From Vicinamibacteria bacterium (GTDB lineage: Bacteria > Acidobacteriota > Vicinamibacteria > Marinacidobacterales > SMYC01), in contig DASPGQ010000077.1 of the NCBI GenBank assembly GCA_035620555.1, positions 1 through 41,665 on the forward strand: a stretch of DNA of 41,665 bases, in the 5' to 3' direction. Below, piece by piece: positions 1 to 41,665 of this stretch. The notes under the pieces are model-generated. The model was not told the DNA's origin. It was given only the letters and a program-made list of their open reading frames with translations, and ran no database searches. Made by a program: the position numbers and the translations under genes. Each line of letters begins with the position of its first letter. The stretch's first letter is position 1.

Positions 1-1496
1 ACTCCGACGATGTAGAGATGACCGTAGTGGCTGTCGAACGCGATGCCCTCGGGATCGGTGATTCCGAGACTCGAGGTATCGAAGGACACTACCTGGTCGT
101 CCCCGCCGTCATCCGGCACCCCGTCGAAAACCCCGTTTGCCCCCGGCGAGATCTTGTAAACCTCGTCGTTCATGCCGTCCACGATGAACAGATCTCCCCG
201 CCAGGTGTCGAAAGTGACGCCCTCCGGATCATGGCTCCCGAAAACCGCGGTATCGAATTGATCTCTCAGGTCATCGCCGGTCCCGAACTGTCCATCCGCG
301 CCCGGATCCACCTCGAAAACCTCGACGATGTTGTCGTCGGAAATGAAGATATGGCCGCTCTCAGGATTGTAGGCCACCCCGGTAGGCTCATCCGAAAAAG
401 AGAGGGTGGTGAATGTATCGAAGAGGCTTCCGGTGAGCGTCGTCTCGAAGACGTTGGCCCCGGCGTAGAGGGGCGTCTCGTTGACCTCGGAGTCCACGAG
501 AAGAAGAGAGTCAGTCGAAGGCAAATAGACGACCCCGGACGTGTCGGGGCTCGGGGGCGAGAACTGTGACGTGTCGATCGTCTGGACCAGCGACGACGTC
601 GCCGTCGCGATCGCGGGTGCTGGAGGCGGCAGAAAAGAAAGCTCGACGATCTCGTCGCCGCCATAGGAAATGTACAAGCTCGCGATTGCCGGGTCGTCGG
701 TCGTGTCTCCGCTCGGCCCGAAGCTCATCCCCCGAGGCTCGTTCAGGCGGAGCGATGTGACGTCTCGTTCTGCCACCACCTCTCCCGTGGCGCGGATCTC
801 ATAGAGACGCGTCCCGGAAGAAGCCAGTACGTGCAAACGACCGACCGCCGGATCCCATGCCAGAGCCACCGGACCCGCGATGCCCAGACTTGCGAGGTCG
901 ATTGAGCTGCCCAACTCGGCACCGCCGATTGCACCGTCGCGGCTGGACGCGACGCGCTCGATCTGTCCTTGCGCGGAGTCGAGCACGTAGATTTCCCCGG
1001 TATCGGGGTCGATGGTCACCCCGCGGGGATTTTCCAATCTCAGGGACATCGCATCCCAGGTCCTCAAAGTGTCCGGATCGAGCCGCCCCTCGCTCCCGAC
1101 GGCCACGTCGATCCACCGCTCGTGAGAGGGATCCAGGGCGAGCAGCCGGCCCGCGCGGCGATCGAAGGCCATATTGGCGGGATCGATGAATTCCGTGTCG
1201 ATGCGGAGACCCGTCCCGCCGCCACGCGGCGCTCGCACCCATCCGATATCCCACAGGCGGCTCGTGGTTTCCGCGGACAGGGCCGGCACGAAGGGTATCG
1301 ACCGCCCAACCGGGTCCTTTCGGACGCGCCGAACGACCCGAAAGTCCGCGCGCCCATCCTGGGCCAGACCCATCTGCGCAGGCGTGACGAGAGGAATCGC
1401 GAGGGCGACACCGAGCCCCAACAAGAATGCCGCGGGGCGTATGATGAGCGGGCGGGGCGAGCGATCTCCCGCTACATTACCGGTTTCGGAACCCAA
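1..1496 (-). CDS. Secreted DPEG/NHL-type beta-propeller protein, 3' end cut by window edge
   Basis: Minus-strand frame open from position 1496 to the window edge, so the C-terminus is missing (498 residues visible). The N-terminus carries a hydrophobic stretch (PLIIRPAAFLLGLGVALA), a likely Sec signal, so the protein is probably exported. The rest is made of propeller-like units with recurring DPEGVTFD, NPRGVTID, EPRGMSFG and EPTGVAYN motifs followed by LFIVDG/IYVLDS-type strands, resembling SdiA-regulated/NHL propellers. The last units carry Asp/Gly-rich turns (GADGQFGTGDD, FDGVPDD) that may bind calcium; this is inference. The only usable start before the signal is a TTG at 1496, preceded by a run of eight G that could act as a ribosome site. 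Function is unknown; extracellular binding or scaffolding is a guess. Confidence 0.75.
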   Translation of the reverse strand, partial: MGSETGNVAGDRSPRPLIIRPAAFLLGLGVALAIPLVTPAQMGLAQDGRADFRVVRRVRKDPVGRSIPFVPALSAETTSRLWDIGWVRAPRGGGTGLRIDTEFIDPANMAFDRRAGRLLALDPSHERWIDVAVGSEGRLDPDTLRTWDAMSLRLENPRGVTIDPDTGEIYVLDSAQGQIERVASSRDGAIGGAELGSSIDLASLGIAGPVALAWDPAVGRLHVLASSGTRLYEIRATGEVVAERDVTSLRLNEPRGMSFGPSGDTTDDPAIASLYISYGGDEIVELSFLPPPAPAIATATSSLVQTIDTSQFSPPSPDTSGVVYLPSTDSLLLVDSEVNETPLYAGANVFETTLTGSLFDTFTTLSFSDEPTGVAYNPESGHIFISDDNIVEVFEVDPGADGQFGTGDDLRDQFDTAVFGSHDPEGVTFDTWRGDLFIVDGMNDEVYKISPGANGVFDGVPDDGGDDQVVSFDTSSLGITDPEGIAFDSHYGHLYIVG

Positions 1497-1612
1497 GACG
1501 CCCCCCCCGCAAAAAGCCACTAAGAAGAAATCCACATCCGAGACGGGGCTGAAGCTATCAGCTTGGGGGGTGCTTGTCGCAGTCCCGCTCTATTAAGACG
1601 AGACGTTTCTTT

Positions 1613-1640
1613 TATATAGGATGCACCGGACGATTGTCAA
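1613..1640 (-). promoter_or_regulatory. Predicted sigma70-type promoter for the DPEG-repeat gene
   Basis: On the minus strand TTGACA (1635-1640) and TATATA (1613-1618) are separated by 16 bases. Transcription would start near 1605 and give a leader of about 110 nt before the TTG start at 1496. The leader contains an AAGCT/AGCTT inverted repeat around 1551-1565. Confidence 0.6.
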
Positions 1641-1689
1641 GGAGCCCGATCGACGTTCCGTCGCTTCGCCCAGATGGGCTCGAAGCGGA

Positions 1690-1950
1690 TCAAGCTTTAC
1701 TGCCAGCCGCCTCTTCCTCTTCTTCGAGAGCCAGCTTTTCGTCCTCGGGGAGCACGTCAATCATTTCCCAGGCCTGGGGCTGTGGTCCGGGCACGATCCC
1801 GGCGATGTCCGGGTCTTCCCCGTAATCGGATTCGGGCTTGGTGCGCTCGGCTTTGCGCTGTGCGCGCCTTTCCGCCTTGAGCCTTTGCTTCTCCTGGCGG
1901 GCCCTCTCTTTTTGCCGTTTGATGAACGTCTGACGACTACGATTGGCCAA
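1690..1950 (-). CDS. Small charged protein, basic N-terminus and acidic C-terminus
   Basis: Encodes 86 residues. The first half is strongly basic and probably helical (RQKERARQEKQRLKAERRAQ). The second half is acidic and ends in a Glu run (EEEEE) before a short AAGSKA tail. The start is TTG at 1950, supported by a GGAGG (complement of 1959-1963) eight bases upstream. Small proteins of this MANRSRQTFIKRQKE type occur as conserved hypotheticals in Acidobacteriota and deltaproteobacterial-type genomes; no function is established. The charge pattern suggests nucleic-acid or ribosome association, which is inference. It stands alone, facing away from the propeller gene at 2243. Confidence 0.75.
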   Translation of the reverse strand: MANRSRQTFIKRQKERARQEKQRLKAERRAQRKAERTKPESDYGEDPDIAGIVPGPQPQAWEMIDVLPEDEKLALEEEEEAAGSKA

Positions 1951-2180
1951 TTGGGAAACCTCCTTGCAACGATCCGTGATCTCGCGCTAATCCTTTCCCT
2001 CCTGAAAGGGTTTGCTATACGCGAGCGAAGCCCGCGGAAAAACACAGAGTTCGTTCGCATTCTAATACAGCGAAACCCCGAAATCCAGAATCCGTGATTG
2101 ACAGGAGGCGTCCCGAGGCGGTCCGGACGCATCCGCTCGAAGCGTCTCGACGTCTCATCCGGAAGAGCCTCCGGAGCAGT

Positions 2181-2209
2181 TTGATCCTGCCGAGCTTCCG
2201 ACTTATCCT
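2181..2209 (+). promoter_or_regulatory. Predicted promoter of the BNR propeller gene
   Basis: TTGATC (2181-2186) and TATCCT (2204-2209) are 17 bases apart. A start near 2216 would give a leader of about 27 nt carrying the AGGAG ribosome site at 2231-2235. Both hexamers match consensus at four of six positions. The rest of the 292-base divergent gap (1951-2242) holds no gene I can support; a TAGAAT on the minus strand (2059-2064) may serve the small charged protein. Confidence 0.45.
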
Positions 2210-2242
2210 TCGCCCATCGGCCCGCCTTCACAGGAGTTTCTC

Positions 2243-5200
2243 ATGAATGGGATTCGGACTCGCTTGTGCATCGTGTTGATCGGGTGCTGCGTTGCCGCCG
2301 GTGCGGGAGCGGAGAACGTGGATTTCCGAACCGAGCTCTTCGTCGGACTCGAGTGGCGCAACGTCGGGCCCGAGCGCGGCGGACGCTCGCTATCGTGCAC
2401 CGGCAGCCCGGGACGGGTCCACGAATACTATTTTGGTGCCACCGGAGGCGGCCTGTGGAAGACGACCGACGGCGGGGTCACGTGGTTCCCCGTGACCGAC
2501 GGCAAGATTTCGAGCTCGTCCATCGGTGCCGTTGCCGTCGCCGAGACGAACCCGGACGTCATCTACATTGGCGGCGGCGAAACGCAGCTACGAGGAAGCA
2601 TCACTCAGGGTGACGGTGTCTACAAATCGGTCGACGGCGGCCAGACCTGGCGCCACCTGGGCCTCGAAGAAACACAAGCCATCGCCCGAATTCGAGTGCA
2701 TCCCACGAACCCCGACATCGTCTACGTCGCGGCGCTCGGCCATCCCTACGGAGACAACGAGGAGCGCGGCGTTTTCCGCTCGACCGACGGCGGCAACACC
2801 TGGGAGAAGATCCTGTACGAGAGCCCGAAGGCGGGAGCGGCCGATCTCGTCATCGACCGTACCAACCCGCGGGTGCTCTACGCATCGCTCTGGCAGGTGT
2901 ACCGAAAGGCGTGGAAGATGTGGGGGGGCGGAGCCGATTCGGGACTCTACAAGTCGGAGAACGGCGGCGACACCTGGGTGGAGCTGACGGGAAACCCGGG
3001 ACTGCCCGAGGAACCGATCGGCAAGATCGGCGTCGCGGTCTCACCGGCGGATCCGAAACGCCTCTGGGCGATCGTGGAAGCGAACGAGGGCGGGGTGTTT
3101 CGCTCGGACGACGGCGGCGCGACCTGGCGGCGGACGAACGATGAGAGAAAGCTGAGACAGCGCGCGTTCTACTACTCGCGCGTCTACGCGGATCCGCAGG
3201 ATCGCGAGACGGTGTACGCGCTCAACACCGGCTTCTACAAATCCACCGACGGCGGGGTGAGCTTCGATACCGTCATCCGCCCCCCGCACGGTGACAATCA
3301 CGATCTCTGGATCGATCCCAACAACCCGCTTCGCATGTGCAACTCGAACGACGGCGGTGGAAACGTGTCCGTCAACGGCGGCGAGAGCTGGACCGAGCAG
3401 GACTATGTTACCACTCAGCTCTACCACGTGAACGTAACCCACGACGTTCCCTACCACGTCTGCGGAGCTCAGCAGGACAACTCGACCGTCTGCGTTCCCA
3501 GCGACGATTGGGACCATATGCAGGCCCGAGGTCCGAACCACGGCTGGTACTATGCGGTCGGAGGCGGGGAGAGCGGCTACATCACCCAGCATCCGACCAA
3601 CCTCGATGTCTTCTACGCCGGGAGCCAGGGAGCGTTGCTCACCCGCTACGATCGAAGTAACGGACAGATTCGTGACATACAGGTCTACCCGCGTTTTTTC
3701 TCCGGCGAGCCCGCGAGCGCTCTTCCCGAGCGATGGCAATGGACGTTCCCCATCGTATTCTCTCCCCGGGACGAGAACGTTCTCTTCACCTGCTCGCAAC
3801 ACGTCTTTAGGACGACCGACGATGGGCAGAGCTGGGAGCGCATCAGCCCCGACTTGACCTATGCCGATCCCGAAACGCTTGGGGAGACCGGGGGCGTCGT
3901 CACCATGGACATGAACGGTCCGGAGATCTACGCAACCGTCTTCGCGCTCGCGCCCTCTCATCACGAGATCGATACGATTTGGGCGGGCTCCGATGACGGC
4001 AGGATCCACCTGACCCGGGATGGGGGGCGGAATTGGACCGACATCACCCCCGCCGATCTCCCCAAGTTCAGCCGGGTCTCGATCATCGACGAGTCACGTC
4101 ATGCTCCCGGGACGATCTTCGTGGCGGCGAATCGCTATCAGGTCGATGATCGGGAGCCTTACGTGTTTCGCACTCGGGACTTCGGCCGAACATGGGCCAA
4201 GATAACGAATGGCATCGCTCCGGGTCACTTCGCCCGCGCGGTGCGCGAGGATCCGGTGAGAAAGGACCTGCTCTTTCTCGGGACGGAGCACGGCGCCTAC
4301 CTGTCGTTCGACGGCGGCGACCACTGGCAGTCGCTCCAGCTCAACCTTCCCGACACCCCGATCCGCGACCTCGTGGTGAAAGACGCGGACGTCGTCCTCG
4401 GAACCCATGGCCGCGGGTTCTGGATTCTCGACGACATCGAGCCCCTAAGGGACCTCACCTCGGCGGTTTACAACCGACCGCTCACGGTTTTCGAGCCGGA
4501 CCAGCCGACGATCCGCGGGGTCACGACCGCCGCGATCCAGTATTTTCTGGGAGAGCCCGCAGAAAAAGTTACGGTTGCGATCCTCGACGCCGGCGGCCAA
4601 CCGGTCGATACTTTCGAAGGAACCGAGTCCAAGGCGAAAGACGACGCAGGGAGCTCCTTTCGCATTCCCCCTTCCACCACACCAACGACGGCGGCCGGAA
4701 TGAATCGCTTCGATTGGAACCTGCGTCACAAGGGCGCAACGGTCTTCGAGGGCATGATCATCTGGAGCGGCCAGCCCGAGCGCGGCCCCAAGGCGGTCCC
4801 CGGACGTTATCAGGCAGAAATCACCGCCAACGGTGTGACGGAAACGGTCGATTTCGAAGTCGTCGTGGACCCCAGGCTGAAAGGGGTTACCCAAGCGGAT
4901 CTCGAGGAGCAGTTTCAGCTGGCGGCACGGATTCGCGACAAGACGAGCGCGGCCAACGAAGCCGTCATCGAGATACGCGACCTGCGCGATCGAATCGAAC
5001 AACGGCTCGAGGCCACGTCGAACGCAGAGCTCCAACGCGATGGACGCGAGCTCATCGAAGGTCTGAGCGAGATCGAGCAGGCGCTCTATCAGGTCAAGAA
5101 CCAGAGCAACCAGGACCCTCTCAATTTCCCCATCCGTCTCAACAATCGCCTCGCCTCACTGAGACGAAGCGTCGAGACGGGAGACGCCAAGCCCACCGAC

Positions 5201-5344
5201 GGGGCCTACAAGGTGTTCGAGGAGCTCTCGCGGGAGCTCGACGAACATCTGTCCCGACTCGAAGAGCACCTGACGACGTCGCTCGAGGTCGTCAACCAGC
5301 GTCTCGCCTCCCAGGGGCTCGAGACCGTCGAACGGTCGAGATAA
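2243..5344 (+). CDS. Secreted WD40/YVTN/BNR-like (VPS10/sortilin-type) propeller protein
   Basis: Encodes 1033 residues with a Sec signal (LCIVLIGCCVAAGAGA) and so is probably periplasmic or secreted. The N-terminal ~750 residues contain many Asp-box (BNR) repeats of the form S-x-DGG-x-TW (KTTDGGVTW, KSVDGGQTW, RSTDGGNTW, KSENGGDTW, RSDDGGATW), typical of sialidase- and sortilin-like propellers. Next comes a beta-rich segment with GMNRFDWNLR, then a charged helical tail (about 870-1033). Large proteins with this layout are common in Acidobacteriota and usually annotated as glycosyl hydrolase or exo-alpha-sialidase-like without biochemical proof; I see no clear catalytic signature. The start has AGGAG eight bases upstream. 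Its TAA directly abuts the ATG of the next gene. Confidence 0.88.
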   Translation: MNGIRTRLCIVLIGCCVAAGAGAENVDFRTELFVGLEWRNVGPERGGRSLSCTGSPGRVHEYYFGATGGGLWKTTDGGVTWFPVTDGKISSSSIGAVAVAETNPDVIYIGGGETQLRGSITQGDGVYKSVDGGQTWRHLGLEETQAIARIRVHPTNPDIVYVAALGHPYGDNEERGVFRSTDGGNTWEKILYESPKAGAADLVIDRTNPRVLYASLWQVYRKAWKMWGGGADSGLYKSENGGDTWVELTGNPGLPEEPIGKIGVAVSPADPKRLWAIVEANEGGVFRSDDGGATWRRTNDERKLRQRAFYYSRVYADPQDRETVYALNTGFYKSTDGGVSFDTVIRPPHGDNHDLWIDPNNPLRMCNSNDGGGNVSVNGGESWTEQDYVTTQLYHVNVTHDVPYHVCGAQQDNSTVCVPSDDWDHMQARGPNHGWYYAVGGGESGYITQHPTNLDVFYAGSQGALLTRYDRSNGQIRDIQVYPRFFSGEPASALPERWQWTFPIVFSPRDENVLFTCSQHVFRTTDDGQSWERISPDLTYADPETLGETGGVVTMDMNGPEIYATVFALAPSHHEIDTIWAGSDDGRIHLTRDGGRNWTDITPADLPKFSRVSIIDESRHAPGTIFVAANRYQVDDREPYVFRTRDFGRTWAKITNGIAPGHFARAVREDPVRKDLLFLGTEHGAYLSFDGGDHWQSLQLNLPDTPIRDLVVKDADVVLGTHGRGFWILDDIEPLRDLTSAVYNRPLTVFEPDQPTIRGVTTAAIQYFLGEPAEKVTVAILDAGGQPVDTFEGTESKAKDDAGSSFRIPPSTTPTTAAGMNRFDWNLRHKGATVFEGMIIWSGQPERGPKAVPGRYQAEITANGVTETVDFEVVVDPRLKGVTQADLEEQFQLAARIRDKTSAANEAVIEIRDLRDRIEQRLEATSNAELQRDGRELIEGLSEIEQALYQVKNQSNQDPLNFPIRLNNRLASLRRSVETGDAKPTDGAYKVFEELSRELDEHLSRLEEHLTTSLEVVNQRLASQGLETVERSR

Positions 5345-6058
5345 ATGCCCGAAGTGACCATCGACACCTTGACGCTCGGTCTCGTGTGGTTCGTGGTGTT
5401 CTTGTTCTCGACGACCTGCCACGAGGCGGCACACGCGCTCGTGGCTCGAATGGGCGGGGACACGACCGCGGCGAATCAAGTAACGCTCAACCCCACACCC
5501 CACGTGCAGCGCGAGCCCTTCGGGATGGTGGTGGTGCCGCTCGTTTCCTATCTCCTCGGGGGATGGATGATCGGTTGGGCGAGCGCACCCTACAATCCGG
5601 AGTGGGCCTACCGTTACCCTCACCGAGCGGCAAGAATGGCCCTCGCGGGTCCCGCAGCGAACTTCTTGCTCATGCTCATCGGGGCTCTCATCATCCGCAT
5701 CGGGCTTGCGATCGAATGGTTCCAGCCTCCGGCAAGCGTGCACTACACGCGCATCACCGAGGCGGTGGACCCTTCGGGGGTCGGCTCCCTCATCGCCGTC
5801 TTCGCCAGCGTTCTGTTTCTTCTCAACCTGCTCCTGGGCACCTTCAATCTTCTTCCGGTTCCGCCCCTGGATGGAAACGCGGGCATCACTATCTTCATGA
5901 GCGAATCGGGCGCCCGCAACTTCATGTCTCTTTCCCACCAACAGGGTTTCGGCATGATGGGGATCCTGATTGCCTGGGTCGTGTTTGGAAGGATCTTCGA
6001 CGTCGTCTTTACCGTGGCCCTGAACGTCCTCTACTTCCCTATCGTGAGTTACGGGTAG
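5345..6058 (+). CDS. Site-2 protease family (M50) membrane metalloprotease
   Basis: Encodes 237 residues with several membrane segments. The zinc motif HEAAH lies at residues 26-30 inside the first membrane helix, and the second conserved motif NLLPVPPLDG (168-177) supplies the Asp ligand (D176). Both are hallmarks of M50B intramembrane proteases, related to the short SpoIVFB/rhomboid-like family without PDZ domain. It probably cleaves a membrane-bound substrate; the target is unknown. The ATG follows the stop of the BNR gene with no gap, so translation is probably coupled and the two form an operon. The length is normal for compact members. Confidence 0.9.
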   Translation: MPEVTIDTLTLGLVWFVVFLFSTTCHEAAHALVARMGGDTTAANQVTLNPTPHVQREPFGMVVVPLVSYLLGGWMIGWASAPYNPEWAYRYPHRAARMALAGPAANFLLMLIGALIIRIGLAIEWFQPPASVHYTRITEAVDPSGVGSLIAVFASVLFLLNLLLGTFNLLPVPPLDGNAGITIFMSESGARNFMSLSHQQGFGMMGILIAWVVFGRIFDVVFTVALNVLYFPIVSYG

Positions 6059-6085
6059 GGACGGAGTTGACCTGAATGGTCTCTC

Positions 6086-6637
6086 CTAGATTCCGCGGGC
6101 GAGGTGCTCCTCGATACATTGCCAGATCGGGAAATAGGCGCGCGGGGAGAGGAGCTCGTCGGGGTACGAGTTCCGCAGGGCCTCGGAAATCCTGACGCGA
6201 GCGGCCCGGGTGTTGCCCTGTGCGTCGATACGATGGTACGCCTCGATGACGTCGTCGGCGAATCGATGTCGCCGCATACGTCCAAATCCCTCCAATCGCT
6301 CGAATCGATTGTTATCGCGGTCGAAGCGGATGCCCTCGCGGGCGAGCATCGCAACCGCCCATTCGGCCTGCGCCCTGAGCTTCGTCAGGTGCTCGCGCAT
6401 GATGGTCATCGTCTGCTTGACGAAGAAGCGCTGTTCCTCGCTGAGCGTGTCGGGAGGAACGGTCCGGAGGATCTCGCGAAACTCGAAAAGGAGTCGCGCG
6501 TCGCGAAAGCGCAGCTCTTCGGGCGTGCCCGCCTCACGAAGGAACGTCAGAAGCTCGTCGGTGAGATCGTGAGTATCCCACTTCTCCTCGGAGATCGCCA
6601 CAGGGGCGCAGGCGAGATCGACCTCGTTGTCGGCCAT
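6086..6637 (-). CDS. Hypothetical 183-aa protein
   Basis: Encodes 183 residues, not recognised. It is mostly helical in appearance, rich in Glu, Arg and Leu, with no signal peptide or membrane segment, so a cytoplasmic location is likely. Conserved-looking stretches are LLFEFREILRTVPPDTLSEE, MTIMREHLTKLRAQ and SYPDELLSPRAYFPIW. The ATG start has only a weak upstream GAG. It converges with the M50 protease gene (27-base gap) and lies downstream of the M16 peptidase in the same direction, but separated from it by a 209-base hairpin-rich gap, so it is probably a separate transcription unit. Confidence 0.7.
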   Translation of the reverse strand: MADNEVDLACAPVAISEEKWDTHDLTDELLTFLREAGTPEELRFRDARLLFEFREILRTVPPDTLSEEQRFFVKQTMTIMREHLTKLRAQAEWAVAMLAREGIRFDRDNNRFERLEGFGRMRRHRFADDVIEAYHRIDAQGNTRAARVRISEALRNSYPDELLSPRAYFPIWQCIEEHLARGI

Positions 6638-6723
6638 ACCGATTCTCAGGCGGGGGGGATGGTTCGAGATTAACGGTGAAGCCGGGCGGCTGTCAACCGG
6701 TATCTCTCTTTTTGGTGCTCAAT

Positions 6724-6761
6724 GCCGTGGCGGGACCCGTAATCGATCGTGCCGCCACGGC
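6724..6761. repeat. Perfect 10-bp inverted repeat (hairpin) in a palindrome-rich gap
   Basis: GCCGTGGCGG (6724-6733) pairs exactly with CCGCCACGGC (6752-6761) across 18 bases. A second hairpin, GCGAGC/GCTCGC, lies at 6781-6799. With the AGCAGG-family hairpin at 6810-6840 these fill much of the 209-base gap between the M16 peptidase and the 183-aa gene. No T-run follows, so a simple intrinsic terminator is not evident. Confidence 0.75.
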
Positions 6762-6809
6762 TCGGGCTGCTTACGGCGCGGCGAGCGCGCCGGGCTCGCT
6801 CCGCTCGCG

Positions 6810-6840
6810 CAGGGTGGGCTGAGTTTTACATCACCCTGCT
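6810..6840 (-). repeat. AGCAGG-family hairpin repeat, copy after the M16 gene
   Basis: Read on the minus strand it begins AGCAGGGTGATGTAAAA six bases after the M16 stop codon. The arms CAGGGTG and CACCCTG pair across 15 bases. It aligns with the copy at 24670-24702, where the arms are CAGGCTG/CAGCCTG, so the arm change is compensatory. Confidence 0.65.
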
Positions 6841-6846
6841 CGTTAC

Positions 6847-9546
6847 TCAGTCCTTCTCGAGAGGCTCGCCATCGACGTCCAGGTTCCTCATCGCACCGAA
6901 CTCGAGCTCGGCCACGGCCTCGGCGCCTCTCTCGCGGTCACCCACGACGACCAGAATGGCCCGCTCGGTGTCGAGATACGTCGCTGCCGCACGCTCGAGA
7001 TCCTCGATGGTGACCGCGGCGATTCGATCCGCGTATTCCTGCAGCTCATCCTGCGTGCGCTCGAACCCGACCAACTCCGCTATCTCGCTGGCGACGTGGG
7101 AGATCGTCTCGAAACGTTGGGCGAAGCCGCGAACGAGGTTCTCGACCGCGAGATCGATCTCTTCGCGCGTCGGAGGACGCCGCCAGGTGGCGAGGGCGTC
7201 GAACTCTGCGAGTAGCTCCTTCGTCGCCTCGCGCGTCACCGAGATTTCGACCGACGCCGATCCCAGCATCAGGCTGTTCAGGCGCGCGTAGCGAACCGAG
7301 GAAAAGGCTCCGTAGGTATATCCCTTGTCTTCCCTGAGATTCGAGTTGAGTCGACCGGAGAAATAACCCCCGAGCACCGTGTTCAAAACCTCGAGCACGT
7401 AGATGTCTTTCGTGTCTCTCGGAGGTCCGAGCATGGCGAGTCGGATCTCCGATTGCGCCGCGCCCGGGCGGTCGATGAAGTAGGTCGTCCGCTCCGGCGG
7501 TCGGAGTGGCGGTATCTCGACGGTTCCGAAGGGCTCCACGCTCCAGCTTCCAAGAGATCGTTCCACCAGACCTACGGCCTCGGCGGCCTCGATATCGCCC
7601 ACGACGATCAGGTCGCTTGCGGTCGGCGCATAGTGACGAAAGTAGAACTGCTCGAGCTCGGTTCGCGTCAGCTCGCGAACCGACGGCTCGTTTCCCGAGA
7701 TGGGCCAACCGTAGGGGTGTCGGCTCCCGAACAGGGACTTCCGAACCGCCTTTCCCGCGATGGCACCCGGACTCGCGCGCTCCTGAAGAATCCCGTCGAG
7801 CCTCTGCTTCCTGAGTCGCTCGAGCTCTTCACCAGGAAAGCTCGGATGCAGCACGACGTCGGCCATGAGATCCAGGGAAGCGGGCAAGTGACGCTTCAGG
7901 GCGTCGAGCGATACCGCGCTCCATTCACGGCTTCCGGCCGCCGAGAGCTGGCTTCCCATCCGATCGAGATCGGCCTCGATCTCGAGCGAGGTTCGGGTCG
8001 CCGTCCCCTCCTCGAGCATCTCCGCGGTGAAGGACGCTAGGCCGCTCCTTTCGTAAGGCTCTGCCGTCGCCCCCGCCTTGATGAGGAGGACCAGAGAGAC
8101 TTTGGGGATCTCGTGTCTTTCAATCACGTGAAGGGTCAGGCCGTTTTGCAGGATCTGCGTTCTGACCGGCGGCACGCGAAAGGGCGGGCTCGATCTGAGC
8201 GGTGGCGCGGCGGCGCGATCGGGTTGGGTGCGGGCCTCGTGACGGGCCGTTTCCGGCACGTAGGCGATCACGAGCGATGGCTTCAACAGGTAGTACTTGG
8301 CCGCGCGCCGGATGTCTCTCGCCTTGAGACGCTGGTAGCGGTCGTAGTCCTCCTGGAAACGATCCGGCGTCCCGAGAAACGTCTGATACATCGCCAGGCG
8401 GTCGGCCTTTCCGCCGAAGCCTCCGATACGCTCGAGCCCCGAGAGAAAGTCGAACTCCTGTCCCGCCTTGACGCGCGCCAGCTCGTCTTCGGTGGGTCCC
8501 TCTTTCGCCAGTCGGCGAATCTCTTCGCCGAGCATTCCTTCGATGGTGTCGAGATTAGCCCCGGGGCGAGCGGTGGCGACGATGCCCACGAGACCGGCGA
8601 TCTCGAGGCTGTAGTTGAAAGCGCTCACTTCGGATGCCACCTGCTCGTCATAGACCAGGCGCTTGTACAGGCGGGAGTTCTTGCCGTCGGCGAGCAGGGT
8701 CGATGTGAGGTCGAGCGCAGCGTCGTCCCGCTCGAAATAGGCGACGGCGGGCCAGCTCAGGTATAGGCGCTCCTGGGGAACCCGATCGTGCACGACGATG
8801 CGCCGGTGAGTCGGGAGCTGAACTTCGTGTCGGATGGCCTTCCCCAAGGGTTGCCCGGGCCTCAACGGCGAAAAGTAACGATCGACGAGTCTCTCGGCCT
8901 CGTCGATCTCGAACTCGCCCGCGATGGTCAGCACACAATTGTTCGGGACGTAGTACCTGCGGAAGAAATCGTGGACGTCGTCGAGCGTGGCATTCTCCAG
9001 GTCTTCCATGCTGCCAATGATGTGCCACGAGTAGGGGTGCCCCTGGGGGAACAAGTTACGGAATATGCCTTCGACCGCGGTCCCATAGGGAACGTTGTCC
9101 ATGCTCTGACGCCGCTCGTTCTTGACCACGTCACGCTGGTTGTCGAAGTTCTCCTGATTGACGGCATCCAAGAGGTATCCCATTCGGTCGGACTCCGCCC
9201 ACAGGACGTGCTCCAGCGAACCGGCGGGCACCGTCTCGAAGTAGTTCGTCCGATCGAAGTTCGTCGTGCCGTTGATGCCTCCTTGAGAAATGTTGGCCCC
9301 GGCCCGCTCCATCAGCGAGATGTAGGAGCCTTTGATGTTCCGGGACCCCTCGAACATCATGTGCTCGAACAGATGGGCGAAGCCGGTCTTGCCCGGCTCC
9401 TCGTTCTTCGAGCCTACGTGATACCAGAGGTTCACGTGAACCACGGGGAGCTTGCGGTCCTGATGGAGAATCACTCTCAGGCCGTTCGCCAGCCGGTAGG
9501 TCTCGAATTCGATTCGGGGTACGGCAGTCGCTTCGAACTCGCTCAA
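6847..9546 (-). CDS. M16 family zinc metallopeptidase, two fused halves (pitrilysin/insulinase-like)
   Basis: Encodes 899 residues. The N-terminal half holds the inverted zinc motif HLFEH (58-62) and a downstream Glu in VKNERR (about 144) as third ligand. The C-terminal half (from about 450) lacks the zinc motif but holds the substrate-binding Arg/Tyr pair (R738, Y745 in REDKGYTYG). In many bacteria the two halves are separate genes; here they form one chain. No signal peptide is visible, so it is probably cytoplasmic and degrades peptides, unless an upstream start was missed. The start is TTG at 9546 with AGGAG six bases upstream. It is divergent from the cyclophilin gene across 60 bases. 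Confidence 0.92.
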   Translation of the reverse strand: MSEFEATAVPRIEFETYRLANGLRVILHQDRKLPVVHVNLWYHVGSKNEEPGKTGFAHLFEHMMFEGSRNIKGSYISLMERAGANISQGGINGTTNFDRTNYFETVPAGSLEHVLWAESDRMGYLLDAVNQENFDNQRDVVKNERRQSMDNVPYGTAVEGIFRNLFPQGHPYSWHIIGSMEDLENATLDDVHDFFRRYYVPNNCVLTIAGEFEIDEAERLVDRYFSPLRPGQPLGKAIRHEVQLPTHRRIVVHDRVPQERLYLSWPAVAYFERDDAALDLTSTLLADGKNSRLYKRLVYDEQVASEVSAFNYSLEIAGLVGIVATARPGANLDTIEGMLGEEIRRLAKEGPTEDELARVKAGQEFDFLSGLERIGGFGGKADRLAMYQTFLGTPDRFQEDYDRYQRLKARDIRRAAKYYLLKPSLVIAYVPETARHEARTQPDRAAAPPLRSSPPFRVPPVRTQILQNGLTLHVIERHEIPKVSLVLLIKAGATAEPYERSGLASFTAEMLEEGTATRTSLEIEADLDRMGSQLSAAGSREWSAVSLDALKRHLPASLDLMADVVLHPSFPGEELERLRKQRLDGILQERASPGAIAGKAVRKSLFGSRHPYGWPISGNEPSVRELTRTELEQFYFRHYAPTASDLIVVGDIEAAEAVGLVERSLGSWSVEPFGTVEIPPLRPPERTTYFIDRPGAAQSEIRLAMLGPPRDTKDIYVLEVLNTVLGGYFSGRLNSNLREDKGYTYGAFSSVRYARLNSLMLGSASVEISVTREATKELLAEFDALATWRRPPTREEIDLAVENLVRGFAQRFETISHVASEIAELVGFERTQDELQEYADRIAAVTIEDLERAAATYLDTERAILVVVGDRERGAEAVAELEFGAMRNLDVDGEPLEKD

Positions 9547-9582
9547 CAGCTCTCCTTTCGAGGGCGTGGCCGTACCATCTTA

Positions 9583-9588
9583 TATAAT
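9583..9588 (+). promoter_or_regulatory. Possible -10 element (TATAAT) for the cyclophilin/ypdA operon
   Basis: TATAAT at 9583-9588 is a perfect -10 hexamer within an AT-rich core of the 60-base divergent gap. No good -35 is seen at the right distance. The leader would be about 12 nt. The same core could also serve the minus-strand M16 gene (TATTAT, complement of 9584-9589). Confidence 0.35.
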
Positions 9589-9606
9589 ACCGACTCGCAG
9601 GAGGCC

Positions 9607-10674
9607 ATGACTTTTCTCGTCGTATTCGCGGTTCTCGCCATCCAGGGAACGGCGAGCCCGGCCAAGCAAGCGATCCTGGAAACGAGCTTGGGCGAGATCG
9701 TGATCGATCTGCTGCCGGAAAAAGCCCCGGACCACGTCGCTCATTTCACCAGGCTGGCGTCCGAGGGTGTCTACGATGGCACCACGTTCCACCGAGTCAT
9801 CAAGTACGGCATCATTCAAGGCGGAGACCCAGAAACCAAGGACCCGAGCGCCCGAGACAAGTATGGAACCGGGGGGCTCGGCGTGCTGGCGCGGGAGCTG
9901 AGCGACGAGAAACACACCCGGGGAGCCGTCTCCGCCGTGCAGATTCCGGGAAAGCCCGACAGCGCCGGCTCCCAGTTCTTCATCGTCGTGACCGACCAGC
10001 CCACTCTCGACGGCCAGTTCACGGTGTTCGCGCGGGTCGTCGAAGGCATTCTGGTGGCTCAACGAATCTCCGAAACGCCCACCGACGAAAGCGGGCTCGC
10101 CGTCGAGCGCATCGAGATCCTGAAAGTCACGCTGCGCGACAAGCCTCCTCCCGAGATCCCACCGTTCTCCACCGAGAGCGTCGAGCAGTTGGCCCGTTAT
10201 CGCGCCGTTCTCGAGACCGAGAAGGGGGAAATCACCGTCGAGCTGTTTCCTCAGAAAGCGCCCAATCACGTCAGGAACTTCCTCCGTCTCGCCCAGATCG
10301 GCGCCTACGACGGGGTCGCGTTTCACCGCATCGAGCCGGGTTTCGTGATTCAAACGGGTTTTCTCGAGACCCGCAGGGAGCCTCCGTCCGAGCGCATCCT
10401 GAACTACGTGACCTTCCTCGATCCCGAGTTCAACGACACGCCTCATGTTCCCGGAATCCTCTCGATGGCTCGGGGCGATGATCCGGCGAGCGCGCAGGCA
10501 TCCTTCTTCATCGTCACCGGAGTGGCTGAAAACCTCGACCACGCCTACACCGCCTTCGGCCGGGTGACCGAAGGTATGGACGTCGTCCGCGCGATCGAGT
10601 CCCTGCCCACCGAGGGAGCAAGCCCGGTGGAGCGGTTCGATCTCCTCCGAGTCCGGGTCGAGACGATCGAGTGA
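9607..10674 (+). CDS. Tandem-domain peptidyl-prolyl cis-trans isomerase (cyclophilin type)
   Basis: Encodes 355 residues: a short hydrophobic N-terminus (MTFLVVFAVLAIQGTA), probably an export signal, then two cyclophilin domains (about 20-185 and 195-355). Domain 1 keeps FHRVIKYGIIQGGDP and GSQFFI; domain 2 keeps FHRIEPGFVIQTG and ASFFIV, so the catalytic Arg is in both. The role would be folding of exported proteins. I chose the ATG at 9607 because it gives the signal and follows AGGAGG, although that site is only two bases away. The frame stays open upstream antisense to the M16 gene, which I treat as chance. Its stop overlaps the GTG of ypdA. Confidence 0.87.
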   Translation: MTFLVVFAVLAIQGTASPAKQAILETSLGEIVIDLLPEKAPDHVAHFTRLASEGVYDGTTFHRVIKYGIIQGGDPETKDPSARDKYGTGGLGVLARELSDEKHTRGAVSAVQIPGKPDSAGSQFFIVVTDQPTLDGQFTVFARVVEGILVAQRISETPTDESGLAVERIEILKVTLRDKPPPEIPPFSTESVEQLARYRAVLETEKGEITVELFPQKAPNHVRNFLRLAQIGAYDGVAFHRIEPGFVIQTGFLETRREPPSERILNYVTFLDPEFNDTPHVPGILSMARGDDPASAQASFFIVTGVAENLDHAYTAFGRVTEGMDVVRAIESLPTEGASPVERFDLLRVRVETIE

Positions 10675-11648
10675 TCGACGTCGCCATCGTCGGCGGGGGG
10701 CCGAGCGGGCTCGCCGTCGCCATCGACTGCACGAAGAACGGGCTTTCCTACGTCATCCTGGAGAAAGGAGCCCTGGTCGATGCGATCCGCCGCTTCCCCA
10801 TCAATATGGTCTTCTTCACGACGCCCGATCTTCTCGAGATTGGGGACTTGCCTCTCGTGACCGCCCGGGAGAAACCGACGCGACTCGAAGCGCTCAAGTA
10901 CTACCGGCGCGTGGTGGAACATTATCGGTTGCGCCTGAGGCTCTACGAGAAAGTGGAAGCCGTCCGGCCGGTGAACGGACATTTCGAGCTCGAGACCTCG
11001 TATCAACGTGGGCAGGTGGGGCGTCCCGAGTGCGTTTCGGCGCGAAAGCTCGTCCTGGCCATGGGATACTACGACAATCCCAATAACCTCGAGATTCCGG
11101 GAGAGAACCTCCCGAAGGTGTCCCACTACTACACCGAAGCCCATCCGTATTTCGGGCTCGACGTAGCGGTCATTGGCGGAGCGAACTCGGCAGCCGAGAC
11201 GGCACTCGACCTCTACCGCTCGGGTGTTTCGGTCACGCTGATCCATCGAGGCGCCGAGCTTTCGAGTCATATCAAGTACTGGGTACGGCCCGACATCCAG
11301 AATCGGATCGACCGCGGGGAGATAAGCGCCCATCTCGAGACCGAGGTCGTCGAGATCCTCCCCGAGAAGCTCCGTCTGCGGCGGAACGGTAAGGTCTTCG
11401 AGATGGCGAACGACGCCGTCCTGGCGCTCACGGGTTATCATCCCGACTACCGCTTTCTGAAGGCCATCGGCATCGAAGTCGACGACCGATCGGGCAAACC
11501 GCGCGTCGACCCCGAGACTTGTGAGACGAACGTCCCGGGAGTCTATCTGGCAGGAGGCATCGTCGCCGGCAAGCAGACGAACCAGATCTTTATCGAGAAC
11601 GGGCGTTTCCACGGAAGAAAGATCGTGGAGCATATCGTTCGCCGGTGA
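10671..11648 (+). CDS. ypdA: YpdA family putative bacillithiol disulfide reductase
   Basis: Encodes 325 residues. Two dinucleotide-binding motifs are visible: VGGGPSGL near the N-terminus (FAD) and VIGGANSAAE in the middle (NADPH). There is no CxxC redox pair, as expected for YpdA rather than thioredoxin reductase. Characteristic stretches are FPINMVFFTTPDLLEIGD and GGIVAGKQTNQIFIENGR. The family reduces bacillithiol disulfide with NADPH in Firmicutes, and bacillithiol is also known from some Acidobacteriota. The start is GTG in a GTGA overlap with the cyclophilin stop, so translation is probably coupled. No bacillithiol biosynthesis gene is visible in this window. Confidence 0.85.
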   Translation: MIDVAIVGGGPSGLAVAIDCTKNGLSYVILEKGALVDAIRRFPINMVFFTTPDLLEIGDLPLVTAREKPTRLEALKYYRRVVEHYRLRLRLYEKVEAVRPVNGHFELETSYQRGQVGRPECVSARKLVLAMGYYDNPNNLEIPGENLPKVSHYYTEAHPYFGLDVAVIGGANSAAETALDLYRSGVSVTLIHRGAELSSHIKYWVRPDIQNRIDRGEISAHLETEVVEILPEKLRLRRNGKVFEMANDAVLALTGYHPDYRFLKAIGIEVDDRSGKPRVDPETCETNVPGVYLAGGIVAGKQTNQIFIENGRFHGRKIVEHIVRR

Positions 11649-13660
11649 GCGCCGATCGTCTCGTCGTAAGGCTTCTGCCGGCATTCGTCGCCGCCTGGGC
11701 AATCCTCGGCACGCAAAACGTTCGCCTGGGCTCGGTGTACGTGCCCCCCATTTCGCCCTGGTGGGTGGTGGCGGCCGTCGCCTTCGCTACCCTGCTCGCG
11801 CCGCGCCGAAACGCCCTTCCCGGAGCGGAGCGGCGCTCCATCCTCGTCTGTTTCTCCCTCGCTGCTTCGCTGGCGATGCTCCTTCTTGTCAGGAGCGCGG
11901 CACTGAATCCCGCGCTCGAGCTCGTGATCCGGTTCGACGATGGTCGCGAGGTGAGGTCGTCGTCCCTTCAGCTCGGTGAAAGGCGGGAGCTGAGACGTCT
12001 CGCCGGGCAGAGACGGAACATCGTGTTCGAAACCGGGGGATGGCTTCAGATTCCGAAGACCGGCGAGCACCGATTCGAGCTCTACTGCGATGATTTCTGC
12101 GAGCTGATGGTCGGCTCTCGGCACGTCCAGGCTCGGGGAGCCCGTAGCGAAACGATCCAGCTGTCACGAGGCGAAGTGCCCTTCTCGCTCCGTTATCGCC
12201 AGAAGGGAGGACCGGCAGCGCTCCGGCTATCGTGGGACCGTCCCGGATTCTTCGAGCTTCTTCCCATCGAGTACTTCGTCCGCGGCCGGGGCGTGCCGCC
12301 TCGCGATCCGACCGCCTCACATCTGGCCCTCGCCGCGCTTCTCGCCTGGTCGGGCGCGCTCGCCATCTCCTTCGGGCACGTGGTGCGTTTCGCGAGGAGC
12401 CGTGCCTTGCCCGTCGCGACGATCGCGCTCGTCGTCGCCTATGGAAGCGTCATCCGATTCGAGTCCTTCCTCGCCCGTTCGGGACTTGCCCGTTCGGACA
12501 CTCGCGCGGCGGTACTCCACGAGAGGCTGCTTCCGCTCATGCCTCCCTACGCGGTCTTCAATCCGGAGAACGCACCTGCCGATCCTTATCGTGCCGATGT
12601 GAGGAGTTATCTCGACGGCGCCGAGACGATGACGCTCTCGCGTTTCTACCGCCCTTCGTTTCGTGAGCCGTTCTACGTCGCGCTCGTCAAAGCCTTCGTC
12701 GCTCTATCGGGAGCAGAGGTGGGAATCCTGATCGAAAGCCTGGTTTTTTCGATTGCGACACTATTGCTTCTCGCCGTGATCTCATCCAAGCTGTTCGGAG
12801 TCCATTGGACCGCCGCGCTTCTGGTGCCGGTGGCGATCCACGAGTGGCTCGTTCTCGAATCGGCAACCGGCTATCGGATGAGCGCATATGGTTTCTTCCT
12901 CGTGGCATTCGTCGGCTGGTCGTGTCTTTCGCTTCAGAGCCGTGCGCTCGCGTCGGTGGGGACGGGTGTCCTCGCCAGCCTTCTCTGCCTCATTCGGATC
13001 AGCGCCTTGTCGGTCGTCATCCCCGTCGTCGCCCTGCGCCTTCTCCAGCTTGGGCGGAACGAGCGCAAGTTCTACGCGGGGGTCGTCGCCGGTAGCCTCG
13101 TCGTCCTCGTCGGACCGTTTCTTCTATCCAATACGCTCGCTCATGGGGACCCTTTTTACAGCATCAGCTTTCACACGGAGTTCTGGCTGCGAGCGGAAGG
13201 GCTCGACCGGGGGCAGGGCCCGGTTTCGTGGCTGCGCTACTTCACCGGCTTCGGGCGCATCCCCGAGATTGCGAAGGGAACGGTAGCGGGATTGACTTTC
13301 CTTCCCCTTCGCACGTTCTCGATCGGTTTGCGCCAATTCCCACTGATTGGAGCCATCACCGTGGTTTGCGGTGTTCTCGGGCTGGCGATGGCATTTCGAA
13401 GCCGGCCTCTTCTACCCGTCGCCTACCTCGGCCACCTCGTTCCCTTCGCCTACGTCCAGAATTTTCCTTCGGGAACCATGCCTCGGTTCGTAATGCCCGC
13501 ATTCTTCTTTTTCGTGGTCGCTGCCCCTCTGGGTGCGGAGAGGCTCTTGTCTTGGGTCAGCCGGCTGCGTGGAAGCCGGGACCGACCTCCCTATTCGTCC
13601 GACGGGAAGCGAAGCGGCGGGGAAAAAGGAGCCCCCGGCTCGCAAGACGTGGCCTCTTGA
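11645..13660 (+). CDS. GT-C-like polytopic membrane protein with a PA14-type domain
   Basis: Encodes 671 residues. Two or three membrane helices come first, then an extracytoplasmic beta domain (about 95-215; GWLQIPKTGEHRFELYCDD ... FSLRYRQKGGPAALRLSW) resembling PA14, then about ten more membrane helices resembling lipid-linked-sugar glycosyltransferases of the GT-C fold. PA14 domains often bind carbohydrate, so a sugar-recognition module inserted into a membrane glycosyltransferase is a reasonable reading, but no catalytic Asp/Glu signature is certain. The start is GTG in a GTGA overlap with ypdA, making a three-gene coupled operon. The C-terminal tail is hydrophilic and Ser/Gly/Lys-rich. 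Confidence 0.7.
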   Translation: MSADRLVVRLLPAFVAAWAILGTQNVRLGSVYVPPISPWWVVAAVAFATLLAPRRNALPGAERRSILVCFSLAASLAMLLLVRSAALNPALELVIRFDDGREVRSSSLQLGERRELRRLAGQRRNIVFETGGWLQIPKTGEHRFELYCDDFCELMVGSRHVQARGARSETIQLSRGEVPFSLRYRQKGGPAALRLSWDRPGFFELLPIEYFVRGRGVPPRDPTASHLALAALLAWSGALAISFGHVVRFARSRALPVATIALVVAYGSVIRFESFLARSGLARSDTRAAVLHERLLPLMPPYAVFNPENAPADPYRADVRSYLDGAETMTLSRFYRPSFREPFYVALVKAFVALSGAEVGILIESLVFSIATLLLLAVISSKLFGVHWTAALLVPVAIHEWLVLESATGYRMSAYGFFLVAFVGWSCLSLQSRALASVGTGVLASLLCLIRISALSVVIPVVALRLLQLGRNERKFYAGVVAGSLVVLVGPFLLSNTLAHGDPFYSISFHTEFWLRAEGLDRGQGPVSWLRYFTGFGRIPEIAKGTVAGLTFLPLRTFSIGLRQFPLIGAITVVCGVLGLAMAFRSRPLLPVAYLGHLVPFAYVQNFPSGTMPRFVMPAFFFFVVAAPLGAERLLSWVSRLRGSRDRPPYSSDGKRSGGEKGAPGSQDVAS

Positions 13661-13672
13661 GCTCGTCGGTAC

Positions 13673-13686
13673 TACAATAGGCAGTC
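13673..13686 (+). promoter_or_regulatory. Leaderless-type -10 element before the TerB-like gene
   Basis: TACAAT at 13673-13678 ends eight bases before the ATG at 13687. No Shine-Dalgarno sequence lies between them. This TANNNT spacing is the signature of leaderless transcription; no clear -35 is visible. Confidence 0.45.
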
Positions 13687-14319
13687 ATGGCGTTTCTCGA
13701 CCGGATGGTGTCGGACCTCATCGGGAAATCAACCGGGTTCAACGCGCGACCGTTCGTACGGGCCGTCGGCGGCAAGAACATCCTCCTGCTCGGCGGCGCC
13801 CTGGTCGCCGGTGCTCTCGCCGCCGAGAAGATGCGCGAACCCGCCACGCCATCGAACGTTCCTCCGCCCCCTCTACCCCTTCCGCCGGTTCCGCCCCTAC
13901 CCGTTCCTCAGACGTCTGACTCGGACCCGGTGACGGCGGACCAGGCCCTCTCCACGGATCTGCTCTTTGCCATCGTCCGCGTGATGGCTGCTTCGGCCCT
14001 TGCGGACGGAGAGATTCACGCCGACGAACGTCGAGTCATCGAGAGCCGCCTGGACGAATCGGGCCTCTCCGCCGAACAGGTGCGACGCATCCAGAAGGAC
14101 ATGGTGATTCCGCCAGGTCCGGGCGAGCTTTCGGACATGGTCGAAACGGCCGAGGACCGCGAGCTCGTCTACCGATTCGCCGCATTGGTCGTGCTCGCCG
14201 ACGGTGAGATCTCGCAGCTCGAACGAGCGTGGCTCGACAAGCTCGCGGCCGCCATGGCGCTCGGAGACGGCCGTCGTGAAGCGCTGGAGCGCGAGATTTT
14301 CGAGGAGTCTTCGAGCTGA
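13687..14319 (+). CDS. TerB-like / DUF533-like protein with membrane anchor
   Basis: Encodes 210 residues. A short N-terminal segment with a hydrophobic, Gly/Ala-rich stretch (NILLLGGALVAGALAA) probably binds the membrane. A proline-rich linker (about 58-75) leads to a helical C-terminal domain with two acidic loops, ALADGEIHADERRVIE and LADGEISQLERAWLDK, the signature of TerB/DUF533 (YebE) proteins. These loops are thought to bind metal; the cellular role of the family is poorly defined. The start is ATG with no ribosome site but a TACAAT hexamer eight bases upstream. It is 26 bases after the membrane protein gene and may have its own promoter. Confidence 0.8.
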   Translation: MAFLDRMVSDLIGKSTGFNARPFVRAVGGKNILLLGGALVAGALAAEKMREPATPSNVPPPPLPLPPVPPLPVPQTSDSDPVTADQALSTDLLFAIVRVMAASALADGEIHADERRVIESRLDESGLSAEQVRRIQKDMVIPPGPGELSDMVETAEDRELVYRFAALVVLADGEISQLERAWLDKLAAAMALGDGRREALEREIFEESSS

Positions 14320-14458
14320 GCGTCCAGCTCGCCTCCGGTGATCAGACGATGTCGGCTTTGCGAGGGAACGCTGGCTCTTCGTCGATGGTCGCCCATTCGG
14401 GGTTTTCCCACGAATGTCCTCGGTTCGGCACCCCGATTCGTTACCTGGGAGCTCGCTC

Positions 14459-15361
14459 ATGACCGAGACTGATTCCACTTCTTCGTCGAAATATCGTCGG
14501 CTACTCTGCCCCGTCGATTTCTCCGACATCTCTCGCCGCGCCCTGGAGTGGACGCTGAGCTTTTCGAAGGAGCTCCAAGCGAGCGTGACGCTCTTGCACG
14601 TCATCGACTCGCGGATGACGTCGGTGGGGAACCTCGTCAACATTCCCGACGTTTCCCACGAGCTCCGCCAGCGAGCCGACGGGATGCTTCATGAGTGGCA
14701 GCGCGTACTGAATCTGTCGCGGGTGAAAATCGAAATCAGGGAAGGTGTGCCCGATCAGGAGGTGGTGAACGCCACCCGAGAAGCCCCGGTGGATTTGTTA
14801 ATCATGGGGACTCATGGTTTCGGCGGGTTCCAGCGGCTGCTGCTGGGCTCGGTCACCGAAAAGGTACTGCACCGGGTCCGTGTACCCCTCATGACGATCT
14901 CCCAAGCTTCGGCGCTCGAGCCGTCGAAACGGCCCACGAGAGTGGTGACGGCTGTGGACCTGGGAGCCGAATCGAGCGAGGTGGTGCGTCACGGGCTGTT
15001 TCTCGCCCGTCACTTCGCGGTCAGCCTGGTGGCCGCTCACGTTCTTCCCGTGCCCGACGTGGTCTTGAACTATCGTACCGTCGAGCAGCTCGGGGCGGAA
15101 GAGCTCGCCCGCTTGACGAAGAGGATCACGGAAGAGCGACGAAAGGAGCTCGAGCAATTGATGTCCCATGCGACCGATGTCGATGTCGAGATCGAAACCG
15201 CGGTGGGCCGGCCCTATGCAATCTTGACCGGTCTCGTGCGAGATACCGATCTGCTCGTCATGGGCGCGGGCGGTCACGGGGAAGCGGCACTCGGCTGGCT
15301 CGGCTCGGTCTGCCACAAGATGGTGCGATCGGCCCCATGTCCGGTTCTCATCGTACGTTGA
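14459..15361 (+). CDS. Universal stress protein with two Usp domains
   Basis: Encodes 300 residues in two Usp (alpha/beta nucleotide-binding) domains. Domain 1 begins KYRRLLCPVDFSDISRRAL and ends with the ATP-loop form MGTHGFGGFQRLLLGSVTEKV. Domain 2 ends with MGAGGHGEAALGWLGSV. The glycine-rich loops suggest ATP or AMP binding; the protein is cytoplasmic and belongs to starvation or oxygen-limitation responses. I chose ATG 14459 over an upstream start at 14414 because GGGAG lies seven bases before it and the extra 15 residues have no Usp character. It is followed by a CBS gene 52 bases downstream. The 139-base gap before it holds nothing I recognise. Confidence 0.9.
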   Translation: MTETDSTSSSKYRRLLCPVDFSDISRRALEWTLSFSKELQASVTLLHVIDSRMTSVGNLVNIPDVSHELRQRADGMLHEWQRVLNLSRVKIEIREGVPDQEVVNATREAPVDLLIMGTHGFGGFQRLLLGSVTEKVLHRVRVPLMTISQASALEPSKRPTRVVTAVDLGAESSEVVRHGLFLARHFAVSLVAAHVLPVPDVVLNYRTVEQLGAEELARLTKRITEERRKELEQLMSHATDVDVEIETAVGRPYAILTGLVRDTDLLVMGAGGHGEAALGWLGSVCHKMVRSAPCPVLIVR

Positions 15362-15413
15362 TTGCGGGGAGCAGCACCAGGAGCGCCGACGTCAGGGCCG
15401 TGAGGAGGATCTT

Positions 15414-15815
15414 ATGAGAGTGGAAGAGTTGATGACCACGGATGTGACGACGGTCGAGCGCAACGACGAGTTGAGCGTCGTCGACGATCTCATGAAGATG
15501 AAGCGCATTCGACATCTCCCCGTAGTCGAGAAGGGACGTCTCGTCGGAATCGTCACCCAGCGTGATTTGTTCCACGCCGGTCTCTCGAATGCGATGGGGT
15601 TCGGCGAGAAGGCGCGCAAGGAGTTCCTGGGAACGGTTGTCGTCAAGGAGGTCATGACCGACGAGGTCGTCACCGTCGGGCCCGAAGAAGCCGTCAAGAG
15701 CGCGGCCAAGAAGATGCTCGAGCACAAAATCGGCTGCCTCCCCGTCGTACGGGAAGGCAAACTGCTCGGAATCCTCACCGAGACCGACTTGGTGCGTTTG
15801 CTCGTCGATTCCTGA
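15414..15815 (+). CDS. Two-CBS-domain protein
   Basis: Encodes 133 residues made of two CBS domains in tandem: residues 1-60 (VEELMTTDVTTVERNDEL ... IRHLPVVEKGRLVGIVTQRDL) and about 75-133 (VKEVMTDEVVTVGPEEAV ... GCLPVVREGKLLGILTETDL). Such Bateman modules bind adenosine nucleotides and sense energy state; this one has no attached enzyme domain. AGGAGG stands six bases before the ATG. It sits between two double-Usp genes, so a shared role in sensing energy or redox stress is likely. It converges with the next Usp gene across 86 bases without a clear terminator; a short GCCCG/CGGGC hairpin lies at 15889-15899. Confidence 0.92.
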   Translation: MRVEELMTTDVTTVERNDELSVVDDLMKMKRIRHLPVVEKGRLVGIVTQRDLFHAGLSNAMGFGEKARKEFLGTVVVKEVMTDEVVTVGPEEAVKSAAKKMLEHKIGCLPVVREGKLLGILTETDLVRLLVDS

Positions 15816-15901
15816 GCCGAGGTCGAGCCGAGCTCGCGGTCGAAGCTTGGCCACCGCACGGCAGGCTGGGTCGCTCTTTCGCATCCCGCCCGCTCGGGCA
15901 G

Positions 15902-16771
15902 CTACTTGACGCTCAGTACCGGCGCTCTCGCGAGACGGACGATGCGTTCGGTGACGCTGCCGACGAGGACGTGCTCGAGACCGCTCAGGCCTTTCGTCCC
16001 CATGACGATTAACTCCACCGCCCGGCTCTCGACCGTCGCGAGAAGCTCCTCGACGACCTGTCCCTCGGTCACGATGATCTCTCCGGGACCACCGTAGAGC
16101 GAGGAAAGCTCGTCGCGTATCCTCTCGGGCAGCTCGGGATCCACCTGAAACATGCGCACGAAGCTTCCCGCGTAGAGCGAGGGAAGCACCGGGTTGCTGA
16201 CCACGTGATGCAGGACCAGCTCACCGTCGGACCCGAGCAATGAACGGGCCACCTCGATGGAGCGCGGCGAAAGAGGCGAGAAGTCGACGGGCACCAGAAT
16301 CCGCCCGAATCCATCCCCGCTGTCGGACACTCGCGCGTCTTTTCCCACGGTGAGCACGTGACCGGGTGCGTGACGGACGACCGTCTCCGCCACGCTCCCC
16401 AGTACGAGCTTGCCCAGGCCGGTGCGTCCCTGGGTTCCCATGACCACGAGGTCAGGCCTCAACTCGTCCACCTTGTCCAGAATGGCATCGGAAGCCGATG
16501 TACTGCGAGAGGTCGAGAGCTGCACCGGGATGCCCCGGCGGCGCAGGCTTTCCGACCGTTTAGCAAGCTCGTCCAGGACGTCCTCGCCTACGTCACGCAG
16601 ATACTCGTCCATCGCCTTTTCCAGCATCATCGGATCGTCGGCATCGAGAGTGACCGCGTGAAACACGTCGATCCGGGCTCCGTGCTGGACCGCGAGCCGA
16701 GCGGCCAGCTTCGCCGCATGTTCGGCCGTTTCCGAAAAATCGGTCGGCAGCAGGATTCGCTCTATTCTCAT
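15902..16771 (-). CDS. Universal stress protein with two Usp domains (second copy)
   Basis: Encodes 289 residues in two Usp domains. Domain 1 starts MRIERILLPTDFSETAEHAA and ends MGTQGRTGLGKLVLGSVAETV; domain 2 starts FGRILVPVDFSPLSPRS and ends MGTKGLSGLEHVLVGSVTERI. Both keep the G-2x-G-9x-GS ATP-binding loop, so this copy is probably the better nucleotide binder of the two. The start is certain: ATG at 16771 with GGAGGTGA five bases upstream. It converges with the CBS gene and diverges from the TetR regulator gene across 175 bases, so the regulator could control it; this is inference. Confidence 0.92.
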   Translation of the reverse strand: MRIERILLPTDFSETAEHAAKLAARLAVQHGARIDVFHAVTLDADDPMMLEKAMDEYLRDVGEDVLDELAKRSESLRRRGIPVQLSTSRSTSASDAILDKVDELRPDLVVMGTQGRTGLGKLVLGSVAETVVRHAPGHVLTVGKDARVSDSGDGFGRILVPVDFSPLSPRSIEVARSLLGSDGELVLHHVVSNPVLPSLYAGSFVRMFQVDPELPERIRDELSSLYGGPGEIIVTEGQVVEELLATVESRAVELIVMGTKGLSGLEHVLVGSVTERIVRLARAPVLSVK

Positions 16772-16910
16772 CGTCTCACCTCCGCCCGAATTCGCGTTCG
16801 ATGACTCATGCTACCTCGGCCTCGAACCGCCGAAATCGGCATCTGGGCGGACCCTCGTCAGGCACGAAGATATCAGGGTGTCGGAGGCAGGCGGAAGGCC
16901 GTTGCCGGAC

Positions 16911-16946
16911 TTGCCTGGCGTCTGACGAGCTGACACAATCCCGCGG
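16911..16946 (+). promoter_or_regulatory. Predicted leaderless promoter of the TetR gene
   Basis: TTGCCT (16911-16916) and CACAAT (16934-16939) are exactly 17 bases apart. The GTG start at 16947 begins seven bases after the -10, and no Shine-Dalgarno sequence is present. Transcription and translation probably start at about the same base. Confidence 0.5.
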
Positions 16947-17573
16947 GTGACGGAGAAGGGTTCGCTTCAGAGCTCCAAGACCAGCGGCTCGCCCCGATTG
17001 AACCAGCGCCGGGCGCAAATACTGGAGAAGGCGGCCCACCTCTTCTGCGTCAAGGGCTACGACTCCACATCCATGAGCGACATCGCCGACGAAGTCGGGA
17101 TCACGAAGGCGGGCCTCTACTATTTCGTGGAGAGCAAGGAGCACCTTCTTTACCTCATCACCGACTATGGCCTCGATTTGCTGGATGAGACCGTCATTCA
17201 ACCTCTCGAAGTCGTCGCCGAACCCCGGCAGCATCTCCAACAACTGATACGCCTGCACGTGCACATGGTGTTGAATCGACCGCGGGAGGTGACCATTATC
17301 CTCCACGAGCGAACCGCTCTCACCGGGGTCTACCGGGAGAAGATCCTTCAGCGAAAGAAGGATTACATCAATTATGTGCGGCATCTCTTGAAACAGCTCC
17401 AGGCTAGCGGCGACGCGCGCGCCGATGTCGATCCTACTGCGGCGACTTTTTTCCTCCTCGGGGCGCTGAACTGGGTGTACCAGTGGTACAAAGTGGACGG
17501 ACCGCTTTCCGAAGAGCAACTGGCCACCGAGCTCATATCCTTGTTCACCAAGGGGTTCTTGACTCGCGGGTGA
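16947..17573 (+). CDS. TetR family transcriptional regulator
   Basis: Encodes 208 residues. The N-terminal DNA-binding domain (about 18-66) reads RAQILEKAAHLFCVKGYDST, then MSDIADEVGITKAGLYYFVES, a clear TetR helix-turn-helix. The C-terminal ligand domain (KDYINYVRHLLKQLQ ... ATFFLLGALNWVYQWYK) resembles the family branch that includes acyl-CoA-responsive regulators such as KstR2/FadR-type TetRs, but the ligand cannot be read from sequence. The start is GTG at 16947; a TTG at 16998 is an alternative. It is divergent from the second Usp gene. No degradation or efflux genes are adjacent. Confidence 0.9.
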   Translation: MTEKGSLQSSKTSGSPRLNQRRAQILEKAAHLFCVKGYDSTSMSDIADEVGITKAGLYYFVESKEHLLYLITDYGLDLLDETVIQPLEVVAEPRQHLQQLIRLHVHMVLNRPREVTIILHERTALTGVYREKILQRKKDYINYVRHLLKQLQASGDARADVDPTAATFFLLGALNWVYQWYKVDGPLSEEQLATELISLFTKGFLTRG

Positions 17574-17700
17574 GGGACCCGGCGAGGGAACCGGAGGACC
17601 TCTGGGCGTCCTGTCACTTCGCCGCTTTCACGGGCATACCGCAGGTCGCCGGTCACACCAACGAGCGACCACGCGCGCCGCGGCAACGAGCCGATTCAAA

Positions 17701-18042
17701 CTACCGGCGTGCCGCGGAGCCCGTCGCCGACGTCTCGATGACCTCCAGCAGTTGGTCTTGTAGATCGGGATTTCCGATCTTTCGCCAGTGGCTCAGCAGC
17801 TTCTCTTCCTCTTTGTTCTCCGCCAAGGGCTTCTTCGTCCGACTCTCGGGAATGAGATCGGAGACGCTGACGCCGAGTGCTTTGCTGATCTTCCTGAGCC
17901 AGTCGAGCGATGTACGCCTTCGGCCTTGCTCGAAGTTCGACAGCGCCGACGGCGACAGGCCGGCTTTGCGAGCGAGCTCTTCTTGAAGCATCCCTTTCTT
18001 CAGTCGAAGCTCACGAATTCTCTGACCGACTTCTGCGTGCAA
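17701..18042 (-). CDS. XRE family helix-turn-helix regulator
   Basis: Encodes 113 residues. The XRE/Cro-type DNA-binding domain covers about 5-60 (VGQRIRELRLKKGMLQEELARKAGLSP, SALSNFEQGRRR), followed by a charged segment and a C-terminal helix (DLQDQLLEVIETS). I place the start at TTG 18042 because GGAGG lies five bases before it; the frame stays open to a GTG at 18078, but that start has no ribosome site. It diverges from rpoZ across 156 bases, so it could regulate itself or rpoZ (inference). The 127-base gap between it and the convergent TetR gene holds nothing I recognise. Confidence 0.85.
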   Translation of the reverse strand: MHAEVGQRIRELRLKKGMLQEELARKAGLSPSALSNFEQGRRRTSLDWLRKISKALGVSVSDLIPESRTKKPLAENKEEEKLLSHWRKIGNPDLQDQLLEVIETSATGSAARR

Positions 18043-18100
18043 TGGAACCTCCGCTGATGTTGATCGCAAACGAAGCACTCTAACACAGCTCTAGTCGAAC

Positions 18101-18129
18101 TCGAAACTCACAACCGCGGGTGCTAGAAT
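18101..18129 (+). promoter_or_regulatory. Predicted promoter of rpoZ
   Basis: TCGAAA (18101-18106) and TAGAAT (18124-18129) are 17 bases apart. A start near 18136 leaves a 60-nt leader with AAGGAG at 18188-18193. The TAGAAT hexamer is the same as at the respiratory operon promoter. Confidence 0.5.
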
Positions 18130-18198
18130 GGGGAGTTTCGAAGGAAGGATGCTCGAGGCGGGCGTTTGGGCCTATCTCGGCGCGAACAAGGAGTCACT

Positions 18199-18444
18199 TT
18201 GGATTTGACACAAGCCGGTAGTTTTTTGCGGGTCAACGTCGCCGCCCAGCGCGCTCGCCAGCTCATGCAGGGTGCCGCCCCCATGGTGGCGACGCGGTCA
18301 CGGAAACCCGCCGCCATCGCGATTCAGGAAGTGGAAGAAGGTCTCGTCCAGGCCTTCGCGCCCAGCGAGCTTCCCGAATCGATGCGAGAAGCCGCTTTCG
18401 GCCCGGAGGAGTCCGAAGCTGTCGACAGCGATCTCGATATCTAG
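18199..18444 (+). CDS. rpoZ: RNA polymerase omega subunit
   Basis: Encodes 81 residues. The signature RARQLMQGAAPMVATRSRKP then AAIAIQEVEEGLV matches the omega subunit (RpoZ), which binds and stabilises the beta-prime subunit. The C-terminus is acidic and variable, as usual. The start is TTG at 18199: AAGGAG (18188-18193) stands five bases upstream, whereas the in-frame start at 18166 has no ribosome site. It is monocistronic here, without the gmk neighbour common in other phyla. Its TAG stop overlaps an AGCAGGCTGAT motif, part of a repeat found after other genes in this window. Confidence 0.85.
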   Translation: MDLTQAGSFLRVNVAAQRARQLMQGAAPMVATRSRKPAAIAIQEVEEGLVQAFAPSELPESMREAAFGPEESEAVDSDLDI

Positions 18445-18453
18445 CAGGCTGAT
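18443..18453 (+). repeat. AGCAGG-family repeat, partial copy on the rpoZ stop codon
   Basis: AGCAGGCTGAT begins inside the rpoZ TAG. It matches the first 11 bases of the copy at 24670, but the second hairpin arm is missing. It may be an eroded copy or chance. Confidence 0.4.
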
Positions 18454-18459
18454 TCGCGT

Positions 18460-19029
18460 TCACGGTCGAGACGAGTCCACGATCTCCAGCAGTCGTCGGT
18501 GTAGCCGAGCCCGGTAAGTCAGACCTCCGAGCCCGGATCCCACGAGCCGCGGGTTCACGTCATCGATGAGCTCGCGCCAGCTCGCCCAACGCGCCGATTC
18601 GATCTCGCCGGAGTCTCTCGGCGCCAACTCTCCCCCCTCGCGCCGGGCCAGCATCACGTGAGTCGTCCATTTCGACGATCGCTCGTCACAGGTGAAGTTC
18701 GCATGGATTTGCAACAGGTAATCTTCGATCTGGACGGTAAGACCGGTCTCCTCCAGCGCTTCGCGTATGGCGCCGTCCACGAAGGACTCCTCCGGATGGA
18801 TTCCCCCCGACGGGATCCGATAGGCACCCTCGGGATAGCCGGGCTTGCGGATGACCGCCAGGCGGTCGGCCTCCTGAATCACGAGGCTCACGTCGTGGGC
18901 TCGACCCAGGTTACGGTGGCGCTCGACTTCGTCCATCTCGGGCGGAGTGAGCGGCACATCCCAGCGCTCCACCACGGGCTCACCGAAGGTATAGACGAGC
19001 TCCTGGACGATGTGTCTTCCGATATGCAC
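18460..19029 (-). CDS. Nudix hydrolase
   Basis: Encodes 189 residues. A complete Nudix box lies at 75-97 (GGIHPEESFVDGAIREALEE then TGL), fitting G-x5-E-x7-REUxEExGU, so hydrolysis of a nucleoside diphosphate-linked substrate with Mg is expected. The substrate is not identifiable. The N-terminal 45 residues (VVERWDVPLTPPEMDEVERH) are an extension before the fold. The start is GTG at 19029 with GAAGG seven bases upstream. It lies three bases after the TlpA-like gene and closes a three-gene minus-strand operon (GDPD, TlpA-like, Nudix). It converges with rpoZ. Confidence 0.92.
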   Translation of the reverse strand: MHIGRHIVQELVYTFGEPVVERWDVPLTPPEMDEVERHRNLGRAHDVSLVIQEADRLAVIRKPGYPEGAYRIPSGGIHPEESFVDGAIREALEETGLTVQIEDYLLQIHANFTCDERSSKWTTHVMLARREGGELAPRDSGEIESARWASWRELIDDVNPRLVGSGLGGLTYRARLHRRLLEIVDSSRP

Positions 19030-19032
19030 CGA

Positions 19033-19563
19033 TCAGCCTTCGGTGGGGGCCTCTTCCGAATCGGAGGAAACGTCGCTCAACAGGTCGACCATGTCTCGAA
19101 TGACCGTGGGGGAGGCCCAGTCGCGGGGACCCACGACTTTGGATTTCAACCGACCGTTCCGATCGATGATGTAGGTCTCGGGATATTTGAACGTTTGGTA
19201 TCTGCGTGACACCTTCTTGCCATTGTCATGGAGCACGAGGAAGCTCAGCCCGTAACGATCGACGAACTCCGCGATGTCATCGTAACGCTCGTCTACCGAC
19301 ACGGCCACGATCGCGAGGCCTCTTGCGCCCAGCGCCCGGTGCAGTTTCTCGAGTGACGGCATCTCGTCGACACAAGGGGGACACCAGGTCGCCCAGAAGT
19401 TCAGTACGACGACCTGGCCACGGAGATCTCCAAGAGCATGGGTCTTGCCGGTTAGATCGGCGAGCTCGAAAACGGGAACCGGGGCGTCGACCTGCGGCCC
19501 CGGATTCACCTCGCACGCGGAGCCCGCTGCCAAGCCGATCGAGACCGCGACCTCAAGTCGCAT
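19033..19563 (-). CDS. TlpA/ResA-like thioredoxin-fold protein
   Basis: Encodes 176 residues. The redox motif WCPPC lies at 60-64 inside VVVLNFWATWCPPCVDEMPS, typical of TlpA/ResA proteins that reduce disulfides or cytochrome c cysteines outside the cytoplasm. The N-terminus is a short hydrophobic segment ending GLAAGSAC (Cys17), which resembles but does not strictly fit a lipobox, so it may be a lipoprotein. I chose ATG 19563 because GGAGG lies eight bases upstream; a start at 19584 would add seven residues. It overlaps the end of the GDPD gene by 11 bases. A role in cytochrome c maturation for the multiheme protein in this window is possible but unproven. Confidence 0.9.
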   Translation of the reverse strand: MRLEVAVSIGLAAGSACEVNPGPQVDAPVPVFELADLTGKTHALGDLRGQVVVLNFWATWCPPCVDEMPSLEKLHRALGARGLAIVAVSVDERYDDIAEFVDRYGLSFLVLHDNGKKVSRRYQTFKYPETYIIDRNGRLKSKVVGPRDWASPTVIRDMVDLLSDVSSDSEEAPTEG

Positions 19564-20404
19564 GCACCGAGCCTCCGGGACCATTGCCGAGTCCCGACAG
19601 CGCGGCCACGTTCTGAAGGGCTCGGACCGGGTCGTCGGTCATGATGCCGTCGACGCCCCAGTCGAGCAGGCGCGCGATGTGAATGGGCTCGTTGACCGTC
19701 CAGACGTGAACCTCGACCCCGAAGCGGTGGATTGCTTCGATGACGCGCCGGGAGACGACGCGACGAAGGCCTTTGTACTCGGGCACCTGAAATGCCATTC
19801 CCGGGGGACGATAACCGGCGAGCTCCCCGGCGCGCAAGCGCCCGAGGAACTCTCGGACCTCGTTCTTGCTGAAGCCGGTCGCCACCCCAGGCGAAAGCTG
19901 GCGAAACCTCGCTAGGGTGTCGTGCTCGTGTGACGCGACGACGACGCGTTCCTCCGCACCATGCTGCCGGAGCCTTTCCCTCAGGATCTCGCACACTTTG
20001 TTCCGGGTGCGTTTGATCTCGACGGTGAGCCGCATCTCGGGGAAGGTCTCGAGCACGGTGTCGAGCGTCGGAATCGTAACGCCGCGACCGCGGAAAGGGA
20101 ACGTCCGGCCGTGATCGAGAGTGAAGGTGAAGCCCGCGTCGAGCGTGCGAATCTCCCCGTAGAGCATGTTCTCGACCCGACCTCGCCGACCTGTGGTTCG
20201 CGATACCGAAGGATCGTGGAGGACGACGAGTTGTCCGTCCGCGCTCACGTGGATGTCCAGCTCGAGGTAGGAGACCCCGTGCTCTTTCGCGATGCGGAAC
20301 GCCTCGATGGTGTTCTCGGGCGCGATCGCACTCGCTCCCCGGTGGGCGAAGAGCCTCGGCGAAGGTCCAGAAAAGAAGTGATTGTTCGATGACACCGTAA
20401 TCAA
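19553..20404 (-). CDS. Glycerophosphodiester phosphodiesterase family protein
   Basis: Encodes 283 residues of the GDPD TIM-barrel family. The conserved HRGASAIAPENT (H21, R22, E30), ELDIH (E48, D50) and HDPS (H63) motifs are all present, so the protein is probably active, splitting glycerophosphodiesters into glycerol-3-phosphate and an alcohol. There is no signal peptide, suggesting a cytoplasmic enzyme. The start is TTG at 20404 or GTG at 20395; neither has a strong ribosome site. A good promoter (20477-20505) lies about 70 bases upstream. It is the first gene of the operon with TlpA-like and Nudix genes. Confidence 0.9.
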   Translation of the reverse strand: MITVSSNNHFFSGPSPRLFAHRGASAIAPENTIEAFRIAKEHGVSYLELDIHVSADGQLVVLHDPSVSRTTGRRGRVENMLYGEIRTLDAGFTFTLDHGRTFPFRGRGVTIPTLDTVLETFPEMRLTVEIKRTRNKVCEILRERLRQHGAEERVVVASHEHDTLARFRQLSPGVATGFSKNEVREFLGRLRAGELAGYRPPGMAFQVPEYKGLRRVVSRRVIEAIHRFGVEVHVWTVNEPIHIARLLDWGVDGIMTDDPVRALQNVAALSGLGNGPGGSVHAT

Positions 20405-20476
20405 GACAGAAACTCGTACCGCCCCGATCGAGGCGGCATCGAGCTATCCTCGTGCAGGAACAGTTTCTATAGAATC

Positions 20477-20505
20477 ATTATCGGAACGTTATCGGCGCAA
20501 GTCAA
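20477..20505 (-). promoter_or_regulatory. Predicted promoter of the GDPD-TlpA-Nudix operon
   Basis: On the minus strand TTGACT (20500-20505) and GATAAT (20477-20482) are 17 bases apart, each matching consensus at five of six positions. The -35 overlaps the last codons of the membrane protein gene that ends at 20489. The leader would be about 65 nt. Confidence 0.6.
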
Positions 20506-22963
20506 AGGCAGGACGTGCCGCGAGAAGCACGGAGAGCTCCCGTTGGTCGTTACTCGAGCTCGCGAAATCCGCCGGACGGAACCCCGCCCTCGTGGCTACG
20601 GAAAAGACGCCCTTCGTCAATTTGACGCTCTTCTCTCCGGCGGGAGGAAGACGGAAGCGCATCGTACCCTGGCGGCTCGAGATCGTGACCCAGTTCTCCA
20701 TCGGACCGTTGAGGACAACGAACGTACCGCCATCGCCGGCGGGCTCGAGAACGAAGGCTGCCTCTCGGTCCTTGCGTACCCAGAAGCCGGCCGGATCCAG
20801 GTAAGAATTGTCGTCGAGTCCGTGCAGCCTCGAACCGTCCTCGAGGGCGATGCTTCGAAGCGCGACCGGTCGGTTCGGTTGGACCTCGGTGAGACGAACG
20901 CGCGGCGAGGCGAGAAGAGTGCGGGCCCGAAGGCGGAACTGTGCTAGGCCCACGTCGGTCCGGAAGCTGACCGAGCCCCCCGAAAAGATCCCCTCGCCGT
21001 TCGCGAAGGTCGCACCCTCGGGACCTATGCCCTCGACCCGGAATGCGCCTGCAGGAAGCGCGTAGCTGCGACTCCACCAGTGATCCGGGTCACCGTCGCG
21101 GCCGATCGCCTCGAGAGGGAGAGCCACTCGCTCCATGACGTCGTCGGCGTGGAGCTTTTCACGAGACGGCAGGGCGAGGAACCGCTCGTGCTCTCGTCGG
21201 GCAAGCTCGTGAAACACCGTGGAAGCCCAAACCGGGGCGAGGGTGGACCGCCTCGACTGCAAGACGGTGTCCTGGATTCCGGCGAGGACGAGAACGAGAA
21301 CAGGAAGCGGAACGCGATCGATAACCCGTTCGCTCCAGCCCGCGATACCGAACCCGAGGAAAAGCAGGAAAACTGCCGACCAAACGATGGAAGCGGTGTC
21401 CGCCCGTACGAGCGACGGGAGATAGTCCGTCAGATCCCAGGAGCTCGAGAGCGCTTCGTAGACCGCGCTCGTACCGTCTCGCGCGTTGAGAAACAAGGGC
21501 TGCGGAGTTAGTAGAGCCATCGCGCCCGCCAACGCCAAGCTGATTGCCAGGAGAGCAGGTGCCCACCGCGCGAGGCCGCCTCCCGACGAGACGAGCGCGC
21601 CGGCGAAGACGGCGAGCAGAGGCAGAGCGGGAAAGAGAAAGCGCGCCGGCGGTGAGTTTCCTCCGGACCAAAGGGGGTGGGCGGCTCCTGGAAGCATGAC
21701 CGAAAGGAGCACGAGACAGGTCAACCGCGCGATGAACGCGTGACGCCTCCGCAGTGGGGCCAAAGCCGCGAACCCGAGCAGGTAGAAAGGGGAGTTCGGC
21801 AGTAGGCCAAACTCCTGATCGAGCAAGAGTCCGGAGACGCCGAGCGGGACGGCACTCAGGAAAACACGCCGACGACCGTAGGATGCGGCGGGGTCGAGGC
21901 TGCCGTGCATCGCGAACGAGAACGCGACCAGTGCCCCGAGGCAAAGAAGCGCTCCCAAAAACAACGTTGTTCGGCGAAAGCGAATCCCGAGTGCGCCCCA
22001 CAGCGTAAGCGCGAGAAGCAGGAACTTCACATGCAGGAAAAGAAGGGAGCCCACGAGAAAGGTAAAGCCCCAGACCGTCCACGGTTTCGGTGGCTCGAGC
22101 TCGGTCACGCGGAGTGTGACGAGAGCGACGACGACTGCCGCGGGGAGCTCGGGGTAGGCCGAGACCGCGAGAAAAGCTCCTGGTGCGGTGAAGCCCAGAC
22201 CGGCCGCAGCGATCAGGGCCGCGGTGCTGTCTCCGGTGAGTCGAAGAGCCAGCCGATGCACGGTGTAGAGAAGAAAGGCGGACAGCAACGCCTCCGTCAG
22301 CAGAACGCCCGAAAGCCCGAGCAGGGCAAAGCCGGGAAGCAGCAGAAGGGGGAGGCCGATCCCGTGAACCGAGTAAGGCGTATTCGCCGCCAGATGCGGC
22401 CCCATCTTGCCGCGATAGAAGTTTCGAAAGTCCTCCGCGGCATAGTTGTTCTGAACTTTCAGGTCGCCGTCGTGAATGACACTGTAGGCAACGAGCAGAT
22501 AATGTGGCTCGTCTCCCGACAGGCCGACCTCGTGAGAAATCTTGAGCCCGAGTACGACGTACAGGACGAAGCCGATGACGCCCACCGCCTTCGCCTGAAG
22601 CCGAAGACTGCCGACCCAGCGCGATCGACTCAGAGCGACGAGGCCAACGACGACGAGCACCAGATCGAGAAATCGACCCGCCAAGGATGCCAGAACCGGG
22701 AAGGCACGGAATACACCGGGAACGAAGATGGCACCCGCGAGCCCAGCCCAGACGAAGGGAGTCACGAAACGCTCCAGACGAAGACGTCCGAGAAACATCC
22801 CCATCCCTCCCAAGAGCGCCGCGAGCAGGAGCCAGCCGGGCCCGGGGAGAGAACTGAGCAGCCAGGTTGTGTCCCCGAGGACGGGAACGCGAAGGGTGTC
22901 GCGCACGGCAAGGGCGAGGGCGAGACCGATACCCCCAAGAGCCCCCGAGGCGACGGACTTCAA
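20489..22963 (-). CDS. Polytopic GT-C-like membrane glycosyltransferase with soluble C-terminal domain
   Basis: Encodes 824 residues. About fifteen hydrophobic segments fill residues 1-620. After an early helix group comes the loop SGDEPHYLLVAYSVIHDGDL, an acidic DEPHY motif of the kind seen in ArnT/PMT-like GT-C glycosyltransferases, where an early loop Asp/Glu is catalytic. The last 200 residues are soluble and beta-rich. The likely job is transfer of a sugar from a lipid carrier outside the inner membrane; the acceptor is unknown. The start is TTG at 22963, in a TTGA overlap with the stop of the Nudix gene, so the two are coupled. Confidence 0.75.
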   Translation of the reverse strand: MKSVASGALGGIGLALALAVRDTLRVPVLGDTTWLLSSLPGPGWLLLAALLGGMGMFLGRLRLERFVTPFVWAGLAGAIFVPGVFRAFPVLASLAGRFLDLVLVVVGLVALSRSRWVGSLRLQAKAVGVIGFVLYVVLGLKISHEVGLSGDEPHYLLVAYSVIHDGDLKVQNNYAAEDFRNFYRGKMGPHLAANTPYSVHGIGLPLLLLPGFALLGLSGVLLTEALLSAFLLYTVHRLALRLTGDSTAALIAAAGLGFTAPGAFLAVSAYPELPAAVVVALVTLRVTELEPPKPWTVWGFTFLVGSLLFLHVKFLLLALTLWGALGIRFRRTTLFLGALLCLGALVAFSFAMHGSLDPAASYGRRRVFLSAVPLGVSGLLLDQEFGLLPNSPFYLLGFAALAPLRRRHAFIARLTCLVLLSVMLPGAAHPLWSGGNSPPARFLFPALPLLAVFAGALVSSGGGLARWAPALLAISLALAGAMALLTPQPLFLNARDGTSAVYEALSSSWDLTDYLPSLVRADTASIVWSAVFLLFLGFGIAGWSERVIDRVPLPVLVLVLAGIQDTVLQSRRSTLAPVWASTVFHELARREHERFLALPSREKLHADDVMERVALPLEAIGRDGDPDHWWSRSYALPAGAFRVEGIGPEGATFANGEGIFSGGSVSFRTDVGLAQFRLRARTLLASPRVRLTEVQPNRPVALRSIALEDGSRLHGLDDNSYLDPAGFWVRKDREAAFVLEPAGDGGTFVVLNGPMENWVTISSRQGTMRFRLPPAGEKSVKLTKGVFSVATRAGFRPADFASSSNDQRELSVLLAARPAFDLRR

Positions 22964-23490
22964 GACGTTCGCATTCGCAGGAAGAACAAAGCGAGAATCG
23001 TCTTCGCATCGCGAACGTCGGCGCCTACCTTCAGAGCGAGGGCTTCATCGAGAGGAATCTGCAAGATCTCGAGACTCTCGTCCTCGTCGGGCACAGGGGT
23101 CCGACGCTCGAGGTCTGACGCAAAATAAAGGTGCATCTTTTCCTCGAGCACGCCGGGCGAGGGGTAGAACTCGGCGAGCTTCTCCAGATGACCGGGGTAG
23201 AATCCGGTCTCCTCCACGAGCTCACGCCGCGCCGTCTCCTCGGGGCTCTCGCCCGGGTCGAGGGTTCCTGCCGGGACTTCGATCAGGGTCTCGGCGACCG
23301 CGTGTCGATACTGTCGAACGAACAGGACGTTGCCCTCCGCCGTCACCGCGAGAATCACCGCGGCGCCGGGGTGACGAATGATCTCACGCTCGACCTCTCG
23401 TCCCGACGGTTCGAGGACACGGTCGACGCCGACGTCCAACAGGCGGCCGCGATAGATTTGACGCGTGGAAACGACTCGGTGCTCCGCCAC
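22960..23490 (-). CDS. Nudix hydrolase, ADP-ribose pyrophosphatase type
   Basis: Encodes 176 residues. The Nudix box lies at 75-97 (GTLDPGESPEETARRELVEE then TGF), preceded by LFVRQYRHAVAETLIEVPAG, the pattern of ADP-ribose/NDP-sugar pyrophosphatases, with FYPSPGVLEEKMHLYFA about 17 residues after it. The reaction expected is ADP-ribose to AMP and ribose-5-phosphate. The start is GTG at 23490; no ribosome site is present, but TAGAAT (complement of 23497-23502) ends six bases before it, suggesting a leaderless mRNA. It is coupled to the membrane glycosyltransferase gene downstream and divergent from the TPR gene across only 46 bases. Confidence 0.92.
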   Translation of the reverse strand: MAEHRVVSTRQIYRGRLLDVGVDRVLEPSGREVEREIIRHPGAAVILAVTAEGNVLFVRQYRHAVAETLIEVPAGTLDPGESPEETARRELVEETGFYPGHLEKLAEFYPSPGVLEEKMHLYFASDLERRTPVPDEDESLEILQIPLDEALALKVGADVRDAKTILALFFLRMRTS

Positions 23491-23496
23491 GGGGCG

Positions 23497-23526
23497 ATTC
23501 TAACATGCGGATTTTTCTGCTACATT
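23497..23526. promoter_or_regulatory. Two opposed leaderless-type -10 elements in a 46-base divergent gap
   Basis: TAGAAT on the minus strand (23497-23502) ends six bases before the Nudix GTG. TACATT on the plus strand (23521-23526) ends ten bases before the TPR gene ATG. Neither gene has a Shine-Dalgarno sequence. No convincing -35 is seen for either. Confidence 0.4.
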
Positions 23527-23536
23527 CGAGCGTGCC

Positions 23537-24667
23537 ATGGTGATTCTCGCGCTGGTGCTCGCACTATCTCCCCCGGAGCTCGAAGAGAGCGGTCGCGAGC
23601 ACCTCTACAACATGGACCTCGCCTCGGCCCGCAAGACATTCGCCGAGCTTTCGCGGCTCGCTCCGGACTCACCCGCGGGACCCTACTACGAAGCGACGGC
23701 CCTGTGGCTCGAAGAGCTCGCCCGCCGGGGAGGAATGGGAGGAGCCACGTTCCGCTCGGGGCAGTATTGGTCCAAGACCCTTCGTGAAGCGCCCGGCGAG
23801 GAGCTCGATCTTAGATTCAACGGGCTCGTGTCCGAGTCGGTGGCGCGCGCGGATCGCCTGCTCGCCAAGGACCCGGACGATGCCGAGGCATTGTTCTTTC
23901 GCGGTGCGGTCGAAGGAATCGCGAGCGCCTACGAGGCCGCGATCGAGCACAGCTACTATCGGGCGTTCAAGACCGGCAAGCGCGCCAGAGACTTTCACGA
24001 TCGACTTCTCGAGCTCGAGCCGAACAACGCTGATGCTTGCCTCCTGCCGGGAGTGTTCGAGTATACGATTGCCACCCTGCCGCGCGGACTGAAGGTCGTC
24101 GGCTTCCTGTTTGGGCTTCGCGGCTCCAAGGAGAAAGGCCTCGAGCTCGTCGAACGGGCTCGACGAGACGGGAAGAGGACGCGGTGGGCGGCTCAGCTCT
24201 CGCTCTCGGTGATCGAGCAGAAGGAGATGAGGTTCGGCAAATCCCTTGCGTTATTGCGAGAGTTGGAAAAGAGCTTTCCCCGTAATCCTTTTCTCGTCCT
24301 GGAACGCGGCAGCGTTCACATGCTCCGCAAGGATTACTCCGCCGCCCGCGCCGCCTTCGAGGCGACCTTGGCCCGAGAGACCAACATGGAGCTCGTCGAG
24401 CCGGCATTCGTTCGGCTCAAGCTTGCCGAGAGCCTCCTTTTCGCCAAAAACTACGAGGAGGCGTCAAGACAGCTCGACCTCGCATTTCAGACACCCGACG
24501 TTCCCGCCTGGATCAAGGCCCCTCTGTTCCTTCGGCGAGGCATGGTTTCCGACGCACTCGGTGCCAGACGTGCGGCCGAATGGGACTACCGGCGCGCCCG
24601 TTCTCTCGACACGGACGAGGTGACCAACCGGCTCGCGGACCGCTACCTGGCAGCTCCTTTTCGCTAG
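23537..24667 (+). CDS. Exported TPR-repeat protein
   Basis: Encodes 376 residues. A very short hydrophobic N-terminus (MVILALVLALS) may be an export signal. The rest is helical with TPR-like units: LYNMDLASARKTFAELSRLA, ADRLLAKDPDDAEALFFRGA, LERGSVHMLRKDYSAARAAF and ESLLFAKNYEEASRQLDLAF. TPR units act as protein-binding scaffolds; the partner is unknown. The ATG has no ribosome site, only TACATT ten bases upstream. The AGCAGG-family hairpin begins two bases after the stop and separates it from the convergent VWFA gene. Confidence 0.82.
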   Translation: MVILALVLALSPPELEESGREHLYNMDLASARKTFAELSRLAPDSPAGPYYEATALWLEELARRGGMGGATFRSGQYWSKTLREAPGEELDLRFNGLVSESVARADRLLAKDPDDAEALFFRGAVEGIASAYEAAIEHSYYRAFKTGKRARDFHDRLLELEPNNADACLLPGVFEYTIATLPRGLKVVGFLFGLRGSKEKGLELVERARRDGKRTRWAAQLSLSVIEQKEMRFGKSLALLRELEKSFPRNPFLVLERGSVHMLRKDYSAARAAFEATLARETNMELVEPAFVRLKLAESLLFAKNYEEASRQLDLAFQTPDVPAWIKAPLFLRRGMVSDALGARRAAEWDYRRARSLDTDEVTNRLADRYLAAPFR

Positions 24668-24669
24668 TC

Positions 24670-24702
24670 AGCAGGCTGATGAAAAAGTACAGCCCAGCCT
24701 GC
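24670..24702 (+). repeat. AGCAGG-family hairpin repeat between two convergent genes
   Basis: AGCAGGCTGATGAAAAAG begins two bases after the TPR gene stop. The arms CAGGCTG (24672-24678) and CAGCCTG (24695-24701) pair across 16 bases. It aligns over its length with the minus-strand copy at 6810-6840. It may work as a terminator for both convergent genes. Confidence 0.65.
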
Positions 24703-24715
24703 CGAGCGGCATCTC

Positions 24716-25672
24716 TTACATGCTCGGATTGATCGGGACCGCGTAGTAGCCACGTCGGGTGCGAACGACGAGGTCATCGCGGCCCTTGACACGCAACTCG
24801 ATCGTTCGCCATGCCCCGTCGCGCTGCTCCCTGGTCGGGACGTAGGCCATACGGTATTGGCTATGCAGCTCGTTCTGAATCTGATCGAAATCCTGATTGA
24901 GCTCTCCAATACTGTTGGGGAAGAAGGACGCACCACCGGTTTCCTCGGCGAGCTTCTTGAGAAACCCCTTGTTCACCCCCTGGGAGCCCGACGTTCGCCG
25001 CCCCTCGAACCCGACCGAATAGATCGTGACTTCCGAGAACTTCGCTCCCTCGATGGCATCCTGGGAAGACGACACGCTGCCCTGTCCCACGGAGCGTGAG
25101 TCGTCTCCATCGGTAAACACCAAAAGGGCCTTCCGGCCCGACGCTTGGGAGACCTTGTCTATCGACAAGAGGATCGAGTCGTAGAGCGCGGTCCAGCCCG
25201 AGGGGTAGAGCGATTGAATCGTCGCCACGAGCCTGTCGACATCACCGGAGAAATGTGTGCTGAATCGAATTCGTTCGTTGAAATCCGCGATGATCGCCCG
25301 GTCTCCATCCCAGAGCTTGCCGACGAAGTTGGCGGCGGCTTCCTTCACTCCGTCCACGCTCGGCCGAATACTCGTCGAGGCATCGAGAAGTAGCAGGAGA
25401 GTCACCGGCGTGACCTCGGCGGTGAAGAACTCGATGTGCTGGAGAGTCCCGTCCTCGAGCACCTCGAAATCGCCCGCCTCGAGGCCAGGAATGAAACGCC
25501 CCTTCTTGTCCGTCACCACGACGTTGAGGTTGACCGCCTCGACGGTGGCCCGGAATTGGAACCGCCCCTCCTCCTGCTGGGTCCGCTGCTGTGCGGAAGC
25601 CGTGGCGCACCACAAGAGTGCCGATGAGGCGAGAACCCCGGTCAATCTCGAATGTCGTGTACCTGGCGTCAT
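24716..25672 (-). CDS. VWFA-related domain protein of the acidobacterial family
   Basis: Encodes 318 residues with a signal peptide (LTGVLASSALLWCATASAQQ), so it is exported. A von Willebrand A-type domain holds the metal-binding MIDAS motif DASTS (97-101), followed by FTDGDDSRS. The pre-domain stretch VNLNVVVTDKKGRFIPGLEA then GDFEVLEDG is diagnostic of the VWFA-related acidobacterial family (TIGR03436), which is expanded in this phylum. The C-terminus (QYRMAYVPTREQRDGAWRTI ... VRTRRGYYA) is also typical. The role is probably extracytoplasmic protein binding; no ligand is known. ATG with GGAG eight bases upstream. The 286-base gap before it (25673-25958) shows only the promoter of the next plus gene. 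Confidence 0.93.
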   Translation of the reverse strand: MTPGTRHSRLTGVLASSALLWCATASAQQRTQQEEGRFQFRATVEAVNLNVVVTDKKGRFIPGLEAGDFEVLEDGTLQHIEFFTAEVTPVTLLLLLDASTSIRPSVDGVKEAAANFVGKLWDGDRAIIADFNERIRFSTHFSGDVDRLVATIQSLYPSGWTALYDSILLSIDKVSQASGRKALLVFTDGDDSRSVGQGSVSSSQDAIEGAKFSEVTIYSVGFEGRRTSGSQGVNKGFLKKLAEETGGASFFPNSIGELNQDFDQIQNELHSQYRMAYVPTREQRDGAWRTIELRVKGRDDLVVRTRRGYYAVPINPSM

Positions 25673-25922
25673 GCATCGTCTCCGCGTGGCCTGAACCGGA
25701 TGGTTGCCGACGAAACTGCCTCCAGCCCTTCAACGGTCACGCAGCCCATCAATGAGCCGAGTCTGCGCGTAGTCTAGCACAGCGCGCGACGACGCCCTCT
25801 CGACTCCCGGTAGCCGGTGTCGAAGAAAGACGGCCCGCGCTGCGCGAATCGCGAAGCTCTTGGGCCGCACGAGATCCACCCTCACAAGGGATCGCCTCTT
25901 CGGAGGATCGATCGGGCGTGGT

Positions 25923-25958
25923 TTGTCGACCGCCTTTATTTTCGCTACACTACGGATC
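25923..25958 (+). promoter_or_regulatory. Predicted leaderless promoter of the DUF2203 gene
   Basis: TTGTCG (25923-25928) and TACACT (25946-25951) are 17 bases apart. The GTG start at 25959 comes seven bases after the -10 with no Shine-Dalgarno sequence. Confidence 0.55.
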
Positions 25959-26351
25959 GTGCAGGAACGCTTCTTCACCGTGCAGGAAGCGAACGAGCTC
26001 ATACCCTTTCTGAGCGAGAAGCTGACCGAGCTTCGAGCGGTTCATCACAAGCTTCGCTTGCTTGGGGCGAACAACCCGGAGTCCCAGGAGGTCGCTCTAC
26101 GGGGTGGCGTTCCCGTGCCGCCTTTCTATCTCACCTTGCTTACGCGCCTGCAATGCGTCGTTCAGGACATCTGCGCCGAGGGCTGTCACCTGAAAGACAT
26201 CGAGTCGGGTCTGGTGGATTTCCCCACGATCTGGGAGGGCCGCGAAGTCTACCTCTGCTGGAAATTCGGAGAGGAAGAGGTGGGCCATTGGCACGAGCTC
26301 GAGGCGGGCTTCGCCGGACGCCGGTCGCTCGAATGCGAGCCCGAGACCTGA
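25959..26351 (+). CDS. DUF2203 family protein
   Basis: Encodes 130 residues. It matches the DUF2203 pattern: FTVQEANELIPFLSEKLTEL at the N-terminus, a central helix, then CHLKDIESGLVDFPTIWEGR, EVYLCWKFGEEEVGHWHELE and GFAGRRSL at the end. The family is cytoplasmic and of unknown function. I start at GTG 25959, where the family homology begins and a leaderless promoter fits; the frame is open 99 bases further upstream but that stretch has no family character. It abuts the HExxHH gene (TGA then TTG with no gap), so the two are co-expressed. Confidence 0.87.
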   Translation: MQERFFTVQEANELIPFLSEKLTELRAVHHKLRLLGANNPESQEVALRGGVPVPPFYLTLLTRLQCVVQDICAEGCHLKDIESGLVDFPTIWEGREVYLCWKFGEEEVGHWHELEAGFAGRRSLECEPET

Positions 26352-26906
26352 TTGCGATTCGCCTATTACGAGAAACTCACCCCAACTCAGAAGAGAATCT
26401 ACGATGAGAGCGATCGAATCGTGTCGGTACCTCTCTATCGTCCCGCGATCCACCGCGAGCGCAGTGCCAGTCTCGCGTCGGTCCTGGCGACCGGGGATCG
26501 GCTCGCGACCGAACGATGGGCCCAGGCTCTTTGCGATGGACTCACCGAAGCCCTGGGAGTGCCGGCGCTCGAAGTAGGCGTGATGGAGCGCCGTCCGTCC
26601 TGGCGCACGGGTGAGTTGCACGGCTTGTACGAAGCGCGCTCCCCGGGCGGTTACAAGATCTCCTTGTGGATGCGCACCGCGCGCCGGGCTCAGGTCGTAA
26701 AATTCAAGACGTTTCTCCGCACCTTCGCGCACGAGCTATGCCATCACCTCGACTACCATCGATTTCGACTGCGGGACTCGTTTCACACCGCGGGCTTCTA
26801 CCGCAGAGAGTCGAGTCTCATGCGGCATCTCCTGCCAGACGAGCCCCCACCGAAGAGACCGGCGCCAACGCGGCTTGCGCTAAACTCCAGCCGAGGTATA
26901 GAGTAG
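26352..26906 (+). CDS. Putative zinc metallopeptidase with HELCHH motif
   Basis: Encodes 184 residues. The strongest feature is the zinc-type motif HELCHHLDYH (127-136) followed by FRLRDSFHTAGFYRRES with a further His (145). HExxH plus a downstream His suggests a metallopeptidase or a metal-binding fold of the SprT/minigluzincin kind, but I do not recognise a named family. There is no signal peptide, so it is probably cytoplasmic. The start is TTG at 26352, directly after the DUF2203 stop; translation is probably coupled as no good ribosome site is present. The C-terminal 25 residues are Pro/Arg-rich and likely disordered. Confidence 0.72.
   Translation: MRFAYYEKLTPTQKRIYDESDRIVSVPLYRPAIHRERSASLASVLATGDRLATERWAQALCDGLTEALGVPALEVGVMERRPSWRTGELHGLYEARSPGGYKISLWMRTARRAQVVKFKTFLRTFAHELCHHLDYHRFRLRDSFHTAGFYRRESSLMRHLLPDEPPPKRPAPTRLALNSSRGIE
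26875..26902 (+). promoter_or_regulatory. Possible promoter of the cupredoxin lipoprotein gene
   Basis: TTGCGC (26875-26880) and TATAGA (26897-26902) are 16 bases apart, inside the 3' end of the HELCHH gene. The leader would be about 80 nt and carries GGAGG before the ATG at 26992. Confidence 0.35.
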
Positions 26907-26991
26907 TGAGTTTGAGCGCCGAACAGGCTGGCTTGGACCGAGCACGGACCGGTCCCGAAGCCGAGGCAAACGACAAATCGGAGGAAACCGA

Positions 26992-27768
26992 ATGAAGAAG
27001 TCATTTTTGATTGCCCCTCTAGCACTGACGGTCCTCGCCGCGGCTTGTGGCGGAGGGGGAGGGGCTTCCGAAAGCACGACCACCGCAGCAGCGCCGGCGC
27101 CGAAGGCCCCACCGGTCGACGCGGCCACCGCGGGAACGATCAGCGGAAAAGTGGCGTTCGAAGGTGAGCCACCCGCAGGAGAAACGATCCAGATGGCTGC
27201 CGACCCCAATTGCGCACGACTCCACTCGGAGCCGGTGAAGACTGAGTTCGTCGTGGTAGGGGAGGGTGGCGGTCTGGCCAATGTCTTCGTTCACATCAAG
27301 AGTGGTCTCCAGGGACGGAACTTTCCCCCACCGAGCGAGCCGGTGGTGCTCGACCAGCATGGTTGCACTTACGTGCCTCACGTCATCGGGATCCAGGTCG
27401 GCCAGACCCTCCAGATCCTGAACAGCGACGAGACGCTCCACAACATTCACGCGATGCCGAAGAACAACAAGGAGTTCAACATCGGCCAACCGGTCAAGGG
27501 ACTGAAGACCGACAAGGTATTCGACAACGTCGAGGTCATGATCCCGTTCAAGTGTGACGTGCACAAGTGGATGAACAGCTATGCCGGTGTGGTCGATCAC
27601 CCCTATTATGCGGTATCGAGCCAGGACGGAAGCTTCTCACTCGCGAACGTCCCCCCGGGAGACTATGTCGTCGAGGCCTGGCACGAGCGGTTCGGGACCA
27701 AGGAGATGAACGTCACCGTCACCGAGAAAGGCACGGCCGAAGCGAATTTTTCGTTCACCGCAGAGTAA
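26992..27768 (+). CDS. Cupredoxin-domain lipoprotein
   Basis: Encodes 258 residues. A lipoprotein signal ends in LAAAC (Cys19), followed by a Gly/Ala/Pro linker, so it is membrane-anchored outside the inner membrane. The body is beta-rich, with likely type-1 copper ligands in LHNIHAMP (H150 or H153) and CDVHKWM (C188, H191, M194), plus a carboxypeptidase-regulatory-like end (SFSLANVPPGDYVVEAWHE). This suggests a small blue-copper electron carrier or copper handler. The start is clear: ATG with GGAGG seven bases upstream. It converges with the respiratory operon, and a strong terminator follows. An electron-transfer link to the adjacent oxidase is inference. Confidence 0.85.
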   Translation: MKKSFLIAPLALTVLAAACGGGGGASESTTTAAAPAPKAPPVDAATAGTISGKVAFEGEPPAGETIQMAADPNCARLHSEPVKTEFVVVGEGGGLANVFVHIKSGLQGRNFPPPSEPVVLDQHGCTYVPHVIGIQVGQTLQILNSDETLHNIHAMPKNNKEFNIGQPVKGLKTDKVFDNVEVMIPFKCDVHKWMNSYAGVVDHPYYAVSSQDGSFSLANVPPGDYVVEAWHERFGTKEMNVTVTEKGTAEANFSFTAE

Positions 27769-27791
27769 ATCGGGCCAAAAGAGAGTTCTCG

Positions 27792-27829
27792 CGAGCCCTT
27801 GCCCTTCCGGCAAGGGCTCGTTCTTTTTT
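27792..27829 (+). terminator. Strong intrinsic terminator
   Basis: CGAGCCCTTGCC (27792-27803) pairs perfectly with GGCAAGGGCTCG (27809-27820) over 12 base pairs with a five-base loop, followed by TTCTTTTTT. It ends the cupredoxin transcript. The reverse strand lacks a matching T-run next to the stem, so it is mainly one-directional. The remaining gap to 27932 shows nothing else. Confidence 0.93.
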
Positions 27830-27932
27830 GCTCAGTACCGCACTTCAAGAAAAACCGCAACAAAGGATCGGAGCCGCAAGGTCGCGAGGGGTTTCTGAGT
27901 CTGGTGTACCTTCGATGGCCCCCTTCACGTAT

Positions 27933-28832
27933 TTAGCCTCCGACCTCCGCTGAGGCTACGTCTCGCGCGCTCACGGCTTCGGAAACGAATAGTACGAGGA
28001 GTATCCACAGGACGTTCGAGGCACCCAGGTGGAGGAGCTGCATCCAAACGGGCGCCATCAGCTTTACGTTGACCGCGCCCAGGGCGAGTTGCAGGGCGAA
28101 GACTCCCACCGCGAGGCGGCCATACCGGTTCGACCCAACCAGCCAGACGGCGACCACAACGACGAAGAAGCCGGCGATGGCTAGGGTGGGATGATAGGAG
28201 CGAGCTCTGATCAGGCTCGTGAGCACCGGTGATTCGTCGGGAGAGACTCCCGCCTGGAGCAGCAGCGTGTCTCCGAGCGCGGTCACTGCACCGCTCGCGC
28301 CGACGACCAGCACGGCGACGAGCGTCGCGCTCAAGAGCGCAATCCTCGAAGAGCTCTGGGGCAGGGCGCGATTTCCACCGATCCACCAGACGGTCATCGT
28401 GATCGCGGCGAGCAGCAAGAATGTGTTCGTCAGGTGAAGGGCCATCATATAGACGCGGGCTTCGGAGTCGTTCGCCCCCACCCACTCGAAACGGACGAGC
28501 CCGGCTCCGATGAGCGCCTCGGTGACGACGAAGAACAAAGACCAGCCAACTGCCTGTCGTGCAGGGTGTTTTGGCGGAAAGGCGCGGAAGACGGCTACGA
28601 CGACACCGAGCACGAACAGGCCCAGGAGCCCGCTCGTGATCCGATGGCCGAGCTCGATGAGGGTGTCTAGACGCGGCTCTCGCGGGATGACCTCACCATT
28701 GCAGAGCGGCCAGTGGCTGCCGCACCCGGCGCCAGAGCCGGTGGCGCGTACGAAGGCGCCCCAGAGAATGACGACAACGGTGTAGGCGAGCAGCCACCCG
28801 ACGACTCGAGGGAGACGGTGAGAACCTGTCAG
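27933..28832 (-). CDS. ctaA: Heme A synthase (COX15/CtaA), probable CTG start
   Basis: Encodes 299 residues, normal for CtaA, which oxidises the heme O methyl group to make heme A for the oxidase. Conserved histidines appear in ELGHRITSG (E60, H63), ALHLTNTF, YHPTLAIAG and LLHLGASN; the extracytoplasmic Cys pair is in GAGCGSHWPLCNG (C37, C44). The first standard start (GTG at 28613) would remove 73 residues including E60, H63 and the Cys pair. The homologous frame runs up to MTGSHRLPRVVGWLLAYT, where the only plausible start is CTG at 28832, in a CTGA overlap with the stop of the upstream gene. It is the last gene of the respiratory operon. Confidence 0.88.
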   Translation of the reverse strand: MTGSHRLPRVVGWLLAYTVVVILWGAFVRATGSGAGCGSHWPLCNGEVIPREPRLDTLIELGHRITSGLLGLFVLGVVVAVFRAFPPKHPARQAVGWSLFFVVTEALIGAGLVRFEWVGANDSEARVYMMALHLTNTFLLLAAITMTVWWIGGNRALPQSSSRIALLSATLVAVLVVGASGAVTALGDTLLLQAGVSPDESPVLTSLIRARSYHPTLAIAGFFVVVVAVWLVGSNRYGRLAVGVFALQLALGAVNVKLMAPVWMQLLHLGASNVLWILLVLFVSEAVSARDVASAEVGG

Positions 28833-29053
28833 GACGCGGGGTCGTCCGATCCTCGCCTCCTCCGATACCAGGCGACGGCGATCGAGCCGAAGACGAGATA
28901 GGGCATGCTCAACAGAAAGAGAATGCCGCGGTTGAATCCGGCGGCCAGCTCACCGTTCTGCTCGAGCGCGGTTCGGCACATGGCACATTGCGCGAGCGCG
29001 CTATCGACGACGACGAGGCAACCCAGGACGAGAAGGAGGGCCACTTTCTTCAT
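28829..29053 (-). CDS. Small CxxC membrane protein of the oxidase operon
   Basis: Encodes 74 residues. A signal segment (VALLLVLGCLVVVDSALA) is followed by QCAMCRTALEQNGEL, one transmembrane helix (GILFLLSMPYLVFGSIAVAW) and an Arg-rich end (YRRRRG), which predicts the CxxC outside the membrane and the tail inside. Similar small proteins occur beside cytochrome oxidase genes in related genomes as unnamed hypotheticals. A role in copper or heme delivery to the oxidase, or in disulfide chemistry, is inference. The ATG overlaps the subunit IV stop (ATGA), and its own stop overlaps the ctaA CTG, so all three are translationally coupled. Confidence 0.82.
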   Translation of the reverse strand: MKKVALLLVLGCLVVVDSALAQCAMCRTALEQNGELAAGFNRGILFLLSMPYLVFGSIAVAWYRRRRGSDDPAS

Positions 29054-29355
29054 TGGAACAACCGATGCGGCAGGATGTTACTACCGCCGTCATAGGCGGG
29101 GATTGCGAACATCAGGATGCTCGTCAGGAAGATCCCCACGAGCACGACCAGCATGAGGCCGGCTTTCTCGAAACGGAGGTGCATGTAGAAAAAGATGATG
29201 AGGCTCGCCTTGATGGCCGAGCCGACGAGGAGCATCAGCGTCTGCGGCACCTGGGATATCTGGCTCTCTCCGATGAAGATCATCGTGACGGTAACGACGA
29301 GGAGCACCACCCAGAGAATCCAGTAGCTCTTGTAGCTCGAAGCATGTTCCGACAT
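29050..29355 (-). CDS. Cytochrome c oxidase subunit IV-type protein
   Basis: Encodes 101 residues with three membrane helices: YWILWVVLLVVTVTMIFIGE, LMLLVGSAIKASLIIFFYMH and GLMLVVLVGIFLTSILMFAI. The segment KASLIIFFYMHLRFEKAGLM is typical of the bacterial COX4/caa3-type subunit IV family (CoxD/CtaF), a small accessory subunit of heme-copper oxidases. The start is ATG 29355 with GGAGG nine bases upstream; an upstream start would add 33 residues without homology. It lies 19 bases after the second subunit III gene. Confidence 0.9.
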   Translation of the reverse strand: MSEHASSYKSYWILWVVLLVVTVTMIFIGESQISQVPQTLMLLVGSAIKASLIIFFYMHLRFEKAGLMLVVLVGIFLTSILMFAIPAYDGGSNILPHRLFQ

Positions 29356-29374
29356 AGCGTGGTTCCTCCCTCGC

Positions 29375-29989
29375 TCAGACGAGGTAAAAGAGCGCAAAGA
29401 CGAAGACCCAAACGAGGTCGACGAAGTGCCAATACAGCCCGGCGTTCTCGACACCTTGCGCCGAGTACTTTCCCATTGCCGAGCGGATGGCGACGATGAG
29501 AAGAATGGTGACTCCGGTCGTCACGTGCATACCGTGGAATCCGGTGATGATGAAAAAGCTCGCGCTGAAGTGAGGCACACCCCAGGGATTGCTGGTGAGC
29601 CGCGCTCCCTCGTGAATGAAGTGGCTCCATTCGTAGGCCTGCATTCCCAGGAAGGAGAATCCGCCCAGGATGGTGAGCCACAAGAAGAGCGTCACGTGCT
29701 TCTTGTTTCCCGCCATGGCCGCGGCGACGGCGCAGGCCATCGTGGCACTGCTGGTTATGAGCGTGAACGTCATCAAGGTGATGAAGTTCATGTCGAAGGC
29801 AAGGGTCTGGTCCGGCCAGGTCGGGCTCTGGGAGCGGATGACTCCATAGGACACCAGAAGCCCGGCAAAGAGCAACGCGTCGGTGACGATGAAGATCCAC
29901 ATCATGAGCTTCTGCCAGCTGACGTCGAAGGGGCTGACCCCACCCGTCCACGGCGAAGCGACTGATGCGGAAGCTCCGGTATCACTCAT
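29375..29989 (-). CDS. coxC: Cytochrome c oxidase subunit III (second copy)
   Basis: Encodes 204 residues with five membrane helices, the short bacterial form of subunit III. Conserved features include MWIFIVTDALLFAGLL, FIITGFHGMHVTTGV and the C-terminal YWHFVDLVWVFVFALFYL. Subunit III stabilises the catalytic core and assists proton uptake. GGAGG lies seven bases before the ATG. It is 12 bases downstream of a different subunit III gene; the two are clearly diverged, so they are not a recent duplication. Which one is in the mature oxidase cannot be told from sequence. Confidence 0.93.
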   Translation of the reverse strand: MSDTGASASVASPWTGGVSPFDVSWQKLMMWIFIVTDALLFAGLLVSYGVIRSQSPTWPDQTLAFDMNFITLMTFTLITSSATMACAVAAAMAGNKKHVTLFLWLTILGGFSFLGMQAYEWSHFIHEGARLTSNPWGVPHFSASFFIITGFHGMHVTTGVTILLIVAIRSAMGKYSAQGVENAGLYWHFVDLVWVFVFALFYLV

Positions 29990-30001
29990 TGGGTTTCCTC
30001 C

Positions 30002-30640
30002 CTACAGGTAGAACAACACGACGAAAAGATAGAGCCAGAGCACGTCGACGAAATGCCAGTAGGTCGCGGCGAGCTCGGGCGAGCTCGACTCACCCGGCGT
30101 CAGGCTCCGCCTCGTCGCCAGGACGAGGACATAGAGGATCACCAAGACTCCCGCGACTAGATGCACTCCATGAACCCCGGTCAGGACGTAGAAGAAGGAG
30201 CTGTGCGGATGGCTCGTGAGGTAGACGCCTGAAGTCGCGAGCGCCTTCCAGGCGAACACCTGTCCCGCGAGGAAGATCACGCCGAGCGCGGCGGTTACGA
30301 GTAGCCATTTGCGAAACGAGACCGGCCAGAAGCTCACGAAGCGGCGGCGGGCAATCTCCATGCTCACGCTCGAAGCGATGAGCACCAGGCTGTTCGGGTA
30401 GAGGATGGGAGGTACGACGAGTGGGACCCAGTCGTCACCCGAGCTTCGCACGAGATAGGCGCTGGTAAAGGCGGCAAACAGCATGGTGACAGAGCCGAGC
30501 GCGATCCACAGACCGAGTTTGGCGGTCTCGACCTGCCGGCGCGAAGGCTCTCCCGGGCGTCCGTCGCCGCCGAATCCGGGCTCGAGGACGTCCAGTCCGC
30601 CTCCGCCACTCGCGTTCGGTCGTGCCAGAGTTTCCGCCAT
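30002..30640 (-). CDS. Cytochrome c oxidase subunit III (first copy)
   Basis: Encodes 212 residues. After a hydrophilic Gly-rich N-terminus of about 40 residues come five membrane helices with LGLWIALGSVTMLFAAFTSA, SSFFYVLTGVHGVHLVAGV and the C-terminal YWHFVDVLWLYLFVVLFYL, the subunit III pattern. It differs from the adjacent copy over most of its length, especially the N-terminus. The ATG comes one base after the ctaB stop (TGAG then ATG), implying coupled translation. Paired subunit III genes are known in several caa3/aa3-type operons; a heterodimeric role is inference. Confidence 0.9.
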   Translation of the reverse strand: MAETLARPNASGGGGLDVLEPGFGGDGRPGEPSRRQVETAKLGLWIALGSVTMLFAAFTSAYLVRSSGDDWVPLVVPPILYPNSLVLIASSVSMEIARRRFVSFWPVSFRKWLLVTAALGVIFLAGQVFAWKALATSGVYLTSHPHSSFFYVLTGVHGVHLVAGVLVILYVLVLATRRSLTPGESSSPELAATYWHFVDVLWLYLFVVLFYL

Positions 30641-30641
30641 C

Positions 30642-31529
30642 TCAGTAAAACGTCTGGTTGAACGCCGCCAGAGCGAGCATCACCGGCAGATAGAACAGCG
30701 AAACCGCCAGAAGGCTCCCCGCGAGCCGTCGCTCGGTTCCGTCGCCGAAACGAAAGGCTGCCGAGAGAAACAAAGCCCCGAGTGCCAGAGCCCCCACGAG
30801 GTAGACGCGCCCGAGCAAGTCGAGAGCGGGCGGAACGAGGCTCAAGGTGACCAGCGCGAGCGTGGCCGAAACGGTCAGGAGTCGAGCCGCCGATCCCTTG
30901 GGGAGAGCCCGATAGCCCACCCGTTCGTAGTCGTCTCGATAGACCGCGGCAATGGCCCAGGTATGGGGGAACTGCCACATGAAAAGGATGCCGAAGAGAC
31001 AGAAGGCCAGCGTGCCGAGCTCACCTGACGCCGCGCTGAACCCCATGAGCGTGGGCATCGCTCCGGCCACGGCACCAGGAACGGTGGCCCAGGCGGTACG
31101 AGGTTTCATCGGCGTGTACAGGAGAACGTAGGTGCCCAGAGCCAGAAGAGCGAGAAGAGCCGTCAGCCACCCGCCGGTCAGGAGCAGGGCGACGACGCCC
31201 ACGACCGACATGGCGCCGGCCGCCGCCGTGGCTTCGCCGACCGGGATACGGCCGGTGGGCACGGGTCGATTCCTCGTGCGGTCCATTCTCGCGTCCGGTC
31301 CGCGCTCCAGCACCTGATTGAACGCGTTCGCACCGGCAACGACGAGAAACGTGCCGAAGGTAAACGCGAGAAGCGAGCCGAGGGCGATCTCCGCCGAAGC
31401 GAGCCAGTACCCGACTACGCCGGACACGACCACCATCGCCGATAGACGCAACTTCACGAGCTGGAGATAGTCCCGCACCGACAACGAGAGCCGGGCGATC
31501 GACCAGGTCGAGGCCGTCGACGAAAGCAT
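30642..31529 (-). CDS. ctaB: Protoheme IX farnesyltransferase (heme O synthase)
   Basis: Encodes 295 residues, a UbiA-type prenyltransferase that attaches farnesyl to heme B to make heme O. The first Asp-rich motif is in NAFNQVLERGPDARMDRTRN then RPVPTG, and the second loop is YRDDYERVGYRALP; KLRLSAMVVVSG and YTPMKPRT also fit the family. About nine membrane helices are visible. I chose ATG 31529, preceded by AGAGG, over a start at 31571 that would overlap the coxA coding region. It lies eight bases after coxA and works with ctaA at the operon end to supply heme A. Confidence 0.95.
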   Translation of the reverse strand: MLSSTASTWSIARLSLSVRDYLQLVKLRLSAMVVVSGVVGYWLASAEIALGSLLAFTFGTFLVVAGANAFNQVLERGPDARMDRTRNRPVPTGRIPVGEATAAAGAMSVVGVVALLLTGGWLTALLALLALGTYVLLYTPMKPRTAWATVPGAVAGAMPTLMGFSAASGELGTLAFCLFGILFMWQFPHTWAIAAVYRDDYERVGYRALPKGSAARLLTVSATLALVTLSLVPPALDLLGRVYLVGALALGALFLSAAFRFGDGTERRLAGSLLAVSLFYLPVMLALAAFNQTFY

Positions 31530-31537
31530 CGATCCTC

Positions 31538-33307
31538 TTAGCCCCGGGCTTTCACCCGGGCGGGCTGCCACTGGGGCGTGAACTCCCGGTCTTCATCGGG
31601 ATTGTTGTAATCGTACGGCCAGCGATGTACTTCGGGAATCTCTCCTTCCCAATTGCCATGTCCCGGGGGGGACGGCGCCGACCACTCGAGCCCGTTCGAC
31701 TCCCAGGGATTGCTCTCGGCGCACTTCCTGCCCTTGGCCATGCTCCAGAAGTAATTGGCAACGAAAATGAGCTGCGCGGCGCCCAGAATGAAAGCGCTCA
31801 CGGTGATGAAAGTGTTCACCGGTTGGAGCGGCTTGAGGTAGTCATAAGTGTTCGGATCGTAGATGCGGCGCATCATTCCCGCGATCCCGAGGTAATGCAT
31901 GGGGAAGAACGTCCCGTAGTAGGCGAGAAATGTGAGCCAGAAGTGGATCTTCCCCAGTCCCTCGTTCATGAAACGGCCGAACATCTTGGGAAACCAGTAG
32001 TACACCGCCGCCAGAGCACCGAAGAGACCGGCTCCCGCCATGATGAAGTGAAAGTGCGCGACGACGAAGTAGGTGTCGTGGAGCTGGATGTCGGTGGCGT
32101 TCGTGCCGAGAAAAAGGCCCGTGAGGCCGCCGGTCACGAAGAGCGACACGATGCCCAGCGCGAAGAGCATGGGCGTCGTGAACCGGATCTTCGCTTTCCA
32201 GAGCGTCGAGAGCCAGTTGAATGTCTTCACCGCCGAGGGAATGGCGATGGCGAGGGTGGTCATGACGAAGACGCTTCCCAGAAAGGGGCTCATTCCGGAA
32301 ACGAACATATGGTGCCCCCACACGAGGAAGCTCAAGATACCGATGGCAATGATCGCATAGACCATCGATCGATAACCGAAGATGGGCCTTCGGCTGAATG
32401 TCGCGATGATGTCCGAGGCGAACCCCATGGCGGGCAGCATGATGATGTAGACCTCGGGGTGGCCGAGGAACCAGAACAGGTGCTGCCAGAGAAGGGGGGT
32501 TCCGCCCTCGTGAGCGAAGAGCTGGTCGCCGATGTAGATTCCCGCCGGCAGGAAGAAGCTCGTTCCCAGCCCGCGGTCGAACAAGAGAAGGATGGCCCCG
32601 GCGGCGAGCGCGGGAAAGCTCAGGAGGCCAAGAACGCCGACGACGAACTGCGCCCAGGTCGTCAGCGGCAGTCTCATCATCTTCATGCCCTTGGTGCGGA
32701 GGTTCAGGATGGTCACGACGAAATTGAGACCGCCCATGGTGAACGAGGCGATGAAGAAGACCATGCCCACGATCCAGAGGGTCTGCCCCGCTCCCGAGCC
32801 GGGAATCGCCGAGCGGATCGCGGATAGAGGCGGGTAAGCGGTCCATCCCGAAGCCGCGGCGCCTCCCTCGACGAGAAACGAGATCAAGATGATGATGGCC
32901 CCGGGCAGCACCGTCCAGAACGAGAGCATGTTGAGAAACGGGAACGCCATGTCTCGGGCTCCGATCTGGAGAGGGATGAGGAAGTTTCCGAACCCGCTCA
33001 CCGGGGCCAGCGATAGCACGAAGAACACCATGATGGTTCCGTGCATCGTAAAGAGCATGACGTAGAACTCCGGCGTCATGACCCCAGAAGCCATCCCGGT
33101 GGGAAAGAAGGTCTCGAGACTGGGCCACAGGGTTCCGGGCCAGCCGAGCTGCAGTCGGATGAGCATCGCGAGAATGCCCCCGACGAGGGCCATCATCATG
33201 GCAAGCGTCAGGTACTGTTTCCCGATCATCTTGTGATCGAAGCTGAAGAGGTACGTGCTTACGAAACCCTGCTTGCCATGGCCGTGGTCGTCATGACCTT
33301 CGCTCAT
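31538..33307 (-). CDS. coxA: Cytochrome c oxidase subunit I (aa3-type, A1-like)
   Basis: Encodes 589 residues with about 12 membrane helices. Low-spin heme ligands are H89 and H420; the high-spin heme ligand is H418. The CuB site is H283, H332 and H333, with Y287 in GHPEVY for the His-Tyr crosslink. D119 (D-channel entry), E285 in HPEVY and K361 (K-channel) are all present, so it is an A1-type proton-pumping oxidase. The N-terminus is His-rich (SEGHDDHGHGKQG), a possible metal-binding tail. AGGAGA lies before the ATG. The C-terminal 50 residues are hydrophilic with NPWESNGLEW and EVHRWPYDYNN, typical of the subfamily. Confidence 0.97.
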   Translation of the reverse strand: MSEGHDDHGHGKQGFVSTYLFSFDHKMIGKQYLTLAMMMALVGGILAMLIRLQLGWPGTLWPSLETFFPTGMASGVMTPEFYVMLFTMHGTIMVFFVLSLAPVSGFGNFLIPLQIGARDMAFPFLNMLSFWTVLPGAIIILISFLVEGGAAASGWTAYPPLSAIRSAIPGSGAGQTLWIVGMVFFIASFTMGGLNFVVTILNLRTKGMKMMRLPLTTWAQFVVGVLGLLSFPALAAGAILLLFDRGLGTSFFLPAGIYIGDQLFAHEGGTPLLWQHLFWFLGHPEVYIIMLPAMGFASDIIATFSRRPIFGYRSMVYAIIAIGILSFLVWGHHMFVSGMSPFLGSVFVMTTLAIAIPSAVKTFNWLSTLWKAKIRFTTPMLFALGIVSLFVTGGLTGLFLGTNATDIQLHDTYFVVAHFHFIMAGAGLFGALAAVYYWFPKMFGRFMNEGLGKIHFWLTFLAYYGTFFPMHYLGIAGMMRRIYDPNTYDYLKPLQPVNTFITVSAFILGAAQLIFVANYFWSMAKGRKCAESNPWESNGLEWSAPSPPGHGNWEGEIPEVHRWPYDYNNPDEDREFTPQWQPARVKARG

Positions 33308-33338
33308 GCGATCTCTCCTTCAAATGAACTTTGCGGTA

Positions 33339-34160
33339 TCAATTCTGGGCGGCCTGCTCCGCGAGCCAGGCGTCGTAATCGGACGCGCTCATGACCGTGA
33401 GGAACGCCCGCATCCGGTAATGACCGAGACCGCACAGCTCGGCACATGCGATCTCGTACTCCCCCGTCTTGATCGGGGTGAAGGTGACCGAGGTCTCCAT
33501 GCCCGGCACCAAGTCCTGCTTCACTCGAAAATTGGGAAGAAAGAAGGCATGCTGGACGTCCTTGGAACGAAGCCTCAGATGCGCTACCCGATCGACGGGC
33601 AGCACGAGCTGGTTCGTGCGGACGAAGTCATCGGCCGAGGCCGGATCGGTCTCGTCGATCCCCAGCGGATTCTCGAGCGAGTACAACTCCGGTTGAAACC
33701 CCCCGATTGCCCCGTCGGGACCGGGATAGCGAAAGTCCCACTGGAACTGCGCCCCGACCGCCTCGATGACTATCGCGTCGGGAGGAACGTCCGTCGACGC
33801 CTTGACGTCACCCCAGATCACTAGCCCGGATACGACGATGGGGACGAGGACGGCGGCGGTGCCAAGGGTCCAGCCCACTTCCAACCTGTGGCTGTCGTGC
33901 CAATAACTTCCGGCCGCGTCGTCGCGATGACGAAAACGGAAGATGAAAGTCCCGAGAATGAGTTGCACGATGATGTAGGCGACACCACTGATCGCCAGGA
34001 TCACGTAGTACAAGGTGTCCTGCGACGAGCGGTCGGAGGCGAGGTCGGGCAACCCGTAAACAAAGAAGAAGACGACCGAAACGAGAACGATGCCCCAGAT
34101 GCTCAGAGCCATCGCCGTTCCGTGGCTAACGTAGGGTCTGACTTTTTCTTCTTCTGCCAT
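33339..34160 (-). CDS. coxB: Cytochrome c oxidase subunit II (CuA subunit)
   Basis: Encodes 273 residues: two membrane helices (about 14-36 and 48-73), then a periplasmic cupredoxin domain. The CuA ligands are H204, C239, E241, C243, H247 and M250 in CAELCGLGHYRM, with a docking aromatic region near W141. There is no fused cytochrome c domain, unlike many caa3 oxidases, so electrons must come from a separate donor, here probably the octaheme protein encoded just upstream. I chose ATG 34160 with AGGA six bases upstream; a start at 34265 would run into the octaheme gene. It lies 31 bases before coxA. Confidence 0.96.
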   Translation of the reverse strand: MAEEEKVRPYVSHGTAMALSIWGIVLVSVVFFFVYGLPDLASDRSSQDTLYYVILAISGVAYIIVQLILGTFIFRFRHRDDAAGSYWHDSHRLEVGWTLGTAAVLVPIVVSGLVIWGDVKASTDVPPDAIVIEAVGAQFQWDFRYPGPDGAIGGFQPELYSLENPLGIDETDPASADDFVRTNQLVLPVDRVAHLRLRSKDVQHAFFLPNFRVKQDLVPGMETSVTFTPIKTGEYEIACAELCGLGHYRMRAFLTVMSASDYDAWLAEQAAQN

Positions 34161-34177
34161 TGATTGTCCTCGATTCG

Positions 34178-34194
34178 CGGCCGCGCTTCGGCCG
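34178..34194 (-). repeat. Hairpin between the octaheme cytochrome gene and coxB
   Basis: CGGCCG (34178-34183) and CGGCCG (34189-34194) pair across five bases, and flanking ATTC/GAAT extend the stem with one bulge. It lies in the only 49-base gap between the bc-like and oxidase halves of the operon and could affect mRNA processing or relative expression. Confidence 0.4.
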
Positions 34195-34209
34195 AATGAT
34201 ATCTCTTCC

Positions 34210-37032
34210 TCAGCGCGTGTAGTGCATGATGTAGGCGGCGACGGCGCGCATCTGCGCCTCGGCATCCCCCCCGAGAACGTCCGGTAGTGGCGTCACACGG
34301 TTGCCGGCGTCGTCCACGGGCCAAAACTGAGGCATCTGGGTGCCGGGTGTGATCGCCTGGGGATCCCTCATCCAGTTCACGACCCACTCCTCGCGCAGAC
34401 GCTCGCGGGAAAGCCGGAAGCTCGGCGCGAGCTGAGAGGCCTCCATGGTGCCAGCGGCGGCGGCGATATGGCAGCGCTCGCATTGCAGGCGAACGAGAAG
34501 GCGGTCGCCCGTACGGAGGAGCTCTGGATCGGGTTGTTGCTCCTCCGCCGTTTCGAAAGGCTGCGTTCCCTCCATCGCCATGAATCCCTGCACCAGCGTG
34601 TTCGCCTCGTCATCGCTGAAGTGGAAGGTCGGCATGCGCGCATTCAGCCAGAAACGCACTTCGGTGGGCGCCTTCAGGAACTGGAACAGCCAATCGGCCT
34701 GAGTCCGGGCGCCCTGGGTGTTGAGGTTCGGGGGTCTGAAACCGGAATCCTCGATCGTCTGATAGATACCACCCCCGAAGCCGTCAACGAGGTGGCAGCC
34801 GCGACAGTTGTACTCGTGAATGAGTCGACGCGCCCGGGCCCCATAGGCCTCGTTGGCACTCAGGTTCTTGACCGCCACCCGTGGTAGCTCTTCTCTGACC
34901 TGAGAGAGAACCCGGCGCACGATGGCGTCGATCTCCTCTTCGGTGAAATCGAAGTAACCCATGCGGAGCTTTTCCGGAGGGCTCTTGACCTTGCCCTCGT
35001 CGTAGCTCCGTGGAGCACGAAGCTTCTGTTCCAGCCAGGCTTTTCGGGTGTGCTCGATATCCACATAGCCGAAATCGAGCCGGGTGACCATCTTCGAGCC
35101 CCAGGTGGAGAGGTCGACTCCGATCTTCTGAGCGTTCTCGAACCCCTCGATGTCGTGGCACCCAAAACACCCGTAGCGAAGGATGAGTCTCTCGCCCGAG
35201 TAGAGCGTCTTCTCCTCGGTCGACATCTGGGATATCCGCTCTTCGGCCTGAGCGAGCGGAAGACCCGATCGGAGAAACTCGAGCGTGATCTCATCGAGCG
35301 CCGCACTCTCGACCTCGGGGACCGGTAGCTGTTCGAAGCCCTCGTTTCGAAGGCTCATGAGATAGGCAGTGATGTCGGCCGCCTCTCGATCGGTGAGCCT
35401 CAGATCGGGCATGAAGGTCTCTTCCCAGTAATGTCGCGGGTTCTTGACCCAGTTGAAAAGGAACTCCCGCTTGACCTTGCTTCCCACACCCGCCAGACTC
35501 GGCCCCTTCGTACGGTACCAGTCGACGCTGGTGTTCTCCGCGTTCTCGGCGATGTCGAAGGCGGTCTCGTCGGTGATATGGCAGCCAAGGCAGCCCGCGG
35601 ACTCGATCAGATTACGGCCCCGATCCGGGTCCCCCGCGGGCACGGGCGTGTAGCTCAAAGGCTTGGCCTTGTCGAATACGTAGGCGACGATCGCGGCGAC
35701 TTCGGTCCGGTTGCGAGCCCCGATGTCAGAATCGAGATTGTTGTCGAGGTTCCAGAACCGCGGCATGTAGGTCGACTTCTTGAAGCTCTTGGGATCCTTT
35801 ACCCATCGCGCCGCCCACTCGGGTGTCGTCTTTGCCACGATGTGCCCGAGGTTCGGGCCTACTTTGCGCCGGTCCTCGAAGCCTTCGGTGTTGTGGCAGC
35901 CCCAGCATCCCGCCGTCTCGTAGAGGTTACGGCTCTCGTTGAACTTCTCGGCCCCGGGAAGGAGGACCTGATCCGCGTGGCACTTGAGGCAGCCGGCCTC
36001 GGCGAATCCATTCGGATACATGGGTTTGTCCCAGTAATGGTCCTCTTTCCATCCGTAACGGGTCTCCCATTCGTGCTGTTGTTCCTCGGTCTGGGGCGTG
36101 TGGTTCACGCCCACGAACGTCGTCGCCCGACCGCGGCCTTCGTGGCAGGAGGTGCAGCCGAAGCTGTCGCGTGGATGCTTCGACTCGGGCGCGACGTAGA
36201 GATCGAGGTCGGGATGCGTCCGGAAGGGTTGCGGCGCGTCGGCATAGTCGAGATTGTCGATTCCCAGGTGACAGGTCTGGCATCGGTCGATGCGGGGAAC
36301 CTGAGTGAAATTCAGTTCCTCGGTCACGTTCGCAACCAGAACCTGTCGAATCTCGATGCTGGGGTCGATGAAGTCGACGACGGGAAGGTTTCGGAACGTG
36401 TTGGGAAAATTCCGGGCGATGGAGTCGAGCTTGCGGCGCAGGAGAGTTGCTTCCTGGGTCAGAGCCTCCTTCTGAGAGTTCAGCTCGGTCACTCGGGCTC
36501 GAAGCTCGCGCAACGACCGCTGCACCTGTGTCCGGTCGTACTCGATGGCGAGGCGAGCTTCGCGCGCGCCGATGAACTCGCCTTCCAGCGCGCGGAACTC
36601 TTCGTCGGAAACGGCCTTGCCCAGCGGAGCGCTCTCGCCTTCCTCGTGATAGAACTTCTTCGAGTCGTACACCGCCTTGAGCTCGCGCTCTCGAACATCG
36701 GCGAGCGTCCATTGATTGTCGAGGGCCTCGAACTGCTCTTCCAGCTCTCGAATATCGGCCTGCCTTGCCTCGAGCTCCTGGTTCGCCGCGGCTAGATCGC
36801 TCTCGACTCGCTCGAGCTCGCGTTGATCCACCTCCCCCTCGGCTTCTTGAATCTGTTCCCGCGTCGTTTGCCGCTCGAGCTCGTAGAACTCGCGTTGATA
36901 GCGCTTCCATTCGCGGGAGTAATCGTCCCAGACGAGCCAGATGGTCGTCAGGAAGAGCGCTATCGCCGAAATGCCGAAGAGGACGTTGAGCGCCGGAATG
37001 TCGTGCGCATGTCCTGGAGCGGGTTTCGCCAC
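34210..37032 (-). CDS. Membrane-anchored coiled-coil octaheme cytochrome c
   Basis: Encodes 940 residues. One membrane helix (about 14-36) is followed by a long charged coiled coil (about 37-205). Eight heme-binding CxxCH motifs follow at 251, 293, 348, 376, 481, 622, 743 and 851. Hemes 4-8 sit in repeated class-I-like domains, each with a likely axial Met downstream (YMPRFW M423, FMPDLR M541, RMGYFDF M691, RMPTFHF M800, QMPQFWP M900); hemes 1-3 lie in a more compact section. It probably takes the place of cytochrome c1 and soluble cytochrome c. The start is GTG with GGAG six bases upstream. It lies between the cytochrome b genes and coxB. Confidence 0.93.
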   Translation of the reverse strand: MAKPAPGHAHDIPALNVLFGISAIALFLTTIWLVWDDYSREWKRYQREFYELERQTTREQIQEAEGEVDQRELERVESDLAAANQELEARQADIRELEEQFEALDNQWTLADVRERELKAVYDSKKFYHEEGESAPLGKAVSDEEFRALEGEFIGAREARLAIEYDRTQVQRSLRELRARVTELNSQKEALTQEATLLRRKLDSIARNFPNTFRNLPVVDFIDPSIEIRQVLVANVTEELNFTQVPRIDRCQTCHLGIDNLDYADAPQPFRTHPDLDLYVAPESKHPRDSFGCTSCHEGRGRATTFVGVNHTPQTEEQQHEWETRYGWKEDHYWDKPMYPNGFAEAGCLKCHADQVLLPGAEKFNESRNLYETAGCWGCHNTEGFEDRRKVGPNLGHIVAKTTPEWAARWVKDPKSFKKSTYMPRFWNLDNNLDSDIGARNRTEVAAIVAYVFDKAKPLSYTPVPAGDPDRGRNLIESAGCLGCHITDETAFDIAENAENTSVDWYRTKGPSLAGVGSKVKREFLFNWVKNPRHYWEETFMPDLRLTDREAADITAYLMSLRNEGFEQLPVPEVESAALDEITLEFLRSGLPLAQAEERISQMSTEEKTLYSGERLILRYGCFGCHDIEGFENAQKIGVDLSTWGSKMVTRLDFGYVDIEHTRKAWLEQKLRAPRSYDEGKVKSPPEKLRMGYFDFTEEEIDAIVRRVLSQVREELPRVAVKNLSANEAYGARARRLIHEYNCRGCHLVDGFGGGIYQTIEDSGFRPPNLNTQGARTQADWLFQFLKAPTEVRFWLNARMPTFHFSDDEANTLVQGFMAMEGTQPFETAEEQQPDPELLRTGDRLLVRLQCERCHIAAAAGTMEASQLAPSFRLSRERLREEWVVNWMRDPQAITPGTQMPQFWPVDDAGNRVTPLPDVLGGDAEAQMRAVAAYIMHYTR

Positions 37033-37054
37033 GGTTTACTCCACAACTCGATGA

Positions 37055-38161
37055 CTAGATATTGAAGAAGATCTCGGGGAAAGCGACGATGTACTTCAGG
37101 TTGAACGCCCAGCGAAGATACATCTTGATGGGAAGGCTGAGCATCAGGAGAAACAGCACCACCGCGATGTAATAACGTGGAGGCCCCATTTTCACCAGAT
37201 AGTGGTTGAGGCTCGCCCACCGCAAGAAACCCGGCAACTTCTCCTTCGGTTTGGACAGAAGCCAGGGAAGCACGCCGATGTAGAACAGAACGAGAAGGAC
37301 CCCGAGCCATTCCCGGACGAGCGGGTTTCGAGGAAGCGGCCGGTTGAGAAACTTCACCCAGAAGAAGTCCGAGACGTGCACGTTCAGCAGGGGCTCGACG
37401 CGATGCTGGTCCCAGTACTCATAGGGGCCAAAGAAGTTCCAGTTCGGCCCGCGCAGAAACGTTCCCGAGATGACGAGCAGCATCCAGAGCACCAGATAGC
37501 CGTAGAGAAAGATTCCGATCTCGACCCGTCTCTCCCGGAAGGTGAAATAGCCGTTCCCCTTGGGGTTCGTATCCAGGTACGGGATGGCCATGAGGCCGAT
37601 GATGATGAACGTGGGAAACACGACCCCGGCGAGCCAGGGGTCGAAGTAGACGAGCATCTCCTGGAGCCCGAGGAAGTACCAGGGCGCCTTCGACGGATTG
37701 GGTGAGTCCGCCGGATTCGCCGGCTGCTCCAGTGGCGCCGGCAAGAGGATCGACCACGCCATCAGAACGATCCCGAGAATGATCATGCAGAGCATCTCGG
37801 TGTAGACGAGATCGGGCCAGACCCAGACTTTGTCTTCCTCCTGTTTCTCGGCTACCGGCTCTCCCCTCTCGATCCTCTTGTCGTTCTCGACACCCTGATA
37901 CATCGCATACCAGGTGGTGAACCCGACCAGGTACAACACCAGGGTGATGGGAACGTTATCGGGCTTCGCCACGATGAGATAGAAATCCGGGTCGAACATG
38001 CTCAGGACGTAGAACACCGTCAGCGCGCCGAATCCAATGATCGCGTTTCTTTTGGTCCAGATCCGCGGATAGCGCAAGGAAACGAGGAAACCCACGGTCA
38101 CTAGAGTGAAGAGCACCGTGGGCCCCGACATCCAGTTGATTAGATTCTTGACGGACTCCAT
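37055..38161 (-). CDS. Cytochrome b C-terminal half (subunit IV-like)
   Basis: Encodes 368 residues, larger than plant subunit IV (about 160). The family core is NPADSPNPSKAPWYFLGLQE (149-168), aligning with the PEWY loop at the quinol oxidation site, but here reading APWY (A159 to Y162), as seen in some menaquinol-oxidising relatives; E168 follows. At least eight hydrophobic segments are present: three precede the core and several follow, beyond the usual three-helix subunit IV. It should pair with the b6-like half encoded upstream to build the quinol site. The ATG has only a weak ribosome site. It lies 59 bases after the cytochrome b6-like gene. Confidence 0.9.
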   Translation of the reverse strand: MESVKNLINWMSGPTVLFTLVTVGFLVSLRYPRIWTKRNAIIGFGALTVFYVLSMFDPDFYLIVAKPDNVPITLVLYLVGFTTWYAMYQGVENDKRIERGEPVAEKQEEDKVWVWPDLVYTEMLCMIILGIVLMAWSILLPAPLEQPANPADSPNPSKAPWYFLGLQEMLVYFDPWLAGVVFPTFIIIGLMAIPYLDTNPKGNGYFTFRERRVEIGIFLYGYLVLWMLLVISGTFLRGPNWNFFGPYEYWDQHRVEPLLNVHVSDFFWVKFLNRPLPRNPLVREWLGVLLVLFYIGVLPWLLSKPKEKLPGFLRWASLNHYLVKMGPPRYYIAVVLFLLMLSLPIKMYLRWAFNLKYIVAFPEIFFNI

Positions 38162-38220
38162 AAGCTCAACAACCTGCCATCGAATTCCAGGGTTCGGTCA
38201 TGAAAGAAGCGAGGAGCGGC

Positions 38221-39018
38221 TCACATCGGGCCGGAAATGCCACCGTCTTTGCGGACACGCCAGAAATGAACGGCCATCAGGAAAGCGGCGGCGAGCGGCA
38301 GCCCCACGCAGTGGAGCACGTAGAAGCGGAGCAGGGTGTTCTCCCCCACGCTTCTAGCGCCGAGCAGAACGAAGCGCGCGTCGCTTCCCGAGTTGATGAT
38401 GTTGATGTCGCCTATCTTGAGAGCGGCCGACAAGGGTCCCTCGGTGCCCGCGAGCGGAGTCGCCCGCGCCATGTTCGAACCTACGGTGATGGCCCAGATG
38501 GCGAGCTGATCCCAGGGAAGAAGATAGCCGGTGAACGACAGGAGGAGGGTGAGCACCAAGAGGATGACGCCCACTCCCCAGTTGAACTCACGGGGCGGTT
38601 TGTAGGAGCCGGTCATGAATACCCGGAACATGTGCAGCCATACCGTGATCACCATGGCATGGGCACCCCACCGGTGGAGCTCGCGCATGACGCCGAGGGG
38701 CACGTGCTCGCCCAGATCGATGATGTCGGCGTAGGCGTACTCGACCGTCGGCCGATAATAGAACATCAGGAGCAGCCCGGTGAAGGTGAGTACCAGGAAC
38801 AGAAAGAAGGTGATGCCGCCCATACACCAGGTGTAGCGGAGCTTGATGCCTGCCTTTCGCGACTTGACCGGGTGGAGATGCAGGAACACGTTCGACATCA
38901 TCACCAGGACCCGATTGCGGTTGCTGTTGACGGCCCCGTGGCGGAAGATGGACTTCCACACCTGAGATTCAGTCAGCGCGTTCCATGCGCTCGAAAAAGC
39001 GTTCATGACCTTCTGCAC
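38221..39018 (-). CDS. Cytochrome b N-terminal half (b6 type)
   Basis: Encodes 265 residues with four core membrane helices and four heme-b ligands: H115 and H129 (13 residues between), H236 and H251 (14 between). The 14-residue spacing is the b6 type. The stretch [13 protein letters not shown] ... [11 protein letters not shown] aligns with the b6 region whose Cys covalently holds the extra heme c(n); here it is C65. Together with the separate C-terminal half this is a b6f/menaquinol-type split cytochrome b. The start is GTG at 39018 with AGGAG eight bases upstream; ATG at 39006 is less well placed. It lies 24 bases after the Rieske gene. Confidence 0.94.
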
Positions 39019-39042
39019 CGATTCAACTCCTGCTCGGATCGA

Positions 39043-39603
39043 TCAAGCCATTGGCAAGAAGGATGCCGGGTCGCTCCACTGTCCCGCTTCCTGCTTGAAG
39101 GTGCGTCCGATGTCGATGAGAACTTGACCGTCCTCGGCCAGGCTGATGGCGACGCGCTCCAGTGGACGCGGCGCGGGCCCTTCGAAGTTGATGCCGCTCA
39201 TGTAGAAACCGCTCCCGTGGCAGGGACACTTGAACTTGTTCTCCGCCTCGAGCCAGTTGGGAGTGCATCCGAGATGCGTGCAAATCGCCAGGAGCGAATA
39301 CATCTCGGTCTCGTTTCGCACGACCCAGACGCGGAACTTCTCCTTGAACCGCGTATCGACCACTCCGACCGCGAAGTCGCTGGGGAAGCCCACCTTGAAC
39401 GTGGAAGGCGGCTCGGTCAACACGTTGGGAAACATGAACCGCCCCATGGCGGTGAGTCCGGCGGCGGTCGAGGCGGCGAAAAATGTCCAGGCGAGAGCGA
39501 GCCAGTTGAACTGTCGTCTCGTGACTTCCTTCGTCTCTTTTCTTGAGGGCTTGGCGGGTTTCTCTTCGACCGGTTCGGCTTGTTCTTGTTCGTCCTTGGC
39601 CAT
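39043..39603 (-). CDS. Rieske iron-sulfur protein
   Basis: Encodes 186 residues. A Lys/Glu-rich N-terminus leads to TRRQFNWLALAW and a membrane anchor (about 33-55), resembling the uncleaved Tat-type signal of Rieske proteins. The cluster motifs CTHLGC (C108, H110, C113) and CPCHGSGF (C126, C128, H129) provide the 2Fe-2S ligands and the disulfide. It takes one electron from quinol at the site formed by the cytochrome b subunits and passes it to the c-type heme partner. It is the first gene of the operon. ATG at 39603 with AGG eight bases upstream. Confidence 0.96.
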   Translation of the reverse strand: MAKDEQEQAEPVEEKPAKPSRKETKEVTRRQFNWLALAWTFFAASTAAGLTAMGRFMFPNVLTEPPSTFKVGFPSDFAVGVVDTRFKEKFRVWVVRNETEMYSLLAICTHLGCTPNWLEAENKFKCPCHGSGFYMSGINFEGPAPRPLERVAISLAEDGQVLIDIGRTFKQEAGQWSDPASFLPMA

Positions 39604-39675
39604 TAAGTCTACCTGAGTTCGAGGAGCTTTCGTTTTGGCGTGTCCGCCGTTCGAGCGGTTCGAGTCAATCGGAAC

Positions 39676-39705
39676 ATTCTAGTCACCCACCTCAAAAAGT
39701 GTCAA
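39676..39705 (-). promoter_or_regulatory. Predicted main promoter of the respiratory operon
   Basis: On the minus strand a perfect TTGACA (39700-39705) is 18 bases from TAGAAT (39676-39681). Transcription would begin near 39669 with a 65-nt leader before the Rieske ATG. It is among the best sigma70-type matches seen in the window and lies in the only sizeable gap (39604-39751) upstream of the operon. Confidence 0.7.
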
Positions 39706-39751
39706 GACAGGAGCGAGAATGGAGCCGTTCAACTCGTTTCATCTCCCCCAC

Positions 39752-40636
39752 TTATGGCGTCGGTTTTTTCTGACCCTCGAGCGCGTCGATCGCCGTTCTC
39801 CTGATTCCCACGTGGGGGTCCGAGTCAGAGATGGCGCGGAGCCTCTCGGTGAGCCGGTCGCCGCCGAGTCTCGCCGACGCTTTGATCGCGCTTTCCATGG
39901 TCAGAAGCCTCTGAGCGTCGTCCATGGTGTCGATACCGGCGAGGAGCTCGCGGTCCAACATCTCCAGCAACTTCGCTTCGCCCGAGCGGTCTCCTAGCTG
40001 GGCGAGAGCAATCGCCGCGTTCCAGGAGGCATCTCGATCGAGATCCGACAGAGCCACCTGAAGACGAGGGATGGCGGCCTCGTCCCCGATGGCGCCGAGC
40101 GCGTAGATCGCCATTTTCCTCGCTCCGACGTCCTCATCGCCCACGCGGGCGACCAGTGCTCCCACCGCGCTGCGATCGCCGATGTTGCCGAGCGCCCAGC
40201 TGGCATAGAGACGAGTCGTGGCGTCTTTGTCCGACAAGGCCTCGATGAGCACCGGCGTCGCCAACTCATCGCCGAGATTCCCGAGAGACAGGGCGAGGTA
40301 GTGCCGGACGCGGGGGTCGTCGCCTTGCGCCTTCTCGAAGGCGTCGATCATCTCGGGGACCAGGCCCTCCATCCGGCTCCTCTCGGAGTCCAGCGTGATG
40401 ATCTTGGAGAGCTCGAAAGCGGCTTGCCAACGGCGACTCGCGCTTCCGGCCCGAATCTCGTTGAGATAGTCGACACTCGTCTTCTCGTCGGAGACGAGCC
40501 AGGCGAAGAAAAAGAAGATGCCCACACAGATGGCGACCACGACAGCGGGGACTACGAAGAACTGGACGAGCGTTCGTCCGAAGCTCAGATCCTCTTCGAT
40601 CCCGACGTCGTTTTCCTTGGCCATGGAACGGGGCAT
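39752..40636 (-). CDS. Membrane-anchored HEAT-repeat protein
   Basis: Encodes 294 residues. One membrane helix (VVPAVVVAICVGIFFFFAWL, about 30-50) is followed by HEAT/PBS-lyase-type repeats: RVRHYLALSLGNLGDELATP, TTRLYASWALGNIGDRSAVG, GARKMAIYALGAIGDEAAIP and ASWNAAIALAQLGDRSGEAK. Such solenoids bind other proteins; exposure may be on either side. I chose ATG 40636, just after the ABC gene stop, with GAG five bases upstream; ATG 40621 is the alternative. It lies between an ABC exporter and the respiratory operon, but the operon promoter lies downstream of it, so it is probably co-transcribed with the ABC gene. Confidence 0.85.
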   Translation of the reverse strand: MPRSMAKENDVGIEEDLSFGRTLVQFFVVPAVVVAICVGIFFFFAWLVSDEKTSVDYLNEIRAGSASRRWQAAFELSKIITLDSERSRMEGLVPEMIDAFEKAQGDDPRVRHYLALSLGNLGDELATPVLIEALSDKDATTRLYASWALGNIGDRSAVGALVARVGDEDVGARKMAIYALGAIGDEAAIPRLQVALSDLDRDASWNAAIALAQLGDRSGEAKLLEMLDRELLAGIDTMDDAQRLLTMESAIKASARLGGDRLTERLRAISDSDPHVGIRRTAIDALEGQKKPTP

Positions 40637-40637
40637 G

Positions 40638-41665
40638 TTATCTCGCGCCCCGTCCCGGTTCAACGACCGCCGAGGCCATTTCCTGGTCCTTGTATTGGAG
40701 CTGGTAGAGACGATGGTAGATGCCGTGCTGGGCGAGGAGCTCCTGATGGGTCCCGATCTCTCGGATGCGGCCCTTGTGGAGCACGACGATGCGGTCGGCC
40801 CGTTGAATCGTCGAAAGACGATGAGCGATCACGATACTGGTGCGATTTGCCAGCAGCTTCTCGAGGGCCTCCCGGACGAGGATCTCGGTGTGGGTGTCCA
40901 CGCTCGACGTCGCTTCGTCGAGAACGAGTATCTCCGGGTCGTGCACCAGCGCCCGCGCAAAGGACACGAGCTGCTTCTGACCCGAGGAGAGTGCCGACCC
41001 CCGCTCCCTCACCTCGGTCTCGAGCCCTCGCGGCAGCGTCTTCAGGAACTCGTTCAGGTTGACCGCCGCCGCCGCATCGGCAACGGCCTCGTCGGTGATG
41101 TCGCGATCCCCGAGACGAATGTTCGACGCAATCGTGCCCGAGAAGAGGTGGACGTCCTGGAGCACCATGCCGAAGCGACGCCTCAAGGCCGTCAGCTCCC
41201 AGTCGCGAACATCCAACCCGTCGACAACGACCCGCCCGCGTTGAACGTCGTAGAACCTGAGCAGGAGACTCGTGAGGGTCGTTTTGCCGGCGCCGGTATG
41301 GCCTACGATGGCGACCGTCTCTCCACGACCCACCTGGAGCTCGATGTTCTGGAGGACCCAGTTCTCGCCCTTGTAAGCGAACCACACATCCTCGAAACCG
41401 AGCGTTCCCGCACCCGAGCTCGCCCGGGGACTCCCCTCGGGTGAAGAAACCGAGACCTCGGTGTCCAGCAGCTTGAAAATCCGCTCCGAGGAAGCCATCG
41501 CCCCCTGGAGAATGTTGAATTTTTCAGATAGATCGCTGATGGGCCGATAGAAGCTCTCCGAGTACTGAATGAACGCGACGAGGCCTCCCAGAGTGAGCGT
41601 TCCGAGAAGGATCTGACCACCGCCGTACCAGATGACGAGACCGATCGCGATCGCCCCGAGCACCT
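40638..41665 (-). CDS. ABC exporter (membrane domain plus ATPase), 5' end cut by window edge
   Basis: About 342 C-terminal residues are present. The visible part starts in the last membrane helices, with GGLVAFIQYSESFYRPISDL typical of MsbA/MdlB-type half transporters. A complete ATPase domain follows: Walker A GHTGAGKTT, Q-loop MVLQDVHLFSGTI, signature LSSGQKQ, Walker B ILVLDEATSSVD and switch His in IVIAHRLST. These exporters work as dimers in the inner membrane; substrates range from lipids to drugs and cannot be told here. Its stop is one base before the HEAT gene start, so the two are co-expressed. The N-terminal transmembrane domain is beyond the window. Confidence 0.95.
   Translation of the reverse strand, partial: VLGAIAIGLVIWYGGGQILLGTLTLGGLVAFIQYSESFYRPISDLSEKFNILQGAMASSERIFKLLDTEVSVSSPEGSPRASSGAGTLGFEDVWFAYKGENWVLQNIELQVGRGETVAIVGHTGAGKTTLTSLLLRFYDVQRGRVVVDGLDVRDWELTALRRRFGMVLQDVHLFSGTIASNIRLGDRDITDEAVADAAAAVNLNEFLKTLPRGLETEVRERGSALSSGQKQLVSFARALVHDPEILVLDEATSSVDTHTEILVREALEKLLANRTSIVIAHRLSTIQRADRIVVLHKGRIREIGTHQELLAQHGIYHRLYQLQYKDQEMASAVVEPGRGAR

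Follow-up and report, generated by a model that had tools for sequence, protein, structure and literature searches.

The octaheme cytochrome encoded at 34,210..37,032 on the minus strand of the window, i.e. the whole 41,665-nucleotide stretch of a Vicinamibacteria contig (DASPGQ010000077.1; Acidobacteriota) that was analyzed, very probably serves as the c-type subunit of a Rieske/cytochrome b complex of the b6f kind, where it stands in for cytochrome f or c1. Judged by homology, the octaheme adds a new member to a family that is already known. The variant of interest is the coupling of this family to a conserved cupredoxin, which is sometimes fused to CoxB, and to a CuA oxidase. The statement as a whole, namely that the octaheme is the c subunit of the bc complex and that the cupredoxin carries electrons from it to CuA, is assigned a probability of about 0.6.

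Gene cluster and kinship with known bc complexes

The octaheme gene is a stop-free frame of 940 codons with a GTG start, and it lies in the middle of a cluster on the minus strand. On its upstream side are the genes for a Rieske 2Fe-2S protein (39,043..39,603; CTHLGC...CPCHGS), a b6-like N-terminal half of cytochrome b (38,221..39,018), and a 368-residue C-terminal half resembling subunit IV (37,055..38,161), which carries a conserved APWYF at the presumed quinol site. On its downstream side are the genes for CoxB (33,339..34,265; CuA ligands H239, C274, C278, H282, and M285), CoxA, which is subunit I of a heme-copper oxidase (31,538..33,307), the heme o synthase CtaB (30,642..31,571), two copies of a CoxC-like subunit III (30,002..30,640 and 29,375..29,989), and CoxD, a prokaryotic oxidase subunit IV (29,050..29,454); the genes from CoxA to CoxD were identified by Pfam and NCBIfam models. 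From Rieske to CoxD the genes share a strand and are never more than 60 bases apart, and a COX15-like CtaA (27,933..28,613, minus strand), whose true start is probably further upstream, follows about 440 bases beyond. The true start of CoxB is probably at 34,160 rather than 34,265, because its length then matches that of its relatives; the octaheme and CoxB genes therefore probably do not overlap. The Pfam and NCBIfam models bear out the order given in an earlier, sequence-only reading of this DNA (Rieske, N-terminal half of cytochrome b, C-terminal half or subunit IV, octaheme, CoxB, CoxA), and its claim that the cluster contains neither a cytochrome c1 gene nor a soluble cytochrome c gene also holds.

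A gene for a HEAT-repeat protein (39,752..40,663, minus strand) is located directly upstream of the Rieske gene, and 72 of 87 octaheme loci have such a gene ahead of Rieske. We know of no role for HEAT-repeat proteins in bc complexes; the protein is possibly an assembly factor.

The split cytochrome b most resembles that of the b6f complex. Its N-terminal half has the heme b ligands His 115, 129, 236, and 251, and a Cys65 within TWCMGG (83% conserved), a context that we take to resemble the heme c_n Cys site of b6. Alignments showed that the b6-type heme ligands are conserved and that the ligand motifs of the Rieske and CuA centers are canonical. In other words, the split b, the heme ligands, the Cys for heme c_n, and the Rieske type are shared with cytochrome b6f, whereas the window lacks cytochrome f and has the octaheme in that place; no cluster protein scanned matched a cytochrome f model of Pfam or NCBIfam. 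The cluster differs from cytochrome bc1 in its want of a cytochrome c1. The c1 model (PF02167) matched above its cut-off in none of 43 genomes, including that of the window, which rules out a c1 encoded elsewhere in this genome. The actinobacterial bcc-aa3 system shares with the window the absence of c1 and the position of bc genes beside an aa3 oxidase, but it has a diheme QcrC and an unsplit b, whereas the window has eight hemes and a split b, and its octaheme family is not confined to oxidase-linked loci. The QcrB and QcrA models scored far below their cut-offs on the cluster proteins. The nearest NCBIfam model to the N-terminal half of cytochrome b is ExtP, and its score of 264.9 bits falls short of the curated cut-off of 290 for the Geobacter Ext b-type family.

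Heme ligands and architecture of the octaheme subunit

The eight CxxCH motifs of the octaheme are at residues 251, 293, 348, 376, 481, 622, 743, and 851, and all eight are conserved in 113 of 113 full-length homologues, as are His 273, 286, and 311. Met 423, 541, 691, and 800 are likewise invariant in all 113, and Met 900 is present in 111. The sequence-only reading had described five repeat domains with a likely axial Met in MPxF-like motifs; these were recovered as class-I cytochrome c domains, for which M423, M541, M691, M800, and M900 are the candidate ligands. Since the pattern is conserved in essentially all 113 full-length homologues, it is not due to chance. Hemes 1-3 were found to form a separate N-terminal part with the three invariant extra His, which corrects the earlier description. 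Because the spare His and Met residues are conserved, three bis-His hemes (CxxCH 251, 293, and 348, with H273, H286, and H311) and five His/Met hemes (CxxCH 376, 481, 622, 743, and 851, with M423, M541, M691, M800, and M900) are predicted. M338 is not conserved and was rejected as a heme ligand. A signature of the octaheme type is now defined as eight CxxCH plus three extra His plus five Met. A clade of shorter octahemes (~600-880 residues; L057, L058, L062-L064, L066, and L068) is also encoded 3' of Rieske and cytochrome b; in these loci a CNVHPEM-type cupredoxin is found some kb upstream, and Met900 is mostly replaced.

The single membrane helix of the earlier description was recovered both as a hydrophobic helix in the sequence (residues ~13-35) and in an AlphaFold2 model (residues 12-38). 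The model was built from 20 sequences and is of moderate quality (mean pLDDT 76), with residues 219-310 poorly modelled. The membrane helix is followed by about 170 residues that had been described as a coiled coil. SMC coiled-coil models match residues 37-209. Its form looks like a helical hairpin of ~165 residues (41-205) rather than one rod, because the AlphaFold2 model has two long helices, one at 41-131 with breaks near 68 and 90, and one at 143-205. A comparison of the octaheme with solved structures returned weak matches to single domains alone (best E 0.025), and a fold search with the model returned coiled-coil matches alone, none of them significant (best E 0.15).

Distribution and described relatives

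The octaheme family is widespread. A sample of 247 Acidobacteriota genomes contained 38 genomes besides that of the window with a near full-length match (E < 1e-140; counted by hand from the match table). Relatives in the order to which the window belongs are 62-76% identical to its octaheme. The best 80 loci listed, which set a lower bound on the range, come from Acidobacteriota, Omnitrophota, Planctomycetota, Marinimicrobia, Latescibacterota, Hydrogenedentota, Gemmatimonadota, Spirochaetota, and Bdellovibrionota, according to the names given by the submitters. Among 112 distinct octahemes longer than 880 residues, 90 had enough upstream sequence to be judged, and 87 of these 90, from many phyla, have Rieske and the N- and C-terminal halves of cytochrome b just upstream on the same strand. 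The remaining three lack a recognized upstream bc set, which is either absent or divergent. The expected conservation of the Rieske-b-b-octaheme order in relatives was thus found. The octaheme type would be the complex III of many uncultured lineages, in which general family libraries show loose cytochrome c domains only.

Relatives of this complex have been described. The Nitrospina gracilis genome, reported in 2013, encodes a Rieske protein and a split b6-type cytochrome b, and the sole c subunit gene that goes with them is for an atypical octaheme cytochrome c; the structure of this operon is reported to be shared by Kuenenia and Methylomirabilis (PMC3578206). These features are common to the window as well, and the window adds to them an aa3 oxidase run, the HEAT-repeat gene, and the cupredoxin, with Nitrospina and Methylomirabilis compared by their published description. 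In the Kuenenia cluster Kustd1480-1485, a hexa- or octaheme subunit replaces cytochrome f, and in an AlphaFold3 model the long helices of Kustd1485 reach halfway around the complex (PMC12954380). A collinear large octaheme with a membrane helix and long helices, a b6-like b, and a subunit IV-like protein are shared between this cluster and the window. The anammox cluster differs in that it has an NAD(P) oxidoreductase and no oxidase, whereas no NAD(P) oxidoreductase was found among the cluster genes of the window, and the identity between the two octahemes is 27%.

Further evidence of kinship comes from anammox genomes found via the hydrazine synthase family. The octaheme profile matched in 25 of 25 such genomes, mostly in frames of ~950 residues. 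One of them (L250) is probably Kuenenia from its hydrazine synthase and cluster content; the cluster encodes Rieske, cytochrome b, an Fe-S domain-containing pyridine-nucleotide oxidoreductase, a subunit IV-like protein, and a 948-residue octaheme. This octaheme aligns end to end with that of the window (27% identity, E 4e-113). The end-to-end homology together with the matching cluster makes the window octaheme a member of the known anammox/Nitrospina-type family. In two other genomes with hydrazine synthase (L253 and L255), the genes near an octaheme encode a cupredoxin, a subunit like that of cytochrome bd, a cytochrome with an ethylbenzene dehydrogenase domain, and a relative of the octaheme with four hemes; neither Rieske nor cytochrome b adjoins this octaheme.

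Linkage to oxidase genes is narrower than linkage to bc genes. Of the 82 loci that have 5 kb or more of sequence downstream of the octaheme, 24 have CoxA or CoxB within 5 kb and 58 have neither. CoxB directly follows the octaheme in seven loci and in the window, and these eight make up one clade (SH-aLRT 100 in a quick tree) that belongs to the order of the window. In the sister clade of this order (L036, L042, and L088), a cupredoxin comes next and no oxidase is in view. Homologues ~40-45% identical to the window octaheme were found away from oxidase genes and still with bc genes, and homologues away from oxidase genes are an outcome that the sequence-only reading had itself named as refuting it. 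As for its question whether the order Rieske-b-b-octaheme-CoxBA is conserved, the CoxB adjacency is confined to one order; therefore, no general supercomplex is to be read from it. Nor is there support for the view that an octaheme between b and CoxB defines a distinct type of supercomplex, given the 58 of 82 loci above and the earlier descriptions of the complex (PMC3578206, PMC12954380). In a Planctomycetota bin (L086, 11,988-13,213), two genes without a Pfam match separate the octaheme from the cupredoxin and CoxA genes, one for a multi-helix protein and one for a small membrane protein with a single heme.

A cupredoxin that travels with the octaheme

Just past the oxidase genes of the window is a gene that was missing from the earlier description. 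It encodes a lipoprotein-like cupredoxin with a C-terminal CarboxypepD_reg domain (26,992..27,768, plus strand). A lipobox-like AAAC occurs close to the start, and the gene is convergent with CtaA, from which its 3' end is 164 bases away. It is outside the oxidase operon because it is on the opposite strand. In many loci, the gene that follows the octaheme is of this kind: ~240-290 codons, HN[IV]H followed by C-x2-H-x2-M, and a C-terminal CarboxypepD_reg. The residues His150, Cys188, His191, and Met194 of the window protein are invariant in 38 sequences. Searched against the PDB, a profile of the family matched a blue-copper protein at E 7e-7, a copper nitrite reductase in its cupredoxin domain at 1e-6, and amicyanin at 8e-5, and an AlphaFold2 model (pLDDT 91) had amicyanin, plastocyanin, and NirK as its best PDB folds (E ~1e-5 to 1e-4). 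By its modelled fold and its His, Cys, His, and Met copper ligands, the protein is a type-1 cupredoxin, and copper binding is predicted. The gene that lies between octaheme and CoxB in other loci was also considered as an SCO copper chaperone, and this was ruled out by alignment and Pfam, which gave the cupredoxin motif and CarboxypepD_reg.

The association of this cupredoxin with octaheme and oxidase recurs. In 39 of 105 loci its gene comes directly 3' of the octaheme, and 23 of the 24 oxidase-linked octahemes have it in their locus. Four Omnitrophota loci (L085, L092, L096, and L111) encode it as an N-terminal fusion with CoxB, a single chain that combines the type-1 copper domain, CarboxypepD_reg, the membrane part of CoxB, and the CuA domain. 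In the Acidobacteriota sample, each of the 38 genomes that have a full-length octaheme also has a cupredoxin match, as do 101 of the 209 that lack one (Fisher p 4e-11; a hand count that ignores shared descent). The family is common also in genomes without an octaheme, and in other Acidobacteriota without a full-length octaheme the cupredoxin is found beside CoxA or CtaA/CtaB.

Blue-copper carriers between a bc-like complex and an oxidase are known in archaea, namely sulfocyanin in the SoxM system of Sulfolobus and halocyanin in Natronomonas (PMC3062577), and some haloarchaea have halocyanin joined in one protein with IIa, a small subunit of the oxidase (PMC3128077). These systems share with the present proposal a blue-copper protein in that position, but they are archaeal and have no octaheme; the likeness drawn here is one of role. 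A literature search that was thin on subscription journals found no paper linking this cupredoxin to octaheme complexes. The conserved, sometimes CoxB-fused cupredoxin offers a testable answer to how an octaheme complex feeds an O2-reducing oxidase without a cytochrome c.

Proposed route of electrons to the oxidase

How would electrons reach CuA? The best-supported route leads from quinol to Rieske, octaheme, cupredoxin, and CuA. Menaquinol (the quinone type is assumed) would be oxidized at the split cytochrome b, and the Rieske protein would hand one electron to the octaheme, which would collect and distribute electrons over its three bis-His and five His/Met hemes. For the hairpin, a clamp around the bc complex, as was modelled for the anammox relative, is the most likely role; the distance-setting role given to the coiled coil in the sequence-only reading is conjectural. 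As far as the octaheme, the route draws on family knowledge and conserved gene order. In the aerobic genome of the window, the octaheme would most probably pass electrons to the lipid-anchored blue-copper protein (26,992-27,768), which in turn would reduce the CuA center of the aa3-type oxidase encoded alongside. This step is indicated by the genetic linkage, by the fusion to CoxB, and by the conserved ligands. Counting against it are other donors in the genome, the position of the cupredoxin gene on the opposite strand, and the many octaheme loci without an oxidase or cupredoxin nearby.

One obvious model from the gene order of the window is that the octaheme is an electron wire that docks on CoxB and passes electrons directly to CuA in a permanent III-IV supercomplex, to which the cupredoxin is incidental. 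The wire proposed in the sequence-only reading survives in its first part, as a c-type acceptor instead of c1 is very probable, but a direct wire to CuA is unsupported and on balance unlikely. CoxB is the next gene in 8 of 8 octahemes examined in the order of the window, eight hemes could bridge a long distance, and actinobacterial bcc-aa3 supercomplexes provide a precedent (PMC7931247, PMC4505504). However, those eight are one clade, the CoxB adjacency is a derived trait of one order whose sister clade (L036, L042, and L088) has the cupredoxin next, and most homologue loci are away from oxidases. A direct transfer from octaheme to CuA is also not needed, because the cupredoxin accompanies octaheme and oxidase and is fused to CoxB in Omnitrophota. 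The same fusion, which makes the cupredoxin a permanent domain of CoxB, and the ligands and fold of type-1 electron carriers argue against the view that the cupredoxin carries no electrons and instead serves CuA/CuB as a copper chaperone or in their assembly. Such a role would agree with its extra CarboxypepD_reg domain and with its place beside CtaA/CtaB in several genomes, and it is considered improbable.

A somewhat stronger, still tentative, candidate is that the octaheme is a branch point serving several periplasmic acceptors (soluble cytochromes c, other oxidases, nitrogen-oxide reductases), among which the adjacent aa3 oxidase is only one. Family members without oxidases, including those of anammox genomes with an NAD(P) oxidoreductase in the cluster, agree with it, as do the four heme-copper oxidase loci and several small cytochromes c of the window's own genome; the tight run of oxidase and bc genes in the order of the window speaks against it. 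A branch point is compatible with the preferred route through the cupredoxin. The boldest version of that route holds that several phyla have replaced c1 and soluble cytochrome c by an octaheme bc complex and an amicyanin-like cupredoxin, free or fused to CoxB, with a permanent octaheme-cupredoxin-CuA supercomplex in the order of the window; this version is doubtful.

Other oxidases and donors in the genome

One of the four heme-copper oxidase loci of the genome is cut by a contig end. A second aa3-like oxidase set is present on contig C188, a CoxB-cytochrome c fusion oxidase on C517, and at least three small monoheme cytochromes c are encoded (C725, C457, and C720). The small cytochromes c and the fusion oxidase mean that donors other than the octaheme and cupredoxin exist, and with these donors and oxidases an exclusive service of the adjacent aa3 oxidase cannot be claimed. 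An NrfD match on C237 was unconvincing as an alternative complex III (ACIII), as it is an Fe-S/NrfD fusion by peptidase and amidase genes on a short contig. A separate cluster on C411 (L197, 7,330-12,745), near which no Rieske gene was recognized, encodes a cytochrome b that is not split, an octaheme resembling HAO (PF13447), and a CoxB/CoxA pair of ba3-like type.
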